Shown piece after piece: positions 1 to 64,000 of a stretch of DNA of 64,000 nucleotides (within the stretch, counting starts at the first letter, position 1; each line of letters opens with the position of its first letter). The notes below the pieces were generated by a model. That model was not told the origin of the DNA. It did not search any database and saw only the letters and a list, made by a program, of their open reading frames with translations. The position numbers and the translations under genes are program-made. Source of the stretch: Exiguobacterium acetylicum DSM 20416 (GTDB lineage Bacteria > Bacillota > Bacilli > Exiguobacteriales > Exiguobacteriaceae); NCBI RefSeq assembly GCF_000702605.1, contig NZ_JNIR01000001.1, positions 1,354,501-1,418,500 of the forward strand, in the 5' to 3' direction.

Positions 1-1168
1 CGTATGAGAGTGCGACATACATCATCGGACGGTTTTCCATGCGTTCAGCATCAATCGCTACAGGACGTAAGTTGATTGCGTGCATTCCGAGAATCGCGAC
101 TTGTGGACCGTTTAAAATCGGTGTCGACATGAGTGAACCGAACGTACCACCATTCGTGATCGTGAACGTACCACCCGTCAAATCAGATAGACCGAGTTTG
201 TTATCGCGCGCCTTGACCGCTAATTGAATGATGTCTTTTTCAATCTCAGCAAAGTTCTTTTTGTCCGCATCACGCACGACTGGAACGACGAGACCATCTG
301 GTGCTGAAACGGCAATACCGATATCGTAGAATTTCTTCAGGACGATTTCGTCGCCTTGAATCTCAGCATTCAAGTATGGCATCTTTTTAAGTGCTGCGAC
401 TGCTGCTTTCGTAAAGAATGACATGAAGCCAAGTTTGACTTCGTTTTCTTTCACGAATTTCTCTTGGCGACGTTTACGCAGTGCCATGACCGCTGACATA
501 TCGATCTCATTAAATGTTGTCAACATTGCTGCCGTTTGCTGAACTTCAACGAGTCGGTTCGCAATCGTCTTGCGACGGCGTGACATCTTGATTCGCTCTT
601 CCGGTTTCCCAGGAGCGGCTGCAGATGCTGGTGCTGGTGCCGGTGTAGCGGGTTTCGTAGGAGCCGGTTTTGCTTGCTCACGTGGTGCTACTTCAAACGT
701 CGCGACGTCTTGCACACGGATACGACCAAGTGGATCTTGCGTCGCCACTTGTGCTAAATCAATTCCTTTTTCACGAGCCAGTTTACGGGCAGCAGGTGAA
801 GCAATCGGACGATCCGCAACAGATGTACTTTCAGTCGCTGCCACAGCCACCGGTTGTTCCGCTTTTTCTTCTGCTTTTGGTGTCTCTTTTGGAGTTTCTT
901 GTACTGGTTCTGCCACAGCCGGTTTTGGAGCCTCGCCACCAGCAGAGATGACAGCAATCGTTTCCCCGACGCGAACTGTATCTCCTTCAGCAGCCATCAC
1001 TTCCGTCAACGTACCTGCTTCATCTGACGGTACTTCGATATTGACTTTATCTGTCTCGAGCTCAACGATGGCTTCTCCTTTTTCAACGTGATCACCTGGT
1101 TGTTTCAACCAAGACGCCACCGTTCCTTCTGTGATTGATTCGGCAAGTTCTGGTACTTTGATTTCCAT
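1..1168 (-). CDS. odhB: 2-oxoglutarate dehydrogenase E2 (dihydrolipoyl succinyltransferase), partial
   Basis: E2 core of the 2-oxoglutarate dehydrogenase complex; transfers the succinyl group from the E1 TPP intermediate to CoA through a swinging lipoyl arm in the TCA cycle. The N-terminal lipoyl domain carries the lipoyl-lysine motif ETDKVN near residue 43. An Ala/Pro-rich linker, a peripheral subunit-binding domain (SPAARKLAREKGID) and a second Pro/Ala linker follow, then the start of the catalytic acyltransferase domain (MSRRRKTIANRL). The gene runs off the left edge, so the catalytic HxxxDG motif is not visible. The ATG at 1166-1168 is preceded by a strong GGGGGAG ribosome site. It starts 35 bp after odhA on the same strand, so the two form an operon. 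Confidence 0.95.
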   Translation of the reverse strand, partial: MEIKVPELAESITEGTVASWLKQPGDHVEKGEAIVELETDKVNIEVPSDEAGTLTEVMAAEGDTVRVGETIAVISAGGEAPKPAVAEPVQETPKETPKAEEKAEQPVAVAATESTSVADRPIASPAARKLAREKGIDLAQVATQDPLGRIRVQDVATFEVAPREQAKPAPTKPATPAPAPASAAAPGKPEERIKMSRRRKTIANRLVEVQQTAAMLTTFNEIDMSAVMALRKRRQEKFVKENEVKLGFMSFFTKAAVAALKKMPYLNAEIQGDEIVLKKFYDIGIAVSAPDGLVVPVVRDADKKNFAEIEKDIIQLAVKARDNKLGLSDLTGGTFTITNGGTFGSLMSTPILNGPQVAILGMHAINLRPVAIDAERMENRPMMYVALSY

Positions 1169-1203
1169 CGTATTCTCCCCCTATGACTCGATTCTATCTT
1201 AAG

Positions 1204-4044
1204 TTATGATGTGTGATTTGATACGTGTGATGGTGCTGTTGGAGTAGAAGCAGTCGCTGTGAGTGCATCATTGATGATACGTGCCTGCTCTACTTTATGA
1301 CCTGACGGGTCACCTTCTGCTGTACTTGAACGGCGACGACGACCGATGTAACGGACGGTTTGAATACCGTTCGGCGCAACTGTCTCAAGCCGCGGTTCCA
1401 TGAAGGACCACGCCCCCATGTTTTTCGGTTCTTCTTGCACCCAGACCATCTCTTCGACGGATTCATAGCGCGCGATGACTTCTTGTAAGGCTTTCGCCGG
1501 GAATGGATACAACTCCTCGACACGAACGATTTGTAGCCAATCGAGATTCTCATCTGATTTTGAAACGGCTTCAGCTAGATCGATTGCCATCTTACCAGAA
1601 CAGAACACAAGACGTTTAACACGATCTGGTGCTTCGCCAAGTCCAGCTTGTTCGATGACACGGCGGAAACTACCTTCCGTCAACTCAGAGACATCGGATG
1701 TTGCAAGCGGATGACGTAAGAGACTCTTCGGTGTCATGACGACGAGCGGTCGGACTTCCTCTTTCCCGAGAATCGCTGCTTGTCGGCGCAATAAGTGGAA
1801 GTACTGGGCAGCACTCGATACGTTCGCGACCGTCCAGTTTTTCTCACCCGATAACGTCAAGAAGCGTTCTAAACGACCACTCGAGTGTTCTGGTCCTTGC
1901 CCCTCATAACCATGTGGGAGCAACATGACGAGACCTGACGTTTGTCCCCATTTCGCGCGGCTAGCTGAGATGAACTGGTCGAAGATGACTTGACCTGAGT
2001 TCGCAAAGTCCCCATATTGCGCTTCCCATAATACGAGCGTTTCCGGAGCGAAGACGTTATAACCGTATTCAAAACCAAGTACACCTGCTTCAGACAACGG
2101 ACTGTTGTAGACCGAGAATGATGCAGTTGCCGTTGATAAGGCATGGAGTGGCGAGAAGCCTTCTCCTGTTTTCACATCATGAAGATTAATGTTCCGTTGT
2201 GCGAACGTTCCTCGTTCAGAATCTTGACCGCTCAAGCGGATGGGTATTCCATCTGAGAGAATCGAAGCGAACGCCAATGTTTCGGCATGTCCCCAGTCAA
2301 TTCCGTTCTTTGTCGAGAACGCATCCGTCCGGCGCTTCAGGACCTTCTCAAGTTTATGGAACACCTGGAAGCCATCCGGCCACTGTAATAATTCTTCGTT
2401 GTACGCTGTTAGTGTTTCGATCGAGACCCCTGTCTCGATTGTCGGTACGCCTTTAAAGACGACATCCGGCATGACCCCACCATACTCTTTCTCGACGTTC
2501 GGTACTTTCTCTCGAGCCGCTTTCATCTGATCATTGATCGATGTTTCAATCGATTGAATTTCGTCAGCTGTCGCATCCCCATTCGCGACAAGCGTTTTCC
2601 CGTACAAGACACGAATTGGATCATGTTTATGAATCAAATCATATAAGACCGGGTTCGTATTCATCGGTTCATCCATTTCGTTATGACCAAAACGACGGTA
2701 TCCGATTAAATCAATCATGACATCCTTCTTAAACGTTGCCCGGTACTCGCTCGCGAGTAACGCGACAGCGAGACAGCTTTCCGGCTCATCTGCGTTGACG
2801 TGGAAGACTGGGATCTCATACCCTTTGGTAAGATCACTCGAGTAACGCGTCGAACGGGAGTCCGTCGGCTCCGTTGTGAAGCCGATCGTGTTATTCGCGA
2901 TGATATGAATCGTTCCGCCGGTGTTATATCCTTTGAGATTCGCTAAATTCAACGTTTCAGCCACGATTCCTTGACCTGGGAACGCTGCATCCCCGTGAAT
3001 GAGGATCGCAGCAGCAGCTGCTTGCTCTTGGCGTGGTGCCCCTTTTTGTGAGCGATCATCTTGTGCCGCACGTGTGAAGCCTTCAACGACTGGGTCGACG
3101 AACTCAAGGTGCGACGGATTGTTTGCAAGCGTCATCCGGACGTTACGTGTCTCTTGCTCGAGTTTTCGGTTTAAACCGAGGTGATACTTCACGTCGCCTG
3201 CCAAACCGTACGTGATCCCAATCGAGCCTTCAGATGGAACGAGATCATGGTTCGGTGCATGTTGGAACTCAGCAAAGATCATTTCATATGGCTTCCCGAG
3301 TACGTGCGCCAAAACGTTCAACCGTCCACGGTGTGCCATTCCGATATTGATCGTCTCCGACCCGTTCGAGATGAGGTGTCCGACGATCGTGTCGAGCAAT
3401 GGCACCATTGCGTCAAGTCCCTCAATCGAGAACCGCTTTTGACCGACATATGTTTTGTGCAAGTATTTTTCGAAAAGGTCCGTTTCAGCCAAGCGTTTGA
3501 ATAACTGTTTCTTTTGTTCAGCATCTAGCGTCGCTGTCAAAGCACCTTGCTCGATTTTTTGACGGAGCCATTTCTTTTCATCGAGATCGTCGACATGCTG
3601 GAACTCAACAGCGGCTGCTCCCGTGTACTGTGCCTTTAAATGTTCGATGCCTTCATACGCGTCCTGTATACCAGTTGGTGGTTCAGGGCAGACGAGTGAG
3701 ACTGGCATTTTCCGAAGATCTGCCTCTGTCAATCCGTACTGACTCAATTCGAATAATCCTGTTTCTCGCGGATGGTCCTTCAGCGGATAGATATCCGCCG
3801 CAAGATGTCCTTTTGCACGAATTTGTTCCGCTAAACGATTCGCCGCAAGATATTTTTCGAAATCTCCTGTCTCGACTTGCATCGGTACGACTGGTTCCGT
3901 CACGGGTGCACCATGCTCTTCGAAATACGCACGTGTCTCCTCATCAACGGATGTCTTGTCTTCTAAAAAACGCTCGTACAATTCAATAATGTAGCCAAGG
4001 TTTGGTCCATAAAATGCTTGTTGATCTTGCTCGTGGCCTGCCAT
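1204..4044 (-). CDS. odhA: 2-oxoglutarate dehydrogenase E1 component
   Basis: Thiamine-diphosphate-dependent decarboxylase that oxidises 2-oxoglutarate and succinylates the lipoyl group of OdhB. The 946-aa length is close to the Bacillus OdhA family. The N-terminus has the short E1 motif for complex assembly (YGPNLGYIIELYERFL). The TPP/Mg site is seen as IHGDAAFPGQG and the following NLKGYNTGG around residues 350-380. Transketolase-like sequences such as LPHGYEGQGPEHSS fall near residue 715, and the C-terminal multifunctional E1 domain ends the protein. It is the first gene of odhA-odhB. A perfect cre 74 bp upstream suggests carbon catabolite repression. Confidence 0.97.
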   Translation of the reverse strand: MAGHEQDQQAFYGPNLGYIIELYERFLEDKTSVDEETRAYFEEHGAPVTEPVVPMQVETGDFEKYLAANRLAEQIRAKGHLAADIYPLKDHPRETGLFELSQYGLTEADLRKMPVSLVCPEPPTGIQDAYEGIEHLKAQYTGAAAVEFQHVDDLDEKKWLRQKIEQGALTATLDAEQKKQLFKRLAETDLFEKYLHKTYVGQKRFSIEGLDAMVPLLDTIVGHLISNGSETINIGMAHRGRLNVLAHVLGKPYEMIFAEFQHAPNHDLVPSEGSIGITYGLAGDVKYHLGLNRKLEQETRNVRMTLANNPSHLEFVDPVVEGFTRAAQDDRSQKGAPRQEQAAAAAILIHGDAAFPGQGIVAETLNLANLKGYNTGGTIHIIANNTIGFTTEPTDSRSTRYSSDLTKGYEIPVFHVNADEPESCLAVALLASEYRATFKKDVMIDLIGYRRFGHNEMDEPMNTNPVLYDLIHKHDPIRVLYGKTLVANGDATADEIQSIETSINDQMKAAREKVPNVEKEYGGVMPDVVFKGVPTIETGVSIETLTAYNEELLQWPDGFQVFHKLEKVLKRRTDAFSTKNGIDWGHAETLAFASILSDGIPIRLSGQDSERGTFAQRNINLHDVKTGEGFSPLHALSTATASFSVYNSPLSEAGVLGFEYGYNVFAPETLVLWEAQYGDFANSGQVIFDQFISASRAKWGQTSGLVMLLPHGYEGQGPEHSSGRLERFLTLSGEKNWTVANVSSAAQYFHLLRRQAAILGKEEVRPLVVMTPKSLLRHPLATSDVSELTEGSFRRVIEQAGLGEAPDRVKRLVFCSGKMAIDLAEAVSKSDENLDWLQIVRVEELYPFPAKALQEVIARYESVEEMVWVQEEPKNMGAWSFMEPRLETVAPNGIQTVRYIGRRRRSSTAEGDPSGHKVEQARIINDALTATASTPTAPSHVSNHTS

Positions 4045-4117
4045 GTACGGTTCCCCCCGTTTCTATATTTCTCCCCACACATCCAGTGGATACTCGATGT
4101 GTTTCCAGCCCTCTACC

Positions 4118-4131
4118 TGTTAGCGCTTTCA
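4118..4131. promoter_or_regulatory. cre site (CcpA) upstream of odhA
   Basis: TGTTAGCGCTTTCA matches the Bacillus cre consensus TGWNANCGNTNWCA at every fixed position. It lies 74 bp upstream of the odhA start, a position expected for CcpA repression of a TCA-cycle operon. The site is read directly; the role is inferred from the family. Confidence 0.7.
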
Positions 4132-4322
4132 AAAGGAATTGCATGAATAAAACGCTGAACGTCATGAGAAGGAATGACCGTGTCATTCTTCCATGAAAGT
4201 GCCTTCGTTACTATATTACTACTCTTTTCCTATGTGTGCATTTCGAATTCCCAAATTCTCACGCTTAAATGTATAAGTTTTTCTTATGACCACTTGCCTA
4301 GTTATTTATGATTCGTCAAAAA

Positions 4323-4352
4323 ACCGGCGTATCCGCATTTAGATACGCCGGT
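4323..4352 (-). terminator. Terminator of amino-acid ABC operon
   Basis: An 11-bp perfect stem (ACCGGCGTATC / GATACGCCGGT) with an 8-nt loop is followed on the minus strand by TTTTTGACG. It lies just after the stop of the ATPase gene at 4357. Confidence 0.9.
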
Positions 4353-4356
4353 CTCA

Positions 4357-5085
4357 TCATAAGACTTTACTAAGGAACGATTGCGTCCGTTCGTGTTGTG
4401 GAGAATCAAATAATGCTTGTGGTACGTTCTCTTCGACGATATAACCACCATCCATGAATAAGACGCGATCTCCAACCTCTCGAGCAAATCCCATCTCATG
4501 GGTCACGACGACCATCGTCATGCCTTCAAGAGCAAGTTGTTTCATGACGGCAAGCACGTCACCTACCATTTCCGGGTCAAGTGCTGACGTTGGCTCATCA
4601 AACAACATGATTTTCGGATTCATTGCAAGCGCGCGGGCAATCGCGACCCGTTGTTTTTGACCACCAGATAATTCACCTGGATAATTATCCGCTTTTTCAC
4701 GTAATCCGACTTTATCAAGGAGTTCAAGTGCCCGCTGTTTCGCCTGTTCTTTATCCGATTTACGTACTTTGATCGGTGCGAGCGTGACGTTTTCTAACAC
4801 AGTTTTATGCGGGAAGAGATTAAAATGTTGAAAGACCATCCCTACTTCTTCCCGGACCTTGTTAATATCGACCTTTGGACTCGTAATGTCGAAATCATCG
4901 ACAATGACCGTGCCACCTGTAATCTCTTCCAATCGATTCAAACAGCGTAAAAACGTACTTTTCCCAGATCCCGACGGACCGATGACACAGACGACTTCTT
5001 TTTCGGCAATCGAGACGTTGATGTCTTTTAAGACTTCATTCGAACCGAAGGATTTCTTTAGATTCTTTACTTCAATGATACTCAT
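4357..5085 (-). CDS. Polar amino-acid ABC transporter ATP-binding protein (GlnQ family)
   Basis: Cytoplasmic ATPase that powers a polar amino-acid importer. The 242 aa show Walker [10 protein letters not shown] (about residue 36), Q-loop, signature [10 protein letters not shown] (about 138), Walker [13 protein letters not shown] and switch H in VVVTHEMGF. Lengths and motifs are typical of the GlnQ/ArtP/TcyC group. Its start overlaps the permease stop by 4 bp (ATGA), which indicates translational coupling. It is the last gene of the binding protein-permease-ATPase operon and is followed at once by a terminator. The substrate (glutamine, arginine or cystine) cannot be read from the sequence. 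Confidence 0.93.
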
Positions 5086-5726
5086 CGTAATGTAAACCTC
5101 CGTTCCAAGAACTTCGCCACTAAGGACAAGAGATAAATGATGACGAAGTACATCAATCCGACGACGGACCAGACGATGAATGGTTCAAACGTCGTTGACT
5201 GCTGTACTTGACCTTGTTGCGTCAAGTCAGCGATGCCGATAATCGACAACAACGATGTATCTTTTAAGCTAATGATCGATTGGTTCGTAATCGTTGGTAA
5301 CATCCGCCGGAATGCTTGCGGTAAGATGATCTGCACCATCGTTTGACGCCCTGTCATCCCGAGTGAACGTGCAGCTTCTGTTTGTCCTTTATCAATCGAT
5401 TGGATACCAGCTCGAATGATCTCTGCAAAATAAGCACCGGCATTGATTGCGACCGTCAGTATCCCTGCATACATCCGGTCCATCGATAACCATTCGAGCG
5501 AGTTAAGTCCAAAATAGATGAAGAATAACTGAACGATGAACGGCGTTCCGCGAATGACATCAATATAGACAATCGCGATCCCGTTTAAGATTTTTGATGG
5601 TGATAAGCGCATCAATGCGACGACTAAGCCAATCAGAAAGCCGACGATGACCGCGATGATGAAAATATACAATGTGACTTGAAGCCCTTCCAAGAAAAAT
5701 GGAAATGCGGTTTTGACCACTTCCAT
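5082..5726 (-). CDS. Polar amino-acid ABC transporter permease
   Basis: Membrane subunit of the importer, 214 aa, of the HisMQ/GlnP family. Hydrophobic segments lie near residues 15-40, 55-75, 85-110 and 180-205. The EAA loop that contacts the ATPase reads [12 protein letters not shown] around residue 137, followed by [11 protein letters not shown]. One permease gene implies a homodimer. It lies between the binding-protein gene (31-bp gap) and the ATPase gene (4-bp overlap). Confidence 0.93.
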
Positions 5727-5757
5727 TGGCTATCCCACTCCCTTATTGCCTTGCGAC

Positions 5758-6525
5758 TTATTTCAGATACGTATCAACGATTTTATCGTATTCACCGTTT
5801 TCTTTTAGATTCGCAAGTCCTTTGTTGATTTTCTTCATCAGATCCTCGTTCTCACCTTTTAAGACAGCGATTCCGTAATTGTCCCCGTTGAGACGGTCTC
5901 CGACAAGTTTTAATCCAAGGTTTTGTTGTTTGTTTGCATATGAGATGACAGGATAATCTTCAATCAAGGCTGCTGCGTTACCGTTCTTCACTTCTTGGAA
6001 CATCGCTGGGCTGTCATTGAACTGTGTGACTGTGAAGCCAAGCTTATCTGCGTTATCCGTTGCATATTTCGCACCCGTCGTTCCCTTTTTGACGGCTACT
6101 TTTTTCCCTTTTAAATCGTTGACGGATTTAATACCATTCTCATCTTCTTTGACGACTAAAATAAGACCAGCTTTGAAGTATGGATCTGAGAATGTGACGA
6201 CTTTCTTCCGTTCTGGCGTAATACTCATACCGGCAATGGCAACGTCCAATTGATTGGCTTGAAGTGCCGGAATGATACCGCTAAAGTCCATTGCTTCAAA
6301 TTGAATCTTGAAGTTCTGATCCTTCGCGATTGCTTTCATGAGATCAATGTCGATTCCCTTGTACGTATCCCCATCTTTATATTCAAATGGTGGGTACGTG
6401 ACGTCAATGCCGACCTTATACGTCTTTCCTTCTGACGACTCTTCTTCTTTCGAACCGATGCTACATGCACCAAGCACGAGAACACAGCTCATCAAGAGCG
6501 CTAGCAAGATACTCCCTTTTTTCAT
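5758..6525 (-). CDS. Amino-acid ABC transporter substrate-binding lipoprotein
   Basis: Extracytoplasmic receptor of the importer, 255 aa, SBP_bac_3 fold. The N-terminus is a lipoprotein signal peptide with the lipobox LGAC, so the mature protein should be lipid-anchored at Cys20. Family motifs are present: GIDVTYPPFEYKDG (ligand-binding strand), GIDIDLMKAIA, and AIAGMSITPERKKVVTFSDPY. It is the first gene of the operon, and its ATG is preceded by GAGAGGGGA. Polar amino acids are the expected ligands; the exact one is unknown. Confidence 0.93.
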   Translation of the reverse strand: MKKGSILLALLMSCVLVLGACSIGSKEEESSEGKTYKVGIDVTYPPFEYKDGDTYKGIDIDLMKAIAKDQNFKIQFEAMDFSGIIPALQANQLDVAIAGMSITPERKKVVTFSDPYFKAGLILVVKEDENGIKSVNDLKGKKVAVKKGTTGAKYATDNADKLGFTVTQFNDSPAMFQEVKNGNAAALIEDYPVISYANKQQNLGLKLVGDRLNGDNYGIAVLKGENEDLMKKINKGLANLKENGEYDKIVDTYLK

Positions 6526-6680
6526 GTTTGTTTCCCCTCTCCTATGTGTTAAAGATTGTTTACTCTACTTAGTACTTTCCCTGAAGAGTACCCTCTTTAA
6601 AACGTATTTTACCAGAAAAATTCTAAAAAGATAAACTTTTCTGAATTTTTATTCGTTGAAACCGTTTTCTATTCATCATC

Positions 6681-6719
6681 AAAAAAGAAGGCAACCCCTT
6701 GCTGGGATTGCCTCCTTCA
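6681..6719 (-). terminator. Terminator after tRNA-Leu
   Basis: On the minus strand AGGAGGCAATCCC / GGGGTTGCCTTCT form a stem around AGCAA and are followed by a run of T. It lies about 10 bp after the tRNA 3' end. Confidence 0.85.
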
Positions 6720-6727
6720 ATCATTTA

Positions 6728-6811
6728 TGCCGCCGAGAGGACTTGAACCTCCACGGTGTTGCCACCACTAGATTCTGAGTCTAGCGCGTCTACCAGTTCC
6801 GCCACGACGAC
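6728..6811 (-). tRNA. tRNA-Leu(CAG)
   Basis: The 84-nt class II tRNA folds completely. The acceptor stem is GTCGTCG with CGGCGGC plus discriminator A. The D-arm contains TGGTAGACGCG, and the anticodon stem CTAGA/TCTAG encloses loop CTCAGAA, giving anticodon CAG. A long variable arm (GTGGCAACAC) and T-arm GGTTCAAGTCC follow. CCA is not encoded. It stands as a single tRNA gene with its own promoter and terminator. Confidence 0.95.
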
Positions 6812-6827
6812 GTTGATTTATGATATT

Positions 6828-6857
6828 AATATAGCGGGTAACGAACTGAGTTGTCAA
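6828..6857 (-). promoter_or_regulatory. Promoter of tRNA-Leu
   Basis: The minus strand has a perfect -35 TTGACA (6852-6857), an 18-bp spacer and a -10 TATATT (6828-6833), which would start transcription a few bases before the tRNA. The -35 hexamer overlaps the TGA stop of the upstream hydrolase gene. Confidence 0.7.
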
Positions 6858-7786
6858 TCATTTCGCAAGATGTTGCGAACGAACTTCTCGACGACATCAT
6901 CATACAATGCCGGATCCTCAAAATAGGCCATCGCGTGAGCGGCATTCGGAATGACGACGAGCTCTTTTTCTGTTGGACAAGCTTCATACAGCTCATATAC
7001 CATATCTGTCGGTACAAACGTATCTGCCCCACCATGGATGAACAAAATTGGTACCTGTGCTTTTTTGACTTGTTTCAGCGCTGATGCTTCACGGAACGTA
7101 TAACCTGCCTTTAGCTTCGTCAATACGCTCGTCATACCTAAAAACGGGAAATGTGGTAGTCGATACATCCGCTTCATCTGATACGCAAGTACAGCATTGA
7201 CGGACGTATAGGCACAATCAGAAATGATTCCTTTGATCTGTGGTGGGAGTTGCTCGCCACTCGTCATCAATACGGTCGCCCCTCCCATCGACACCCCATG
7301 CAAGAACAGTTTCGCATCCTGTCCAATCCGTTCAATCAGATAGTTCGACCAACTGAGACAATCTTCCCGATCATGCCATCCGAATCCGATATAGTGACCG
7401 TCACTCATTCCGTGTCCTCGATTATCCGGCATCATGACATGAAAACCGGCCTGATGGTACAGATAGGCGAATCCGGCTAAATCCGTTCCGACGCCTCCGT
7501 ATCCGTGCACGAGAATGACAATCCGATCTGATGGAACAGGAGACGGAAGGAAGTGCCCGCGTAACGTCAAACCATCTTTCGCTTCAATCTCGATCCGCTC
7601 GAGCGGCTGCTCCTTGATCCAGGTCTGTCCAGGTTGCATCAATCGGACCATCTCATCACTCAAATCCCGATTATTCGATAAGAAAGGCTTCGGATTCGTG
7701 GCGATTGCCATCTCATAAAAATAATAACTCGCTGCTACTAATCCGGATCCGATGACTCCGATTCCAATTTTTGTTCTGCGACGCAT
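6854..7786 (-). CDS. Membrane-anchored alpha/beta hydrolase
   Basis: Serine hydrolase of the alpha/beta fold (about 310 aa) with one N-terminal membrane anchor (IGIGVIGSGLVAASYYF), so the catalytic domain probably faces outside. It shows the oxyanion-hole motif LVHGYGG, the nucleophile elbow GVSMGG, and the acid/His pair in HGGADTFVP and NAAHAMAYF. This resembles the Bacillus YqkD/prolyl-oligopeptidase-like group; the substrate is unknown. I chose the ATG at 7786 because AAGGAG lies 8 bp before it; a GTG three codons upstream is too close to that site. It is probably the last gene of an operon with the two genes upstream (21-bp gap). Confidence 0.85.
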   Translation of the reverse strand: MRRRTKIGIGVIGSGLVAASYYFYEMAIATNPKPFLSNNRDLSDEMVRLMQPGQTWIKEQPLERIEIEAKDGLTLRGHFLPSPVPSDRIVILVHGYGGVGTDLAGFAYLYHQAGFHVMMPDNRGHGMSDGHYIGFGWHDREDCLSWSNYLIERIGQDAKLFLHGVSMGGATVLMTSGEQLPPQIKGIISDCAYTSVNAVLAYQMKRMYRLPHFPFLGMTSVLTKLKAGYTFREASALKQVKKAQVPILFIHGGADTFVPTDMVYELYEACPTEKELVVIPNAAHAMAYFEDPALYDDVVEKFVRNILRND

Positions 7787-7807
7787 CTGCCCCACTCCTT
7801 CTTTCAG

Positions 7808-8149
7808 TTATAGCTCGATCTTCAGTTGAGCAGCATGGTCATCCTCTTCATCCTGCAAGACTTGTTGACGTAATCGTTGTTCTTGTTGCTGACGCCGGTA
7901 GGCAAACTCTTGGACAAGCTCTGTACCCGTGAACCCATCTTCTACGAGTTCGCTCAATAAATCCGTTTCTGTCTCGACGACCTCGCCCGGACGTCGCATG
8001 ACGAGAACATCTCCGACTTGTGCAATCAGCAATTCATCTTCTAGACGAAGTGCATCGTAAAATGGTTCCGGTAACGTCATTCGACGTGTCTCCGGATTGA
8101 TATGGACGCGTTTATAAACGCCTAATGCTTGAAACTTACGACGTGCCAT
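7808..8149 (-). CDS. AbrB/SpoVT-like small protein
   Basis: A 113-aa protein of unknown function. Residues 15-55 (RVHINPETRRMTLPEPF, then DALRLEDELLIAQ and DVLVMRRP) read like a swapped-hairpin AbrB/SpoVT DNA-binding domain of the kind found in transition-state regulators and antitoxins. The C-terminal half is acidic and Gln/Glu-rich (YRRQQQEQRLRQQ), likely helical. It lies 15 bp after the S66 peptidase gene and 21 bp before the hydrolase gene. No toxin-like partner is next to it. The domain call rests on visual pattern only. Confidence 0.65.
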   Translation of the reverse strand: MARRKFQALGVYKRVHINPETRRMTLPEPFYDALRLEDELLIAQVGDVLVMRRPGEVVETETDLLSELVEDGFTGTELVQEFAYRRQQQEQRLRQQVLQDEEDDHAAQLKIEL

Positions 8150-8164
8150 TGCGTGCTCTCCTTT

Positions 8165-9175
8165 TTAGTTGAACGTCAGATCGATTCGTGAATCTTTTCC
8201 TTGAATACGAACCGTACCCGTCGCTCCATTGATTAACGTCAACTGTGGCGGCTGATGACCGATGTCAAGATCATATAAGACTGGTAAGCCCGTTTCATCT
8301 GCTAGATACTGATACACGTCTAGCCATGTCAGATCTTCTGTGATCCTTGCAGACGTACGACCGAATAAAAAGCCAGCCGCATGGTCAAACCATCCTGCAT
8401 ACGCCATTTGTCGAAGTGTCCGGTGCACCTCTGCTGAACTCGCTTCAGACACCTCGAAGTACCAGAGTATCGGTTCTCCGTTGATTTCTTCACGCTGGAA
8501 ACGCTGTACATCTCCGTACGGTGTCCCAATCAGATGGCGAATCGTCTCAAGACACCCACCAAGTATCCGTCCGGTCACTTCTTTTCGCTCATCAAGTGCT
8601 TTCCATTCGGTCGCTTCCGTCAGTTGAAATAACGAACCTGCTGGACGTTCTTGGTCTGTCCACTCGGATTGATAACGATCGGAAGCCCACTGTGTGACGG
8701 TTCCTCCAGTTGGCGTTGCGAGCACCCGTCGCCAGGCACTTGTCGTCTCGTCCCATTCTTCACTTCGAAGCTCAACGAAATTCGGACCATGTGCTGTCGC
8801 CATCCCCGTCTGAAGCGTCAGACTGAGCAATAACGTACTGATATCGGAATAGCCAAGCAACCATTTCGGTCGGTACGTAGCTAGCGCCAACTCGGGTAAA
8901 AGATCAATGGCGCGTTCCCCACCAAATGGCGGGATAACGGCATCAATCGTCTCATCCGTCATCATCTGATTCAATTCTTCGGCGCGTTGTTTAACCGGCG
9001 CACTCGCAGCAAGTTGATGCGACCAAATCGTTTCGCCCAAACGGACGTTCATTTGCCGTGCTTGTACTTGTTCAACTGCTCGTTCGACCCATTCCTGTTG
9101 CTGTTCACGTAATCCGGAGGAGGGCGCCGTCACTCCGATCGTTTGACCTGTCCAACCTAAAAATGGATATTTCAT
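8165..9175 (-). CDS. S66 family peptidase (LD-carboxypeptidase/MccF-like)
   Basis: 336-aa member of peptidase family S66, which includes LD-carboxypeptidase A (murein tetrapeptide recycling) and MccF self-immunity proteins. The nucleophile motif is GYSDIS (Ser near residue 128), after the conserved PPFGGERAIDLLPEL. The catalytic Glu/His part is seen in WYFEVSE and DIGHQPPQLTL. No signal peptide is present, so it is cytoplasmic. It heads the three-gene cluster 9175-6854. Whether it acts on murein or on peptide-nucleotide antibiotics cannot be decided from the sequence. Confidence 0.88.
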   Translation of the reverse strand: MKYPFLGWTGQTIGVTAPSSGLREQQQEWVERAVEQVQARQMNVRLGETIWSHQLAASAPVKQRAEELNQMMTDETIDAVIPPFGGERAIDLLPELALATYRPKWLLGYSDISTLLLSLTLQTGMATAHGPNFVELRSEEWDETTSAWRRVLATPTGGTVTQWASDRYQSEWTDQERPAGSLFQLTEATEWKALDERKEVTGRILGGCLETIRHLIGTPYGDVQRFQREEINGEPILWYFEVSEASSAEVHRTLRQMAYAGWFDHAAGFLFGRTSARITEDLTWLDVYQYLADETGLPVLYDLDIGHQPPQLTLINGATGTVRIQGKDSRIDLTFN

Positions 9176-9292
9176 GGTGACCCCCTATAATGCCATAGTG
9201 TGAAACTATCTTCTCGTCAAAATATGAGTTCATTATACCGTTCTTATGCCGCATTACCAACTTTTATCCTGTTAGAACGTCGTGATACGAAC

Positions 9293-9353
9293 AAAAAACA
9301 CGATTCCGCACAAGCGACCTGAATGAACAAGTCACCTCGACGAAATCGTGTTT
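9293..9353 (-). terminator. Terminator of aldehyde dehydrogenase/DUF779 operon
   Basis: Outer arms AAACACGATT / AATCGTGTTT enclose an inner imperfect stem and are followed on the minus strand by TTTTTTGTTCG. It lies just after the DUF779 stop at 9363. Confidence 0.8.
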
Positions 9354-9362
9354 GAATCTTTT

Positions 9363-9731
9363 TTAACTTGATGCTGATAGTTCAGCATATTCCTCTTGCG
9401 TGAACGCACGGGAGCGTGTCAAAAAACGTTTCCCTTCGATACCCTCAAGAGAGAACATTCCGCCTCGACCATTCACGACATCAATGATGAGTTGCGTATG
9501 TTTCCAGTACTCATATTGATCTTCATGAATATAAAACGGACAACCACCGATCTCTCCTAGTTTTTTATCCTGATCCCCTAGAAATAGATCACCCTGCGCA
9601 AAACACATCGGGGAACTGCCATCGCAACAACCACCAGATTGATGAAACATCAACGGACCGTGCTTTTCTCTCAACTGGTCGATTAACTCTAAACAAGCTG
9701 CTGTCGCCTGAACACGTTCCACCATTTGCAT
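9363..9731 (-). CDS. DUF779 protein associated with aldehyde dehydrogenase
   Basis: 122-aa protein matching the DUF779 family, whose genes commonly sit beside acetaldehyde/aldehyde dehydrogenases. Family features visible are MFHQSGGCCDGSSPMC near residue 28, with a Cys pair that could bind metal, and CPFYIHEDQYEYWKHTQ near residue 64. The biochemical role is unknown; a structural or redox partner role for the dehydrogenase is only an inference from linkage. It starts 16 bp after the aldehyde dehydrogenase stop, so the two are surely co-transcribed. Confidence 0.88.
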   Translation of the reverse strand: MQMVERVQATAACLELIDQLREKHGPLMFHQSGGCCDGSSPMCFAQGDLFLGDQDKKLGEIGGCPFYIHEDQYEYWKHTQLIIDVVNGRGGMFSLEGIEGKRFLTRSRAFTQEEYAELSASS

Positions 9732-9747
9732 CCACGTCCTTTCCGAC

Positions 9748-11268
9748 TTAGAAGAAACCGAGTTTATTCGGGTTATAGCTAACGAGTAGGTTTTTCGTCC
9801 GTTGGTAATGGTTAAGCATCATCTTATGGTTTTCGCGTCCGATACCCGACATTTTGTAACCACCAAATGCCGCGTGAGCTGGATATTGGTGATAACAGTT
9901 CGTCCAGACGCGTCCTGCTTCGATCGCACGACCAAACCGGTACGCACGGTTCATATCGCGCGTCCAAACACCGGCACCAAGACCGTACAACGTATCATTC
10001 GCAATTTCGAGCGCTTCTTCTTCCGTCTTGAAGGTCGTGACCGACAAGACCGGTCCGAAAATTTCTTCTTGGAAGATTCGCATCTTGTTATGCCCTTTAA
10101 AGATCGTTGGTTGGATGTAATATCCTTCTGCGAGATCCCCTTCGAGCATGTTACGCTCTCCACCGACGAGACACTCTGCGCCTTCAGATTTCCCGATTTC
10201 AAGATATGAAAGGATTTTCTCCATCTGTTCGTTCGAAGCTTGAGCCCCCATCATGACGTCCGAATCAAGAGGATTTCCGATCTTGATGGCTTTGACGCGC
10301 TCAAGAACACGTTCCATGAACGGCTCGTAAATTGATTCTTGAATCAAGGCACGCGACGGACACGTACAGACTTCTCCTTGGTTCAATGCAAACATCAGTA
10401 ATCCTTCGATTGCTTTATCGAAGAAGGCATCATCTGCCTGCATGATATCTTCGAAGAAGATGTTCGGTGATTTCCCACCAAGCTCGAGTGTGACCGGAAT
10501 CAGGTTCTGTGATGCGTACTGCATGATCAAACGTCCTGTCGTCGTCTCACCCGTAAAGGCGATTTTGGCGATTCGTTTGCTTGAAGCGAGTGGTTTCCCT
10601 GCCTCAAGACCAAATCCATTGACGATGTTAAGAACACCTGGTGGAAGTAAGTCTTCGATGAGTTCAACGAGTACCATGATGCTCGCTGGTGTTTGTTCTG
10701 CTGGTTTTAAGACCACACAGTTTCCTGCCGCGAGAGCTGGTGCTAATTTCCAGACAGCCATTAAAAGCGGGAAGTTCCACGGAATGATTTGACCGACGAC
10801 GCCAAGTGGCTCATGGAAGTGATACGCGACCGTATCTTGGTCAAGTTCACCGACCGAACCTTCTTGGGCACGGATGACGCCGGCGAAATAGCGGAAGTGA
10901 TCAATTGCAAGCGGTAAATCCGCGTTGAGTGTCTCACGGACCGCTTTCCCGTTCTCAAGTGTCTCTGCATAAGCGAGCATCTCAAGGTTTTCTTCCATCC
11001 GATTCGCGATTTTATTTAAAATGTTTGAACGTTCCGTTACAGAGGTCTTCCCCCATGCTTCTTTTGCGGCATGCGCTGCGTCAAGAGCCAGTTCGATGTC
11101 TTCCTTACCGGAACGAGCGACTTGGCACAATACTTTACCGGTGACAGGTGTTACATTATCAAAATATTCTCCCCCGACAGGTGCCGTCCACTTTCCATTG
11201 ATGTAATTTTCATACCGTTCCTTGTACTGTACTTTTGACCCTTGCTTGTTCGGAATGTCATAAATCAT
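9748..11268 (-). CDS. NAD-dependent aldehyde dehydrogenase
   Basis: 506-aa aldehyde dehydrogenase that oxidises aldehydes (probably acetaldehyde) to acids with NAD. The catalytic Cys lies in GEVCTCPSR (about residue 302) and the general-base Glu in [10 protein letters not shown]. The cofactor loop is [10 protein letters not shown], and the N-terminal fold has [13 protein letters not shown]. Length and the DUF779 neighbour place it in the ExaC/AldA acetaldehyde dehydrogenase group. The ATG is preceded by GGAGG at 9 bp. A near-perfect cre lies 50 bp upstream, suggesting catabolite control. Confidence 0.93.
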
Positions 11269-11317
11269 GCGTTACTTCCTCCCTCAACTAAAATGGTCAA
11301 GCAGTGAGACGGATGCT

Positions 11318-11331
11318 TGTATGCGCTTACA
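11318..11331. promoter_or_regulatory. cre-like site upstream of aldehyde dehydrogenase
   Basis: TGTATGCGCTTACA matches the cre consensus TGWNANCGNTNWCA at all fixed positions but one (position 5). It sits about 50 bp upstream of the aldehyde dehydrogenase start. Confidence 0.5.
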
Positions 11332-11425
11332 TTTTAATATAGGCTAAAACAGCCCTCTCGATACCATCGTACCAAAATTATATGAAAAGTCAAAAAATTC
11401 CGGTAAATATCTGTGATTTTTTTCG

Positions 11426-11457
11426 AAAAAAACATCTCCGTTTTCAGGAGATGTTTT
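11426..11457 (-). terminator. Terminator after the DksA/TraR-type gene
   Basis: The perfect stem AAAACATCTCC / GGAGATGTTTT has a 7-nt loop and is followed by a T-run on the minus strand, 4 bp past the gene at 11462. Confidence 0.9.
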
Positions 11458-11461
11458 ACGA

Positions 11462-11986
11462 TCAAGACCGTGTCGGGTCAATCCCGTCTTCTTGGTCAGA
11501 CGGTGTATCGGAACTACCAAAGTCACTCACTTTCGAGAAACCGTCCGTATCACCGTCGATGTCTTTTCCGCGGGCTGTGACCGATGGATCAAGTACATCT
11601 TCTTCGCTTGGTCGTGAATTCGGATCGTTCTCATTTTGTGCAGCTTCTTCTTTAGCATGCTCGATACATAATAACGTCTCCGGAATGATATCAAGACGTT
11701 CAATCTCAATCTCTTTTCCGCATACTTCACAAATCCCGTACGTTCCGTCTTCAATCGCTTTAAGAGCACGATCCACATCCGACAGCATGTCTTCTTGCAT
11801 ATCCGTGATCGCTTGATCGCGTTCCCGCAAGAACAGTTCATCGCCGGAATCGGCAGGATGATTATCGTAACTCGACAATTCACCTTCATCGTAATCGGTA
11901 TCGCGTTGTTCGATGTTTGATGTCGTCTTCTCTTTTTCCTTTAATAACCGTTGCTTGAATTCTTCCGTCTGTTGTTTAGATAACAT
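11462..11986 (-). CDS. DksA/TraR-type zinc-finger stress protein (YocK/YteA-like)
   Basis: 174-aa protein of the TraR/DksA C4-type zinc-finger family, like the Bacillus general stress protein YocK (GSP16O) and YteA. The N-terminal half is a charged helical hairpin (QTEEFKQRLLKEKEK onward). The finger reads GICEVCGKEI then LLCIEHAKEE, so the second pair is C..H rather than CxxC as I read it. DksA relatives act in the secondary channel of RNA polymerase; whether this one does is unknown. A SigB-like promoter (12027-12052) lies directly upstream, in keeping with a general stress role. The ATG at 11986 has GGGGAG upstream. Confidence 0.85.
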   Translation of the reverse strand: MLSKQQTEEFKQRLLKEKEKTTSNIEQRDTDYDEGELSSYDNHPADSGDELFLRERDQAITDMQEDMLSDVDRALKAIEDGTYGICEVCGKEIEIERLDIIPETLLCIEHAKEEAAQNENDPNSRPSEEDVLDPSVTARGKDIDGDTDGFSKVSDFGSSDTPSDQEDGIDPTRS

Positions 11987-12026
11987 GATTGTTCGACTCC
12001 CCTTCGTTAGTACCTCTGTTAAGAAT

Positions 12027-12052
12027 GTAGCCTATTCGGAGAAGAGTTAAAC
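12027..12052 (-). promoter_or_regulatory. Candidate SigB promoter of the YocK-like gene
   Basis: The minus strand has GTTTAA (12047-12052), a 14-bp spacer and GGCTAC (12027-12032). The -35 is identical to the Bacillus SigB consensus GTTTAA and the -10 matches GGGTAT at four of six positions. Spacing is ideal and the gene product resembles a known SigB-regulon protein. Confidence 0.55.
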
Positions 12053-12054
12053 CA

Positions 12055-12852
12055 TCAGGAACATTTGTAAGAACGAATCGATCCGTGAAGATCGCAGATG
12101 ACCGTCATACATTCATTTCCATCATTAAAGCAAATCTGATGCGACCGTCCGTTTTTGGATGTCGTGATATCGTCAATCCACAGTTGCGAAGCATCTGCCG
12201 AAGACAACATGGCGATTTTGTCGCGAATCATGAATAAATCAAACGGTAACAGATTCAAGGATTGAATCGTTAAACCGTGCTTCCGGAAAAGTGGATCAAG
12301 CTGATATTGCGAGAGACTATACAAACACTTCTCCGCCCCACCAATCAACAACTGAATCGAATGGGAGGGTTCATGACTATCGATTCGCTCCTTATGGAGG
12401 ATGATTCGTCCTCGAACACCAGATTCATTGAAAATCCGTTGCGTATCCTCTTGTGAAAGACGTGGTCCACCATCTTTGACCTTTAGAACGATGTGAGCGA
12501 ATTCTGCGAAATCTGGTTTTCCAATTTCAAGCGCCGGGATATGACGGACTTCTTCACGTTCAATGATTTCAATCAAGTCACGCTCGACTTGGACACTGAC
12601 CGTATCTGTTGAAAAGACACGGACGTCGATCACGAATTGATCGAGTACCGCATTTACTTCGATCGTGTATGTTAAATCAAGGTTTTTTTCTTGTTCAACC
12701 AACAATCGATTCAAGATAAGTTGATGCAATAAATGGACTGGTGTGCGTGAAGAAAATTGACTCGAATAAATCAAATGCTTCGGTCCGGTTCCTTTTGTTG
12801 CTTTTGGTCGTGCTCCGTTTAATCTATATACGTTTACTTTATAATTCAACAT
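12055..12852 (-). CDS. Conserved-looking protein of unknown function
   Basis: A 265-aa protein I do not recognise. No signal peptide, membrane segment or known catalytic motif stands out. It is mixed alpha/beta with evenly spread charge (for example VERDLIEIIEREEVRHIP and HIVLKVKDGGPRLSQ). I chose the ATG at 12852 because GAGAAGGTG lies about 8 bp upstream; the frame stays open 38 codons further up, but that extension is AT-rich, hydrophobic and lacks a ribosome site. It is followed closely by the YocK-like gene, which has its own promoter. No operon partner suggests its role. Confidence 0.7.
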   Translation of the reverse strand: MLNYKVNVYRLNGARPKATKGTGPKHLIYSSQFSSRTPVHLLHQLILNRLLVEQEKNLDLTYTIEVNAVLDQFVIDVRVFSTDTVSVQVERDLIEIIEREEVRHIPALEIGKPDFAEFAHIVLKVKDGGPRLSQEDTQRIFNESGVRGRIILHKERIDSHEPSHSIQLLIGGAEKCLYSLSQYQLDPLFRKHGLTIQSLNLLPFDLFMIRDKIAMLSSADASQLWIDDITTSKNGRSHQICFNDGNECMTVICDLHGSIRSYKCS

Positions 12853-13039
12853 ATGATCACCTTCTCTTACCTGAAAAATCGGAATAGAGATGTTCCGTTC
12901 ATATAGCGTACAATGTATTTTAATCACTAAATATTCGTTTTCGAATATTCCAAATTTAATATACAAATTGTAATCAAATTGTGATAGAAGATTCTTAAAA
13001 ACAGATCTTTTCTATGATACCATTTCGCATTAAAGTCAA

Positions 13040-13075
13040 AAAAAAACACCTTCCACAAGATGTGAAAGGTGTTTG
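13040..13075 (-). terminator. Terminator of mtlAFD operon
   Basis: The stem AAACACCTTtCACA / TGTGgAAGGTGTTT is followed by nine T on the minus strand, 20 bp after the mtlD stop. Confidence 0.9.
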
Positions 13076-13095
13076 ACACACAAGAGTATTCTTTC

Positions 13096-14238
13096 TTAAG
13101 CAATCGAATTGACTTGTTGTTGCATTGCTTCATAATGTTCGATGATTCGAGATCCAAGTGGATCCGTTGCTGACAGTTGTAGATATGCGTTCAGCGCATC
13201 TTCGATTCCATGTTTTATAATATACGCATTTAATTCTGAAGATTCTGAATCATCCGGGTCGAAATAGGTTAGGGCTGCTGCGATGCCGCGTGCTAATCCA
13301 TCTGCTTCGATGCCGCGTTCCATCAATTCTTTCGCTGGTTTAACGAGTCGGTCGCTTGGACTCAGTTTACGAATCGGTGAACGAGCAACCCGAATGATTT
13401 CATCATGAATCCGCGGGTTTTCAAATCGTTTCATATTCTTTTGGATATACGCACTATGGTCGACTGGGTTAAAGCCGTACTTTTCAAGTAACAACCACCC
13501 TGTTTCGTAAAGTGCTGTCTGGACACCACGACGGATGCGTGGATCTGTTAAACTTTCAGCGATCGTCTCTTTTTGGAACAATGCTCCGAGGTACGATGCG
13601 ATCGCATGTCCTGTGTTGACGGTGAACAGTTTCCGCTCGATGAACGGTTCAATGTTCTCGACATAGGTGACGCCTTCGATCCGTGGATAGGCTTCCGGTA
13701 ATCCAGTCGTCTCGATCACCCATTCGAAGAATTCTTCCACTTCGACGTATAACGGGTCTTCATGATGTTGAAGCGGCACGATCCGGTCAACCGCCGCATT
13801 TGGGAAATACCAGTTCTCCTCTAACGGCTGATGTTTCGCCACCTCTGCTTGCAAGTGTTTTGACCCACCAATCATGTTTTCACATGCAATGACGTAGACA
13901 GGTGCCTGTTGATCACGTTGACGTAACCCTTCCGCAATCAATGGAGCGACTTTCGACAACAAGGTAGGTCCGACGGCCGTCGTAATGACATCCGCTTCCC
14001 GAATCACGTCGATGACTTGTTCTGCTTCAGATATACTGTTGAGCGCCGTCACGCCGTCGACGCGCTCACGCCCTCCCTGTTCAGAGGCATAACCGACTTC
14101 ATAGGTATGTCGTGCTTTTAATGCATCGACGACCGTCGTATTGACATCTACGAAACAGACTTCGTAACCCGTCTTAACGAGTTGTAAGCCGATGAACCCA
14201 CGTCCGATGTTACCGGCACCAAAATGAATGGCTTTCAT
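13096..14238 (-). CDS. mtlD: Mannitol-1-phosphate 5-dehydrogenase
   Basis: Oxidises mannitol 1-phosphate to fructose 6-phosphate with NAD, the step after PTS uptake. The 380-aa length is standard. The Rossmann motif is GAGNIGRGFIG at residues 7-17. The active-site segment around YVENIEPFIERKLFTVNTGHA (read here in part: FIERKLFTVNTGH) contains the catalytic Lys near residue 213. It is the last gene of mtlA-mtlF-mtlD, starts 2 bp after the mtlF stop, and is followed by a strong terminator. Confidence 0.97.
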   Translation of the reverse strand: MKAIHFGAGNIGRGFIGLQLVKTGYEVCFVDVNTTVVDALKARHTYEVGYASEQGGRERVDGVTALNSISEAEQVIDVIREADVITTAVGPTLLSKVAPLIAEGLRQRDQQAPVYVIACENMIGGSKHLQAEVAKHQPLEENWYFPNAAVDRIVPLQHHEDPLYVEVEEFFEWVIETTGLPEAYPRIEGVTYVENIEPFIERKLFTVNTGHAIASYLGALFQKETIAESLTDPRIRRGVQTALYETGWLLLEKYGFNPVDHSAYIQKNMKRFENPRIHDEIIRVARSPIRKLSPSDRLVKPAKELMERGIEADGLARGIAAALTYFDPDDSESSELNAYIIKHGIEDALNAYLQLSATDPLGSRIIEHYEAMQQQVNSIA

Positions 14239-14240
14239 GC

Positions 14241-14678
14241 TTACACCTCCGCTGTCAATAAGGCGATGATTTCTTCTTTGGATGTCGCTTTCACAATACG
14301 CTCGACGTTCTCCTCATCAGAGCAAATGACCGCGATATTCGATAGCAACTCGAGGTGTTCGTCACCGACACCAGCGATGCCGATGACGAGTCGTGCTTGT
14401 TCCGTTCCGAACGCTACGCCTTGCGGTACTTGTAGAATCGAAAGTCCTGTCTTCTTGACCTGCGATTTAGCTGACTCTGTTCCGTGGGGAATCGCGACAT
14501 GGTTGCCAATATAGACCGTCGATAAAGCATGACGCTCCTGCATTGAGTCGATGTAACCGGCTTCGACATATCCGTGATCGACGAGGAGTTGACCGGCAGC
14601 CGTAATGGCTGCCGTCTCGTCTGCGAATTGTTGGTCAAGTAATACGAGTTCCGGTGAAAGGTTCATTGTCGTTGTCAT
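14241..14678 (-). CDS. mtlF: Mannitol PTS EIIA component
   Basis: Soluble EIIA domain that passes phosphate from HPr to the IIB domain of MtlA. At 145 aa it has the usual length. The phosphorylated His lies in HVAIPHGTE, and the motif GIAGVGDEHLELL is typical of EIIA-Mtl. The ATG at 14678 is preceded by AAGGAGGAATAAAC, a strong ribosome site; the longer open frame upstream overlaps the mtlA coding end and is not used. It lies 34 bp after mtlA and touches mtlD. Confidence 0.95.
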   Translation of the reverse strand: MTTTMNLSPELVLLDQQFADETAAITAAGQLLVDHGYVEAGYIDSMQERHALSTVYIGNHVAIPHGTESAKSQVKKTGLSILQVPQGVAFGTEQARLVIGIAGVGDEHLELLSNIAVICSDEENVERIVKATSKEEIIALLTAEV

Positions 14679-14712
14679 GTTTATTCCTCCTTGAGTGTCT
14701 CTATCTTTATCT

Positions 14713-16143
14713 TTAAGAAATTTTATTCCGTGCTGTTTCGATCTCATGGACGAGTTGGTCATAATAACCGGCATTCAGGAAGTTATCGACTGACCGATGT
14801 TCTGCCGTTGGTACCTGTTCCATCGCCCGCTCCGTCAAATCACGATGCGTAATGATCAGTTCAGCGTTTTGCGGCAGTTGGCTGATCGACGTATTCGTTA
14901 CCTTGATCGGTAACCCCGCCTTATTGATTTTATTGCGAAGGACGGATGCTCCCATCGCACTCGATCCCATACCAGCGTCACAAGCGAAAATGATATGTTC
15001 GACTTCCGCAAGTGGTTTGGCATCAGCTGAAACGAGTGTCGAAGCAATCGATTGTTTTCCTTTCATCGCACTGACGTTCGCGCTTGCTTCTTCGAGTGAT
15101 GTCTCTTTTGCTTTGCTTGTCTTCAGCAGGACAGTCGATACAACGAATGTCACGGACGCTGACACAAGGACACCGGCGATCAATCCGATGTAAGAGCCGC
15201 GGGATGCCATCGCAAGGACAGCGATGATACTACCTGGTGAAGCAGGTGCGACTAAACCAACATCAAATAAGACGAATGTGAGGATTCCACTCATACCACC
15301 TGCGATCATCGCAAGCAACAAGACCGGCTTCATCAAGACATACGGGAAGTAGATTTCGTGAATCCCACCAATGAATTGAATGAACGCAGCGCCCGGTGCT
15401 GTTTTCTTCGCTGCACCAGAACCGAAGAACGAGTAAGCGAGTAACAATCCGAGACCCGGACCCGGGTTGGCTTCGAGTAAGAACAGTACCGATTTCCCTG
15501 CTTCATTCACTTGGTCGAGACCAAGCGGACTTAAGATACCGTGGTTGATTGCATTGTTTAAGAACAAGATTTTTGCTGGTTCAATGAACAAACTGGCTAG
15601 TGGTAGCAAATGTGCACTGACGATTGCACCAACTGCTGCCGCCATGATGTCGTCGAGACCTGTCATGAGTGGTCCGAATACTTTGAATCCACCGAGCATC
15701 AACAAGCCACCGATGATTCCGACCGAGAAGTTATTGACGAGCATCTCGAGACCTGGTTTGACTTTTCCTTCGATGAGATGATCAAACTTTTTGATGACGT
15801 ATCCGCCAAGTGGTCCCATGATCATGGCACCAAGGAACATCGGAATCTCTGTTCCGACGATGACCCCCATCGTCGCGAGCGTCCCGACGACGCCCCCTCT
15901 GACGTCATGCATTAACTTTCCGCCTGTGTATCCGATCAGCAATGGTAAGAGATAGGTGATCGTCGGACCGACGAGTTCACCGAGTTCCTTGTTCGGTGCC
16001 CACCCAGTCGGGATGAACAGTGCCGTGATGATCCCCCATGCGATGAATGCACCGATGTTCGGCATGACCATACCGCTTAAAAAGCTTCCGAACCGTTGAA
16101 CTTGAACACGGATGCCCCGTGCTCCATTTTGAGCTGTCGCCAT
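14713..16143 (-). CDS. mtlA: Mannitol PTS EIICB component
   Basis: Membrane permease that imports and phosphorylates mannitol. The 476 aa comprise an N-terminal EIIC domain with about 8-10 hydrophobic segments (residues 20-340; motif GGIHEIYFPYVLM contains the conserved GIHE). A linker and a C-terminal EIIB domain follow, whose phospho-Cys lies in ACDAGMGSSAMGAS near residue 385. EIIA is a separate gene (mtlF). ATG 16143 has GGAGG at 8 bp; an ATG five codons upstream overlaps that site. It is the first gene of the operon, with a cre-like site upstream. Confidence 0.96.
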   Translation of the reverse strand: MATAQNGARGIRVQVQRFGSFLSGMVMPNIGAFIAWGIITALFIPTGWAPNKELGELVGPTITYLLPLLIGYTGGKLMHDVRGGVVGTLATMGVIVGTEIPMFLGAMIMGPLGGYVIKKFDHLIEGKVKPGLEMLVNNFSVGIIGGLLMLGGFKVFGPLMTGLDDIMAAAVGAIVSAHLLPLASLFIEPAKILFLNNAINHGILSPLGLDQVNEAGKSVLFLLEANPGPGLGLLLAYSFFGSGAAKKTAPGAAFIQFIGGIHEIYFPYVLMKPVLLLAMIAGGMSGILTFVLFDVGLVAPASPGSIIAVLAMASRGSYIGLIAGVLVSASVTFVVSTVLLKTSKAKETSLEEASANVSAMKGKQSIASTLVSADAKPLAEVEHIIFACDAGMGSSAMGASVLRNKINKAGLPIKVTNTSISQLPQNAELIITHRDLTERAMEQVPTAEHRSVDNFLNAGYYDQLVHEIETARNKIS

Positions 16144-16213
16144 TGCGTTAGCCTCCATTTCGTGTATGAGTTGATATGATGATTGCGTTGCTATGCCCTT
16201 ATTGTAAGAGCAC

Positions 16214-16227
16214 TGCAAGCGCTTACT
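16214..16227. promoter_or_regulatory. cre-like site upstream of mtlA
   Basis: TGCAAGCGCTTACT resembles cre, with two departures from TGWNANCGNTNWCA, and contains the core AAGCGCTT. It lies 71 bp upstream of mtlA, between it and the mtlR terminator. Confidence 0.4.
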
Positions 16228-16293
16228 CAATCTTTCCTAGTTCAGTCTTTGTCCAAGAAGTTGGACAGACCGGAAAGAAGCCTGCCTGACGTG

Positions 16294-16336
16294 AAAAAAT
16301 CCCTGTCACTTCAGGAATGGAGTGACAGGGATTTTT
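16294..16336 (-). terminator. Terminator of IIB-mtlR unit
   Basis: A long stem (AAATCCCTGTCACT with AGTGACAGGGATTT) flanks a short loop and ends in TTTTTT on the minus strand. It starts at the mtlR stop codon, so mtlR is not co-transcribed with mtlA. Confidence 0.9.
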
Positions 16337-18348
16337 CAAGTGTGACCAAGGAATTGATCAATGACCGTTCGAAACGTCCGATTTATAAGCAGACGAATCG
16401 TCTGTTCCTCCCCGAACTCGAATTGATCCATTTGTTCAGGGCTCTCGATGATTGCGGCACTGATCGAACTGAGTAATTCAAGCAGTTCATTCGAGGTCTC
16501 TTCCGGTGCGACCAAGACGAGGAGCCGTTCGACGGATTGTGACTGTTGATCCATTCCGAGTAAGTCGATCGGTTCAGGCAATTCAAAGATGAGGAATCCC
16601 CCTCGTTGGATCGTCGCATCGCGTCCGTGAAACAGCGCAAGCCGTGTTCCCGGAATACCGAGACCTGACATCTCATGACGACGCAACAATTGTGTCGAGA
16701 GTGATACTGCTGATTTCGCTAATCCTTGGTCGACCATGCGCGTACTGATCTCAAACAATAGCGATTCAATCCCATCGCCTACTCGCTCTAACCGTCCCAT
16801 TCGGAATCCGTCCGATACTTGAATGGACGACGCAACGAGCCGATGCAATTGCTCAAGATCAAGCCATTCCGTTTTCGTCTTTCGCGGTGCCGGCTGAAAG
16901 GATTTAGGCAAGGCGAGAATTAATTTCCGGATCCGTTCGACCTCATCCTGAGGAAGCAACGGGTTGACAAGAAGATGTGGTGGGCGGATGTCAGGTAACG
17001 GTACAGTCGACAAAACGAAGTCGTACGAGTCGATCGGTAATCGTTCGATACCAAACAGCGACGAGTTATCGATATGCTCGAGTTCAGCGAATTCTTGACG
17101 CAACCGATTCATCAGTAACTTTGAGGAACCAAGTCCAGCAGAGCAGACGACTAATACGCGATAAGGTAGTTTCGGTGTCGGTTTGCTGAGAACGGCCCCG
17201 AAATGCATGACCCAAAATGCTAAATCCACGTCTTCAAATGTCGCATCGGTGAAGATCGATAGCGCTGCTTGTTTGACCGCATCAAACAAACGTGGATATT
17301 CTCGTTCAATTTGTTTGATGACATAGGACGGATTGACGCTATTTTGACGCGTATACGATTGAATATGCGAGACGAGTCCGCGTTCTAGCGCAAGGTCCTT
17401 CGTAAAGTTCGTTCCGTATAATAAGGAGACATGTTCAATCAATCGTTTTACACGAAGGCGTGTGACGAGTTCCTCCGTATCTCCTGCGTCCGATTGAAAG
17501 AACGCGCGCAACTCTTCTGATAACCATTGACGTTCGGAAATCGACAATGTTTCAGGTAATCGCTCTTCGACGCGTTCCACCCATTTGAGGATTTCGACCG
17601 GATACGCTTTTAACTCATATCGCATTGGAAACGGATCTTTGCGCAACGCTTGTAAAGCTAAGCTGAGTGTCGCGCGCATGATTTGTCGATCATTGAGACG
17701 CCCTTCTTTCGTCAATGGCGCAATGACCGCGTACGCTTGATTGATCATCTCAAGCCAGGATGTTCGGTTCATGCGTAACAGATGGGGTAACTGATCGGCG
17801 TCTCCTTGTAACAATCGATAGAAAGCGAGAACATCCCATTGCGTAAAGATCAATGAGATCAATAAGCGTCGTTTGTTGATCTCTTCACCGATTATTTCGG
17901 CACCAATGCCTTTTTTGCGTTTGATTTCAAGGTCATATTGCAGAAACCACTCATCGATTCGCTCTAAATCCTGGCTGACCGTGCTCGGTGCCACATACAT
18001 CGCATGGGCGATTGCCTGTAATTTGACCATCCCGTTTTCTTGCAGTAGCCGATACGCTAACTCGACTTGGCGATCTTCAGCGTTCGGTAATTGTTTATGT
18101 GACAACAAGAGTTGGTCCCGTAATACATGTTTGGCTTCGTCTGTTCCTTCAATTAAGAGGCCTCTGCCGCGGACATATGTCAAACGCAAGTCATGATCTT
18201 CTAAAGATTGGGCAAGACGATCGCGTTCACGTTGAATCGTTCGTTCCGATGTCTCGAGCGTTTCCGCGATCTCTTGTATTTGAACAGGTTCTTCGCGTGA
18301 TAAGAGGAAAAATAAGATATCATGTTCCCGTGGTGTAAATTCAGTCAT
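16336..18348 (-). CDS. mtlR: Mannitol operon transcriptional activator (PRD-type)
   Basis: PTS-controlled DNA-binding activator of the mtl genes. The 670 aa show an N-terminal DeoR/Mga-type helix-turn-helix (TPREHDILFFLL, IAETLETSERTIQRE) and a second HTH near residues 95-130. Two PTS regulation domains follow (about 185-390), then a IIB-Gat-like domain with Cys in VVCSAGLGSSKLL. The C-terminal EIIA-Mtl-like domain has a phosphorylatable His in LALFHGRD. This is the MtlR layout of Geobacillus and Bacillus. Its ATG overlaps the stop of the upstream IIB gene by 8 bp, so the two are translationally coupled. Confidence 0.93.
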   Translation of the reverse strand: MTEFTPREHDILFFLLSREEPVQIQEIAETLETSERTIQRERDRLAQSLEDHDLRLTYVRGRGLLIEGTDEAKHVLRDQLLLSHKQLPNAEDRQVELAYRLLQENGMVKLQAIAHAMYVAPSTVSQDLERIDEWFLQYDLEIKRKKGIGAEIIGEEINKRRLLISLIFTQWDVLAFYRLLQGDADQLPHLLRMNRTSWLEMINQAYAVIAPLTKEGRLNDRQIMRATLSLALQALRKDPFPMRYELKAYPVEILKWVERVEERLPETLSISERQWLSEELRAFFQSDAGDTEELVTRLRVKRLIEHVSLLYGTNFTKDLALERGLVSHIQSYTRQNSVNPSYVIKQIEREYPRLFDAVKQAALSIFTDATFEDVDLAFWVMHFGAVLSKPTPKLPYRVLVVCSAGLGSSKLLMNRLRQEFAELEHIDNSSLFGIERLPIDSYDFVLSTVPLPDIRPPHLLVNPLLPQDEVERIRKLILALPKSFQPAPRKTKTEWLDLEQLHRLVASSIQVSDGFRMGRLERVGDGIESLLFEISTRMVDQGLAKSAVSLSTQLLRRHEMSGLGIPGTRLALFHGRDATIQRGGFLIFELPEPIDLLGMDQQSQSVERLLVLVAPEETSNELLELLSSISAAIIESPEQMDQFEFGEEQTIRLLINRTFRTVIDQFLGHT

Positions 18349-18634
18349 GCAGCCTCACTCTTTTCTGCCAAGATTCGAGGACGACGTCATATGCAGTCGG
18401 ATCAAGAATCCGATCGACGGGATGAACAGAACAATGTGCTTTCCATACATGTCGATGGACGAGTTGTGCTTCTCCGACGATAAAAGATGCCTGATCAGGT
18501 AGTTCTGCGATCCGACATGTCTTGACGTCCGTTGTAATATCGCATTCAAGTAAGCGCCTTCTTAAAATTATAGCCCCCATAATACTACTCGCCATTCCAC
18601 TCTCGCATACGAAATAGATGATTTCTGGATTCAT
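18341..18634 (-). CDS. Stand-alone mannitol-type PTS IIB domain protein
   Basis: A 97-aa protein that is essentially one IIB domain. Its phospho-Cys motif FVCESGMASSIMGA (Cys at residue 9) mirrors the MtlA IIB motif FACDAGMGSSAMGA encoded 3 kb downstream, and the domain ends at the same place (YDVVLESW versus YYDQLVHEI). No IIC or IIA partner lies beside it. The 8-bp overlap with mtlR suggests a dedicated link to the regulator, for example as a phosphate sink or sensor; that role is inference. GGAGGTATGACGG precedes the ATG. Confidence 0.85.
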   Translation of the reverse strand: MNPEIIYFVCESGMASSIMGAIILRRRLLECDITTDVKTCRIAELPDQASFIVGEAQLVHRHVWKAHCSVHPVDRILDPTAYDVVLESWQKRVRLHD

Positions 18635-18744
18635 CCGTCATACCTCCTCTTCATTTTATAAGAATAGCAGAAATATTTTCGGTGTTTCACCTTGAAACAA
18701 AATCAATAGTTATTTTCGAACTGGCAGATTTCTTTGCCAAACAC

Positions 18745-18785
18745 AAAAAAGCCTGGATTTCTGATGATGCCAGAAAATCCAGACC
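18745..18785 (-). terminator. Terminator of gltBD
   Basis: The stem CTGGATTTTCTG / CAGAAATCCAG with loop GCATCAT is followed by CTTTTTTGTG on the minus strand, 8 bp after the gltD stop. Confidence 0.88.
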
Positions 18786-18792
18786 ATGTGAT

Positions 18793-20259
18793 TTAGCCGG
18801 TTTGTTGCATTGCTTTTAAATATTGTCCAACAGCTTCCGCCACTTCACGACCCTCGCGAATCGCCCAGACGATCAGTGATTGACCCCGTCTTGCGTCACC
18901 TGCGGCAAATACGCCTGGTCGGTTCGTCGCGTAACGCGTCGTCTTGATTTTTCCTCGTTCCGAGGCGACCGCTAAATGTTCGAGTACATTCTCTTCGACG
19001 CCACTGAATCCGATGGCGATCCAGACTTGATCGACCGGGAAGTAACGATCGCTCCCTTCAATTTCCTCGAAGATCACTGCTCCCGATTCATTTTTTGTTT
19101 TCGTTGTCTGAATCGTCCAGACACCGGTGACTTGCCCCAATTCACTTGTCGTAAACCGCTTGATGGCGATCAAATATTCACGGGGATCCCGACCGAACTG
19201 TTGCAATGCTTCCGCATAGCCGTAATCAATAGAGTAAAGCAACGGTGTATCCGGCCACATGTTTCCTGTTGCGCGTGTCGTACCTGGTTGTTCATGTTTA
19301 CCGAATTGGACGACGGAGCGGCAACGTTGACGAAGCGCCGTCGCTACACAGTCCGCTCCTGTATCGCCTCCACCGATGACGAGAATATCTTTATCTTTCG
19401 CGTCATGTTCAGGAGACAACGGTTCTTGCGAGAGCACGTGACGCGTCACTCCGGTCAGATAATCCATCGCATAACCGACACCACGAGTTGGTGCATCCGT
19501 CAATTTGCGCGGTTCCGTCGCGCCGACACACAGGATCACCGCGTCGTATTCTGCTTCAAGTGTCTCTAGTGTGACGTCTGCGCCGATCGTGACATTCGTC
19601 CGGAAGTGGATCCCTTCCGCTTCAAGCAAATCAACACGGCGCTGTACGACCTCTTTATCGAGTTTCATCGCTGGTATACCGTACGTCAATAGACCGCCAA
19701 TCCGATCTTCCCGCTCAAAGACCGTCACTTGGTGACCGGCTTGATTCAGCTGATCGGCAGCCGCAAGACCGGCAGGACCAGATCCAACGATGGCAATCGA
19801 GCGTGTCGATCGTCTTGCTGGAATTCGGGGCACGACCCATCCTTTTTCAAAGCCGATGTCGATGATCGTCCGTTCGATATCTTTGATCGCGACCGCGGGT
19901 TCATGAATCGACAACGTACACGATCCTTCACATGGCGCTGGGCAGACGCGACCCGTGAATTCCGGGAAATTGTTCGTCTCAAGAAGGCGATCCAGTGCCT
20001 CTTGAAAACGTCCTTCTTCTACGAGCAAGTTCCATTCTGGAATCAAGTTATAGACTGGACAACCAATCTTCACTTGATCAAATACTTCCCCTACATGGCA
20101 AAACGGGGTGCCACAATCCATACATCGACTTGCTTGTTGACTCGCTTCTGCTTCCGTCAAAGCCGTCTTATATTCTTTATAATCACCCACCCGTTCGCTT
20201 GGATGTCGTTCCGTCCCACCCGAACGAGCAACTGTCATGAATTGATCGCGTCGTTTCAT
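18793..20259 (-). CDS. gltD: Glutamate synthase small (beta) subunit
   Basis: NADPH-oxidising flavoprotein subunit of glutamate synthase; passes electrons through its FeS clusters to GltB. The 488-aa length is standard. Cys motifs for the N-terminal clusters are CMDCGTPFCH, then CPVYN, and CPAPCEGSC. The FAD-binding motif is VGSGPAGLAAADQL and the NADPH site VIGGGDTGADC. The C-terminal GVFAAGDARRGQSLIVWA closes the FAD fold. Its ATG overlaps the gltB stop by 4 bp, giving coupled synthesis. Confidence 0.96.
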   Translation of the reverse strand: MKRRDQFMTVARSGGTERHPSERVGDYKEYKTALTEAEASQQASRCMDCGTPFCHVGEVFDQVKIGCPVYNLIPEWNLLVEEGRFQEALDRLLETNNFPEFTGRVCPAPCEGSCTLSIHEPAVAIKDIERTIIDIGFEKGWVVPRIPARRSTRSIAIVGSGPAGLAAADQLNQAGHQVTVFEREDRIGGLLTYGIPAMKLDKEVVQRRVDLLEAEGIHFRTNVTIGADVTLETLEAEYDAVILCVGATEPRKLTDAPTRGVGYAMDYLTGVTRHVLSQEPLSPEHDAKDKDILVIGGGDTGADCVATALRQRCRSVVQFGKHEQPGTTRATGNMWPDTPLLYSIDYGYAEALQQFGRDPREYLIAIKRFTTSELGQVTGVWTIQTTKTKNESGAVIFEEIEGSDRYFPVDQVWIAIGFSGVEENVLEHLAVASERGKIKTTRYATNRPGVFAAGDARRGQSLIVWAIREGREVAEAVGQYLKAMQQTG

Positions 20260-23200
20260 CGTACCCCTCCTGTTCTGCGCCCTAGATGTGTCTCGAATGC
20301 GAGCAACATCGCTTCTTCGGTGTTGTGTCCTTGTTTTGCGAAATCAGCCATCAACGTCGTCACTTTCTCATACGTCGAAGGAATGACGCGGATGAACGAA
20401 TGAATGACATGATCCCAGTTCGCCAGAATCGCATCGCCCTGTTCACTTCCCGTCCGTGCGACGTGACGTTCGATGAACGTCTTGAGTCGCGCAATCTCTT
20501 CGACATGCGTGACAGGTCCCGTCGAAACGAGTTCGCGGTTGACGCGCTGTAAAAATTGTTCAGGATTACGCGGCAAGACATAGGCGACACCACCTGACAT
20601 ACCAGCAGCAAAGTTTTTCCCGACATCTCCAAGGACGACGACGGATCCACCGGTCATATACTCGAGTCCATGGTTGCCGATTCCTTCAACGACGGCGACG
20701 GCTCCACTATTTCGAACGGCAAATCGCTCACCTGCTTGACCGTTAACATAGAGTTCTCCACTCGTCGCTCCGTAAAGCGCAACGTTACCGATGATCGCTT
20801 GATCGGACGAAACGAACGAAATCGAACGTGGCGGATGAACGGCGATGATACCTCCGGACAATCCTTTCCCAACGTAATCATTCGCTTCTCCCGTGACATC
20901 AAGCGTTATGCCACGTGGTAAATAAGCGCCTAAACTTTGTCCGGCAGATCCATTTAGTTCGAGTTTCAATCGATCCGTCGGGAGACCCAGTGCCCCAAAC
21001 CGTCTGGTCAGCATAGCACCTGTCTGCGTTCCGATCGCCCGGTCTGTATTTTGAATCGTTAACCGTAGCGTCTGAGGCTGACTGAAATCTGCCGCCTCTA
21101 AATACGGCGAGATTTCACGAGCGTCAAAGGAACGCTCGACATGATGCTGTTGTTGTTCAGCCGGACCGTGTGTCACATGGACGAGGAGACGCGAAAAATC
21201 AAGACTCTTCGCTTTCCAATGCGTCCGTTGTCGCTCCGATGGTTCGAGTAAATCCGTCCGACCTACAAGATCTTGCAGTCGTCTTACACCGAGTTTCGCT
21301 AAATGTTCTCGTACTTCCTCAGCGATGAACGTCATGAAATGGACGACGTCATCGGCAGATCCTATGAATTTCTTACGGAGCTCTGGATCCTGTGTCGCAA
21401 CACCAACAGGACACGTATCGAGATGACACGCACGCATCATGATACATCCGACGGCAATGAGCGGTGCTGTCGCAAAACCATACTCATTCGCTCCTAACAT
21501 CGCAGCGAGGATGACGTCGCGACCGGTCAATAGCTTTCCATCGGTTTCAAGAACGACACGCTCGCGTAACCCGTTTAATGTCAAGGTTTGATGGGTCTCA
21601 GCTAGACCAAGTTCCCATGGTAGTCCGGCATGTTGAATACTCGTCTTCGGCGAGGCGCCTGTACCTCCGTCATGTCCACTGATGACGATGACATCTGCAA
21701 GCCCCTTCGCAACTCCAGCCGCAATCGTTCCAACGCCACCTTTTGCGACAAGTTTGACGCTAATCCGAGCTTGATCGTTCGCACGTTTTAAGTCATGAAT
21801 CAACTGTGCCAAATCTTCAATCGAATAGATATCGTGATGTGGAGGTGGGGAAATCAATCCAACACCCGGTGTCGATGCACGCACTCGCGCGATCCACGGA
21901 TAGACCTTTTCACCAGGTAATTGACCGCCTTCACCAGGTTTCGCACCTTGTGCCACCTTGATTTGTAATTCGTCCGCGTGAACGAGGTAATGACTCGTCA
22001 CCCCAAAACGACCAGAAGCGATCTGTTTGATCCGACTCATCCGGAAGTCACCATTTTCATCGCGCTCGTATCGTTCCTCCTCTTCACCGCCTTCACCACT
22101 ATTACTTTTGCCACCTAAGCGGTTCATCGCGATCGCAAGCGTCTCGTGCGCTTCTTTTGATAAAGAGCCGTATGACATCGCACCCGTCTTAAAGTACTTG
22201 ACGATTTCGCTGACAGGCTCGACTTCTTCGATTGGGATTGCCGTCGTCTCCTTGAATGTCAACAGATGTCGTAGCACCGTTGCCGGTTCCTCCTGAATGC
22301 GTTGTGCATACTTTTGATAGAGTCGGTAATCATTCGTCCGGCATGCGTGTTGCAACAAATGAATCGTTGCTGGGTTAAAGGCATGATGTTCTCCTGCTTG
22401 ACGATACCGGAAGACACTGCCGGACTCCAGATGAATTCGATCGCCAGCAATCAGTTGTGCTCGTCGGACTTCTTCTTCCATCAGTTCAAGCGTCATCCCG
22501 CTCAATTGAGAGACCGTACCAGTGAAATGCTGCTCGATGACGGCGCGGTCGATTCCGACTGCTTCAAAGATTTGCGCCCCCCGGTAGCTGAAGACCGTCG
22601 AAATGCCCATCTTCGACATGACTTTGACGACGCCTTCCGTAACTGCTTTTTGGTAACGTTTGTCTACATCCATAAAACGATCCCCTACCGCTTCTTCAAG
22701 CGTCGCATACGCCAGGTACGGATAAATCGCATCCGCTCCGTATCCGATCAACGTCGCGACATGGTGGACTTCACGAATTTCTCCACCTTCAACGATTAAG
22801 CTGAGATTTGTACGTAATCCCTTACGGATCAGAGCATGATGAATCGCACTCGTCACTAAGAGGATTGGCATCGGCAATGTGCCGGGGCGTACGAGGCGAT
22901 CCGATAACGTCAATAATTCATATCCGTTTCGTGCAGCGGTTACAGCCTCATCAACGATCATGCCGAGCGCTTCTTCAAGTGAATCGGTGAACGTCGCCGA
23001 AATCGTTTTTTGCTTGAGCCCACAATGTTTGAGCGCATGGGCTTCGTCTGGTCTTAGAATCGGCGTCTCTAAGCGAACACGACGACAGTTCGCACGGTTC
23101 GGCGTCAGCAGCTCCCCTTGTCGACCTAACCATGTTAGCGTCGAGGTGACGATCTCTTCGCGTAACGCGTCGATCGGTGGATTCGTGACTTGAGCGAACA

Positions 23201-24728
23201 GCTGTTTGAAATAACGGAACAAGGATTGAGGGCGTTCACTTAAGACCGCTAGCGGTATATCCGTCCCCATCGCGCCTAACGGATCCTTTTGTTCTTCGAC
23301 GAGCGGTATCAGGTATTGATCGATATCTTCACGGGTATACCCGAAGTGTCGTTGTTTCGTACCAAGATCGACGAGCGTTTCCTTAAAGTCGTTACTTGAG
23401 AGGGACACGACTTCTTGAGCGAGCCACTCCGCGTAGGGGTGCCGTGTCGCTAGCTCCCGCTTGATTTCTTCATCTGCAATCAACTGACCGGACGCAAAAT
23501 CGAGTAAAAGCAGTTCACCCGGTGCTAATCGTTTTTTGTACAGAATGTCTTGTTCACGAAGAGGGAGTACTCCTGCTTCTGACGACAACATGAAGTGACC
23601 ATCGCGTAATAGAACATATCGCGCCGGGCGTAGACCATTTCGGTCAAGCGTCGCACCAATCTGTTTCCCGTTCGTAAAGACGATGGCAGACGGACCATCC
23701 CATGGTTCCATCATGCTGCTGTGGTACTCATAATACGCGCGCTTCGCCGGTCTGATTTCGGCATGTTCGAATGGTTCCGGTACGAGCATCAGTGCTGTCT
23801 CAGCAAGCGATAGACCTGACAGATGAAGAAACTCAAACGCATTATCAAGCATAGATGAGTCGCTACCCGTCTCATCTAGAATCGGTAACACTTCTTCTGC
23901 CCGATTGCCGTATGTCGTCTCAGCCAGTCGACTTTCGCGACCGCGCATTGCCCGGATGTTCCCTTGTAATGTATTGATTTCGCCATTGTGAATCAAATAA
24001 CGGTTCGGATGGGCACGTTTCCAGCTTGGGAACGTATTCGTACTAAAACGCGAATGCACGATACCAAATCCTGATTGATAGCGCTCGTCTCGTAAGTCAT
24101 CGAAATACGCGCGCAATTGATCCGTCGTCACAAGTCCTTTGTAAACGATTGTTTCACTTGAGCTACTGAGGACGTATTGTTCAAGACCGAGTTGTTCTGA
24201 TTCACGCTCAAACGCTCGTCGAATCAAAAAGAGCGTTCGTTCGAATGTCAATCCTTCCATCGCCTGTGCACCAATGAAGCATTGACGAATGACTGGCTCC
24301 GTGCTGCGTGCACCCGATCCAAGCACTTCGGACTGAACAGGTACGGTTCGCCATCCCAATACGTCTTGTCCTTCCGTCAAAATGATTGACTCTAACGTTC
24401 GCTCGAGTCGCATCCGTTCCCGTTCCTCACGTGGTAAGAACATCATGAAAACGCCATAATCCCCTTTTTTAGGGAAGGAAATGTGACGAACTGTTTCACG
24501 AAACAACCGATCTGGTAATTGCGTTAAAATACCCGCTCCGTCTCCCGTCTTCGCATCGCTTCCTTGTCCACCACGGTGTTCCATTTGACAAAGCATGGCC
24601 AATGCATGTTCAACGATTTCATGACTCGCTCGTCCTGTTTGATGTGCGTAAACCCCGATCCCGCACGCATCATGTTCCATACGAGGGTCGTATAATCCCT
24701 GCTGTTCAGGGTATTGATGAAATGTCAT
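20256..24728 (-). CDS. gltB: Glutamate synthase large (alpha) subunit
   Basis: Makes two glutamates from glutamine and 2-oxoglutarate, the core of ammonium assimilation. The 1490 aa contain the class II glutaminase domain with nucleophile Cys22 in DACGIG, exposed after removal of a propeptide. The central domain and the FMN-binding TIM barrel (KPGEGGQLPGEK, HDGGTGASP) follow. The 3Fe-4S cluster Cys are in MRACHLDTCPVGVA near residue 1105, and the GXGXG C-terminal domain ends the protein. A TATAAT -10 lies about 45 bp upstream without a good -35, which hints at an activator. A perfect cre is in the divergent promoter region. Confidence 0.97.
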   Translation of the reverse strand: MTFHQYPEQQGLYDPRMEHDACGIGVYAHQTGRASHEIVEHALAMLCQMEHRGGQGSDAKTGDGAGILTQLPDRLFRETVRHISFPKKGDYGVFMMFLPREERERMRLERTLESIILTEGQDVLGWRTVPVQSEVLGSGARSTEPVIRQCFIGAQAMEGLTFERTLFLIRRAFERESEQLGLEQYVLSSSSETIVYKGLVTTDQLRAYFDDLRDERYQSGFGIVHSRFSTNTFPSWKRAHPNRYLIHNGEINTLQGNIRAMRGRESRLAETTYGNRAEEVLPILDETGSDSSMLDNAFEFLHLSGLSLAETALMLVPEPFEHAEIRPAKRAYYEYHSSMMEPWDGPSAIVFTNGKQIGATLDRNGLRPARYVLLRDGHFMLSSEAGVLPLREQDILYKKRLAPGELLLLDFASGQLIADEEIKRELATRHPYAEWLAQEVVSLSSNDFKETLVDLGTKQRHFGYTREDIDQYLIPLVEEQKDPLGAMGTDIPLAVLSERPQSLFRYFKQLFAQVTNPPIDALREEIVTSTLTWLGRQGELLTPNRANCRRVRLETPILRPDEAHALKHCGLKQKTISATFTDSLEEALGMIVDEAVTAARNGYELLTLSDRLVRPGTLPMPILLVTSAIHHALIRKGLRTNLSLIVEGGEIREVHHVATLIGYGADAIYPYLAYATLEEAVGDRFMDVDKRYQKAVTEGVVKVMSKMGISTVFSYRGAQIFEAVGIDRAVIEQHFTGTVSQLSGMTLELMEEEVRRAQLIAGDRIHLESGSVFRYRQAGEHHAFNPATIHLLQHACRTNDYRLYQKYAQRIQEEPATVLRHLLTFKETTAIPIEEVEPVSEIVKYFKTGAMSYGSLSKEAHETLAIAMNRLGGKSNSGEGGEEEERYERDENGDFRMSRIKQIASGRFGVTSHYLVHADELQIKVAQGAKPGEGGQLPGEKVYPWIARVRASTPGVGLISPPPHHDIYSIEDLAQLIHDLKRANDQARISVKLVAKGGVGTIAAGVAKGLADVIVISGHDGGTGASPKTSIQHAGLPWELGLAETHQTLTLNGLRERVVLETDGKLLTGRDVILAAMLGANEYGFATAPLIAVGCIMMRACHLDTCPVGVATQDPELRKKFIGSADDVVHFMTFIAEEVREHLAKLGVRRLQDLVGRTDLLEPSERQRTHWKAKSLDFSRLLVHVTHGPAEQQQHHVERSFDAREISPYLEAADFSQPQTLRLTIQNTDRAIGTQTGAMLTRRFGALGLPTDRLKLELNGSAGQSLGAYLPRGITLDVTGEANDYVGKGLSGGIIAVHPPRSISFVSSDQAIIGNVALYGATSGELYVNGQAGERFAVRNSGAVAVVEGIGNHGLEYMTGGSVVVLGDVGKNFAAGMSGGVAYVLPRNPEQFLQRVNRELVSTGPVTHVEEIARLKTFIERHVARTGSEQGDAILANWDHVIHSFIRVIPSTYEKVTTLMADFAKQGHNTEEAMLLAFETHLGRRTGGVR

Positions 24729-24865
24729 AGTAGCACTCTCCTTGCCTTCTTAATTTTCTGTATATTCAGTTAAATTATACTTTACACCCTTTTATGTTTA
24801 TTCGCTACTATGCATAATCACCATTTCGCGCAACCTCTGAAGCCATAATTACCATATATCAACAT

Positions 24866-24879
24866 TGATAACGCTTACA
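24866..24879. promoter_or_regulatory. cre site between gltB and the ABC pair
   Basis: TGATAACGCTTACA matches cre consensus TGWNANCGNTNWCA at all fixed positions. It lies 138 bp upstream of gltB and 145 bp upstream of the divergent binding-protein gene, so either could be its target. The rest of this 295-bp intergenic region is AT-rich; I see no GltC or TnrA site that I would defend. Confidence 0.6.
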
Positions 24880-25023
24880 TAAACTTGGATATTCATTCAA
24901 TATTTTTTTTGGCTGATTTCTACACTTTGTGCGCGTATTACTTTGCCCGAACATATGATTCCGTGGTATTTTTAACTATGAATAGAGTTATTTGATCATG
25001 GAAATAAAGAGAGGAATAATACG

Positions 25024-25866
25024 ATGAAAAAAACAATGCAATTTACGGGTCTCTTGATCGCAGGAAGCTCGATCTTATTAAGCGCATGTGGTCAGCAAGA
25101 GGAAAAAGCAACCGCATATGACAAGATTCAAAAAGAAGGAACGATCGTCGTCGCTACAGCTGGTACACTTTATCCGACATCTTATCATGAAGAGAAGAAC
25201 AATAAGTTGACTGGATTTGACGTCGAAGTCGTTAAAGAAGTAGCAAAACGCCTTGATTTGAAAGTGAAATTCAAAGAGATGTCATTCGACGGTATGTTGA
25301 CAAGCGTCAATACAGGTCAAGTCGATCTTGCCGCTAACGACATTACGATCACCGATGATCGTAAAGAAAAATTTGCGTTCTCAAAACCATATAAATATAC
25401 GTATGGTACGGCAATCGTCCGTAAAAGTGATTTGTCAGGCATCAAATCTCTCGAAGATCTAAAAGGAAAAAAAGCTGCCGGAGAAGCAACAACGACGTAT
25501 ATGCAGATTGCTAAAAAATACGGTGCAAAAGAAGTCACTTACGATAACGCGACGAACGATCAATATCTTCGAGATGTCTCAAATGGTCGCACAGACGTCA
25601 TCTTGAATGATTATTACTTGCAAACACTCGCTGTCGATTTCTTCAAGGACTTTGATATTACGATTCATCCTGATATCGCTTATAATCCAAGTCAGGTTGG
25701 TTTAATCATGGATTTAGATAACAAGGAACTTCAATCCAATATTAACGAACAACTCGATAAGATGAAGGAAGACGGCACGTTAAAGGAAATTTCCAAGCAA
25801 TTCTATGCCGGAAAAGATGTCTCCCAAATGCCTGACGTCAAAACGACGATCGTCGATGTGAAGTAA
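25024..25866 (+). CDS. Amino-acid ABC transporter substrate-binding lipoprotein
   Basis: 280-aa extracytoplasmic receptor of the SBP_bac_3 family. The signal peptide ends in lipobox LSAC (Cys at residue 22). Family motifs are IVVATAGTLYPTSYHE, GFDVEVVKEVAKRL, and DLAANDITITDDRKEKFAFS. It has a ribosome site GAGAGGAATAATACG. The permease gene follows after 2 bp, but no ATPase gene does. Its orientation opposite to gltBD and the shared cre suggest a nitrogen or amino-acid uptake role; the ligand is not known. Confidence 0.92.
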   Translation: MKKTMQFTGLLIAGSSILLSACGQQEEKATAYDKIQKEGTIVVATAGTLYPTSYHEEKNNKLTGFDVEVVKEVAKRLDLKVKFKEMSFDGMLTSVNTGQVDLAANDITITDDRKEKFAFSKPYKYTYGTAIVRKSDLSGIKSLEDLKGKKAAGEATTTYMQIAKKYGAKEVTYDNATNDQYLRDVSNGRTDVILNDYYLQTLAVDFFKDFDITIHPDIAYNPSQVGLIMDLDNKELQSNINEQLDKMKEDGTLKEISKQFYAGKDVSQMPDVKTTIVDVK

Positions 25867-25868
25867 CG

Positions 25869-26546
25869 ATGTCTTCGATTGATTGGCGGTCCGTCTTCAA
25901 TCCGGAATTGGCGGTCGAATCGTTTCCTTATATTTTGAGTGGACTAGGGCAGACGTTATGGATTTCCTTGCTTAGCATGGCCATCGGTCTCGGAATCGGG
26001 TTAATCCTTGCCCTTTGTCGTCTGTCTCGCCTTCGACTTTTACGTATCGGAGCTAGCGCCTACATCTCGTTCATGCGAGGTGTCCCGATTCTCGTATTGC
26101 TGTTCATGTTGTATTTTGGGCTGCCGGTCATCAATATTCAACTGAACGCGTTAACCGCAGCAATTACCGGTTTTAGTTTGAACAGTGCTGCGTACATGGC
26201 GGAGATCATTCGTTCTTCCTTGCTATCGATTGATCGTGGTCAGGAAGAGGCGGCGGCGTCACTCGGTTTATCCAGATACCGGACATTTGTTGGCATCATT
26301 TTGCCACAAGCGATTCGAATTGCTATCCCACCGCTTTCAAACGTCTTGCTTGATCTGGTTAAAGCTTCATCGCTTGCTGCCATGATTACAGTTCCTGAGA
26401 TTTTTCAAAAAGCAAAAATTGTTGGTGGGCGCGAATTCGATTATATGACCGTCTATTTTGTTGTTGCGTTCATTTACTGGGGTATCTGTTCTTGTATCGC
26501 AGTCATTCAAGAGATTCTCGAACGACGTTTTGCGCGGTATCTGTGA
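25869..26546 (+). CDS. Amino-acid ABC transporter permease
   Basis: 225-aa membrane subunit of the HisMQ/GlnP type. Hydrophobic segments lie near residues 20-45, 60-85, 95-115 and 190-212. The EAA loop reads EEAAASLGLSRYRTFVGIILPQA near residues 133-155 (partial quote: EEAAASLGLSRYRT). The gene starts 2 bp after the binding-protein stop. A terminator follows directly, so this transcription unit codes no ATP-binding subunit and must borrow one encoded elsewhere. Confidence 0.92.
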   Translation: MSSIDWRSVFNPELAVESFPYILSGLGQTLWISLLSMAIGLGIGLILALCRLSRLRLLRIGASAYISFMRGVPILVLLFMLYFGLPVINIQLNALTAAITGFSLNSAAYMAEIIRSSLLSIDRGQEEAAASLGLSRYRTFVGIILPQAIRIAIPPLSNVLLDLVKASSLAAMITVPEIFQKAKIVGGREFDYMTVYFVVAFIYWGICSCIAVIQEILERRFARYL

Positions 26547-26568
26547 TTCATTAATAAACAGTTATACG

Positions 26569-26600
26569 AACAGGCGATGGACATAGTCCACCGCCTGTTT
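26569..26600 (+). terminator. Terminator of the SBP-permease operon
   Basis: ACAGGCGaTGGAC pairs with GTCCAcCGCCTGT around a tiny loop and is followed by TTTACTTTCTTTTTTG on the plus strand. The minus-strand exit lacks a T-run, so it mainly serves the plus-strand operon. Confidence 0.85.
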
Positions 26601-26626
26601 ACTTTCTTTTTTGATATATCATATCG

Positions 26627-28474
26627 TCAGCCTTCTCGATACATCGTTAAAAAGTGTTCTAATTGTCTTGGTTGTAACGGGCGATGGAAGAGATATCCTT
26701 GCAATGTATGACACCCTAATCTCTCGAGCAATGCCGCCTCTTCTTCTAATTCAATCCCTTCAGCTACGATTGTCATATCTAATCGCTTCCCTAACTGAAT
26801 GATCGTTTCGATCATCGCTCGTTTCTTCTCAGAATGAATGGCTTCTTGAACGATTTCTTTTGGAATCTTCAATTGATCGAACGGTAACTCCACTAAGGAT
26901 TGCATCGATGAAAAGCCCGTTCCGAAGTCATCGAGCGCAATCCGGATCCCATACAAATGGAGTGCGTTTAATGTCTCGATGATTTGCTCTGTTCCTTCAA
27001 TGAAGATGTGTTCTGTCATTTCGATTTCGAGTAATGACGGAGGAAAGCCAGACTGTTTTAAGATCGCCAATACGCGATCCGTAAAATCAGATTGGCGTAA
27101 TTCCCACGGCGAGACATTCACAGAAATTGTTAACGGCTCCTTGCCTTCTTCCAACCATGCTTTTCCTTGGAAACAAGCTTGACGCATGACCCAAACTCCT
27201 AATGTCTCAATGAAACGTGTCCGCTCCGCGAGTGGAATGAACTCGTTTGGTGGAACAAGACCATATTCCGGATGATTCCATCGAATTAATGCTTCGACTC
27301 CTGTAATTTGACGAGTTCGCGCATTGACCTGAGGTTGAAATAAAATAAAAAAGTCGCGATCCAGTTCTGCATCGTACAAGTCGCGTGTTAACTGAAGCGC
27401 CCGCTTTCGTTCATTTTGTGTCGCTAAATCTGTAATCGCATACGTATTTTTCCGATTAGATTTAGCAGTGAACAAGGCAATCTCCGCATCATTAATGACA
27501 TGGTCCGTCGTTTCGTCATTCACATAGGAAACACCGATACTTGCAGTGACGTTAATCTGTTTAAAATCAATTTGGACGCGCTCTGATACACTCGATAATA
27601 TATCGTCACAAAGAGTTCGCGCATCGTAATGGTTTGGTGCATGTAGTAAAAAAGCACTTCCACTCGCTTTCGCAATCGTACAATCCGGAAAGCGATTCAT
27701 CAACCGACGACCAATGATATGCAAAGTGCGGTCACCTGTCCGGTAACCAAAAGCATCATTGACGGTTTTAAAATCATCCAGATCAACCAGACAAATCATG
27801 TCGCCTTCTCGCTTCTTCTTGTCCACTTCTATGACAAAAGAAGAACGGTTTGACAAACCTGTCACAGAATCCGTAAATGCTTGTTCTTGTAAACGGGCTA
27901 AGTAGTCAATATTACGCTCAAGACGAGTGACGTATTGATTATGGATCAATAAACTTATGATCGTCGCAATCAAGATAAGTCCAATTCGCGCAATATGATC
28001 GGATGCAAACAGCGTAACACCCTCTAGTGAGGGAGTCCGATACCAAATATAGAGGAGAGAGAGCGTCGTGATGCTCGTCGCGTATAACAACATCGTTCGG
28101 TTAATAACGACGAGAGACGCTAAAATAAACAGTAATGCGCATGCCCAAACGGACTGAACACCTCGATCAATGAATGGATAATAAATATAAGGAATCAATA
28201 AAAAAATACTCGACATCATATGGGGTTTTAAACGATCTGACAACGAGCTTTTACCGATGAAATACTGCGCGATTCCAGCACTTGCAATGACGGTCGCTCG
28301 CACCCAATCGTCACCATCTAAACCGGAGCGACTAAATGTATTCGCCACGATGTATAAAACGGCACCACAACTCGTCAACACAAAAATGATCATCCCGAAC
28401 AACTGATAATTTGCCCGAATTTCTCGATGATATTGCAGACTATTGGAAGAACGTCGCTGTGTATTCACCGCCAT
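26627..28474 (-). CDS. Membrane EAL phosphodiesterase with degenerate GGDEF domain
   Basis: 615-aa c-di-GMP-related protein. The N-terminal 180 residues hold about six hydrophobic segments, probably a sensor or anchor. The GGDEF domain (about 200-355) keeps DLDDFKTVND and SIGVSYV, but its signature is replaced by ASGSAF, so cyclase activity is unlikely. The EAL domain (about 370-610) is intact in its key motifs: GVEALIRW, NVSPWEL, EMTEHIF, ALDDFGTGFSS, VAEGIE and LQGYLFHRP. The likely role is hydrolysis of c-di-GMP. The ribosome site GAGGGG touches the ATG at 28474, so a GTG two codons later (28468) may be the true start. Confidence 0.9.
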   Translation of the reverse strand: MAVNTQRRSSNSLQYHREIRANYQLFGMIIFVLTSCGAVLYIVANTFSRSGLDGDDWVRATVIASAGIAQYFIGKSSLSDRLKPHMMSSIFLLIPYIYYPFIDRGVQSVWACALLFILASLVVINRTMLLYATSITTLSLLYIWYRTPSLEGVTLFASDHIARIGLILIATIISLLIHNQYVTRLERNIDYLARLQEQAFTDSVTGLSNRSSFVIEVDKKKREGDMICLVDLDDFKTVNDAFGYRTGDRTLHIIGRRLMNRFPDCTIAKASGSAFLLHAPNHYDARTLCDDILSSVSERVQIDFKQINVTASIGVSYVNDETTDHVINDAEIALFTAKSNRKNTYAITDLATQNERKRALQLTRDLYDAELDRDFFILFQPQVNARTRQITGVEALIRWNHPEYGLVPPNEFIPLAERTRFIETLGVWVMRQACFQGKAWLEEGKEPLTISVNVSPWELRQSDFTDRVLAILKQSGFPPSLLEIEMTEHIFIEGTEQIIETLNALHLYGIRIALDDFGTGFSSMQSLVELPFDQLKIPKEIVQEAIHSEKKRAMIETIIQLGKRLDMTIVAEGIELEEEAALLERLGCHTLQGYLFHRPLQPRQLEHFLTMYREG

Positions 28475-28613
28475 CCCCTCTTTCTAGTTCCTGTCGTTTA
28501 TTTTCCTTATCAGAACCAAAATAAAACCTGAATTTTCTAAAAATAATAAAATAATGGGAAGTCATGATTTTGAGCGGAATGGGAATAGATAAGTATAGAA
28601 AGGAGTAATGTTT

Positions 28614-29242
28614 ATGTCACACTTACTATTCATTGAAGCGAACGATAGCACACATCAAAAAAAGGCATTAGCTCTGAATTGAACGATGCCTTTTTGAACG
28701 CGTATCGCGAATCACATCCGGATGATGCAGTTACGGTTTTGAATTTATTTGAAGAACGTCTTCCCTTTTTCGATTTGAAACTTGCGAGCGCAGCAGGTCG
28801 TCTCTTTAAAGGCGAAGAATTAACTGGAGATGACGCGACTCATGCTCAGCGACTTCAAGAGTATTTAAACGGGTTTTTAGACGCCGACAAGGTCGTCTTC
28901 TCATTTCCGATGTGGAACTTGACGGTTCCGGCACCACTGCACAATTATATGGATTACCTTGCCCAAGCTGGTCAAACGTTTCGTTATACGGCAGAAGGTT
29001 CGATTGGGCTTGTTGAAGACAAACAAGTGCTGTTGATTCATTCACGTGGTGGTGATTATTCGACGAAAGAGAAAGCATCGAGTGAGCATGCTGTTCGCTA
29101 CATGCTAGATTTATTAGCATTCTTTGGCATTGAAGATGTATCGACTGTCATTCTCGAAGGACATCAGCAATACCCGGAACGTGCCTCTGAATTAATCAAT
29201 CAAGCGCTTCAAGAGTGCCGACAATTCGGTCGTGAGTTTTAA
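28614..29242 (+). pseudogene. azoR: FMN-dependent NADH-azoreductase, interrupted by a -1 frameshift
   Basis: Flavodoxin-fold FMN:NADH azoreductase/quinone reductase. An ATG at 28614 with AGGAGTAATGTTT upstream opens the expected N-terminus (MSHLLFIEAND), but this frame stops at TGA after 22 codons. The remainder reads in the -1 frame to 29242 with clear AzoR motifs (FSFPMWNLTVPAPLHNYMDY, GGDYSTKE, FFGIEDV). The switch lies at a run of seven A (28657-28663). Adding one A, or a -1 slip on A AAA AAG, joins the two frames seamlessly as QKKGISSELNDAFLNAY. It may be a real mutation, a sequencing error or a programmed shift. It converges with the regulator gene at 29239, and their stop codons overlap. 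Confidence 0.85.
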
Positions 29243-30114
29243 GTGGGGAAGAGAACGTACTCTGCATGTTCTTCCAGAAGTATTTTTTCATGAAGTGGCA
29301 TATTAAATGCTCGAAAGACGGAATAGGCCATCGTAAAATCGCGTTGGATAGCTGAAAGATCGCCATTCAGTTGTTGAGTGAAATATCCTCGCTGATAATA
29401 AAAGTGACCTAAAAAATGACCATCTTCTATTTGAAGACTCTCTTGAATACCTTGTTCGGTGATTTTTAGACCGGCAAGGTATTTTTTTTGCATTAATAGT
29501 TGTTGTCCATAATTATATAAAATCTTGATTCGAACTTTTTTCAATTCGATGGATGGGTAATGCGATTGAATCAATGTTTGAAAGATAGCCTCCGCTAAAT
29601 CGAAGTCACCATGTTCAACATACAAATTTGCTATCGCCATCTGAATTCTTAAATACAGAGTAGCTGATTCAAACCAAAGGTGTTCTTTATTGAGTAATCG
29701 TTCGAGCGATTGAATGGCTTTTTGGTAGTGAAGTTGGCCACTTTTTTCTTGAACGATGACTTGATAATATGCTGCTAAGTCACGAACTTCCTCAAAATCT
29801 ACTGTTGAAAGAATATGTTCGATCATCTTTAAAGAATCGACGTATTGAATAGTGCGCAATAGTTCTCCTAATTGCTTGTCATACGATTGAAAAACATCAC
29901 TTCGTAAATGATCTTGAAACAACATCGACAATGGTACCTTTAATCGTTTTGCGACTTGTTGTAGCAAATCGATGGTGGGTGAGTTTTTACCATTTTCGAT
30001 TTTACTAATTTCAGCTTGGCTACAAATACCTTCACACAATTCTGATTGTGTAATCTTTTTTTCTTTTCGAATTCTCTTGATTTCATAACCAATCGAGACG
30101 GGTAAGTGATCCAT
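29239..30114 (-). CDS. PlcR-type HTH-TPR regulator, copy A
   Basis: 291-aa regulator with an XRE-type helix-turn-helix at residues 8-63 (GYEIKRIRKEKKITQSEL, CSQAEISKIENG) and a TPR-rich helical domain from about 80 to the end (motifs LYLRIQMAIANLY, GHFYYQRGYF). The layout and several TPR segments (for example YYQRG) resemble Bacillus PlcR of the RRNPP family, whose TPR domain binds an imported signalling peptide. Ligand and targets here are unknown. It is the last of six tandem paralogues, 28 bp after copy B. Its TAA overlaps the stop of the converging azoR gene and no terminator separates them. Confidence 0.88.
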   Translation of the reverse strand: MDHLPVSIGYEIKRIRKEKKITQSELCEGICSQAEISKIENGKNSPTIDLLQQVAKRLKVPLSMLFQDHLRSDVFQSYDKQLGELLRTIQYVDSLKMIEHILSTVDFEEVRDLAAYYQVIVQEKSGQLHYQKAIQSLERLLNKEHLWFESATLYLRIQMAIANLYVEHGDFDLAEAIFQTLIQSHYPSIELKKVRIKILYNYGQQLLMQKKYLAGLKITEQGIQESLQIEDGHFLGHFYYQRGYFTQQLNGDLSAIQRDFTMAYSVFRAFNMPLHEKILLEEHAEYVLFPT

Positions 30115-30142
30115 TATATCTTCCTTTCTTTCACTTCCATCA

Positions 30143-31009
30143 TCACATTTGAAAGTGGAGAAATTGTTTTTTACCTTTCAAGACTAACGCGGCATGATTC
30201 TCATTGCCAAAGGCAGTAAAAAGAAAATAGGCATGAGTAAACGCATCACGGATATCACACTTTCGATAATTCAATTCTTCATAGAAACATCCTCTTTGAT
30301 AAAAGAAATGTCCTAACATCGCTGTATCTTTTCGTTCGATGGATAAACAAATCCCTTGTTCAGCAACCTGTAGTCCTGTTTTAAAGTCATTTTGAAAATA
30401 CAACTGTTGCGCATGATTATATATGATTTTACACTGTAATTTTTTAAGTGCATGTGTCGAATAATCATACGATAATAACCCTTCATATATTTTTCGCGCA
30501 TATGGATATTGACCGTTCAAGTAATAATAGTTCGCGACCGACATTCGAATACGTAAATAAAGAACAGGATACTCTATTTCCATTTGATTTTCTTCCGATA
30601 AGCGAAGCAATTGGGAGATACATGTCCGGTAATCGATATCTTTTTTACCTTCGCGAGCAACCCATTCAAAATAATGAATCAATAATTGAACGGAAGGAGG
30701 AAGATTAGGTGGTAAACGTTTCATAAATTCTAGCATTTCATCATAACGATGTTGCCTAGAAAAGTCGGATAGTTGTAAATCATAATGTTGAAATAGCTTT
30801 ACTTCATTTGAATCGATGAAGATTTGCTCCATTGAAATATGTAATTTTTGGGACAAACGTGGAACAAGATCGATGATTGGAATTATTTTCCATTTTTTCA
30901 ATTTTACTTAATTCTGCTTGACTACATACATCTTTTGCCAATTCTTTTTATGTTAAATTTTTCTCGATTCGTAGTTTTTTATTTGTTTACCAAATGACTC
31001 GATACGCAA
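30143..31009 (-). pseudogene. PlcR-type HTH-TPR regulator, copy B, decayed
   Basis: A sixth paralogue whose DNA-binding part is ruined. The TPR part is open from 30901 to 30143 (252 aa, motifs LYLRIRMSVANYYY, GHFFYQRGCF). Upstream, the helix-turn-helix can be read only by switching frames: one A is missing in the tract at 30975-30980, a TAA at 30948-30950 replaces an expected CAA (Gln), and extra bases at the A-tract 30893-30898 shift the frame again. The residues between are plainly the family HTH (LRIEKN, KELAKDVCSQAELSKIE). A TPR-only product from a TTG at 30901 is conceivable but has no clear ribosome site. Confidence 0.85.
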
Positions 31010-31046
31010 ACTTCCTTCCCCTTTCTTGTATTTTTTTGTAGTAATC

Positions 31047-31928
31047 TTAGTCCAGTACAGATTGTAGAAAAGAACGTTTCGTCTTTAGAACGATGGTAGC
31101 GTATTGTTTCATCTGAAAAGCAGAGAATAATTCATACGCCATCGTATAATCATGTTTCATCTGCATAAAATTCGTATCCATCCGTTCATGAAACTCGCCA
31201 CGTTGATAATACAAGTGCGCTAAGTAGGAAGTCTGTCTCAATTGTCGACTGAGCTGTATGCCTTCCTCGATGATACGAAGACCCTTTTGAGACTGATCCA
31301 TTTTATATAATAATTTTGCATAGTTATAAAGGATCTTTAGTCGCTCACTCTTCAGACCACTGATTTCTGTAGTGATGCGTAATACTTCATCATAAATTTT
31401 TTCTGCTTGTTGATACTGTCCGCACTCTGCATATAAAATGGATAATGCCATCTTGATTCGAAAGTAAAGCATCGGATCTTTCACCCATAAATCCTCTTGA
31501 TCCATCCATCGCGTAAATAAAACGGAGGTCGTTCGATAATCAACTTGTTTTTTTCGATAATCAATCACAATTTCATAGTAGGTTATTAATCGTCTTATTT
31601 CATCAGCAGAATCCTCTACTGAGATTTGTTTCATTTCATGAGAACATTCATCAAAAGCATTCTCGCGTAGTAAGGTACTAAGTTTTTGATCAATGATATT
31701 TGCCTGCTCCAATTGATGTTCAGAATCGCTCTTTAATAAGTCTGATATAGGAACACGAAGTACTGTTGCGATTTGTCGTAATAATTCCACAGTCGGCATC
31801 GTCTTCCCGTTCTCAATCTTACTAATTTCAGCTTGACTACAAATCCCTGCACTCAGATCTTTTTGCGATAAACCATTCAACTGTCGAAAAAATTTTAGTT
31901 TTTTACCAATTGGATGTTCGTCCTTCAT
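31047..31928 (-). CDS. PlcR-type HTH-TPR regulator, copy C
   Basis: 293-aa intact paralogue. HTH at residues 7-62 (IGKKLKFFRQLNGLSQKDL, CSQAEISKIENGKTMP), then a TPR domain (MLYFRIKMALSILYAE, AHLYYQRGEFHERM). The ATG at 31928 is preceded by AGAGGTGATTAG. A terminator ends the upstream F-E-D group, so copy C probably has its own promoter in the roughly 40 bp between, though I see no clear -35/-10. Copy B begins 37 bp after its stop. Peptide-responsive control is inferred from the PlcR likeness only. Confidence 0.88.
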   Translation of the reverse strand: MKDEHPIGKKLKFFRQLNGLSQKDLSAGICSQAEISKIENGKTMPTVELLRQIATVLRVPISDLLKSDSEHQLEQANIIDQKLSTLLRENAFDECSHEMKQISVEDSADEIRRLITYYEIVIDYRKKQVDYRTTSVLFTRWMDQEDLWVKDPMLYFRIKMALSILYAECGQYQQAEKIYDEVLRITTEISGLKSERLKILYNYAKLLYKMDQSQKGLRIIEEGIQLSRQLRQTSYLAHLYYQRGEFHERMDTNFMQMKHDYTMAYELFSAFQMKQYATIVLKTKRSFLQSVLD

Positions 31929-31968
31929 CTAATCACCTCTTTGAAATAAACGAGTTGCACTTTTCATG

Positions 31969-31997
31969 AAAAAACCTTCTTGTTTACCAAGAAGGTT
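31969..31997 (-). terminator. Terminator after copy D
   Basis: The stem AACCTTCTTG / CAAGAAGGTT around GTAAA is followed by TTTTCATG on the minus strand. It separates transcription of copies F-E-D from copies C-B-A. Confidence 0.85.
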
Positions 31998-32011
31998 ACG
32001 TATCCTTTTTA

Positions 32012-32893
32012 TTAATTCTCAAAGGTAAACAACATATACGGTTCCTTCATACGAAGAATCATCTTTTTCCGAACGTCGTGTTCAAATGCATGAAATAGTG
32101 CATAGGCGACTGAATACTGTTTTTGGAGTGACTTCTCATCCTCACCTGAGTATTCATCATAGTGAGCGAGTTGATAATAAAAATGACCGAATAGAAATGT
32201 ATGATTATGCATCAAGCATAACTCATATCCTTTTTTGGCGATGACGATACTTTCCTCAGACTTCCCTTGGTACTCAAGAATCTGACAATGATTGAAGTAA
32301 ATTTTCAATAGCGCATTTAGATGGGTAGTGGATTGAAGAACTTCGATTTCATTTTCTAATTCCTGATACACGGATTCCGTTAAATAAAATAAGTCCTGCT
32401 CTGAATACATATTCGCAATTGCCATTTTGATTCGAATGAACAATTGAATGGACTGAGACCAGACTTCTTTTTCAATCAACAAGTTGCTGAGTAGGCTTGC
32501 CGCTGCCCGAAAATCGATTCGATTTTGCTTTAGGTCAATGATCGTCTTGATGTAGCTTTTTAAAATGTCGATTTCGACGATGCTATCCTTTTCTTGCTGG
32601 TGAATTCGCTCTAACGCCTCTTTGTATTTCTCTTCTCGAAGCAAATCGGACAAGAATCGATCTAGTTGAAAGAACTTTTCCTCATCGGTATGTTCTTGAA
32701 ACAACAAAGAGATGGGAACTTGCAACCTTACAGCAAGTTGTTGTAATAAATCAACAGTCGGAGAATTTAAGCCGTTTTCAATTTTACTAATTTCAGCTTG
32801 ACTACATAAATCAGCACATAGTTCTTTTTGAGAGTACCCCTTTTGAACACGAAATCGTTTTAAGTTTTCTCCAATTGGATTAGCATTAACCAT
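32012..32893 (-). CDS. PlcR-type HTH-TPR regulator, copy D
   Basis: 293-aa intact paralogue. HTH at residues 7-62 (IGENLKRFRVQKGYSQKEL, CSQAEISKIENGLNSP) and TPR domain (LFIRIKMAIANMYSEQ, GHFYYQLAHYDEY). Copies D and E are the closest pair in the array by eye (RIDFRAAASLLSNLL versus RFDFRTATSLLSNLL), pointing to a recent duplication. GGAGG lies 9 bp before the ATG. It follows copy E by 47 bp and is followed by a terminator. Confidence 0.88.
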   Translation of the reverse strand: MVNANPIGENLKRFRVQKGYSQKELCADLCSQAEISKIENGLNSPTVDLLQQLAVRLQVPISLLFQEHTDEEKFFQLDRFLSDLLREEKYKEALERIHQQEKDSIVEIDILKSYIKTIIDLKQNRIDFRAAASLLSNLLIEKEVWSQSIQLFIRIKMAIANMYSEQDLFYLTESVYQELENEIEVLQSTTHLNALLKIYFNHCQILEYQGKSEESIVIAKKGYELCLMHNHTFLFGHFYYQLAHYDEYSGEDEKSLQKQYSVAYALFHAFEHDVRKKMILRMKEPYMLFTFEN

Positions 32894-32940
32894 TTTATCA
32901 AATCCTCCAAATATCTTAAAACGTCACACTGTGTTTTGAA

Positions 32941-33838
32941 TCATGCTTCGTGTTTAACGGTAGACTCAAAAGTAAACAATAAATAATCTTTCTTTAAGTC
33001 AACGACTAATTGTTTCGTCGTTTGAAATTCAAATGCGTGTAACAATGTATAAGCTATCGTATATGTCTTTTGAAATAAAGCGGTACCGACAGCTTCTTGA
33101 TAATTTCCTAATTGAAAATAAAAATGCCCTAACAGAAAAGTCTGTTGAGATTCTAAGCATAAATTAATTCCTTTTTGAATAAACACATTCGCTTCTTCAA
33201 ATAAATCTTGATACAAAAGAATTTGAGCATGATTAAAATAGATTTTTATCAAAGAAGTAATATATAAGGAACTTTTGAGTCGTTCTAATAGCGTTTCAAT
33301 GTCGGAATAAGTACCTGTAGTTAAATGATATAACTCATGTTCAGCATATATATTGGCAATTGCCGTTTTAATCCGAATGAATAAAGAAATGGATTCGTTC
33401 CAAACATCATACTCGTTTAAAAGGTTACTTAATAAGGAAGTGGCTGTTCTAAAATCAAACCGATTTTGTTTCATATCCACGATGATCCGAAAGTAAGCAC
33501 TTAATATGATTAAATTCATATTATCTTTGTAATCATACTTTGAAATGAATTGTATGATTTGATCAAAATTCTCTTCTCGAAGTTGATCTGAAATAAATTT
33601 ATCAAAAAAATCTATTTCTTCATTAGCTTGAGGATTCTCGAATAAAAGTGCAATCGGACTATTTAAACGAGCGGCAATTTTTTGTAATAATTCTACGGTT
33701 GGTGAATTTAAGCCGTTCTCGATTTTACTAATCTCAGCTTGGCTACAAATACCGTCACATAGTTCTTTTTTGGGTCATTTGATTTTCGATACGTAATTGT
33801 TTAATTTTTGCACCGATTGATGAAGTTAAATCATCCAT
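32941..33838 (-). pseudogene. PlcR-type HTH-TPR regulator, copy E, single frameshift
   Basis: A nearly intact paralogue broken by one base. From ATG 33838 the first 23 codons read MDDLTSSIGAKIKQLRIEN and on to TQK; then a six-A tract (33766-33771 on the plus strand as T) throws the frame to a TGA. Removing one A restores a continuous reading frame of about 298 codons (KELCDGICSQAEISKIENG and so on) to the stop at 32941. The rest, including the TPR part (LFIRIKTAIANIYAE, GHFYFQLGNY), shows no further damage. This could be a sequencing error, a fresh mutation or a phase-variable state. It starts 12 bp after the copy F stop. Confidence 0.85.
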
Positions 33839-33850
33839 CTTCATCATTCC

Positions 33851-34738
33851 TCACTCACTTCCATCTACAGGAAATAGCAATAGCTCTGATAAATGTGTCT
33901 CAAGAATTTTTCGGTATGCGTGATTATTCGTCGCTGTGAAAAATGAATAAGCAATCGTATACGCTTCTTTAATACTTTTCTCGGAAGCGTTTAACGCTTC
34001 TAAAAAGAAGCCCTTTTGATAATAAAAGTGACCAATGTATGTTAAATCTTCTAGCTCTTTTGTTTCTTTTATTGCGTGTTCAACTTCTTTTAACCCTTCC
34101 TCAAATCTCTTTAATCGATATAAGTTACGTAAGTAGTTATATATGATTTTCATTTTAATTTTTTTATACTCGCGTGTTCGATAAGGTAGTTTTAATAACT
34201 CTTTGTAAATTTGGTGAGAATGCATGTAATCCTCATGATTCGTATATAAAACAGCGATTGCCATCTGAATTCTTGTATAGAGAAGAAATGACTTTTCAAC
34301 TAAACTTTCTTCGATAACTAATTTTAATAAAGCAGAGATACATGTTCTAAAATCGATGTTTCCTTTTTCATGCAATAATAGCTTTTGATGATACTGAGTT
34401 AACACTTGAATTTCAAACACAGTATTTGATTTCGCATATTCTTCTAAATCCTTCTCCATAGCTGAGTAAGTTTTCTCTCTCATATGGCGCAACATTCTTT
34501 GATCAATTTCATTTAATTTTTGTGAGACGATCTCATCTTCAAAAAACAATGAAATCGGGATGCGTAGTCTTCGACAAATCTGCTGCAACAGATCAATCGT
34601 CGGTGAATTTCGACCATTTTCGATTTTACTGATTTCAGCCTGACTACAAATTCCCTCACAAAGTGCTTTTTGTGTCATTCCTTGTTTTTTTCGTTCTTGC
34701 TTGATCTTATCACCAACAGATTGAATGACTGGATGCAT
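33851..34738 (-). CDS. PlcR-type HTH-TPR regulator, copy F
   Basis: 295-aa intact paralogue, first of the array. HTH near residues 10-65 (VGDKIKQERKKQGMTQKAL, CSQAEISKIENGRNSP), then TPR domain (LLYTRIQMAIAVLYTNH, GHFYYQKGFFLEAL). I chose ATG 34738 because GAGGAG lies 8 bp upstream; a GTG three codons earlier overlaps that site. It lies just downstream of the tRNA-Thr terminator, and copy E starts 12 bp after its stop, so F, E and D form one unit. Confidence 0.88.
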   Translation of the reverse strand: MHPVIQSVGDKIKQERKKQGMTQKALCEGICSQAEISKIENGRNSPTIDLLQQICRRLRIPISLFFEDEIVSQKLNEIDQRMLRHMREKTYSAMEKDLEEYAKSNTVFEIQVLTQYHQKLLLHEKGNIDFRTCISALLKLVIEESLVEKSFLLYTRIQMAIAVLYTNHEDYMHSHQIYKELLKLPYRTREYKKIKMKIIYNYLRNLYRLKRFEEGLKEVEHAIKETKELEDLTYIGHFYYQKGFFLEALNASEKSIKEAYTIAYSFFTATNNHAYRKILETHLSELLLFPVDGSE

Positions 34739-34775
34739 GGAGGTCACTCCTCAAATCAAAAATATCGAACTCATG

Positions 34776-34820
34776 AAAAAAGTCTTCCGTTTCAAGTATA
34801 TATCACTTGAGACGGAAGAC
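34776..34820 (-). terminator. Terminator after tRNA-Thr
   Basis: A 16-bp stem with one G-T pair (GTCTTCCGTCTCAAGT / ACTTGAAACGGAAGAC) and a 7-nt loop is followed by TTTTTTCATG on the minus strand, 8 bp after the tRNA. Confidence 0.88.
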
Positions 34821-34827
34821 GTGACTA

Positions 34828-34898
34828 TGCTTCCGGCGAGAATCGAACTCGCACTGCAGCATTACCATTGCTGAGGTCTGCCATTAACCTACGGAAGC
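34828..34898 (-). tRNA. tRNA-Thr(GGT), compact form
   Basis: 71-nt cloverleaf. Acceptor GCTTCCG with CGGAAGC and discriminator A; D-arm GGTT-AATGGCA-GACC; anticodon stem CAGCA/TGCTG with loop ATGGTAA, so anticodon GGT. The variable loop is only 4 nt (CAGT) and the T-arm is GCGAG-TTCGATT-CTCGC. G1-C72 and C2-G71 fit threonine identity known from E. coli. The D-arm and short variable loop look more like a tRNA-Gly body. CCA is not encoded. The amino-acid call rests on the anticodon. Confidence 0.88.
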
Positions 34899-34915
34899 TT
34901 GCAAAACCTGATTCT

Positions 34916-34944
34916 AGTATAACTTATAGAAAAAGACAAAACAA
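34916..34944 (-). promoter_or_regulatory. Possible promoter of tRNA-Thr
   Basis: The minus strand has TTGTTT (34939-34944), a 17-bp spacer and TATACT (34916-34921), placing a start shortly before the tRNA. The -10 is good and the -35 is weak; it overlaps the upstream terminator's T-tract. Confidence 0.4.
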
Positions 34945-34977
34945 GAAGTCGATGCTTTTTCAGCTCAACTTCTTGTC
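34941..34977 (-). terminator. Terminator of the Cse60-like gene
   Basis: ACAAGAAGT and ACTTCTTGT form the stem around an imperfect inner helix, followed on the minus strand by TTTGTCTTTTTC. It lies 7 bp after the gene at 34984. Confidence 0.82.
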
Positions 34978-34983
34978 ACTAAT

Positions 34984-35181
34984 TTACAATGTAGTTTTCG
35001 TTAGCGAGTTATCATAAACGACTAAAACTGAATAATGTTCATCCGCTTTAGACGCAACGAATGTTGAAAATTTTAATGTAATGATGGCGTTCGATCCGAC
35101 CCCATTATTTTCAAAAAAGTCATTTAGTCTTTCCTCTAATTCTTCAGGCGATCGCCCGACGACTACTTTAGAATGCAACAT
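34984..35181 (-). CDS. Cse60-like small protein
   Basis: 65-aa protein that resembles the Cse60/DUF2758 family, a small sporulation-associated protein in Bacillus (SigE-controlled cse60). The pattern is a short alpha/beta fold: LHSKVVVGRSPEELEERLNDFF, an Ile/Thr-rich strand, and YSVLVVYD near the end (first motif quoted in part: KVVVGRSPEELEERL). I chose ATG 35181, with GGAG 8 bp upstream, over a GTG three codons earlier. Function unknown; a sporulation role should not be assumed for a possibly non-sporulating host. Confidence 0.6.
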   Translation of the reverse strand: MLHSKVVVGRSPEELEERLNDFFENNGVGSNAIITLKFSTFVASKADEHYSVLVVYDNSLTKTTL

Positions 35182-35336
35182 GATCATCACTCCGTTCCGT
35201 TATGGTAGGTTCGAGTTTAGTAATTTCCTTATCGAATAAAAGTTAAACCTTTATTTTTTCGACTTGCCCCACTCTCTCCCTATCCGCTATGGTGAAATGG
35301 AGTCATTCAATTATTGAAGAACAGGAGTGAAGTCTG

Positions 35337-36512
35337 ATGGAACAAATCAATTTCGATGAAACGATCGAGAAACGAAATACAGGATCCGTCAAGTGGGACG
35401 GGCTCCCTTCGCTGTATGGATCAGATGAGCTGATTCCGATGTGGGTTGCCGACATGGACGTCCGTCCACCACACCATTTGACAGAACGATTGACAAGACG
35501 TGCTGCTACAGGTCATTTCGGTTACTCGATGTTTGAAGACGAAGCAAAACGAGCGATTCAGCATTGGTTTCAAAAGCGGTATGACGTATCAATCACTACT
35601 GATTCCATTCTTTATTCAAGCGGTGTCGTTCCTGGACTTGCGCATACTGTCCTAGCATTGACTGAACCAAGTGATGAAATCATCATCCAAACACCGGTCT
35701 ATCCTCCATTTCATCAAATCATTCAGTCTAATCAACGACAACTCATTGAAAGTCCGCTTCTTTTAGACGGTGAGACGTACCAGACCGACTTTCCACTTCT
35801 CGAACGACAAATGCGAACAGCACGTATGATGATTCTCTGTAGCCCGCATAATCCAAGCGGTAAAGTCTATCCGAGAGAAGAATTACAACAAATCGTCGAA
35901 CTCGCGAAGCAACATGATGTTTACCTTGTATCCGATGAGATTCATGCGGACCTCGTCTATACAGGTTCCGTGCACACGCCTATTCTTGGTTTGGATTATG
36001 AAAAACTCATTTTAGTAAGTGCACCATCCAAAACGTTCAATATTCCGGGTCTCTATGCGTCTTATCTGATCGTACCTGACAACTCGATTCGTCAACAGAT
36101 CGAGCGTATCCAGCAGCGTCATTTCGTTCACCCGAATGCATTAGCTTCAACTGCTATTACAGCAGCGTATGGTGATGTTGCGAGTGAACAATGGCTTTCA
36201 CAATTACTTGTGTATTTAGAAGGAAATCGTGACCATGCTATTCGTCGGATTCGCCAAGAGATGCCAAAACTAGACGTTGTCATTCCAGAATCAACTTTCC
36301 TGTTGTGGATCGACTTCAAAGCACTCAAACTAGACAGTAAAACACGAGCAGATTGGCTCGTCAAGGAGGCAAAACTCGCTCTAACACATGGTTCTTCGTT
36401 CGGATCTGGCGGAGAAACATTTGAACGGTTAAATATCGGATGTCCTCGTGCACAATTAGATCAGGCATTAGACCGTTTAAGCACCGCATACCAACAGTTT
36501 TGGACCCATTAA
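35337..36512 (+). CDS. PatB/MalY-family PLP-dependent C-S lyase (aminotransferase fold)
   Basis: 391-aa fold-type I PLP enzyme. Members of the MalY/PatB group cleave cystathionine or cysteine conjugates to a thiol, pyruvate and ammonia. Seen here are MWVADMDVRPP (N-terminal substrate-loop motif), SSGVVPGL, CSPHNPSGKVY, SDEIHADLVY (PLP ring Asp) and the Schiff-base Lys in SAPSKTFNIPGL near residue 233. C-terminal NIGCPRAQL carries the carboxylate-binding Arg. AGGAGTGAAGTCTG precedes the ATG. It is a single gene with its own terminator. Confidence 0.9.
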   Translation: MEQINFDETIEKRNTGSVKWDGLPSLYGSDELIPMWVADMDVRPPHHLTERLTRRAATGHFGYSMFEDEAKRAIQHWFQKRYDVSITTDSILYSSGVVPGLAHTVLALTEPSDEIIIQTPVYPPFHQIIQSNQRQLIESPLLLDGETYQTDFPLLERQMRTARMMILCSPHNPSGKVYPREELQQIVELAKQHDVYLVSDEIHADLVYTGSVHTPILGLDYEKLILVSAPSKTFNIPGLYASYLIVPDNSIRQQIERIQQRHFVHPNALASTAITAAYGDVASEQWLSQLLVYLEGNRDHAIRRIRQEMPKLDVVIPESTFLLWIDFKALKLDSKTRADWLVKEAKLALTHGSSFGSGGETFERLNIGCPRAQLDQALDRLSTAYQQFWTH

Positions 36513-36521
36513 CATGACACG

Positions 36522-36555
36522 AATGATCCTAATTTATTAGGGTCATTTATTTTTC
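36522..36555 (+). terminator. Terminator after PatB-like gene
   Basis: AATGATCCTAA / TTAGGGTCATT with a 4-nt loop is followed by TATTTTTCGTTTT on the plus strand. Confidence 0.85.
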
Positions 36556-36674
36556 GTTTTATTATTCTGAATATTTCAAATTGGTGAACTTCAACAGGGA
36601 CTAAAACCGTCCCAACCCCTTAAGGCACTAGGCGTAGCGGTACTTTTCATGAATTTGACGTGACTTGCAAAGTC

Positions 36675-36700
36675 GTTTTATCCCCTGTAAGGTGGGGAAC
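36675..36700 (+). promoter_or_regulatory. Candidate SigB promoter of the proline symporter gene
   Basis: GTTTTA (36675-36680), a 14-bp spacer and GGGAAC (36695-36700) resemble the SigB consensus GTTTAA-N14-GGGTAT, 75 bp before the ATG. Bacillus opuE, a PutP paralogue for osmoprotective proline uptake, is known to have a SigB promoter. The region also contains short hairpins (GGGAC/GTCCC at about 36597-36613; GACTT/AAGTC at about 36662-36674) whose role I cannot tell. Confidence 0.45.
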
Positions 36701-36774
36701 ATATCATTTGGCGAATGAGTCAATACATGCTTGATCGCTGAAAAAAAACTATTGCATTTGGAGGATTTAACTTT

Positions 36775-38247
36775 ATGACGCAAGAATGGATTTCGATCAT
36801 CCTGTATCTTGTTCTCATGTTGGCAATCGGTTATTTTGCCTACAAGCGAACGACGAATACAGAAGATTACATGTTAGGCGGACGCGATCTCGGTCCAGGT
36901 GTCACAGCACTCTCTGCTGGTGCATCGGATATGAGTGGATGGATGCTCATGGGACTTCCCGGCGCCATGTACGCGACAGGTGTATCAGCACTCTGGCTCG
37001 CACTCGGATTATTGATTGGATGTTACGTAAACTATTTAGTACTCGCACCACGCTTTCGGCTTTATACGGAAATGGCGAACGACTCGATTACAATCCCTGA
37101 TTTCTTAGAGAATCGTTTTGAAGACAAATCACGCGTGCTTCGTACTGTATCAGCACTCGTCATCATCATCTTCTTCACATTCTACACATCAGCTGGAATC
37201 GTATCTGGCGGAAAATTGTTCGTCAGCTCATTCGGATTTGATTACCACTATGGTATGCTCTTGACGATTGCGGTCGTAATCGCCTACACACTTTTCGGCG
37301 GTTTTCTCGCAGTTAGTTGGACCGACTTCGTCCAGGGCTGTATCATGTTCATCGCACTCGTTCTTGTACCGATTGTCGCATTAACGGACGTCGGTGGAAT
37401 CGATGGTGCATACAACTATGCTGAAAAATTAGACCCTTCGTTGTTTGATCCACTCAAAGGAACAACTGCACTTGGAATCATCGGATTCCTTGCCTGGGGA
37501 CTTGGTTACTTCGGTCAACCACACATCATCGTCCGCTTTATGGCGATTCGTTCCGTTAAAGATTTAAAAAGTGCCCGTCGTATCGGGATCGGTTGGATGT
37601 TCGTCTCAATCATCGGTGCGATGATGACTGGTCTTGTCGGGATTGCCTATTTCGAAGGACAAGGCAATGGACTTGGCGACCCGGAAACGGTCTTTATTCG
37701 TTTCTCGGATGTACTATTCCACCCGTATATCACAGGATTCTTAATGGCTGCGATTCTTGCAGCAATCATGTCGACGATTTCATCACAATTGCTTGTTACT
37801 TCAAGTGCGTTGACAGAAGATTTTTATAAGACGTTCTTGAAAAAAGATGCATCAGATAAAGAACTCGTCTTAACAGGTCGAATTGCCGTTCTTGTCGTTG
37901 CGATCATCGCAAGTGTGCTCGCGTGGAATCCGTCAGCGACGATTCTTGCACTTGTCGGTTATGCATGGGCTGGATTCGGTTCTGCCTTTGGTCCGATCAT
38001 CTTGCTTTCTCTCTACTGGAAACGGATGACGAAACAAGGTGCACTGGCTGGTATCATCTCAGGTGCCTTGACTGTCATCATCTGGGTTCAACTCGGACTT
38101 AGTACGACGCTTTACGAAATGGTACCTGGATTCTTCACAAGCTTGATCTTTACGGTCGTTGTCAGCTTGATGACGAAACAACCGGTCAATGCCGTTCAGG
38201 AAACGTTTGAAGAGATGGAAGACGAATTAAAAGACGCTGTTCAATAA
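36775..38247 (+). CDS. putP: Sodium/proline symporter (PutP/OpuE family)
   Basis: 490-aa sodium:solute symporter (SSS family) that imports proline with Na. About 13 hydrophobic segments are visible. Family motifs are TTNTEDYMLGGRDLG near the N-terminus, SAGASDMSGWMLMGLPG, and GYFGQPHIIVRFMAI near residue 240, plus the SSS signature area AILAAIMSTISSQLLVTSSAL. The length fits PutP and OpuE. GGAGG lies 10 bp before the ATG. A SigB-like promoter suggests the osmoprotective OpuE-like role, but catabolic PutP cannot be excluded; no proline catabolism genes are adjacent. Confidence 0.93.
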   Translation: MTQEWISIILYLVLMLAIGYFAYKRTTNTEDYMLGGRDLGPGVTALSAGASDMSGWMLMGLPGAMYATGVSALWLALGLLIGCYVNYLVLAPRFRLYTEMANDSITIPDFLENRFEDKSRVLRTVSALVIIIFFTFYTSAGIVSGGKLFVSSFGFDYHYGMLLTIAVVIAYTLFGGFLAVSWTDFVQGCIMFIALVLVPIVALTDVGGIDGAYNYAEKLDPSLFDPLKGTTALGIIGFLAWGLGYFGQPHIIVRFMAIRSVKDLKSARRIGIGWMFVSIIGAMMTGLVGIAYFEGQGNGLGDPETVFIRFSDVLFHPYITGFLMAAILAAIMSTISSQLLVTSSALTEDFYKTFLKKDASDKELVLTGRIAVLVVAIIASVLAWNPSATILALVGYAWAGFGSAFGPIILLSLYWKRMTKQGALAGIISGALTVIIWVQLGLSTTLYEMVPGFFTSLIFTVVVSLMTKQPVNAVQETFEEMEDELKDAVQ

Positions 38248-38264
38248 TCAGCGAATAACGAGTA

Positions 38265-38299
38265 AGACCTCTGCCGATTTTCCGGCAGAGGTCTTTTTT
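38265..38299 (+). terminator. Terminator between putP and the methyltransferase gene
   Basis: AGACCTCTGCCG / CGGCAGAGGTCT with a short loop and TTTTTT on the plus strand. It lies between convergent genes, but only the plus strand has a clear T-run. Confidence 0.9.
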
Positions 38300-38302
38300 G
38301 AC

Positions 38303-39094
38303 TTACAGTTCAATCACACCATAATGCAACTTCGACGACTTCCGCTTTGTTCGTTCGAACCCAAACCGTTCAAATAATGGGCTCTCATAATGTGCTTTTA
38401 AAACGATGCGCTGACGTGCCACACGCTTCGCCTCCATCATCGCTTCTTCGGATAAGGCTTCATAATTCGCAAGCGTTCGTAAAGCGTCGAGATGCGTCGA
38501 TTCTTCGACGGTCTGTTCGAACATGGGGTCAAAGTAGATGACATCAAAAGAATGATCCGGACATTCTTTCAAATAGGCAAGATGGTGTTTGACTTTCACT
38601 TCAATTCGTCGCATTGCTTGATTGATCGGTTCGTAGGATTCTTCCCACCGTTTTAATCCGTTCTTGACGACAAATGCTGTCTCAATCCGGCTCTCTAAAC
38701 CGATGATCCGCCCCCGCTCTCCGATGGCATGACTCATGACGATCGCATCTGCCCCGAGTCCAAGCGTACAATCTAACACATGCATCCCTTCCGATAAGCG
38801 TCCGATTGAAACTAGTGGATCTCCTCCACCTGCATCAATTTGTTTGATGCGAAACACCGCACTTGAAGGATGGAAAAAGAACGATGTCGTCTCGCCTAGT
38901 GGATATAAATCAAGCCGCTGTTTATCGACGACAAGCACCGGTAACCCTGTCTCCTGTTGCAAGTGTTCTATGCTTTTTTTCTGACGCACGACGTAGATAA
39001 AATGTATCGTTTCATCCGCTAACAACTGCTTCACGCGATGATGTACGTCGTCAGTCGGACGAAGACATGTCGTCAGTCCAATGGTTGGTTTCAT
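38303..39094 (-). CDS. Class I SAM-dependent methyltransferase (RsmJ/YpiP-like)
   Basis: 263-aa methyltransferase. The SAM-binding motif I reads DCTLGLGADAIVMSHAIG near residue 95, and the catalytic-type motif is YFDPMF near residue 170. Both resemble RsmJ (16S rRNA m2G1516 methyltransferase) and the Bacillus YpiP protein. An N-terminal domain of about 70 residues with VLVVDKQRLDLYP precedes it. The target is not known. ATG 39094 is used because GGAGG lies 8 bp upstream; an ATG five codons earlier overlaps this site. Confidence 0.83.
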   Translation of the reverse strand: MKPTIGLTTCLRPTDDVHHRVKQLLADETIHFIYVVRQKKSIEHLQQETGLPVLVVDKQRLDLYPLGETTSFFFHPSSAVFRIKQIDAGGGDPLVSIGRLSEGMHVLDCTLGLGADAIVMSHAIGERGRIIGLESRIETAFVVKNGLKRWEESYEPINQAMRRIEVKVKHHLAYLKECPDHSFDVIYFDPMFEQTVEESTHLDALRTLANYEALSEEAMMEAKRVARQRIVLKAHYESPLFERFGFERTKRKSSKLHYGVIEL

Positions 39095-39110
39095 AATGTG
39101 TTCCTCCATA

Positions 39111-39137
39111 AAAAAATAAGCTAGCCGGAGCTAGCTC
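39111..39137 (-). terminator. Terminator after the coiled-coil gene
   Basis: The minus strand has GAGCTAGC-TCCG-GCTAGCTT followed by ATTTTTTTAT. It overlaps the stop of the gene at 39136. Confidence 0.85.
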
Positions 39138-39450
39138 ATTTCTTTTTCTTCAATAATCCTTCGATGTCTTCAATCAATGCTTTTTTCGAAATCAGATCTT
39201 CTTGCTTTTCCTGTTCGACTTTTGCATCGACCGTCGTCCGCTTCATGAGTGCTTGTAGCGTCTCATCGATGCTTGACTTCAAATGATCGCGGTCTTCTTT
39301 ATTAAGGGAAAGATCATGTTGAACTTCATCCCCTTGTTCATCTAATTGGCGTAAGCGTTCCGTCAATTGTTTCGCTTCACGATTCAAGTCCGAATACAAT
39401 CGTTCGATTTGCTCTAGACGCAATTTGATTCCGTCACGTTCTGTGAACAC
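39136..39450 (-). CDS. Small coiled-coil protein of unknown function
   Basis: 104 aa, strongly charged and almost certainly all helical with heptad-like spacing (IERLYSDLNREAKQLTERL, later KVEQEKQEDLISKKALIEDI). It ends in a Lys run (LLKKKK). No known domain recognised. Translation would start at a GTG with AAGGGG 9 bp upstream. It is a single gene with its own terminator. Confidence 0.7.
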   Translation of the reverse strand: MFTERDGIKLRLEQIERLYSDLNREAKQLTERLRQLDEQGDEVQHDLSLNKEDRDHLKSSIDETLQALMKRTTVDAKVEQEKQEDLISKKALIEDIEGLLKKKK

Positions 39451-39585
39451 GTTTTCCAGCCCCTTCCAGTATGCAGTTGTCTACATCATTACTTTACCAT
39501 ATTCCGAGGTAATTAAAACAATCACAAGATGATTACAGAATGACTTTTTTCAGATTTCTTCCTGCGGATCGATTCCAGTTAATTT

Positions 39586-39615
39586 TTGCAATTGCACGAA
39601 GGGTATCGCTATAAT
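39586..39615 (+). promoter_or_regulatory. Promoter of the GNAT gene
   Basis: TTGCAA (39586-39591), 18-bp spacer and perfect TATAAT (39610-39615), 40 bp before the ATG at 39655. Confidence 0.65.
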
Positions 39616-39654
39616 GTAAACGAAGCATCAATTGGGATGAGGGAGGATTTTGTG

Positions 39655-40137
39655 ATGGAATTAAGACGTCGAACATTACGTCATGTCGATCAAGCTGAGT
39701 ACGATCATTTCTTGAAGTATGGCGAGCAAGCATATGGACTGACTCCGCAAGAAATCAAAGGGTATGACCATGAGCTTGGAGAAGAGCGGGCTTTTGATTC
39801 CGTCGAGCACAGCTATCCTGAAGATTATTACTTTGATATCGTTGAAGCGGATACGATCGTGGGGCGGGTTCTGCTCTTAAAAATGGGTCACTACTTCCAA
39901 CTCGACTTCATGGTGTTTGATCCCTATACGCGTCGGGGTCTAGCTACTCAAGCAGTTGCTGAAGCATTGACGTATTCTGGGGTACTAGATCGTCACGAAG
40001 TACGCGCGCGTGTCCTTGAACAATCATCACACGCTTCGTTTGCAAAACGCATTTTGGAAGCGAATGATTTTACGTCGACAGAGAACTATTACGTCAAAGG
40101 AAGACGTCGTCGGTACTCTCTGCAACGAATGGGCTAA
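39655..40137 (+). CDS. GNAT-family N-acetyltransferase
   Basis: 160-aa protein with the GNAT fold. The acetyl-CoA-binding region reads LDFMVFDPYTRRGLATQAVAEAL near residues 82-104 (key part: RRGLATQAV), matching motif A (R/Q-x-x-G-x-G/A). The acceptor substrate is unknown. The ATG at 39655 has GGGAGG 8 bp upstream; the open frame before that is promoter sequence. It is a single gene with its own promoter and terminator. Confidence 0.85.
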   Translation: MELRRRTLRHVDQAEYDHFLKYGEQAYGLTPQEIKGYDHELGEERAFDSVEHSYPEDYYFDIVEADTIVGRVLLLKMGHYFQLDFMVFDPYTRRGLATQAVAEALTYSGVLDRHEVRARVLEQSSHASFAKRILEANDFTSTENYYVKGRRRRYSLQRMG

Positions 40138-40146
40138 AGACCGTCC

Positions 40147-40177
40147 GAAAGACCATGAAACTCATGGTCTTTTTTTA
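40147..40177 (+). terminator. Terminator after the GNAT gene
   Basis: AAAGACCATGA / TCATGGTCTTT with a 3-nt loop and a seven-T tail. Confidence 0.92.
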
Positions 40178-40200
40178 ATGCCCTCATCTCTTCGTCACCT

Positions 40201-40229
40201 TTGACAGTTGATGAATTTCAGCGTACAAT
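40201..40229 (+). promoter_or_regulatory. Promoter of the queuosine-precursor transporter gene
   Basis: Perfect -35 TTGACA (40201-40206), 17-bp spacer and -10 TACAAT (40224-40229), 34 bp before the ATG. Confidence 0.75.
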
Positions 40230-40262
40230 TTTCATCTGTATGAACAGAAAGGAGTACATCTC

Positions 40263-40961
40263 ATGAACGAATGGTTATGGATCCCTTCCATTTTTTTAAC
40301 GATGGGATTATTGATTTTCAGTTATTATTTATTTGGTAAGACAGGATTGTTGATGTGGATTGCCATCGCAACAATCATTGCAAACATCCAAGTTACACAA
40401 ACCGTCGATATTTTTGGTTTCGTCTTCACGTTAGGAAACGTCGTGTATGGCAGTTGTTATCTAGCGACAGATATCCTCAATGAAAAATACGGAAAACAGG
40501 TCGCTCGTAAAGGCGTCTATATGGGGTTCTTCTCCCTGATCACGACGACCGTCCTCATGCAGTTCAGTCTCTTGTATACACCACTTGCTGATAAGGCTGC
40601 ACTCGAAACATCCGATTCCTTGCATTTATTGTTTGGACTCTTACCATGGATTGCTGTTGGTAGTCTTGCCGCTTATCTCGTCTCGCAACTATTCGATGTC
40701 TTTATCTATTCAAAGATCCGTCAGAAGACAGGCGAACGTAAGCTTTGGTTACGGACGACAGGGTCAACCGTATTAAGTCAATTGCTTGATACGTTGACGT
40801 TTTGTGCGATTGCCTTTCACGATATGCCCTTCTCCATCTGGTGGCAAATCTTCATTACGACGTATCTTGCGAAATTCGTCGTCGCTTGGTTCGCGACACC
40901 ATTCATGTATTTAGCAAAACGTATCCACCCAACGAAACAATCGACAGACGCTGCTGCATGA
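40263..40961 (+). CDS. Queuosine precursor transporter (YhhQ/VUT family)
   Basis: 232-aa integral membrane protein of the VUT/DUF165 family; members such as YhhQ import preQ0/preQ1 for queuosine synthesis. Six or so hydrophobic segments are visible. Family motifs are GNVVYGSCYLATDILNEKYGK near residues 60-80 (core: CYLATDILNEKYGK) and RTTGSTVLSQLLDTLTF near 165. AGAAAGGAG lies upstream of the ATG. No preQ1 riboswitch fits in the short leader. The PilZ gene follows after 59 bp. Confidence 0.9.
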   Translation: MNEWLWIPSIFLTMGLLIFSYYLFGKTGLLMWIAIATIIANIQVTQTVDIFGFVFTLGNVVYGSCYLATDILNEKYGKQVARKGVYMGFFSLITTTVLMQFSLLYTPLADKAALETSDSLHLLFGLLPWIAVGSLAAYLVSQLFDVFIYSKIRQKTGERKLWLRTTGSTVLSQLLDTLTFCAIAFHDMPFSIWWQIFITTYLAKFVVAWFATPFMYLAKRIHPTKQSTDAAA

Positions 40962-41020
40962 CCTAAAAAAAACTAGAAGACTTGACGAAATTGTCGGATA
41001 ATGGGAGTGGAGGTGCCTAC

Positions 41021-41377
41021 ATGAAAATCAAACGGAATGAACCATTTCGATATACGCTGAAAAAACCAATAACAGGTGAATTTCATTTATTGAAAAATAA
41101 CCAGCGTACTCCCAATGGACTGATGAAAATTCATAATATCTCACCGAACGGACTAGCAATCAGCACAGAACTAAAACTTCCACTTCACAAATCAATGAAA
41201 ATCGTTGTTGAGTTCTCATTGATCGAGGGTCAAGAACCTTTATGCATCGAAGGTCAGTTATTGCATGAGAAGCCAGTGGGTCCCGAGAGACTGTATGGCA
41301 TCCGCCTCAATCCGTCAACGACTGATCGCGATACGATCATCGCTCAGGTTAAACAAGTTGCTCAATTGGAACGATAA
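41021..41377 (+). CDS. PilZ-domain protein
   Basis: 118-aa protein that reads as a PilZ c-di-GMP-binding domain. The N-terminal Arg-containing stretch FRYTLKKPITG and the motif MKIHNISPNGLAISTEL stand for the usual RxxxR and [D/N]xSxxG elements. The first motif is poor (one Arg, then Lys), so binding is not certain. The ATG at 41021 follows GGAGGTGCCTAC. Two other c-di-GMP genes occur in the window (26627, 45521). It is probably co-transcribed with the transporter upstream. Confidence 0.7.
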   Translation: MKIKRNEPFRYTLKKPITGEFHLLKNNQRTPNGLMKIHNISPNGLAISTELKLPLHKSMKIVVEFSLIEGQEPLCIEGQLLHEKPVGPERLYGIRLNPSTTDRDTIIAQVKQVAQLER

Positions 41378-41385
41378 TTTATTTA

Positions 41386-41617
41386 GCTGACTCAAAAGTC
41401 AGTCTCTACAAAGGAAAGGGTGGCAGAATGATGATCTGCCACCCTTTTCTCGTAAAAAAATGACGCGTCACACGCAACTCTTACAGGAATAAGCGCATTT
41501 ATGCGCTTCAAAGACAAACAAGACCCGCTTTCCTGCTTGAATGAAGCAGGAAAACCGGCTTGTGTCTCGCCTGAGGAAAGGGCGTGAAAAGACGCGTCAT
41601 TCTTTTTTTGAGTCAGC
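41386..41617. repeat. Nested inverted-repeat element, structured RNA or MITE candidate
   Basis: Between convergent genes. Outer arms GCTGACTCAAAA (41386-41397) and TTTTTTGAGTCAGC (41604-41617). Inside, a hairpin at 41415-41448, then a second closing helix: ATGACGCGTCaCACGC (41460-41475) with GCGTGaaaaGACGCGTCAT (41582-41600). Within it are three further stems: AAGCGCAT/ATGCGCTT (about 41491-41508), GACAaACAAG...CTTGTGTC enclosing TTTCCTGCTT/AAGCAGGAAA (about 41513-41567), and CGCC/GGCG (about 41568-41584). Both strands carry T-runs after the closing helix. GACGCGTC is self-complementary, so that helix alone could also form locally. Confidence 0.65.
41415..41448 (+). terminator. Terminator after the PilZ gene
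   Basis: AAAGGGTGGCAG / CTGCCACCCTTTT around a 9-nt loop; the T-run is short (TTTTCTCG). It lies inside the larger inverted-repeat element. Confidence 0.8.
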
Positions 41618-41640
41618 CCTCTGTTTTGTGCCTAGATGAA

Positions 41641-43311
41641 TCATCCTTCAAACGTACGGAAGACGACGGCTTCGTAAGGTCGAAGCGTGAGTTCGTCGGT
41701 AACAGCGGACCCATCATAGTTTCCGATGACCCGGTCTGACGTATCATGCGTAGACGGAATGTTCACATCATGATCCGCAAACGAACAGTAAACATACCAT
41801 GTCTCCCCTTCAAGCGTCCGTGAGTAGGCGTATACTTCCGGATGATCTTCGAGTAAGAGTTGATAGCGACCATACACAACGAGTTCATGATCATGTCGTA
41901 GACGAATCAACTGTTGATAGTAATAAAAGATGGACTGCTCATCTGCAAGCGCCTGTTCGACGTTGATTTCCGGATAGTTTGGATTGACCTTCAACCATGG
42001 TGTTCCCGTCGAGAAACCAGCGTTCTCCGACGCATCCCACTGCATCGGTGTCCGCGCATTGTCGCGTCCTTTGATATGGATAGAACGTAGTAGTTCAGCC
42101 GGTGATGCCCCTTGTTCCGTACGTTCTTTCCACATGTTCCGAATTTCGATATCTTCATAGTCCGCGATGTCTTCAAAAGCGACGTTCGTCATGCCGATTT
42201 CCTCGCCTTGATAGATATATGGCGTCCCTTTTAACAAATGCAACAATGTAGCAAGCATCTTAGCTGACTCGACGCGGTACGTCGTGTCATTACCGAATCG
42301 ACTGACGACACGGGGTTGATCGTGGTTGTTCCAATAGAGCGAGTTCCAGCCCGTCTCATGTAACGCCGTCTGCCACTTGGTGAAATTTTGCTTGAGTTTA
42401 AGTAAATCAAACGGAATGACGTCCCACTTCCCATTCGGACCTGAATCGAGATCCATATGTTCGAACGTAAAGACCATGTTGACCTCTTTACGTGCCGGAT
42501 CTGTATATAGAATGGCATCATCCGTCGTCGCTCCTGGCATCTCACCGACTGTCAGGACATCGTATTTACCGAAAGAGGCTTCATTCATTTCGTGTAAAAA
42601 TTCATGAACACGTGGTCCATTGATATAATGTTCTCCACCATCTCCATACAATGCTCCTGGATGGACCGTCGCATTTGGTAGTCCCGGTGTCTTCGAAATC
42701 AAGTTGATGACGTCCATTCGGAAACCGTCAATCCCTCGATCCAACCACCGACGAATCATCCCGTACACATCGTGACGCATCTGTTCATTTTCCCAGTTCA
42801 AGTCAGGCTGTTTCTTCGAGAATAAGTGAAGATAGTATTCATTCGTTGTTTCATCATATTCCCAGGCAGGTCCAGAGAAAATCGATCCCCAGTTGTTTGG
42901 TAGCGAACCGTCTGGATTTGCTGGGCGCCACATGTAATAATCCCGATACGGATTGTCCTTGCTTTGACGCGATTCCGCGAACCACTGATGTTCATCTGAC
43001 GAATGATTGATGACGAGGTCCATGACGATTTTGATATCTCGTGCATGTGCCTCATCTAGAAGACGATCAAAATCATCCATCGTTCCGAATTCCTTCATGA
43101 TGGCTTCATAATCACGGATGTCATAGCCATTATCGTCGTTCGGTGAATCGTAGACAGGACTTAGCCAGATGACGTCGATACCAAGCGTCTTCAAATAATC
43201 CAACTTTTCGATGATCCCATTCAAGTCACCGATTCCATCCCCATTTGAATCATTGTAACTACGTGGGTAAATTTGATAAACGACACTATCATGCCACCAT
43301 TTACGTTCCAT
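41641..43311 (-). CDS. malL: Alpha-glucosidase (oligo-1,6-glucosidase type)
   Basis: Cytoplasmic GH13 enzyme of 556 aa that hydrolyses isomaltose, maltose or sucrose. The four GH13 regions are visible: DLVINHSS, GIDGFRMDVINLIS with the nucleophile Asp near residue 199, TVGEMPG with the acid Glu, and WNNHDQPR. The N-terminus WWHDSVVYQIYPRSYNDSNGDGIGDL is typical (core: VVYQIYPRSYNDSNG). I prefer ATG 43311; a GTG three codons upstream touches the ribosome site. A LacI-type operator and a near-perfect cre lie upstream. Confidence 0.93.
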   Translation of the reverse strand: MERKWWHDSVVYQIYPRSYNDSNGDGIGDLNGIIEKLDYLKTLGIDVIWLSPVYDSPNDDNGYDIRDYEAIMKEFGTMDDFDRLLDEAHARDIKIVMDLVINHSSDEHQWFAESRQSKDNPYRDYYMWRPANPDGSLPNNWGSIFSGPAWEYDETTNEYYLHLFSKKQPDLNWENEQMRHDVYGMIRRWLDRGIDGFRMDVINLISKTPGLPNATVHPGALYGDGGEHYINGPRVHEFLHEMNEASFGKYDVLTVGEMPGATTDDAILYTDPARKEVNMVFTFEHMDLDSGPNGKWDVIPFDLLKLKQNFTKWQTALHETGWNSLYWNNHDQPRVVSRFGNDTTYRVESAKMLATLLHLLKGTPYIYQGEEIGMTNVAFEDIADYEDIEIRNMWKERTEQGASPAELLRSIHIKGRDNARTPMQWDASENAGFSTGTPWLKVNPNYPEINVEQALADEQSIFYYYQQLIRLRHDHELVVYGRYQLLLEDHPEVYAYSRTLEGETWYVYCSFADHDVNIPSTHDTSDRVIGNYDGSAVTDELTLRPYEAVVFRTFEG

Positions 43312-43357
43312 CCTCAACACTCTCCTCTTTTATGTACGTAACGTGCTACAATATTGA

Positions 43358-43369
43358 GCAAACGATTGC
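43358..43369. promoter_or_regulatory. LacI-family operator upstream of malL
   Basis: GCAAACGATTGC is a near-perfect palindrome centred on CG, typical of LacI/GalR-family sugar regulators such as MalR. It lies about 47 bp upstream of malL. No regulator gene is adjacent. Confidence 0.5.
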
Positions 43370-43378
43370 ATCAATTCG

Positions 43379-43392
43379 TAAAAGCGCTTTCA
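43379..43392. promoter_or_regulatory. cre-like site upstream of malL
   Basis: On the minus strand TGAAAGCGCTTTTA matches cre TGWNANCGNTNWCA except at position 13. It lies just upstream of the palindromic operator. Confidence 0.55.
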
Positions 43393-43536
43393 ATTCTCAC
43401 AACGTCATCTTAACATGTCCATGAGAGGTGCTCAAGCAAGAACCTCTACATATTTGATATCATGAAATATGAAATACAGGTGTTTACTACATCCAAGATG
43501 ATGGGAAAGAAAGGTATGAGAAAGGAGTGTGGATAA

Positions 43537-44154
43537 ATGTATCGTCGATATTTGCTCTTCCTTGTCTGGACGATTGCTATTGTCTTCATCTTATTATTTG
43601 GAAATAATCGTGTCTTTCCGGAAGGTTTCTTGATTTCGTTTTTACGTTTCGACCAAAGTCAATTTGATACTTCTGCTTTAAGTTTATTTGCCTTACTCGG
43701 TATTTATCCGTTCGCTTTCTTTTTACTATTTCTAGATGAGAAACGATTCATGCGACCCGGACCGCTCGTCGCAAGTATTGGATCCTTCTTCTTAGGTGCC
43801 TTCGTGTTGATGCCTTATGTCGCTCTCGCTATTCCTAGGAAAACTTTTCTTCCTTTTCGTCGTCGAGGATGGATTCCGACCGTCGTCGCCTTACTTAGCG
43901 TCGTGACGACATTATTGCTGTGGATTGCTCTTGCTCGGTCTGATTGGAGTATATTCCGCATCTACTTTGAGACCAATCAATTCGTTCGAACGATGACCGT
44001 CGATTTGTTATTATTCTACATTCTACAAGTCTATTTGCTCCGGCGCATTCGTCTTCGGAATGCACAGTCATTAAAGTGGCAAGACGTGATTCCGCTCTTT
44101 GGTTTATTCCGCTATCTATTCGCAAGACATTTACCGACATCCTCAAAATCTTAA
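43537..44154 (+). CDS. Membrane protein of unknown function
   Basis: 205-aa protein with about five hydrophobic segments (near residues 5-22, 45-65, 78-100, 110-130, 150-170) and an Arg-rich C-terminal tail (LLRRIRLRNAQ). Similar small multispan proteins are annotated as DUF2834-like, but I cannot assign a family with confidence. AGGAGTGTGGATAA precedes the ATG. The thyA gene follows 48 bp later on the same strand; a TACAAT box in between suggests a separate promoter. Confidence 0.7.
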   Translation: MYRRYLLFLVWTIAIVFILLFGNNRVFPEGFLISFLRFDQSQFDTSALSLFALLGIYPFAFFLLFLDEKRFMRPGPLVASIGSFFLGAFVLMPYVALAIPRKTFLPFRRRGWIPTVVALLSVVTTLLLWIALARSDWSIFRIYFETNQFVRTMTVDLLLFYILQVYLLRRIRLRNAQSLKWQDVIPLFGLFRYLFARHLPTSSKS

Positions 44155-44202
44155 TTTATGGTACAATGAAATTTGGATTTTTTGAAAAGGAGCTGTCATC
44201 CG

Positions 44203-44997
44203 ATGGAACAATATCATGCACTTTGCGAACACATTTTGGAACACGGAACAAAAAAGGAAGACCGGACGGGAACGGGAACGCTCAGCGTGTTTGGTCACCA
44301 AATGCGCTTCTCCCTTCAAGATGGCTTTCCTCTCATTACGACGAAAAAGTTACATATGAAGTCGATCATCCATGAGTTGATTTGGTTCATCTCGGGTGAT
44401 ACGAATATTCGTTATCTACAGGAAAATGGTGTGCGGATTTGGAACGAATGGGCAGATGAGAACGGAGATCTAGGTCCTGTTTACGGAGCACAATGGCGCT
44501 CTTTTCCACGTCCAGATGGCACGACGGTTGATCAGCTGGCACAAGTCATTGAACAGATCAAGACGAATCCGGATTCTCGTCGTTTGATCGTCAGTGCTTG
44601 GAATCCTGGACAAGTCGATGAGATGGCTTTACCGCCCTGTCATCTCTTGTTCCAATTTTATGTCGCTGACGGAAAACTATCATGCCAATTGTATCAACGT
44701 TCAGCTGATGTTTTCTTAGGCGTACCATTCAATATTGCATCTTATGCGTTACTGACACATATGATTGCTCATGTGTGTGGACTTGAAGTCGGAGACTTCG
44801 TTCATACGCTCGGTGACGCTCATATCTATTCGAACCATGTGGAACAAGTCAATCTTCAGTTGACACGTACCCCTAAAAAATTACCGACGCTGCGCTTCGC
44901 TCGAACAGTCGATCGTATCGAAGACTTCCGCTTCGAAGACATCATCATTGAAGGCTATGATCCTGATCCTCACATTAAAGGTGTGGTAGCCGTATGA
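44203..44997 (+). CDS. thyA: Thymidylate synthase
   Basis: Converts dUMP and methylene-tetrahydrofolate to dTMP and dihydrofolate. 264 aa, the standard ThyA length. The catalytic Cys lies in [12 protein letters not shown], and [27 protein letters not shown] and the C-terminal [10 protein letters not shown] are all canonical (quoted in parts). ATG 44203 with AAAGGAG upstream gives the canonical length; the ten-codon extension is not needed. Its stop overlaps the dfrA start by 4 bp, joining the dihydrofolate producer with its recycling enzyme. Confidence 0.97.
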
Positions 44998-45470
44998 TCA
45001 CACATATCGTAGCGTATACAAAAAATCATGTCATCGGTCGTGACAATGCGATGCCTTGGCATCTTCCAGCTGATTTGGCTCACTTCAAACGTACGACGAT
45101 TGGCAAACCGATCATCATGGGACGAAAGACGTTCGAATCCATCGGAAGACCGTTGCCCGGTCGAGAGAACATCGTCATTACGCGCGATCAGACGTTTGCA
45201 GCCGAAGGTGTAACGGTATGGCATGATCTATCTGCTTTACAACCATACGTCGATTCAGAAGAAGAAGTCTTTTTAATTGGTGGTGGAGAGTTGTTTGCTC
45301 AAACGCTTCCTCTTGCTCGCCGCTTGTATGTCACCGAAATTGATGCGGTTCTTTCTGGAGATGTACATTATCCCGAAATCCCGTCTTCATTTCAGATTAC
45401 TTCCGAAATACATTATGATGCGGTCGAGGGAAACGATTATCCGTTCATCATTCGTCGATATGATCAGTAA
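44994..45470 (+). CDS. dfrA: Dihydrofolate reductase
   Basis: 158-aa chromosomal-type DHFR, reduces dihydrofolate with NADPH. Motifs: [18 protein letters not shown] with the conserved Asp near residue 27, [15 protein letters not shown], and [13 protein letters not shown]. It overlaps thyA by ATGA, as in many Bacilli. It is followed by a strong bidirectional terminator. Confidence 0.96.
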
Positions 45471-45472
45471 CC

Positions 45473-45521
45473 AAAAACCAGCCACATTGCTCCGTGTAAC
45501 GGACGAATGTGGCTGGTTTTC
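45473..45521. terminator. Bidirectional terminator between dfrA and the GGDEF gene
   Basis: AAAACCAGCCACATT / AATGTGGCTGGTTTT form a 15-bp stem with flanking A and T runs on both sides. It serves both convergent genes. Confidence 0.92.
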
Positions 45522-47038
45522 TATGGAATTTGCATGATCCATTCAGTAATCCATTCCTCCATATCAGAATCGATCTGTGAGGTCATGATATAGTCTGTCG
45601 CACCGCATGATAGCGCATTGGCTAAACGATCGTCTTCTTGATCCGTCACGACCAAAATATCAATGATCGATTCCCGTTGTTGTCTCCACTCTTCTAATCG
45701 TACAAAGTTCTCTCTTACTACTTGATCAAGTGAAAGAATCGCCAATTGTAATTGCGTCGTCCGTCGATCGTCTAGCGGAATCACCTCAATATGGTATTTC
45801 GGATGATCCGGCATATCAAGAGTATGTACCTGTTTGAGCAATCCTTGCTCGACACGGATATAGACCGGTATTTTTTCGATGGATATCGCTGTCGAATAGG
45901 ACACCACTTGATTACGGCCGTTACGTTTCGCTTGATACAAAGCTTCGTCTGCCTCCGCTGTTGCTTGCGCCAGGGATGTGTGGAGATCAAAAGAAAAGGA
46001 TAGACCAATCGAAATCGTTACTTTTAATCCGTTCGCAAAAATATGGCGCTCGACGCGCTCGCGAATTTTATTCATACTCGCAACTGCTTGCGGTAATGTT
46101 TCTGCTGAAAACAATAAGATGAATTCCTCACCACCAAAACGAATGAATTCATCGTCGAGACGAGCAGCTTGTTGAACGACGGTAGCTAATTCGGAAAGGA
46201 CCAAATCCCCTGTTGGATGTCCATGTAAATCATTGATCCGCTTAAAATGATCGATATCAAAAATCGCTAGCCCAAATGTCCGCTGTTCACGTTCGAGACG
46301 TGCTACGCGACGATCAAAAGCATTTTGGAGATATTTCCGATTATAAGCTCCCGTCAATTCATCGACCAAGATCGTCGAAGATACGACCCTTAATTTTCGT
46401 AAGAGTCTCGCTAGACGAACATGCCGTTCTTCATTCGGCACTGTTTCATCCCAGTAGTCATCGGCTCCCATCTCATAGCTGACTTGACGAATTTCAGACC
46501 GGTTCGGACCTACGATGATGACGGGAACGAATGCCGACTCCATTTGTTTGATCAGTTTTTTAAACAACTCTAATGAATCCACGATAGATGCATGGTCGAT
46601 GATGACGGCATCCATCGCAATATCATGTGATATCGACAACGTGTCTTCCACCGAACTGAAGAATCGTGACATATAGCGCTCCTGTTCGAGCGATTTCTTC
46701 CATTTGATATTTTCAAGAAAACGTCTTGTCACAGTGACCACCAATTCTTTTCGAATTCGATTGGCGCGTGAGCGTTCCGACAACTGATCGACGATGGGTT
46801 GCAGCAATTCTTTGACGCTTGACTGCGAAATGACAGCGTCCATTTGTTCCCACGTCACTTTTTCACGGCTGACTTGATCAGCGAGTCCCTTAAAGAGCTC
46901 TTCTCTCCCGAGTCCTTCGAGCCAGCTGGCTAAAGCTAGCAATTCTGTCCGTGGTACGTTCGGCATTCGAAGTAATGTCTCTACCATGACAATCGTTTGT
47001 TGCAGTTGTTTTTCTGCCCGTTTTCGACTCCGTTCCAT
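45521..47038 (-). CDS. Diguanylate cyclase with receiver-like domains
   Basis: 505-aa soluble protein. Residues about 1-125 are helical; 130-220 look like a receiver domain (MDAVIIDHASI, VPVIIVGP, GADDYWDE). The GGDEF domain (about 225-385) has IFDIDHFKRIND, the intact signature FGGEEF, and an inhibitory I-site RLDD five residues before it, so it should make c-di-GMP. A C-terminal stretch (390-505) ends like another receiver domain (IIDILVVTDQEDD, CGATDYIM) lacking clear phospho-acceptor geometry. GAGGGG lies 5 bp before the ATG. Confidence 0.88.
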   Translation of the reverse strand: MERSRKRAEKQLQQTIVMVETLLRMPNVPRTELLALASWLEGLGREELFKGLADQVSREKVTWEQMDAVISQSSVKELLQPIVDQLSERSRANRIRKELVVTVTRRFLENIKWKKSLEQERYMSRFFSSVEDTLSISHDIAMDAVIIDHASIVDSLELFKKLIKQMESAFVPVIIVGPNRSEIRQVSYEMGADDYWDETVPNEERHVRLARLLRKLRVVSSTILVDELTGAYNRKYLQNAFDRRVARLEREQRTFGLAIFDIDHFKRINDLHGHPTGDLVLSELATVVQQAARLDDEFIRFGGEEFILLFSAETLPQAVASMNKIRERVERHIFANGLKVTISIGLSFSFDLHTSLAQATAEADEALYQAKRNGRNQVVSYSTAISIEKIPVYIRVEQGLLKQVHTLDMPDHPKYHIEVIPLDDRRTTQLQLAILSLDQVVRENFVRLEEWRQQRESIIDILVVTDQEDDRLANALSCGATDYIMTSQIDSDMEEWITEWIMQIP

Positions 47039-47088
47039 CCAATCCCCTCTCTTTCTATAGATCCGAAGAACCGTCCTCGGATAAAGAG

Positions 47089-47116
47089 AAAGCGAGGGAA
47101 TTCCCCCCGCTTTTTC
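47089..47116 (-). terminator. Terminator after fumC
   Basis: On the minus strand AAAGCGgGGG / CCCtCGCTTT surrounds GAATT. The T-run after the stem is short (TCTCTTT). Confidence 0.65.
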
Positions 47117-47119
47117 AAC

Positions 47120-48514
47120 TCACGCTTTTAAGTTCGGACGGACCATATCTGCTGGTACGATCCATTGATCATATTGTTCTTCTGTTAATAAACCTGTCGC
47201 AAGTGCTGCTTCTTTTAGAGTGGATCCTGACTGATGCGCCGCTTTCGCAATTTTCGCCGCATTCTCATATCCGATGTGCGGGTTGAGTGCAGTGACGAGC
47301 ATCAACGAACGTTCGACGTTTTCAGCGATGACGGACTGTTCTGGTTCGATTCCGATCGCACAATGGTCATTGAACGAATGCAAGGCGTCTGTCAATAAAC
47401 GAACGGATTGAATGAAGTTATACATGATGACCGGTTTAAAGACGTTTAGTTCGAAATTCCCTTGACTTGCAGCAAAACCAATCGTTGCATCGTTTCCAAG
47501 AACTTGCGCTGCGACCATCGTCAACGCTTCACTTTGAGTCGGATTGACTTTCCCCGGCATGATTGAGCTTCCCGGCTCATTTTCTGGAATCGTGATTTCA
47601 CCGATTCCTGCTCGTGGACCTGATGCGAGCCAGCGGACATCGTTCGCGATCTTCATCGCGTCCATCGCTAGCGCTTTGACCGCTCCATGTGTGAAGACGA
47701 GTTGATCGTGGCTCGTTAAGGCATGGAATTTGTTTTCCGCGCTTGTGAATTCATATCCCGTTTCTTCACTCATCTTTTTCGCAGCCAAATCACCGAACTC
47801 AGGATGAGCGTTGATGCCGGTTCCGACTGCCGTACCGCCGATTGCTAATTCCGTTAACGGATCAAGCGTCCGTTCGATCATTTGCTTCGAAAGTGCAAGC
47901 ATCCGGACCCAACCACTGATTTCTTGACCGAGTGTGATCGGTGTAGCATCTTGCAAGTGTGTCCGTCCAATTTTGACGATATCCGCAAACGCGTTCGCTT
48001 TTTCGTCAAGTGTCGCATGCAGAGCATCAATCGCTGGGAATAGTGATTCCAGCAAGACTGTTTTTGCCGCTAAATGCATTGCTGTCGGATATGTATCATT
48101 TGAACTTTGTGATTTGTTGACGTCATCATTCGGATGAATTGTCGTCTCACTACCTTGTTCTTTTAACTTGCGTGTCGCGACCCGAGCGATCACTTCGTTG
48201 ACGTTCATATTGGATTGTGTACCTGAACCCGTTTGCCAAACGACAAGCGGAAACTCATCATCGAATTTCCCCGCGATGATTTCGTCACATACTTCAGCGA
48301 TGACACCCGCTTTTTCTGCCTCAAGCACGCCTAAGTCACGGTTCGCAAGTGCTGCTCCTTTTTTCAGGACTGCAAAGGCACGAATGACTTCAATCGGCAT
48401 TTTTTCCGTTCCGATCTTAAAGTTTTCTAGACTACGTTGTGTTTGTGCGCCCCATTCCTGCGCTTCTGGTACACGAATTTCCCCCATCGTGTCACGTTCT
48501 ACACGGTATTCCAT
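47120..48514 (-). CDS. fumC: Class II fumarate hydratase
   Basis: Hydrates fumarate to malate in the TCA cycle. 464 aa, soluble homotetramer, iron-independent class II. Signature [13 protein letters not shown] near residue 318 holds the mobile-loop catalytic Ser. Other canonical parts are [13 protein letters not shown] near residue 100 and [16 protein letters not shown] near 185 with the catalytic His. ATG 48514 has AGGGGG about 11 bp upstream; a TTG two codons earlier is less likely. Confidence 0.96.
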
Positions 48515-48630
48515 AAACAAATTCCCCCTTTTGATTACTTCTCTTCTAGTTTACCGGAAAGCTTGCGGAATGGGAATGAGGGAGACAGTTTTGGGGAATA
48601 GTTTATTATCGAAAAAGGAGTGAAGATTTT

Positions 48631-49935
48631 ATGTGGTTGATAAATTTAATGATTGTTTTGTTATTGATTCTGGCAAACGGCATTTTTGCGATGACCGAAC
48701 TCGCTTTGCTTTCCTCAAAACGTTCGAAATTGGAAAAAGCAGCGAATAATGGTAAGAAGTCAGCCCATGTCGCGTTAGAGTTACTCGATCGTCCGACCGA
48801 TCTGTTATCGACCGTACAAGTCGGCATCACGTTGATCGGAATCGTCAATGGTGCATTTGGTGGTGCCGCATTATCTGGTCCTGTCATCAACTGGCTCGCT
48901 CAATTTGAATGGATGGCTCCTTATGCCAGTACAATTGGCTATATTCTCGTCGTAACGATCATTACCTATATTTCGCTTGTCATCGGTGAACTTGTTCCTA
49001 AGCGTATCGCCCTTGTCAGTCCAGAACGGGTTACGATGTGGCTTGCCCCACCGATGCGTTTTTTCTCAATCGTGCTTCGACCATTCATTTGGGTTCTAAG
49101 TAAGTCGACGAGTTCCATCTTCCGTTTGATTGGTTTGGATCGCCTACAGACAGAAGACGAGACGGAAGACGAAGTCCGGCAATTACTGATTCGTGGTACG
49201 CAAGAGGGAACCTTCAACCGGTCTGAAGCGGAGCAAGTCTCTCGTGTGTTTGATTTTCATGATTTGTACTCTTACGAACTGATGGAGCCGCGTACCGTTA
49301 CCGAATGGATTGACTTAGCGGATGACTCCGACACGATCTTACAAGAGCTTCGGCAAGCGCGACATCGAAACTTACCGGTTGGTCATGGTGACTTGGATCA
49401 CTTCGTCGGTTTCATTGATGCGAAAGAAGTGCTATCAACGGAACGACCTGTCCAGGAACTGGAACGACTGATTCAGTCACCGCTGATTGTTCCCCGTCAA
49501 TTAAAAGCAACCGTTTTACTCGAACGGATGCGGAAGGAAACTGTATCAATTGCTTTCGTTTTAGACGAGTACGGGGGGTTCCTCGGTATGATTACTTTAT
49601 TTGATATTCTCGAAGCATTTGTCGGTGAGATTTCAAGCGTCGAGGAAGAACCGGAACTCGTCATGCGGAAAGATGGGTCGTTCCTCGCTGATGGATTATT
49701 GCACATCGATGATTTGAAACGAACGCTCGGTTATACAGATGACTTACCTGGAGAACAGTTGAACGCCTATCATACGGTTGCTGGTTTAATTTTATATACG
49801 TTAGGTGATGTACCCTCCCGTGGGAGTACTGTCGAAATTGGACCGTATCGGTTTGAAGTCGTCGATTTAGACGGACGACGCGTCGACCAAATTTTGATTG
49901 AGCGCATCGAACATAAACAAACACCCCTACCGTGA
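48631..49935 (+). CDS. CNNM/CBS-domain membrane protein (hemolysin C/CorC family)
   Basis: 434-aa protein of the HlyC/CorC family, linked to Mg efflux in Bacillus (YhdP/MpfA type) and Staphylococcus (MpfA). The N-terminal DUF21/CNNM membrane domain (residues 1-190) has FAMTELALLSSKRSKLE and GELVPKRIAL. Two CBS domains follow (about 215-335; VSIAFVLDEYGGFLGMITL), then the CorC_HlyC cytosolic domain (ADGLLHIDDLKRTLG to the end). The ATG has AAGGAG at 8-9 bp. Divergent from fumC. Confidence 0.92.
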   Translation: MWLINLMIVLLLILANGIFAMTELALLSSKRSKLEKAANNGKKSAHVALELLDRPTDLLSTVQVGITLIGIVNGAFGGAALSGPVINWLAQFEWMAPYASTIGYILVVTIITYISLVIGELVPKRIALVSPERVTMWLAPPMRFFSIVLRPFIWVLSKSTSSIFRLIGLDRLQTEDETEDEVRQLLIRGTQEGTFNRSEAEQVSRVFDFHDLYSYELMEPRTVTEWIDLADDSDTILQELRQARHRNLPVGHGDLDHFVGFIDAKEVLSTERPVQELERLIQSPLIVPRQLKATVLLERMRKETVSIAFVLDEYGGFLGMITLFDILEAFVGEISSVEEEPELVMRKDGSFLADGLLHIDDLKRTLGYTDDLPGEQLNAYHTVAGLILYTLGDVPSRGSTVEIGPYRFEVVDLDGRRVDQILIERIEHKQTPLP

Positions 49936-49951
49936 GGATAGGGGTGTTTGT
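49916..49951. terminator. Terminator between convergent genes
   Basis: AACAAACACCCCTA / TAGGGGTGTTTGT with a 9-nt loop, between the CNNM gene and the RNase H-like gene. Confidence 0.8.
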
Positions 49952-49957
49952 CGTCAA

Positions 49958-50359
49958 TCATGCTTCGTATAATCGTAACGCCTCTCGTGCGACACGATCT
50001 GCTTTATTCTCCGACCGTGGAATCCACTTCACAAAAGCGAGTGGTAAGAGTTGATAACGCGCAAAGGCAGGATCAAAGATCGTCTGCGTTCGTTTATTCT
50101 TGACGAATTCGCGTTCGACCGCGAGTGCAACTGCTTCTGAATCCGTCCGAAACGAAATGACACTCTCGCCTTGTGCGATGAGTTCGTGCGCCCACTCGAC
50201 AGCTTTCGAAAAAGCAATAAATTCTGCCTCATGATTATTGATTGCTTGAATTTGATACATTTTTTCCGTGACTTCGCCCTCGGAATTTTTACTAAAAACT
50301 CCAACCGCCGCTTCATCATTCGAAGGACGGACCGTACCGTCAAAATAAAGTTCAACCAT
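49958..50359 (-). CDS. RNase H-like protein (reverse transcriptase-like RNase HI family)
   Basis: 133-aa RNase H fold. All four expected acidic residues are in place: Asp in LYFDGTV, Glu in NHEAEFIAF, Asp in FRTDSEAV and Asp in NKADRVAREAL, so it may cleave RNA in RNA-DNA hybrids. Bacillus homologues include YpdQ/YpeP. ATG 50359 is used; its ATG overlaps the stop of the upstream CobW gene by 8 bp, which gives coupling. The frame remains open further up but has no ribosome site. Confidence 0.88.
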   Translation of the reverse strand: MVELYFDGTVRPSNDEAAVGVFSKNSEGEVTEKMYQIQAINNHEAEFIAFSKAVEWAHELIAQGESVISFRTDSEAVALAVEREFVKNKRTQTIFDPAFARYQLLPLAFVKWIPRSENKADRVAREALRLYEA

Positions 50360-51311
50360 GTTCAATTGCCGCCTCGATTCCTTTTCGTATCGCTTGTTCA
50401 TCTAGCCCTTTCCCAATGAAGACGAGCGTCGTCTTTGGTTGTTCGCTAAATGGTTCTCTAATCGCTGTTCCGTAAATCATGCCAGTACCTTGTAAAATGA
50501 CCTTTCGATCCGTATCTGCAAAATGAATGATCCCTTTATAGCGATAGAGGTCTTCCGCATACGCCTCTAACACCTCACGTAGGACCATTCCGAATCGATT
50601 CCGGTTCAACGGTCGTTCCTCGACAATCGTCAATGCCGTGAAATCCTCAACCGATTGATGAATCTGATCCGTTTGTTGACTAAGTCGTACTTGCTCTTCT
50701 TTTGGAAAATGGAACGTTTCAAACAGTCGATCTGATTCGAGTTGACCTTGTTCCGTTTCAATGATGGCTGCAGAAGGATTTCGTTCGCGCAGTAAAGCGG
50801 TCAACGTTTCGCGCTCTGCTACATCAACTAAATCCATCTTATTTAAGATAAGGACATCAGCAAAACCGATTTGTTTCACATTTTCTTGGAACGTCAGTTG
50901 ACGTTCTAAATGATATGCATCGATGACTGTGACGACACTGGAAATCTGATAGGACTGTTCAACAGCCGGCTCAAAATAGAATGTCTGTAGAATCGGTCCT
51001 GGATCAGCGACGCCTGTCGTCTCAATCAATAATCGATCAAACGATAGCTCCCCATCTCGACGGCGTTTTGCGATCCGTAGCAACGCATCCCGTAAATCAC
51101 CGCGAATCGAACAACAAATGCAGCCATTCGTCAATTCGATCATCTCTTCGTCACTTCGTTCAATCAATGCTTCATCAATATGAACAGAACCTACTTCATT
51201 GACGAGCAACGCAAACTTTTCTGTCGGTTGAGAAACGAGATGATTGAGTAGCGTAGTTTTACCGGCACCTAAAAAACCAGTAATGACAGTCGTACGTATT
51301 TTGTCTTGCAT
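50352..51311 (-). CDS. CobW/G3E-family GTPase (metal chaperone type)
   Basis: 319-aa G3E GTPase of the CobW/YciC/ZNG group, which delivers metals such as zinc or cobalt. P-loop GFLGAGKTTLLNHL at residues 13-26; metal-binding NGCICCSIRGD (CxCC) near 63; Walker B ETTGVADP; G4 motif LNKMDLVD. A C-terminal CobW_C domain (about 210-300) with RYKGIIHFA follows. No Zur-type site or zinc gene is seen beside it. ATG 51311 has AAGGAG at 7 bp. Confidence 0.92.
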   Translation of the reverse strand: MQDKIRTTVITGFLGAGKTTLLNHLVSQPTEKFALLVNEVGSVHIDEALIERSDEEMIELTNGCICCSIRGDLRDALLRIAKRRRDGELSFDRLLIETTGVADPGPILQTFYFEPAVEQSYQISSVVTVIDAYHLERQLTFQENVKQIGFADVLILNKMDLVDVAERETLTALLRERNPSAAIIETEQGQLESDRLFETFHFPKEEQVRLSQQTDQIHQSVEDFTALTIVEERPLNRNRFGMVLREVLEAYAEDLYRYKGIIHFADTDRKVILQGTGMIYGTAIREPFSEQPKTTLVFIGKGLDEQAIRKGIEAAIEHG

Positions 51312-51322
51312 GATTTCACTCC

Positions 51323-52513
51323 TTAGCGTCCTTGTTGCTGACGCCATTTTTCTTTTCGTGCATCGAGTAGATCGATCGCATGGAGATACCAAGCATCTGT
51401 CGTTTGCGGCGTAACACTTGATCCCCACTCGCGTTTACCATGGTGTGATAATACCATATGCATGAGACGGTGATAAACAGCACGCGGTAATCGGATATCT
51501 TCTTCTCGAAGTGTTTGTTCGAGAACAAAACATCCATATGGCATATGCCCCATCAACACGCCGTCCAGATCAAGCGCAATGCCCGCCAGTTCTTCCTCTT
51601 CCTCTGTTACGTGCAGCAGTCTTGAAAAACGATCTGCCGAAGCCCCTGCATGTGTATACTCCCATAGCTTTCCGATGTCATGCAATAAAATGCCGAGTAA
51701 CAATTCGTTCGGATTTGGACGTTGATCTAACAGTGCAATCCCTTTTGCCGCTTGATAGAGAGCATCAAAACTATCATCCCAAGAAAATTGACGTATCTCT
51801 CGTTCAGCTGCTTGGAATAGTTCATTTTTATGATCGGCTTCTGCTTCTTGAATACATTTGAGTAGCGTCAAGTATGGTTGTTCACTATCACAAATTCCTC
51901 GACCAATCGTCATCATACAAGCAGTGTGTTTCAGCAACCCACCGATATAGGCATGGTGATGAAAAAGAGCAGCCGGTCGTGTCGAAAAATCTGCCCAGTA
52001 CTGTCGCAAAATCGAGAGCGCGATTTCTTGATGAGGAGAATCAAGCTGACCGACTAATCCAAGCAACTGATCACGGTATGTTTCAAGCGATTCACCTGCA
52101 GGTAACTGTGGCAAGAACTGCGTCGGTGAGGCATCATGAATCGGAGTGACACGCTGAACGGTCAATGATTTGTTTCCGGATTGCGGCGGATATTCCTCTA
52201 CCTTTGCCTCGACCCGAACGATTCGTGTTTCGAGATAGGGACGAAGTGCTTCTTCTGCCGTTCCTTGATTGATCCATTGTTTTCCCTTACAAGATCCAGC
52301 GGGCGAATTGAACGTGAATTGTAACCATTCTCGTCCGGTTTGACCAGTACGGATTTCACCAGAGGCAACAAGTAGGACCTCTTCCACTCGTTCACCGGGA
52401 GCACATGTATCAATCGAAAATCCAATCGGTTGATTCGACTGATTAATGGAAAAATCAACATTTTCATAAGGAGGCATCGTCACTTCTGGAAGTGCCTTAA
52501 ATAATTGAATCAC
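51323..52513 (-). CDS. YhaM-like 3'-5' exoribonuclease (OB-fold plus HD domain)
   Basis: 396-aa protein of the YhaM type. The N-terminal part (about 40-130) resembles a nucleic-acid-binding OB fold, and the HD hydrolase domain carries HHHAYIGGLLKHT near residue 185, LLHDIGKLWEY near 275, and LSHHGKREWGS near 362, the metal-binding His/Asp set. It is longer than Bacillus YhaM (about 314 aa) because of an extended N-terminus. Translation starts at a GTG with AAGGAG at 9 bp; no ATG is usable. The CobW gene begins 11 bp after its stop. Confidence 0.87.
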   Translation of the reverse strand: MIQLFKALPEVTMPPYENVDFSINQSNQPIGFSIDTCAPGERVEEVLLVASGEIRTGQTGREWLQFTFNSPAGSCKGKQWINQGTAEEALRPYLETRIVRVEAKVEEYPPQSGNKSLTVQRVTPIHDASPTQFLPQLPAGESLETYRDQLLGLVGQLDSPHQEIALSILRQYWADFSTRPAALFHHHAYIGGLLKHTACMMTIGRGICDSEQPYLTLLKCIQEAEADHKNELFQAAEREIRQFSWDDSFDALYQAAKGIALLDQRPNPNELLLGILLHDIGKLWEYTHAGASADRFSRLLHVTEEEEELAGIALDLDGVLMGHMPYGCFVLEQTLREEDIRLPRAVYHRLMHMVLSHHGKREWGSSVTPQTTDAWYLHAIDLLDARKEKWRQQQGR

Positions 52514-52586
52514 GTCATCTCACTCCTTTTTCTTCATTCATATCATAGCAGACACGATTTCATCACGACTACTATTAAGCAGATAT

Positions 52587-52600
52587 TGTAAGCGTTTTCT
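52587..52600. promoter_or_regulatory. cre-like site in divergent region
   Basis: TGTAAGCGTTTTCT matches cre except for the last base. It lies 54 bp upstream of the unknown gene at 52654 and 74 bp upstream of the YhaM-like gene. Confidence 0.4.
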
Positions 52601-52653
52601 AAATGAATTATGATGAAATTGGAAGTCCATTTTATGCTTAAGGAGGAGAAACG

Positions 52654-53139
52654 ATGATTCGACCACTTACTCAACTATACAGTGAAGCTGTTGGCACACT
52701 CGATCAATGGACGGTATCCGAAATCGTGACACGCGATCAAATTCGGCAAGCTGTTCAGTTGTACGATCCATATCAAATGCATACGTCGTATGCTTTGGAA
52801 CAATTGTTGATTCATGAATTGCGTGAGGCTTGTCAGCATGTCCAAGAACAAGGGCTAACGTTGGCTGATGCGCAAACAGAGCTTCTCATTCTCTCTGCCT
52901 TCCAAAGTGATGCGGGCTACCAAGCAGAAGAAATTCAAGATATGTCTCCCACTGCAATCAAACGACACTTGTCCTCGCTAGACGCTGCCTTTAATCGACT
53001 ATTGCATCAACTGTTTTTACATCAATCGCAACCAGACATCCTTTGTCAGCGATTCATGACGATTCTTTCAGGTGCGGTCGCCACGAAATGCGCAATCCGT
53101 GCTAAACGCTTCAAGGAAGCGACACTTGTCCATCCATAA
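52654..53139 (+). CDS. Protein of unknown function, helical
   Basis: 161-aa soluble protein I do not recognise. It is Gln- and Leu-rich and probably all helical (for example TSYALEQLLIHELREACQHV in part, and HLSSLDAAFNRLLHQLFLH). No signal peptide or membrane segment. AAGGAGGAG lies 8 bp before the ATG, a strong ribosome site, so it is very likely expressed. A cre-like site lies upstream and a strong terminator follows. Single gene, divergent from the YhaM-like gene. Confidence 0.75.
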   Translation: MIRPLTQLYSEAVGTLDQWTVSEIVTRDQIRQAVQLYDPYQMHTSYALEQLLIHELREACQHVQEQGLTLADAQTELLILSAFQSDAGYQAEEIQDMSPTAIKRHLSSLDAAFNRLLHQLFLHQSQPDILCQRFMTILSGAVATKCAIRAKRFKEATLVHP

Positions 53140-53172
53140 AAAAATCCTGACTCATGTGAGTCAGGATTTTTT
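53138..53172 (+). terminator. Terminator after the 52654 gene
   Basis: AAAAAATCCTGACTCA / TGAGTCAGGATTTTTT with a 2-nt gap; A and T runs flank it on both strands. Confidence 0.93.
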
Positions 53173-53290
53173 CATTCAACGACCTGGCATTCCAGCTCCT
53201 TGATTGGTTTTGTATGAAAATGCGGCGTTCCGCTTCGTCATATTCTATAGTCATCATGACAAACTATTCAATTCTTGTCAATTCTTTTCT

Positions 53291-53328
53291 AAAAAAAGTG
53301 GACCGATTTTCGATTGAAAATCAGTCCG
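53291..53328 (-). terminator. Terminator of the dCMP deaminase gene
   Basis: GGACTGATTTTC / GAAAATCGGTCC around AATC is followed by ACTTTTTTT on the minus strand. The region from here to the gene stop (53408) is AT-rich and shows nothing else. Confidence 0.75.
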
Positions 53329-53407
53329 AATGGAAGAGTGAATAATTACCATGGCAATGCTTGATTTCATCATACAATGCAATGGAAGCGTTTACAACCC
53401 TTTTCCG

Positions 53408-53974
53408 TTAAATTTTTTCAAGAAAATATTCGTTTGCGAGTGGCAAGTGAATGACTTCGATCCCACTCTGCCTCATCAGGTTCAACCCGTCCCCGTATTC
53501 ATAACCTGTCGAATAGACGACCCGATCGATTTTAGAGGCAATCAGCGCCAAACTACATGCATGACACGGACTATGGGTGACATAAGCGGTCGCATGACGC
53601 GCACTCGTCGAATCGGCTGCCAGCTTACCGAGCGCGTTGATTTCAGCATGAATCTCGTGTTGTTTCGACCATTCATGGTGTTCTTCTTGATTTTCGCACC
53701 GATAAAAAAGAATCCCGTTTCGTTCAATCGATTCTTCAACCACCGGGTGGTCAGGTCGTGATGTATAGAGAATACCCTCTTGCTTTAAGTAAATTTCGTT
53801 GCAATTCACATGCTGACTAGGTGTTCCGTTTATTCCGATCGAAATCGGCTTTTCATCTTTGACGATGACACAGGCAACAGATTTCGAGGCACATTTAGAA
53901 TGACGATCTGCCATCATCCGTGCGAATAATAACCATGTCGTATCCCATTGCAGCTGTTTCTCTTCACTTTTCAT
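53408..53974 (-). CDS. dCMP deaminase family protein (ComEB-like)
   Basis: 188-aa zinc-dependent deaminase of the dCMP/ComEB type, which turns dCMP into dUMP for the thymidylate pathway. The zinc motifs are HAEINALG (His ligand, catalytic Glu) and SPCHACSLAL (two Cys ligands). The N-terminal CASKSVACVIVKD and GINGTP are typical. It is not in a comE operon here. AAGGAAGGATTAGGA precedes the ATG. Confidence 0.88.
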   Translation of the reverse strand: MKSEEKQLQWDTTWLLFARMMADRHSKCASKSVACVIVKDEKPISIGINGTPSQHVNCNEIYLKQEGILYTSRPDHPVVEESIERNGILFYRCENQEEHHEWSKQHEIHAEINALGKLAADSTSARHATAYVTHSPCHACSLALIASKIDRVVYSTGYEYGDGLNLMRQSGIEVIHLPLANEYFLEKI

Positions 53975-54000
53975 TCCTAATCCTTCCTTTCATGAAGGAA

Positions 54001-54025
54001 AGGAACACGAAAAATCGTGTTCCTT
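54001..54025 (-). terminator. Hairpin after yaaN
   Basis: AAGGAACACGA / TCGTGTTCCTT with a 4-nt loop at the yaaN stop. The T-run after it is interrupted (TTCCTTTCC), so termination is probable but weaker. Confidence 0.6.
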
Positions 54026-55232
54026 AGTATGGTCGATTCGGTAATTCTCTGCTTTTTGAAGCGACTTCGATGACTTTTTGTTTCAGTTCGTTTTCCATTC
54101 GTTCTAACTCATGCTCCGCATCACGACGCTTTTGTTTTCCTTCTTGTTGGATGCGTAATGTTTCATCGAGTGTCTCAATCAAGTTTTGATGTGCAACCTT
54201 TAACGATTCAACAGATACGATACCTTTTTCGTTTTCTTCCGCAATTTCAATTGACGATTCCTTCAACAGCTTCGAATTTTGCTCAAGTAACTGGTTCGTC
54301 GTATTGGTGACATCCTTCTGCATTTCAAGCGCTGCCTTTTGACGCGACAGACTCAAAGATAGGACAACTTGGTTCTTCCAAAGTGGAATCGTATTGACGA
54401 CGGCTGATTCAATTTTTTCCGCTAGAATTTGGTTGTTTTGTTGAATGACACGAATTTGCGGTGCCATCTGCAAGCTAATCGTTCGAGATAATTTTAAATC
54501 ATGGATTTTCTTTTCAAAACGATCCGTCAATTGAATCAAGTCATTTAATTCCTGTAACTTCGTTTGATCCCGCGATACCTCGACTTCTGTTCGTAACGGT
54601 TCGATTTCATGTTGACGAACGTGAGCAATTTTCGTTTCGCCGGCTGCAATATAGACGTTCAATTCTTCGAAATAACGCTTGTTCTTTTGATACATTTGAT
54701 CAAGTAGCGTAATATCCTTCATTAAACCAAATTTCGATCGATCAAGATTGTGTACGACTTCTTCCAAATACGCACTCATTTTCTCGTATTGCAAGAAGTA
54801 CGTTTCCGCTTTTTTCTTCGCCCGACCAATGACCGGTACGTTCGACCAGAAACTCTTTTTTTCTTGGAGCGTGTCTGGATCCATTTGGCGGACACGTTGC
54901 ATTAAATCACTCAACAATTTTCCCGCTTCGCCGCCATCCTTCATTTTCACTTCACTTAAGACTTGATCAGAGAATTGGGATAACTCACGTTGAACAGGCG
55001 CGCCAAACTGCATGACAGCATCTGTTTTCTGAAGATCAATCACCTGTAGTAGACGTTCGATCTTTTGTCGTTGTTCTGACGGAACATCTGAAGGAATCAT
55101 CTCTTCGACCGGACGTGCCGGCATTTTAGGTGGTGTCTCTGCTACATTCAGATCGACCGATGGATCAGAAATCGTCGGTTGCTCTTGCTCATCAGGCCAT
55201 TGTTGCCATGTATCTTTATCAGAATGGGTCAT
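54024..55232 (-). CDS. yaaN: Toxic anion resistance protein (TelA/KlaA family)
   Basis: 402-aa TelA-family protein. The family is linked to tellurite and antimicrobial tolerance, but the mechanism is unknown. Mostly helical; the core starts near residue 60 (QRQKIERLLQVID) and carries WSNVPVIGRAKKKAETYFLQYEKM in part, with the conserved P-x-G motif. An acidic, Pro-rich N-terminus precedes it. Partner of xpaC as in Bacillus xpaC-yaaN: the ATG (55232), with GGAGGAGAG upstream, lies inside the end of xpaC (14-bp overlap). Confidence 0.9.
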   Translation of the reverse strand: MTHSDKDTWQQWPDEQEQPTISDPSVDLNVAETPPKMPARPVEEMIPSDVPSEQRQKIERLLQVIDLQKTDAVMQFGAPVQRELSQFSDQVLSEVKMKDGGEAGKLLSDLMQRVRQMDPDTLQEKKSFWSNVPVIGRAKKKAETYFLQYEKMSAYLEEVVHNLDRSKFGLMKDITLLDQMYQKNKRYFEELNVYIAAGETKIAHVRQHEIEPLRTEVEVSRDQTKLQELNDLIQLTDRFEKKIHDLKLSRTISLQMAPQIRVIQQNNQILAEKIESAVVNTIPLWKNQVVLSLSLSRQKAALEMQKDVTNTTNQLLEQNSKLLKESSIEIAEENEKGIVSVESLKVAHQNLIETLDETLRIQQEGKQKRRDAEHELERMENELKQKVIEVASKSRELPNRPY

Positions 55233-55962
55233 GTCGGTAACTCTCCTCCTGTTTTCGTTGTTCAGTCTCTTGCGCCAGTACCTTTTCAATCGTCAAAAGT
55301 TCCCGTTCTAAATCAACGGTGTCTCCTTCAAGCAACAAGGTTTGTTGCTGTTTCAGCTTTTGACCGATCATCTTTAAGTTCGAAATCAATTGATTTTTCG
55401 TATCCAATTGAACTTGGGCACCACGGCGTTCCAAATCGGCATATTTTTCTGAAATCGACAATAAGGAATCCAAGTAGAATGTAAAGAAGTCCCGAACTTT
55501 TTTGACGTCGCGTGGACTTTCATATAATTCCTCGAACAATACATGCGCTTCACGAGAGACGATTCGCATCTCGCTTCTAATTTCGCTATCTCGAATGGAC
55601 GGAACGATTTGATCGTACGTCTGGATTTTCGCAAATCCTTCTTCGATTGTCCGCTGCAATACTTGAAGCTCCAAATCATCCGTCTCTTCAAAACGGCGTG
55701 TCGCCCGTTCTGGTTTTAAAATGACACTTCCGACGAATTCCTCTTCATCGTCAAGAAGTAATTTCTTTTTCACATTTTTCCGCTTGATTTCAGTCGACTT
55801 CCGTTCTGTCCGATATCGTCGACCTGGTTTTGTCCGGTAACCGCTCCAAATGAACCACAAACCAAGAGCGATGAAGATTCCCGAGAAGTTGAACGTATCG
55901 GCTAATTGTAGAAATACGAACATCATACCGATGGAACCAAATATCCACCATGAAGACTTCAT
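55219..55962 (-). CDS. xpaC: XpaC-like 5-bromo-4-chloroindolyl phosphate hydrolysis family protein
   Basis: 247-aa protein of the XpaC family, named for effects on phosphatase-indicator hydrolysis; true function unknown. Two hydrophobic segments lie at the N-terminus (residues 3-40: IGMMFVFLQLADTF, GIFIALGLWFIW). A basic linker and a long helical cytoplasmic domain follow. It is the first gene of xpaC-yaaN and overlaps yaaN by 14 bp. AAGAGGGGATGAC precedes the ATG. Confidence 0.88.
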   Translation of the reverse strand: MKSSWWIFGSIGMMFVFLQLADTFNFSGIFIALGLWFIWSGYRTKPGRRYRTERKSTEIKRKNVKKKLLLDDEEEFVGSVILKPERATRRFEETDDLELQVLQRTIEEGFAKIQTYDQIVPSIRDSEIRSEMRIVSREAHVLFEELYESPRDVKKVRDFFTFYLDSLLSISEKYADLERRGAQVQLDTKNQLISNLKMIGQKLKQQQTLLLEGDTVDLERELLTIEKVLAQETEQRKQEESYRHDPF

Positions 55963-56165
55963 GTCATCCCCTCTTCCTTCGTGCTGATTCTTCTATCAGG
56001 TTTACGTGTCTTTATTTTAACATTACGTATGGTCTAACAAAAAGTTTCCCGTTTTTGCGAAATGTTACGCCTCATGTATTCATATTTCACCATACTTTTT
56101 AACGAATGACATCAGGCTGAAGAATGAACTGTTCAGGCTTTTCTGTTTGATATCCTTTCATGACA

Positions 56166-56202
56166 AATAAGGTAGTCGACAATTTTAGTCGACTACCTTA
56201 TG
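56166..56202 (-). terminator. Hairpin after the NSS transporter gene
   Basis: AAGGTAGTCGAC / GTCGACTACCTT is a perfect 12-bp stem with a 7-nt loop followed by ATTTG on the minus strand, 17 bp after the gene stop. Confidence 0.7.
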
Positions 56203-56218
56203 GAGAATACTTCATTTA

Positions 56219-57562
56219 TTATCCGAACAACGGCCAGACAAGAATAATGAGAATCGCGATTGGACTTAGGTAACATACACTCAGTCGCCAGATTGGAACC
56301 ATTTTTTTCATCATTGGGCTAGTCACCAATTCTTGTTCGACAAGTGCACGGTCTAACTTAAAGCCAGCAAAAATCGAAATTAATAATGCACCGATTGGCA
56401 TTAAAATATTCGAGACTAGGAAATCAACGCTATCAAAGAACGTTTTTCCCATGAGCTGTGCATCACCTAAGATTCCGAACGAAAGCGCGGACGGAATCCC
56501 GACGATTGCAATCGCTAGTGTCGCAAGCCATGTCGTCCGTTTTTTATCACGCATCGTCGCGTTTTCTTTACGATCCGTTAAGGAAGCAACAACGACTTCA
56601 AGCATCGCGATCGATGACGTGATCGATGCGAAAGCGAATAAAAGGAAAAACAACGTCAAGAAGACTGAACCAAACTGAATTTGGCTGAAGACTGTTGGTA
56701 AGACGATAAAGAGTAACGCTGGTCCTTCTGCTGGATCAAGACCTGAAGCAAATACTGCTGGGAAAATCGCAAATCCTGCGAGTAACGAGACAGCGACATT
56801 CATTGTAACGATCCAAGCTGCAGAACGATTAATCTCTCCACGTTCCTTCATATAGGAAGCGTATGTCAGCATCGCTGATACACCGAGCGATAGTGAGAAG
56901 AACGCTTGACCGAGTGCACTGAGCACTGATGTTCGATTCAGGACCGAGAAATCAGGCTGTATGAAGAATTTAACACCTTCCATTGCACCATCGAGTGTCA
57001 AAGAACGGACAACAAGAACAATGAAACAAACAAATAATAAAGGCATCATGATTTTACTCATTTTTTCAATACCAGATTGAACTCCACGTAAGACGATCCA
57101 ACACGTCAATGCGAGGAAAATCAATTGTCCTGAAATGACATAGAGCGGTGAGGCAGAAATCGTGCCGAACAGTTCACCAAGCGCACCACTGTCCATCGTC
57201 GTTAAACGACCAGTAAACCCTAGAATGGTATAAATCAATACCCATCCACCAATGACGCTGTAGAAAGAGAGCAACAAGAAACATGCGATGACACCAAGGA
57301 CACCAATGAACGTGAACTTCTTATGGCCAAGCTCCGAGAATGCTCGAAGTGCTGTTTTCCCGCTCGTTCGACCGATTAAAAATTCGGCAATCAAGACAGG
57401 CAGTCCCAGCAGTAAGGTAAACACGAGGAATAAGAGTAAAAACGCGCCTCCTCCGTTCGTTCCAGTCGTGTACGGAAATTTCCAAATGGCCCCCAGACCA
57501 ATGGCGGATCCCGCTGCTGCTAAAATAAATCCAACTTTTGAAGCCCATGCGTTTCCTTTCAT
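56219..57562 (-). CDS. Sodium-dependent transporter (NSS/SNF family)
   Basis: 447-aa LeuT-fold symporter of the neurotransmitter:sodium symporter family (Bacillus YocR/YhdH type), probably amino acid plus Na import. TM1 carries GSAIGLGAIWKFPY with the Na and substrate site; 11 to 12 hydrophobic segments are visible. Prokaryotic NSS with 11 TMs are common. ATG 57562 has AAGGAGGTG at 7-8 bp. Single gene; substrate unknown. Confidence 0.92.
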   Translation of the reverse strand: MKGNAWASKVGFILAAAGSAIGLGAIWKFPYTTGTNGGGAFLLLFLVFTLLLGLPVLIAEFLIGRTSGKTALRAFSELGHKKFTFIGVLGVIACFLLLSFYSVIGGWVLIYTILGFTGRLTTMDSGALGELFGTISASPLYVISGQLIFLALTCWIVLRGVQSGIEKMSKIMMPLLFVCFIVLVVRSLTLDGAMEGVKFFIQPDFSVLNRTSVLSALGQAFFSLSLGVSAMLTYASYMKERGEINRSAAWIVTMNVAVSLLAGFAIFPAVFASGLDPAEGPALLFIVLPTVFSQIQFGSVFLTLFFLLFAFASITSSIAMLEVVVASLTDRKENATMRDKKRTTWLATLAIAIVGIPSALSFGILGDAQLMGKTFFDSVDFLVSNILMPIGALLISIFAGFKLDRALVEQELVTSPMMKKMVPIWRLSVCYLSPIAILIILVWPLFG

Positions 57563-57686
57563 GGTGCTCCACCTCCTTTTCAAAATACTTTTTCATTGTA
57601 CAGAAAGAATCCGTGAAAGTCATCCTTTATCAAATATTTTCTTTAAAGCGTCAAAGCATAACCGCATACGCGTGTTGAATAAGCAT

Positions 57687-57726
57687 CAAAAAAGAGAAGA
57701 TCGTATACTTTTACGACCTTCTCTTC
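57687..57726 (-). terminator. Terminator of the opuF-lipid kinase operon
   Basis: AAGAGAAGGTCGTA / TACGATCTTCTCTT followed by TTTTGATG on the minus strand. Confidence 0.88.
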
Positions 57727-57738
57727 CTTCCAATTTTA

Positions 57739-58611
57739 TTATAGAGTGCCTCCATACATTCGGAGAAACTCTGGTAATACTTTGACTGTCACTGGTGTAT
57801 GAATCGCTTTTTCACCATCTGTATCAATGACTTTTGCATCTTTCGTTTTCAACTGAAAACCGCTTGTCAGGATATGCGTAAAGGAAGGATCATTGGCAAG
57901 ACCGATTTTTTGAAGGATCACATCACGAATAGTCGTCAAGTTTACTTCATCGACGATGACTAAATCAAGTTTCCCATCGTTATATGCTCCATCTGACAAG
58001 TTTGTTTCGATTCCACCGAGCGATTCTCCATTTGCCGCAAGGATTAGTACCGCTTCGCCTGTCATATGACGACCTTCGTCTAAGATTAATTCATATTCAA
58101 ATGGTTTTGCTTCTAGACTCGAACGAATCGTCGATAGATAATAACCCATCTTACCAAGACGTGCTTTTTCTTCCGTATCGATTCCAATTGATGCTTCTGC
58201 GACAAGACCAACGCCAAGGAAATTCAAGAAATAGCTATCTTCGACTTGTCCGAGATCAACTTGAACGACATGTTGCATCGCAATCGCTTCCGCGGCAAGG
58301 CGCGGCGCCATCGGCAACCCGAGTGTTCGTGCGAAATCATTACAAGTACCTCCAGGAATGATCCCAAGAATTGGTCGCTCGTCTAGTTTTGCGACGCCGT
58401 TGATTGTTTCAAAGACCGTTCCATCTCCACCAATGACGACGACGGCATCAAACGAAGATGATTCTTCCGCAAAATGCATCGCATCGCCGGCTTGTTTCGT
58501 ATTTTTAATGACGATTTCATCGAACAATGTACTTAACGGTTCGATGACTTCTCCAAGTAATCCCATACCATTCGTGCCCGCTGTTGGATTACTGATCAGT
58601 AATAGCTTCAT
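57739..58611 (-). CDS. Diacylglycerol/lipid kinase family protein (YegS/BmrU/DgkB type)
   Basis: 290-aa soluble lipid kinase of the DAGK catalytic family. ATP-binding motifs are ISNPTAGTNGMG at the N-terminus, VVIGGDGTVFETINGV near residue 60 and PGGTCNDFARTLG near 87. In DgkB the enzyme recycles diacylglycerol to phosphatidate. The ATG overlaps the opuFB stop by 4 bp, so it is coupled to an osmoprotectant transporter, an unusual pairing. Substrate not proven. Confidence 0.88.
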   Translation of the reverse strand: MKLLLISNPTAGTNGMGLLGEVIEPLSTLFDEIVIKNTKQAGDAMHFAEESSSFDAVVVIGGDGTVFETINGVAKLDERPILGIIPGGTCNDFARTLGLPMAPRLAAEAIAMQHVVQVDLGQVEDSYFLNFLGVGLVAEASIGIDTEEKARLGKMGYYLSTIRSSLEAKPFEYELILDEGRHMTGEAVLILAANGESLGGIETNLSDGAYNDGKLDLVIVDEVNLTTIRDVILQKIGLANDPSFTHILTSGFQLKTKDAKVIDTDGEKAIHTPVTVKVLPEFLRMYGGTL

Positions 58612-60125
58612 TGAATGATGCCTTCTTTCTTCAGATAATCACGAGCGACTTCATTCGCTGTTTTCCCACCATATGCGACCGCTTCATTCATTTTGGACAT
58701 CTCTTCATCAGAAATTTTACCTGATAATTGTTCGAGTGCCTGTTTTACTTCTGGATATTCTTCAATCGTCTCTTGACGCAGAAGAGGAGCCCCTTCGTAC
58801 GGCGGGAATAATTGCTGGTCGTCTTTTAGGACCACCATGTCGTATTTCGCGATTTCTGGATCCGTTGAGTAAGCATCAATGACATCGATTTCACCTGATT
58901 CGATTGCTTTATAGCGCAACTTCGGTTCCATCGTAACGACTTCTTTGAAATTGACGTCATATTTTTCTTGAATGCCTTTATACCCATCTTGGCGATCCTT
59001 GAATTCTAACGTGAAGCCGGCTGTTAACTGATTCGCGACCTGTTTCAAGTCAGAAATCGTCTTCAGATCATATCGTTCAGCTAATTTCTTCGGAACGGCT
59101 ACAGCATAAGTGTTGTTATAGTTCATAGGTGGTAGCAAGGCTAATTCTTGTTTTTCAAGACCGGCTTTCGCTTGTTCATACACTTCTTTTGCATCGTTTG
59201 ACTTCGGTTTTTCATTCGTCAAACTAGCAAGTACCGTTCCCGTAAATTCAGGATACGCGTCGATATCACCTGACTCGAGTGCCTTGTAGACGAATGTCGT
59301 CTTACCAAAGTTTGGTTTAACTTGAACTGTCAAATCTGTTTCATCTTCAATGACGATTTTATACATATTCATCAGGATTTCAGGTTCTACACCTAATTTT
59401 CCAGCAACGACGAGATCCGGTCGTTCACTGCGACCAAAGGCAAAAGGTGCGGCGACAATTGCGACCATCAATACGACTGCTGTTACGAGACGGGCTGTTT
59501 GTCGTTTACGAGTCGCGACTTCCGTTTGACGTAATAAGCCATCAAATAGAAGGGCGAGTAGTGCTGCTGGAATCGCACCAAGCAACAGTAGATAGTTATC
59601 GTTACGGTCGATTCCAAGGAGAATGATGGAGCCTAATCCTCCAGCACCAATCAAGGCCGCAATCGTTGCTGTACCAATGATCAGTACCATCGCGGTCCGA
59701 ATCCCTGCCATCATGACAGGTAAGGCTAGCGGGAGTTCGACTTTCCAAAGGCTTTGCATCGGAGTCATCCCACATGCGCGTGCCGCTTCCTTAATCGAGG
59801 GATCGACTTCGGCAAGCCCTGTATAAGTGTTTCGAACGATTGGTAATAAAGAATACAAGACAAGTGCAATGATCGACGGTACTGTACCAATCCCGACAAG
59901 CGGTATCATCAAACCAAGTAATGCGAGTGATGGAATCGTTTGGATGACTGAGGTCACACCAATCGACCACTCACTCAGACGTTTGTTACGTGATAAGTAA
60001 ATCCCAAGCGGAATAGCGATAACACATGCAATGAGCAAGGAGATGACAGATAATTGGATATGTTCGATCAACGCTTGAAGCAGTTCGCTTTTTCGGTCCT
60101 GATACGTCTCAAGCAATCCGTTCAT
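58608..60125 (-). CDS. opuFB: Glycine betaine/choline-type ABC transporter, permease fused to binding protein
   Basis: 505-aa hybrid. Residues 1-210 are a permease with five to six hydrophobic segments and the EAA loop EAARACGMTPMQSLWKVELP near residue 115 (core: EAARACGMTPMQS). After a sixth hydrophobic stretch (about 217-235) an OpuAC-type binding domain (about 240-505) begins with DLVVAGKLGVEPEILMNM and carries EFTGTVLA and YSTDPEIAKYD. This layout matches OpuFB-type osmoprotectant importers. Its ATG overlaps the opuFA stop by 4 bp. Confidence 0.92.
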   Translation of the reverse strand: MNGLLETYQDRKSELLQALIEHIQLSVISLLIACVIAIPLGIYLSRNKRLSEWSIGVTSVIQTIPSLALLGLMIPLVGIGTVPSIIALVLYSLLPIVRNTYTGLAEVDPSIKEAARACGMTPMQSLWKVELPLALPVMMAGIRTAMVLIIGTATIAALIGAGGLGSIILLGIDRNDNYLLLLGAIPAALLALLFDGLLRQTEVATRKRQTARLVTAVVLMVAIVAAPFAFGRSERPDLVVAGKLGVEPEILMNMYKIVIEDETDLTVQVKPNFGKTTFVYKALESGDIDAYPEFTGTVLASLTNEKPKSNDAKEVYEQAKAGLEKQELALLPPMNYNNTYAVAVPKKLAERYDLKTISDLKQVANQLTAGFTLEFKDRQDGYKGIQEKYDVNFKEVVTMEPKLRYKAIESGEIDVIDAYSTDPEIAKYDMVVLKDDQQLFPPYEGAPLLRQETIEEYPEVKQALEQLSGKISDEEMSKMNEAVAYGGKTANEVARDYLKKEGIIQ

Positions 60126-60853
60126 TCGATATTCCCCCTGACTTGACGCATGAATTCTTGAACGAACGGGTCGTTACTTGCTAGTACCTCTTCCTTCGTA
60201 CCGATGAAAGCGATCTCTCCAGCGTTCATCAGACAGATGCGACTGCCTAGTTTCAACGCTTCGTTCATATCGTGCGTGACGAACAAAATTGTTTTACCAA
60301 GCTCTTCGTTTAGATGCAACAAATCATTTTGTAATTGTTCACGTGAAATGGGATCAAGAGCAGAAAATGGTTCATCCATCAAGATGACGTCTTGTTCTGC
60401 TGCGAGTGCCCGCATAACCCCGACCCGTTGTTGTTGTCCCCCAGAGAGTTCGCTTGGATATTTTTTCTTAAGTGAGGTGTTCAACCCAGTTAACCGAAAT
60501 AATTCATCGACTCGTTGTACTACTTTCTCTTTATCCCACTTTAATAACTCAGGTACGACGCTAACATTTTCCTCAATCGTCATGTGTGGAAAAAGGGCAA
60601 TCTGTTGTAAGACATAGCCAATTCGCCGACGCAGTTCATGTTCATTGATCGACATGATCGGTTCACCATCAATCCAAATTTGCCCTTCCGTATGATCAAT
60701 CAATCGATTGACCATTTTCATCGTTGTAGTTTTACCGCATCCTGAAGGACCAATCAAACAAAAAATCTCGCCTTGTTCAACTGTAAAATTCACATGTTGC
60801 ACTGCCTTTGTTCCGTCTGCATACGTTTTGCCGACATCCTTGAATTCAATCAC
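60122..60853 (-). CDS. opuFA: Osmoprotectant ABC transporter ATP-binding protein
   Basis: 243-aa ATPase of the OpuA/OpuF group. Walker A GPSGCGKTTTM near residue 37, signature LSGGQQQRVGV near 133, Walker B VILMDEPFSALDPI, switch FVTHDMNEAL. No C-terminal CBS pair as in OpuAA, in keeping with the short OpuFA type. The start is a GTG at 60853 with GAGGG at 7 bp; the longer open frame upstream has no ribosome site. First gene of opuFA-opuFB-lipid kinase, likely for osmotic stress. Confidence 0.9.
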   Translation of the reverse strand: MIEFKDVGKTYADGTKAVQHVNFTVEQGEIFCLIGPSGCGKTTTMKMVNRLIDHTEGQIWIDGEPIMSINEHELRRRIGYVLQQIALFPHMTIEENVSVVPELLKWDKEKVVQRVDELFRLTGLNTSLKKKYPSELSGGQQQRVGVMRALAAEQDVILMDEPFSALDPISREQLQNDLLHLNEELGKTILFVTHDMNEALKLGSRICLMNAGEIAFIGTKEEVLASNDPFVQEFMRQVRGNIE

Positions 60854-60989
60854 GAACCATCCCTCGTTTCCCGGTTTATTATCTTTGTAAAATTTCCCTT
60901 TCTTGGACATTCCAAAACCTATTCCATCCACTCTTTTCCCTGTTTTCTGAATCCATTATCGAACAGGCAAGTTTTTAATTCTTTATCAA

Positions 60990-61021
60990 AACAAAAAAGA
61001 CGATGGAAACTATCCACCGCC
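60990..61021 (-). terminator. Terminator after the 3D-domain gene
   Basis: AGGCGGTGGA / TTCCATCGTCT pair with two G-T wobbles and are followed by TTTTTGTTTTG on the minus strand, 17 bp past the gene stop. Confidence 0.75.
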
Positions 61022-61037
61022 TAATCGTATACTTCTC

Positions 61038-61673
61038 TTATTCGAACGTCACCGTGACTTGACGGCGACCCCATTCTAAGGCTTCTTGTTTTGAACCGAC
61101 AAGAAGATCCATGATTTTTCCGCGAATCGCACCACCTGTATCGAGCGCAATCGCATCGCCGAAACCTTCTACATGTACCTTAGTTCCAAGCGGTACGACC
61201 GATGGATCGACAGCAACAATGCGACGTCCTTCGTATGTAATCGTGTTTGTGACGTCATAACCTGATGCCGTTAAGGCACGACCATTATACAAGCGGCTTC
61301 CATTGTTTTCTGGATTCGTCGTATACGCTGTCGTCTCAAATGTTTCCGTACGCTTTGTGGAACGGTCAGCGTTTGCTTGTGTTCGACTTTGTTTCTTTAC
61401 CTGTTGTGCTTCCTTTTTGGCTTCTTGCGCTGCTTTTGCTTTTTGCTCTGCTTCTGCTTTTTGCTTAGCCAAGGCTTTTAGACGCGCTTGCTTTTTCGCC
61501 TCTGCTTGTTCACGCTTCTCTTGAGCAGCTTGACGTTTCATCTCTAATGGATTTTGTACGATTGTTTTCTCCGTACCGATCCCGATTTGTGCTGCCGACG
61601 CTTCATGATGCGGCAAAAGAATAAATATGAATCCCGCTAAACATAGGGATAAAAGGAATGATGTTCGTTTCAT
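61038..61673 (-). CDS. Secreted 3D-domain cell-wall protein (YocH/YabE-like)
   Basis: 211-aa exported protein. Signal peptide at residues 1-28 (SFLLSLCLAGFIFILL, ending near ASA). A long Lys/Ala/Glu/Gln-rich coiled stretch (about 45-105) follows. The C-terminal 3D domain (about 110-211) has FETTAYTTN, DPSVVPLGTKVHVEGFG and ALDTGGAIRGKIMDLLVGS with the three conserved Asp. 3D domains resemble lytic transglycosylase MltA and act on peptidoglycan. Two perfect WalR boxes lie upstream, as for Bacillus yocH. No LysM or G5 domain is present. Confidence 0.9.
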   Translation of the reverse strand: MKRTSFLLSLCLAGFIFILLPHHEASAAQIGIGTEKTIVQNPLEMKRQAAQEKREQAEAKKQARLKALAKQKAEAEQKAKAAQEAKKEAQQVKKQSRTQANADRSTKRTETFETTAYTTNPENNGSRLYNGRALTASGYDVTNTITYEGRRIVAVDPSVVPLGTKVHVEGFGDAIALDTGGAIRGKIMDLLVGSKQEALEWGRRQVTVTFE

Positions 61674-61776
61674 GTTGATGCCAACCTTTCTCGCCGTTTT
61701 ACGACCCGCACAACGTATCACGGTGACAAATAGTTTGAAAAGCGAACACTATGAATTGAAATATATCTGTCAAAAA

Positions 61777-61793
61777 GTAACGAAATGGTTACA
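61777..61793 (-). promoter_or_regulatory. WalR-like box (one mismatch)
   Basis: The minus strand reads TGTAAC-N5-CGTTAC, one base off the WalR repeat TGTWAH-N5-TGTWAH, 104 bp upstream of the 3D-domain gene and in its orientation. Confidence 0.45.
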
Positions 61794-61842
61794 CGCTTAC
61801 AAAAAACGCTCTCAATTGTTGTGTATCAACGTTTTTATATTT

Positions 61843-61859
61843 TGTAACCGTTCTGTTAC
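61843..61859 (+). promoter_or_regulatory. WalR box
   Basis: TGTAAC-CGTTC-TGTTAC fits TGTWAH-N5-TGTWAH exactly, on the plus strand, 170 bp upstream of the 3D-domain gene. Confidence 0.6.
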
Positions 61860-61870
61860 GAATTAGTTCT

Positions 61871-61887
61871 TGTTACTCTTTTGTAAT
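61871..61887 (+). promoter_or_regulatory. WalR box
   Basis: TGTTAC-TCTTT-TGTAAT fits TGTWAH-N5-TGTWAH exactly, on the plus strand, 28 bp from the neighbouring box. Confidence 0.6.
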
Positions 61888-61984
61888 AAATGTATCTTTT
61901 CGATGTTTTCAGTTATTTTATCCAATTCTTCAAAGAATATAAGAATATAGGATTTTATTATTATTCAGATCGCTGAATGAACAT

Positions 61985-62012
61985 AAAAAACACACCAATT
62001 ATGTGGTGTGCT
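61985..62012 (-). terminator. Terminator-like hairpin
   Basis: CACACCA / TGGTGTG around CATAAT is followed by TTTTTT on the minus strand. It would end a minus-strand transcript crossing the palindromic element, perhaps from the DUF2187 gene. It coincides with one of the 22-bp direct repeats. Confidence 0.7.
61991..62012 (+). repeat. 22-bp direct repeat, copy 1
   Basis: A 22-bp sequence containing CACACCAATTAT and GGTGTGCT, itself a hairpin. It is 20/22 identical to the sequence at 62305-62326 in the same orientation. The two copies flank the palindromic element at 62122-62270. Confidence 0.8.
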
Positions 62013-62121
62013 GAGTTTGCAAACAAGATGGTCCTGCGGAACCAGTTGTTCCAATATGATGGTGATCTCTCTTACCTATCATTGAAAGTCTTCCTCCTTC
62101 TTCGTTTCTACTTTTTTATAC

Positions 62122-62270
62122 CGAAAGAAAGAGGCGAGAAGCGTTTTGTTCAATCGAAATCGCTTCCTAGGGAAAAACAAGCAGGAGCGACCCTGCAACG
62201 AAGTGAAGCGGCGCGATGCTTGTCCCAGGAAAACGATTCGAGATGAACAAAAAAACGCAATCTTTCTCGT
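62122..62270. repeat. Long imperfect palindromic element
   Basis: Nested complementary arms run in order over about 150 bp: CGAAAGAAAGA (62122) with TCTTTCTCG (62261), GCGTTTTGTTCA (62141) with TGAACAAAAAAACGC (62244), CGAAaTCG with CGAtTCG, CCTaGGG with CCCAGG, and ACAAGCA (62176) with TGCTTGT (62216). The tip has a small GCAGG/CCTGC hairpin. No ORF of interest lies across it. It recalls the ACAAGC/GCTTGT stem in the element at 41386-41617. Confidence 0.65.
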
Positions 62271-62304
62271 TAAGAGAAAAATTACGCTTTGTCTTAAGTC
62301 TGAG

Positions 62305-62326
62305 CAAACCAATTATTTGGTGTGCT
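62305..62326 (+). repeat. 22-bp direct repeat, copy 2
   Basis: Second copy of the repeat at 61991-62012, differing at two positions. It lies 9 bp after the DUF2187 gene on the minus-strand reading and lacks a T-run. Confidence 0.8.
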
Positions 62327-62334
62327 TTCATGTA

Positions 62335-62544
62335 TTATTTTGTTTTACGTTCTAACAATTCGATCTCTGACTTTAATAAGACTTGTTTTTCAAACTCTAA
62401 GCCGAGTGACTCAAAGTTTTTCGTGTGGGATACATCACCGACGACCGTATTTGTCAATACAGCCGTTACTTCCGCAACCCAACCTTCTTTTGTTTTCACC
62501 ATATCGCCAACGATATAATCGAATAACTCTTCTGTTTCTTCCAT
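62335..62544 (-). CDS. DUF2187 family protein
   Basis: 69-aa protein of the DUF2187 family, a small KOW-like beta-barrel found across Bacilli, function unknown. The pattern is seen as YIVGDMVKTKEGWVAEVTAV followed by a second half ending LERK (core: GDMVKTKEGWVAEV, then HTKNFESLGLEF). I chose ATG 62544 because AGGAG lies 8 bp before it; an ATG three codons upstream directly abuts that site. Downstream lie the palindromic element and a terminator. Confidence 0.8.
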   Translation of the reverse strand: MEETEELFDYIVGDMVKTKEGWVAEVTAVLTNTVVGDVSHTKNFESLGLEFEKQVLLKSEIELLERKTK

Positions 62545-62604
62545 TTGACTCATCTCCTGACACGTTCAATTACAGTTAATCATATAAAATAACGACCGAA
62601 AAAG

Positions 62605-63216
62605 CTAGTCACGCGTCAATTGAGCTAAGAACTGGCGCAAGATTTTAGCGGTTAATCCCCAAATCAGATAATCCCCGTGCTCATAAAAATGCTCCGTGAC
62701 CGTATACGTACGATCCAGATATGCTTCTCGATTCGCCATTCGTTCGGTCGGCACTTCCTTGCCAGGGCGAATCCGCCACTCCATATCTCCTTTAATCGGC
62801 TTCGAAGTCATCAATTCCGTTAATGACACGAGAAACACATGATCGACTTCTGCTGGTGAAGGATTAAAGTCCGTCGCATGGAGAATGCCAAGATACGGGT
62901 AAATGATCGACCGGTTCGGTGTCACGAGTGGTTCAAGTGTTCCAATCACTTCGATCTCAGAAGCATTGACATTTAATTCTTCGACCGTTTCGCGAACAGC
63001 TGCTGCTTTCGGTAATTCACCCGCATCGATCCGACCACCCGGAAAAGCGATTTCACCTGGTTGCGAACGTAGTGTTTTGGCTCTCACTTGAAATAACAGG
63101 TACACTTCGCCATTCTGCTCGACTAACGGAACGAGTACGGCTGCCGCATGACGAGGTAAACGTTCTTCAGAATCTACGTATTGCTTTCGGATATCGGCTA
63201 AGTTCACCTGTTTCAT
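62605..63216 (-). CDS. Nudix hydrolase, coenzyme A pyrophosphatase type
   Basis: 203-aa Nudix protein. The Nudix box is complete: GGRIDAGELPKAAAVRETVEELNV (core residues G-x5-E-x7-RE-xx-EE). It is preceded by the CoAse (NudL/YeaB) signature LRSQPGEIAFPGG, so it probably cleaves CoA or oxidised CoA to phosphopantetheine and 3',5'-ADP. Its ATG overlaps the stop of the small upstream gene by 4 bp. Confidence 0.9.
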   Translation of the reverse strand: MKQVNLADIRKQYVDSEERLPRHAAAVLVPLVEQNGEVYLLFQVRAKTLRSQPGEIAFPGGRIDAGELPKAAAVRETVEELNVNASEIEVIGTLEPLVTPNRSIIYPYLGILHATDFNPSPAEVDHVFLVSLTELMTSKPIKGDMEWRIRPGKEVPTERMANREAYLDRTYTVTEHFYEHGDYLIWGLTAKILRQFLAQLTRD

Positions 63217-63434
63217 CGCCCTTCTTGTGCAACGTGATGGTACGCCTCTTCCAGATGGCGCATACGGACGATGAGATCCGCATTCTTAGCAATCCGGTCC
63301 GATAAAATCGATCCTGCTACCGTCTTGTAATAGGCGTTTAACGCATGTCTTTTTGTTAAATGCGCTTCATTCTGCCGGATATATTCCTTAAAATTCGCAA
63401 TCAATCGTTCTGTCGTAAAAAGTTGTTCGTTCAC
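63213..63434 (-). CDS. Small protein of unknown function
   Basis: About 73 aa, helical, unrecognised (FTTERLIANFKEYIRQ, DLIVRMRHLEEAYHHV). The best start is the GTG at 63434 with AAAGGA about 8-9 bp upstream; an ATG three codons earlier abuts that site. It is coupled to the Nudix gene by a 4-bp overlap. Confidence 0.65.
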   Translation of the reverse strand: MNEQLFTTERLIANFKEYIRQNEAHLTKRHALNAYYKTVAGSILSDRIAKNADLIVRMRHLEEAYHHVAQEGR

Positions 63435-63522
63435 AAGTTTCATCCTTTCACACGTCCAGCGTGTCATCAATAGTTTAATGGTACCGAGTTTTGGCTAAGA
63501 TGTAAATTAAGGGGGGTTATCC

Positions 63523-64000
63523 GTGAATAAAAAATTAGATGTCCTCATTATCGGTGCCGGACCAACCGGTTTAACACTCGCACTCGCACTCTCGCGCTAT
63601 GGATTATCCTTTCGCATCGTCGAACGTGCAAGCGGACCATCCGTCGTCTCAAAAGCAATCGGGATTCAAGCGCGTTCTCTAGAGTTGTTCGCAAGGCTTG
63701 GTGTCGCAGAAGACTTGATGGAGAATGCGATTAAAATCAATCAAGGAAACCTCTATGTCAATGGTGCATGGCAGGCAAAACTTGATTTTACTGATTTGAA
63801 TACACCCTTTCCGTTCGTCACGCTGTTACCTCAAAGTGAGACAGAACGGATTCTTGAAGCGCAACTCGCCACTTACGGTCATGCAGTGGAACGAGAGACG
63901 GAATTGACGGGGTTTGCTCAATTCCCGACTTTTGTTACTGCTTCCTTACAACATAAAGGGGAAACAGAGACGGTCGATGCTTCCTTCATCATCGGAGCAG
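63523..64000 (+). CDS. FAD-dependent monooxygenase, partial
   Basis: N-terminal 159 codons of a flavoprotein hydroxylase (UbiH/PheA/TcmG-like FAD_binding_3). The GTG start at 63523 follows GGGGGG at about 6 bp. The Rossmann motif VLIIGAGPTGLTLALAL is at residues 7-23, followed by FRIVERA and the conserved GIQARSLELF, which contact FAD. The gene runs off the right edge, so the GD motif and the substrate domain are not seen. Divergent from the Nudix operon. Substrate unknown. Confidence 0.88.
   Translation, partial: MNKKLDVLIIGAGPTGLTLALALSRYGLSFRIVERASGPSVVSKAIGIQARSLELFARLGVAEDLMENAIKINQGNLYVNGAWQAKLDFTDLNTPFPFVTLLPQSETERILEAQLATYGHAVERETELTGFAQFPTFVTASLQHKGETETVDASFIIGA

Follow-up and report, generated by a model that had tools for sequence, protein, structure and literature searches.

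A tandem array of PlcR-type regulators of variable copy number behind the tRNA-Thr gene of Exiguobacterium

Descriptions of RNPP systems usually involve a single receptor with a single peptide gene next to it. In the Bacillus cereus group, PlcR, which combines an HTH domain with a five-TPR fold (PDB 2qfc, 3u3w, and 4fsc), is encoded by one gene that forms a pair with papR. The glutamate of PapR is bound in PlcR by Lys89, Gln237, and Tyr275 (PMC6568020), and residue N205 of PlcRa, the equivalent of Asn201, was tied by docking to the binding of the peptide main chain (PMC3519770). The Alo systems of Paenibacillus are described as peptide-receptor pairs, numbering more than 25 in some species (PMC7425212). 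RRNPP_detector requires adjacency of the receptor and peptide genes (PMC10075063) and would therefore miss an array of receptors devoid of peptide genes. A literature search for RRNPP regulators and quorum sensing in Exiguobacterium returned nothing among the papers covered, and the RRNPP surveys examined make no mention of the genus.

The window, by which we mean the whole 64,000-nucleotide stretch analyzed here, carries six homologous genes on its minus strand, arranged head to tail (29239-34747). They are named below in the order of transcription, together with the terminator that separates two of them.

33851..34747, minus strand: copy F, intact PlcR-type receptor of 298 aa (RNPP_C 3.1e-24; PlcR 2qfc 3.1e-30)
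32941..33838, minus strand: copy E, HTH frameshifted at the A run 33766-33771; orthologue intact in the G001 genome
32012..32893, minus strand: copy D, intact, 293 aa (RNPP_C 4.1e-13); same lineage as E
31973..31997, minus strand: intrinsic terminator between D and C, a 10-pair stem with a T tail; relatives have one too
31047..31928, minus strand: copy C, intact, 293 aa (RNPP_C 9.7e-26)
30143..31009, minus strand: copy B, pseudogene whose HTH is disrupted by two frameshifts plus a nonsense codon; TPR frame open
29239..30114, minus strand: copy A, intact, 291 aa (RNPP_C 6.6e-24; structure model pLDDT 89.7)

The start of copy F may be either the ATG at 34738 or the GTG at 34747. An earlier note on this DNA had reported six paralogues in a row on one strand. 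The six homologues are indeed there on the minus strand, but only four of them (A, C, D, and F) are intact, B and E being broken. These lesions were called against the intact orthologues of the closest relative, G001. Copy E differs from its G001 orthologue by one extra base in the A run. The azoR-like FMN reductase gene of the window (28614-29242) also has its frame broken by a one-base difference in the A run at 28657-28663, which reads A7 in the window and A8 in every relative having the same run. As each of these two frameshifts amounts to a single homopolymer base, both may be sequencing errors. The breakage of copy B, a gene that is intact in G001, G010, G016, and G017, is not easily accounted for in this way. 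The near-invariant HTH motif that had been attributed to every copy, CSQAEISKIENG, occurs unchanged in A, C, D, and F and, in the shifted frame, in E as well. Copy B diverges, reading CSQAELSKIE at this position before its frame breaks. The terminator said to split F-E-D from C-B-A was recovered at 31997-31973.

At its other end the array faces azoR, which is convergent with it, and the stop codons of azoR and copy A overlap. Upstream of copy F lie two further features.

34828..34898, minus strand: tRNA-Thr (GGT), identified by ARAGORN, which immediately precedes the array in each of the 19 genomes
34776..34820, minus strand: terminator-like hairpin followed by a T run between tRNA-Thr and copy F, recognized by reading the sequence, ~40 bases before the start of F

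The hairpin occupies the same place in 18 of the 19 genomes, with compensating changes in its stem, and G005 has a different hairpin. A promoter-like site precedes tRNA-Thr (34939-34911). Because no such site was seen between the tRNA-Thr terminator and F, the array may be transcribed, at least in part, by read-through from the tRNA-Thr promoter. Upstream of tRNA-Thr, the minus strand also contains a 68-aa ORF (34984-35190) with no Pfam match.

The array genes fall within the PlcR branch of the RNPP/RRNPPA family, as they encode an XRE HTH and an RNPP C-terminal TPR domain. Pfam RNPP_C scores above its cut-off in all six copies (E values from 1e-10 to 1e-31), and HTH_3 does so in A, C, D, and F. 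The best PDB match of both F and A is PlcR of Bacillus thuringiensis (2qfc; E values of 3e-30 and 2e-22, respectively). We built a structure model for copy A (mean pLDDT 89.7) and compared it with solved structures. Three PlcR entries come out on top, with Z scores of 25.9, 25.4, and 24.6, and PlcR beats any other solved structure (next match, 18.0). Copy A is thus modeled with a PlcR-like HTH and five-TPR fold. Family profile, PDB matches, and model all agree with the PlcR-type assignment made initially.

The array is present in the 19 Exiguobacterium genomes, in one to six copies and always just behind tRNA-Thr-GGT. Each genome has at least one full-length array gene. In the sister genus, 19 genomes yielded no RNPP_C protein. 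The closest match to azoR there is only ~32% identical, so that synteny could not be used to find an empty tRNA-Thr/azoR site. A phylogeny of 85 proteins unites the array copies in a single clade (support 100/99), separate from the lone PlcR proteins described below, and five old lineages are distinguishable within that clade: F, D/E, C, B, and A. The tree bears out the repeated duplication suggested earlier, and the relatives harbor the same array, not unrelated single-copy regulators.

The window's relatives retain most or all of these lineages, and six intact copies are found in G001. Only F and D/E are kept in G003, G004, G014, G015, and G018. The C, B, and A types are kept in G008, G012, and G013, and G007 has C and A types plus a middle gene that is broken. 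G005 is down to one copy, and broken copies also occur in G002, G007, and G011. The split between F-E-D and C-B-A proposed from the window therefore acquires a biological meaning, as some species keep only F and D/E and others only the C-B-A types. The first array gene of G008, G012, and G013 combines an HTH that groups with the F type (support 99.5) and a TPR domain that groups with C. Grouping of this TPR domain with the F type was rejected (AU test, p = 1e-37), whereas for the short HTH the opposite grouping was not formally rejected (p = 0.08). This gene is a chimera of HTH and TPR domains, and recombination within the conserved HTH accounts for it best.

Each genome encodes one further PlcR elsewhere (C1:2249881-2250966, L012:1258-2364, in the window's own genome; L013-L030 in the others), which is the nearest relative of the array copies within the genome. 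In nearly all genomes where the region is readable, a small gene convergent with this lone plcR encodes a signal peptide followed by PapR-like heptapeptide repeats. The papR of the window genome contains three copies of KTELPYEY. The heptapeptides vary strongly between species (ELPYEY, EIPFEF, GLPLEY, DLPAEF, LLPPEH, and others), and the Glu residue is kept in all. Between sister species, the TPR domain of the lone PlcR differs widely while the HTH stays. Thus, G000 and G001 share 91-96% in the TPR domains of the array and only 39% in that of the lone PlcR. This change of pherotype is reminiscent of the pherotypes described for the B. cereus group (PMC7267880). A PlcR-PapR pair much nearer the B. 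cereus type, with the peptide KTELPFEH, is carried by the 110-kb second contig of G014 (L011:1343-2367).

In the window's own genome, the only PapR-like gene is the one adjoining lone plcR. We screened the hydrophobic small ORFs lying up to 3 kb from the array in the 19 genomes, and none has a PapR-like motif, although peptide genes unlike PapR would escape such a search. Recurrent small ORFs around the array were considered as propeptides and discarded, as they look like antisense or out-of-frame readings of genes.

The papR promoters point to a putative operator. In every one that could be read, the palindrome TATTCG-N4-CGAATA lies at about -88, with the 6-4-6 layout of the PlcR box. Exact copies number two in 17 of the 19 genomes and three in the other two, versus zero for the reversed control. 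The third copy is located inside a gene in G015 and between genes, where it is not conserved, in G014. In the genome of the window, the sole exact copy besides that of papR precedes a gene that we named X.

12932..12947, no strand assigned: TATTCG-N4-CGAATA, predicted operator
12055..12852, minus strand: gene X, 265 aa, of no known family; predicted target, with the box 95 bp before its ATG

Gene X is highly conserved. All 19 genomes of the genus have it and none of 19 of the sister genus does, a distribution that counts as a single phylogenetic event. It has no match in Pfam or NCBIfam, and the best hit of a fold search (Z 7.0) extends over 57 residues only and is uninformative. Other candidates did not hold up. 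The PlcR box of B. cereus, TATGNAN4TNCATA, has one site only in the genome of the window, on a small contig. Allowing one mismatch to extend the regulon gave eight sites in the own genome versus 12 in the reversed control, and the lone shared one-mismatch site lies inside an ABC transporter gene. No TATTCG-N4-CGAATA is found near the array, hence there is no visible autoregulation.

The recognition helix, SQAEISKIE, is identical in the array and in the lone PlcR, and it is likely for this reason that they use one operator. Their DNA specificity could nevertheless differ, as the HTH domains overall share only ~50%. The PlcR encoded by the G014 second contig, which is plasmid-borne, has the recognition helix SQSEISR. 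Its papR is preceded by a pair of half-sites, TATG-N8-CATA, at the same place as TATTCG-N4-CGAATA elsewhere. Judging from this plasmid PlcR, box and recognition helix appear to change together.

We compared the peptide pocket in 65 array rows and in the 19 lone PlcRs. Asn201, linked to binding of the peptide main chain, is invariant (Asn in 65/65 array rows). The three residues expected around the PapR glutamate (Lys89, Gln237, and Tyr275) are not jointly retained in the array. Position 237 is His in 59 of the 65 rows versus Gln in all 19 lone PlcRs, and position 275 is Tyr in 36 of the 65 versus all 19, with Tyr or Phe kept in the F and C lineages. Position 89 is variable in the array. By these residues, the array copies resemble peptide receptors. 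As Asn201 is invariant but the residues of the glutamate site are mostly changed, their ligand is probably other than the PapR of the genus.

The array is a genus-specific set of PlcR-type HTH-TPR regulators, variable in copy number and without pheromone genes of their own, and we consider the chances about even that it feeds the PlcR-PapR regulon in the way set out here. It arose by duplication between tRNA-Thr and azoR. Comparison of the genomes shows that it has been reshaped by gene loss and by recombination anchored in the near-identical HTH, the latter placing varied TPR sensors under a constant DNA-binding head. Each intact copy probably dimerizes and folds like PlcR, the fold being modeled for A and presumed for the others. 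The intact copies would bind the TATTCG-N4-CGAATA box predicted for the lone PlcR at papR. The array would in this manner set the output of papR and gene X, either by answering non-PapR ligands or by occupying the box as competitors. A bolder version, which we regard as speculative and rather unlikely, makes of the array an evolving library of swappable sensors mounted on one head. Its members would be solo receptors for signals other than self PapR, including peptides of other species, all converging on the papR/X operator, and HTH-anchored recombination would keep adding sensors behind tRNA-Thr.

Alternatively, each copy might be the receptor of its own secreted peptide, unlike PapR and encoded elsewhere, and might control its own set of genes with no involvement of the shared box. 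The invariance of Asn201 agrees with this possibility. The TPR domains are only 24-36% identical between array paralogues (47% for D/E) and conserved within a lineage, as for different stable ligands, and purifying selection acts on the array orthologues (dN/dS mostly 0.04-0.25). However, there is no candidate peptide gene near the array, and the identical recognition helices speak against wholly separate regulons, which leaves this explanation possible but doubtful. We find it unlikely that the array copies bind own or foreign PapR-type peptides and so serve the same regulon as receptors for eavesdropping or cross-talk. They do belong to the family of the PapR receptor, the heptapeptides differ between species, so that foreign PapR signals exist, and the F and C lineages have Tyr or Phe at position 275. 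Yet the peptides all keep the Glu, whereas the residues that bind it are only partly kept in the array, and the array TPR domains do not follow the species' own pherotype.

The gene losses might also suggest that the array is for the most part a decaying remnant of earlier duplications and does little today. Two of the six copies are broken in the window, others are in G002, G007, and G011, and G005 has one copy left. This is very improbable in view of the low dN/dS of most copies and of the persistence of at least one full-length array gene in 19/19 genomes, with all six in G001. Moreover, the lesion of E consists of a single homopolymer base, like that of azoR, so that the two may have arisen in sequencing.

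Should the papR operator be shared by the copies, the array provides a tractable case in which several receptors converge on a two-target regulon whose pheromone changes between sister species. The persistence of signal-less receptor paralogues and the exchange of sensor domains would then become testable.

Rap receptors of Bacillus, unlike the array copies, have no DNA-binding HTH, and to our knowledge orphan Raps have not been described as tandem arrays with domain exchange. Orphan Raps resemble the array in belonging to the same superfamily and in having no cognate peptide gene (PMC5199041). With the Alo systems, the array shares the presence of many paralogous RRNPP receptors per genome (PMC7425212), but it forms one tandem row without peptide genes. 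The likeness to PlcR-PapR of the B. cereus group lies in the HTH and five-TPR fold and in Asn201. In contrast to this single receptor gene, the array comprises up to six copies with no adjoining papR and a mostly changed glutamate site. The lone chromosomal PlcR of the same genus has the same recognition helix as the array. It differs in its convergent gene for a secreted heptapeptide-repeat propeptide and in its species-level pherotypes, whereas the array has no propeptide and its TPR domains are conserved between sister species.
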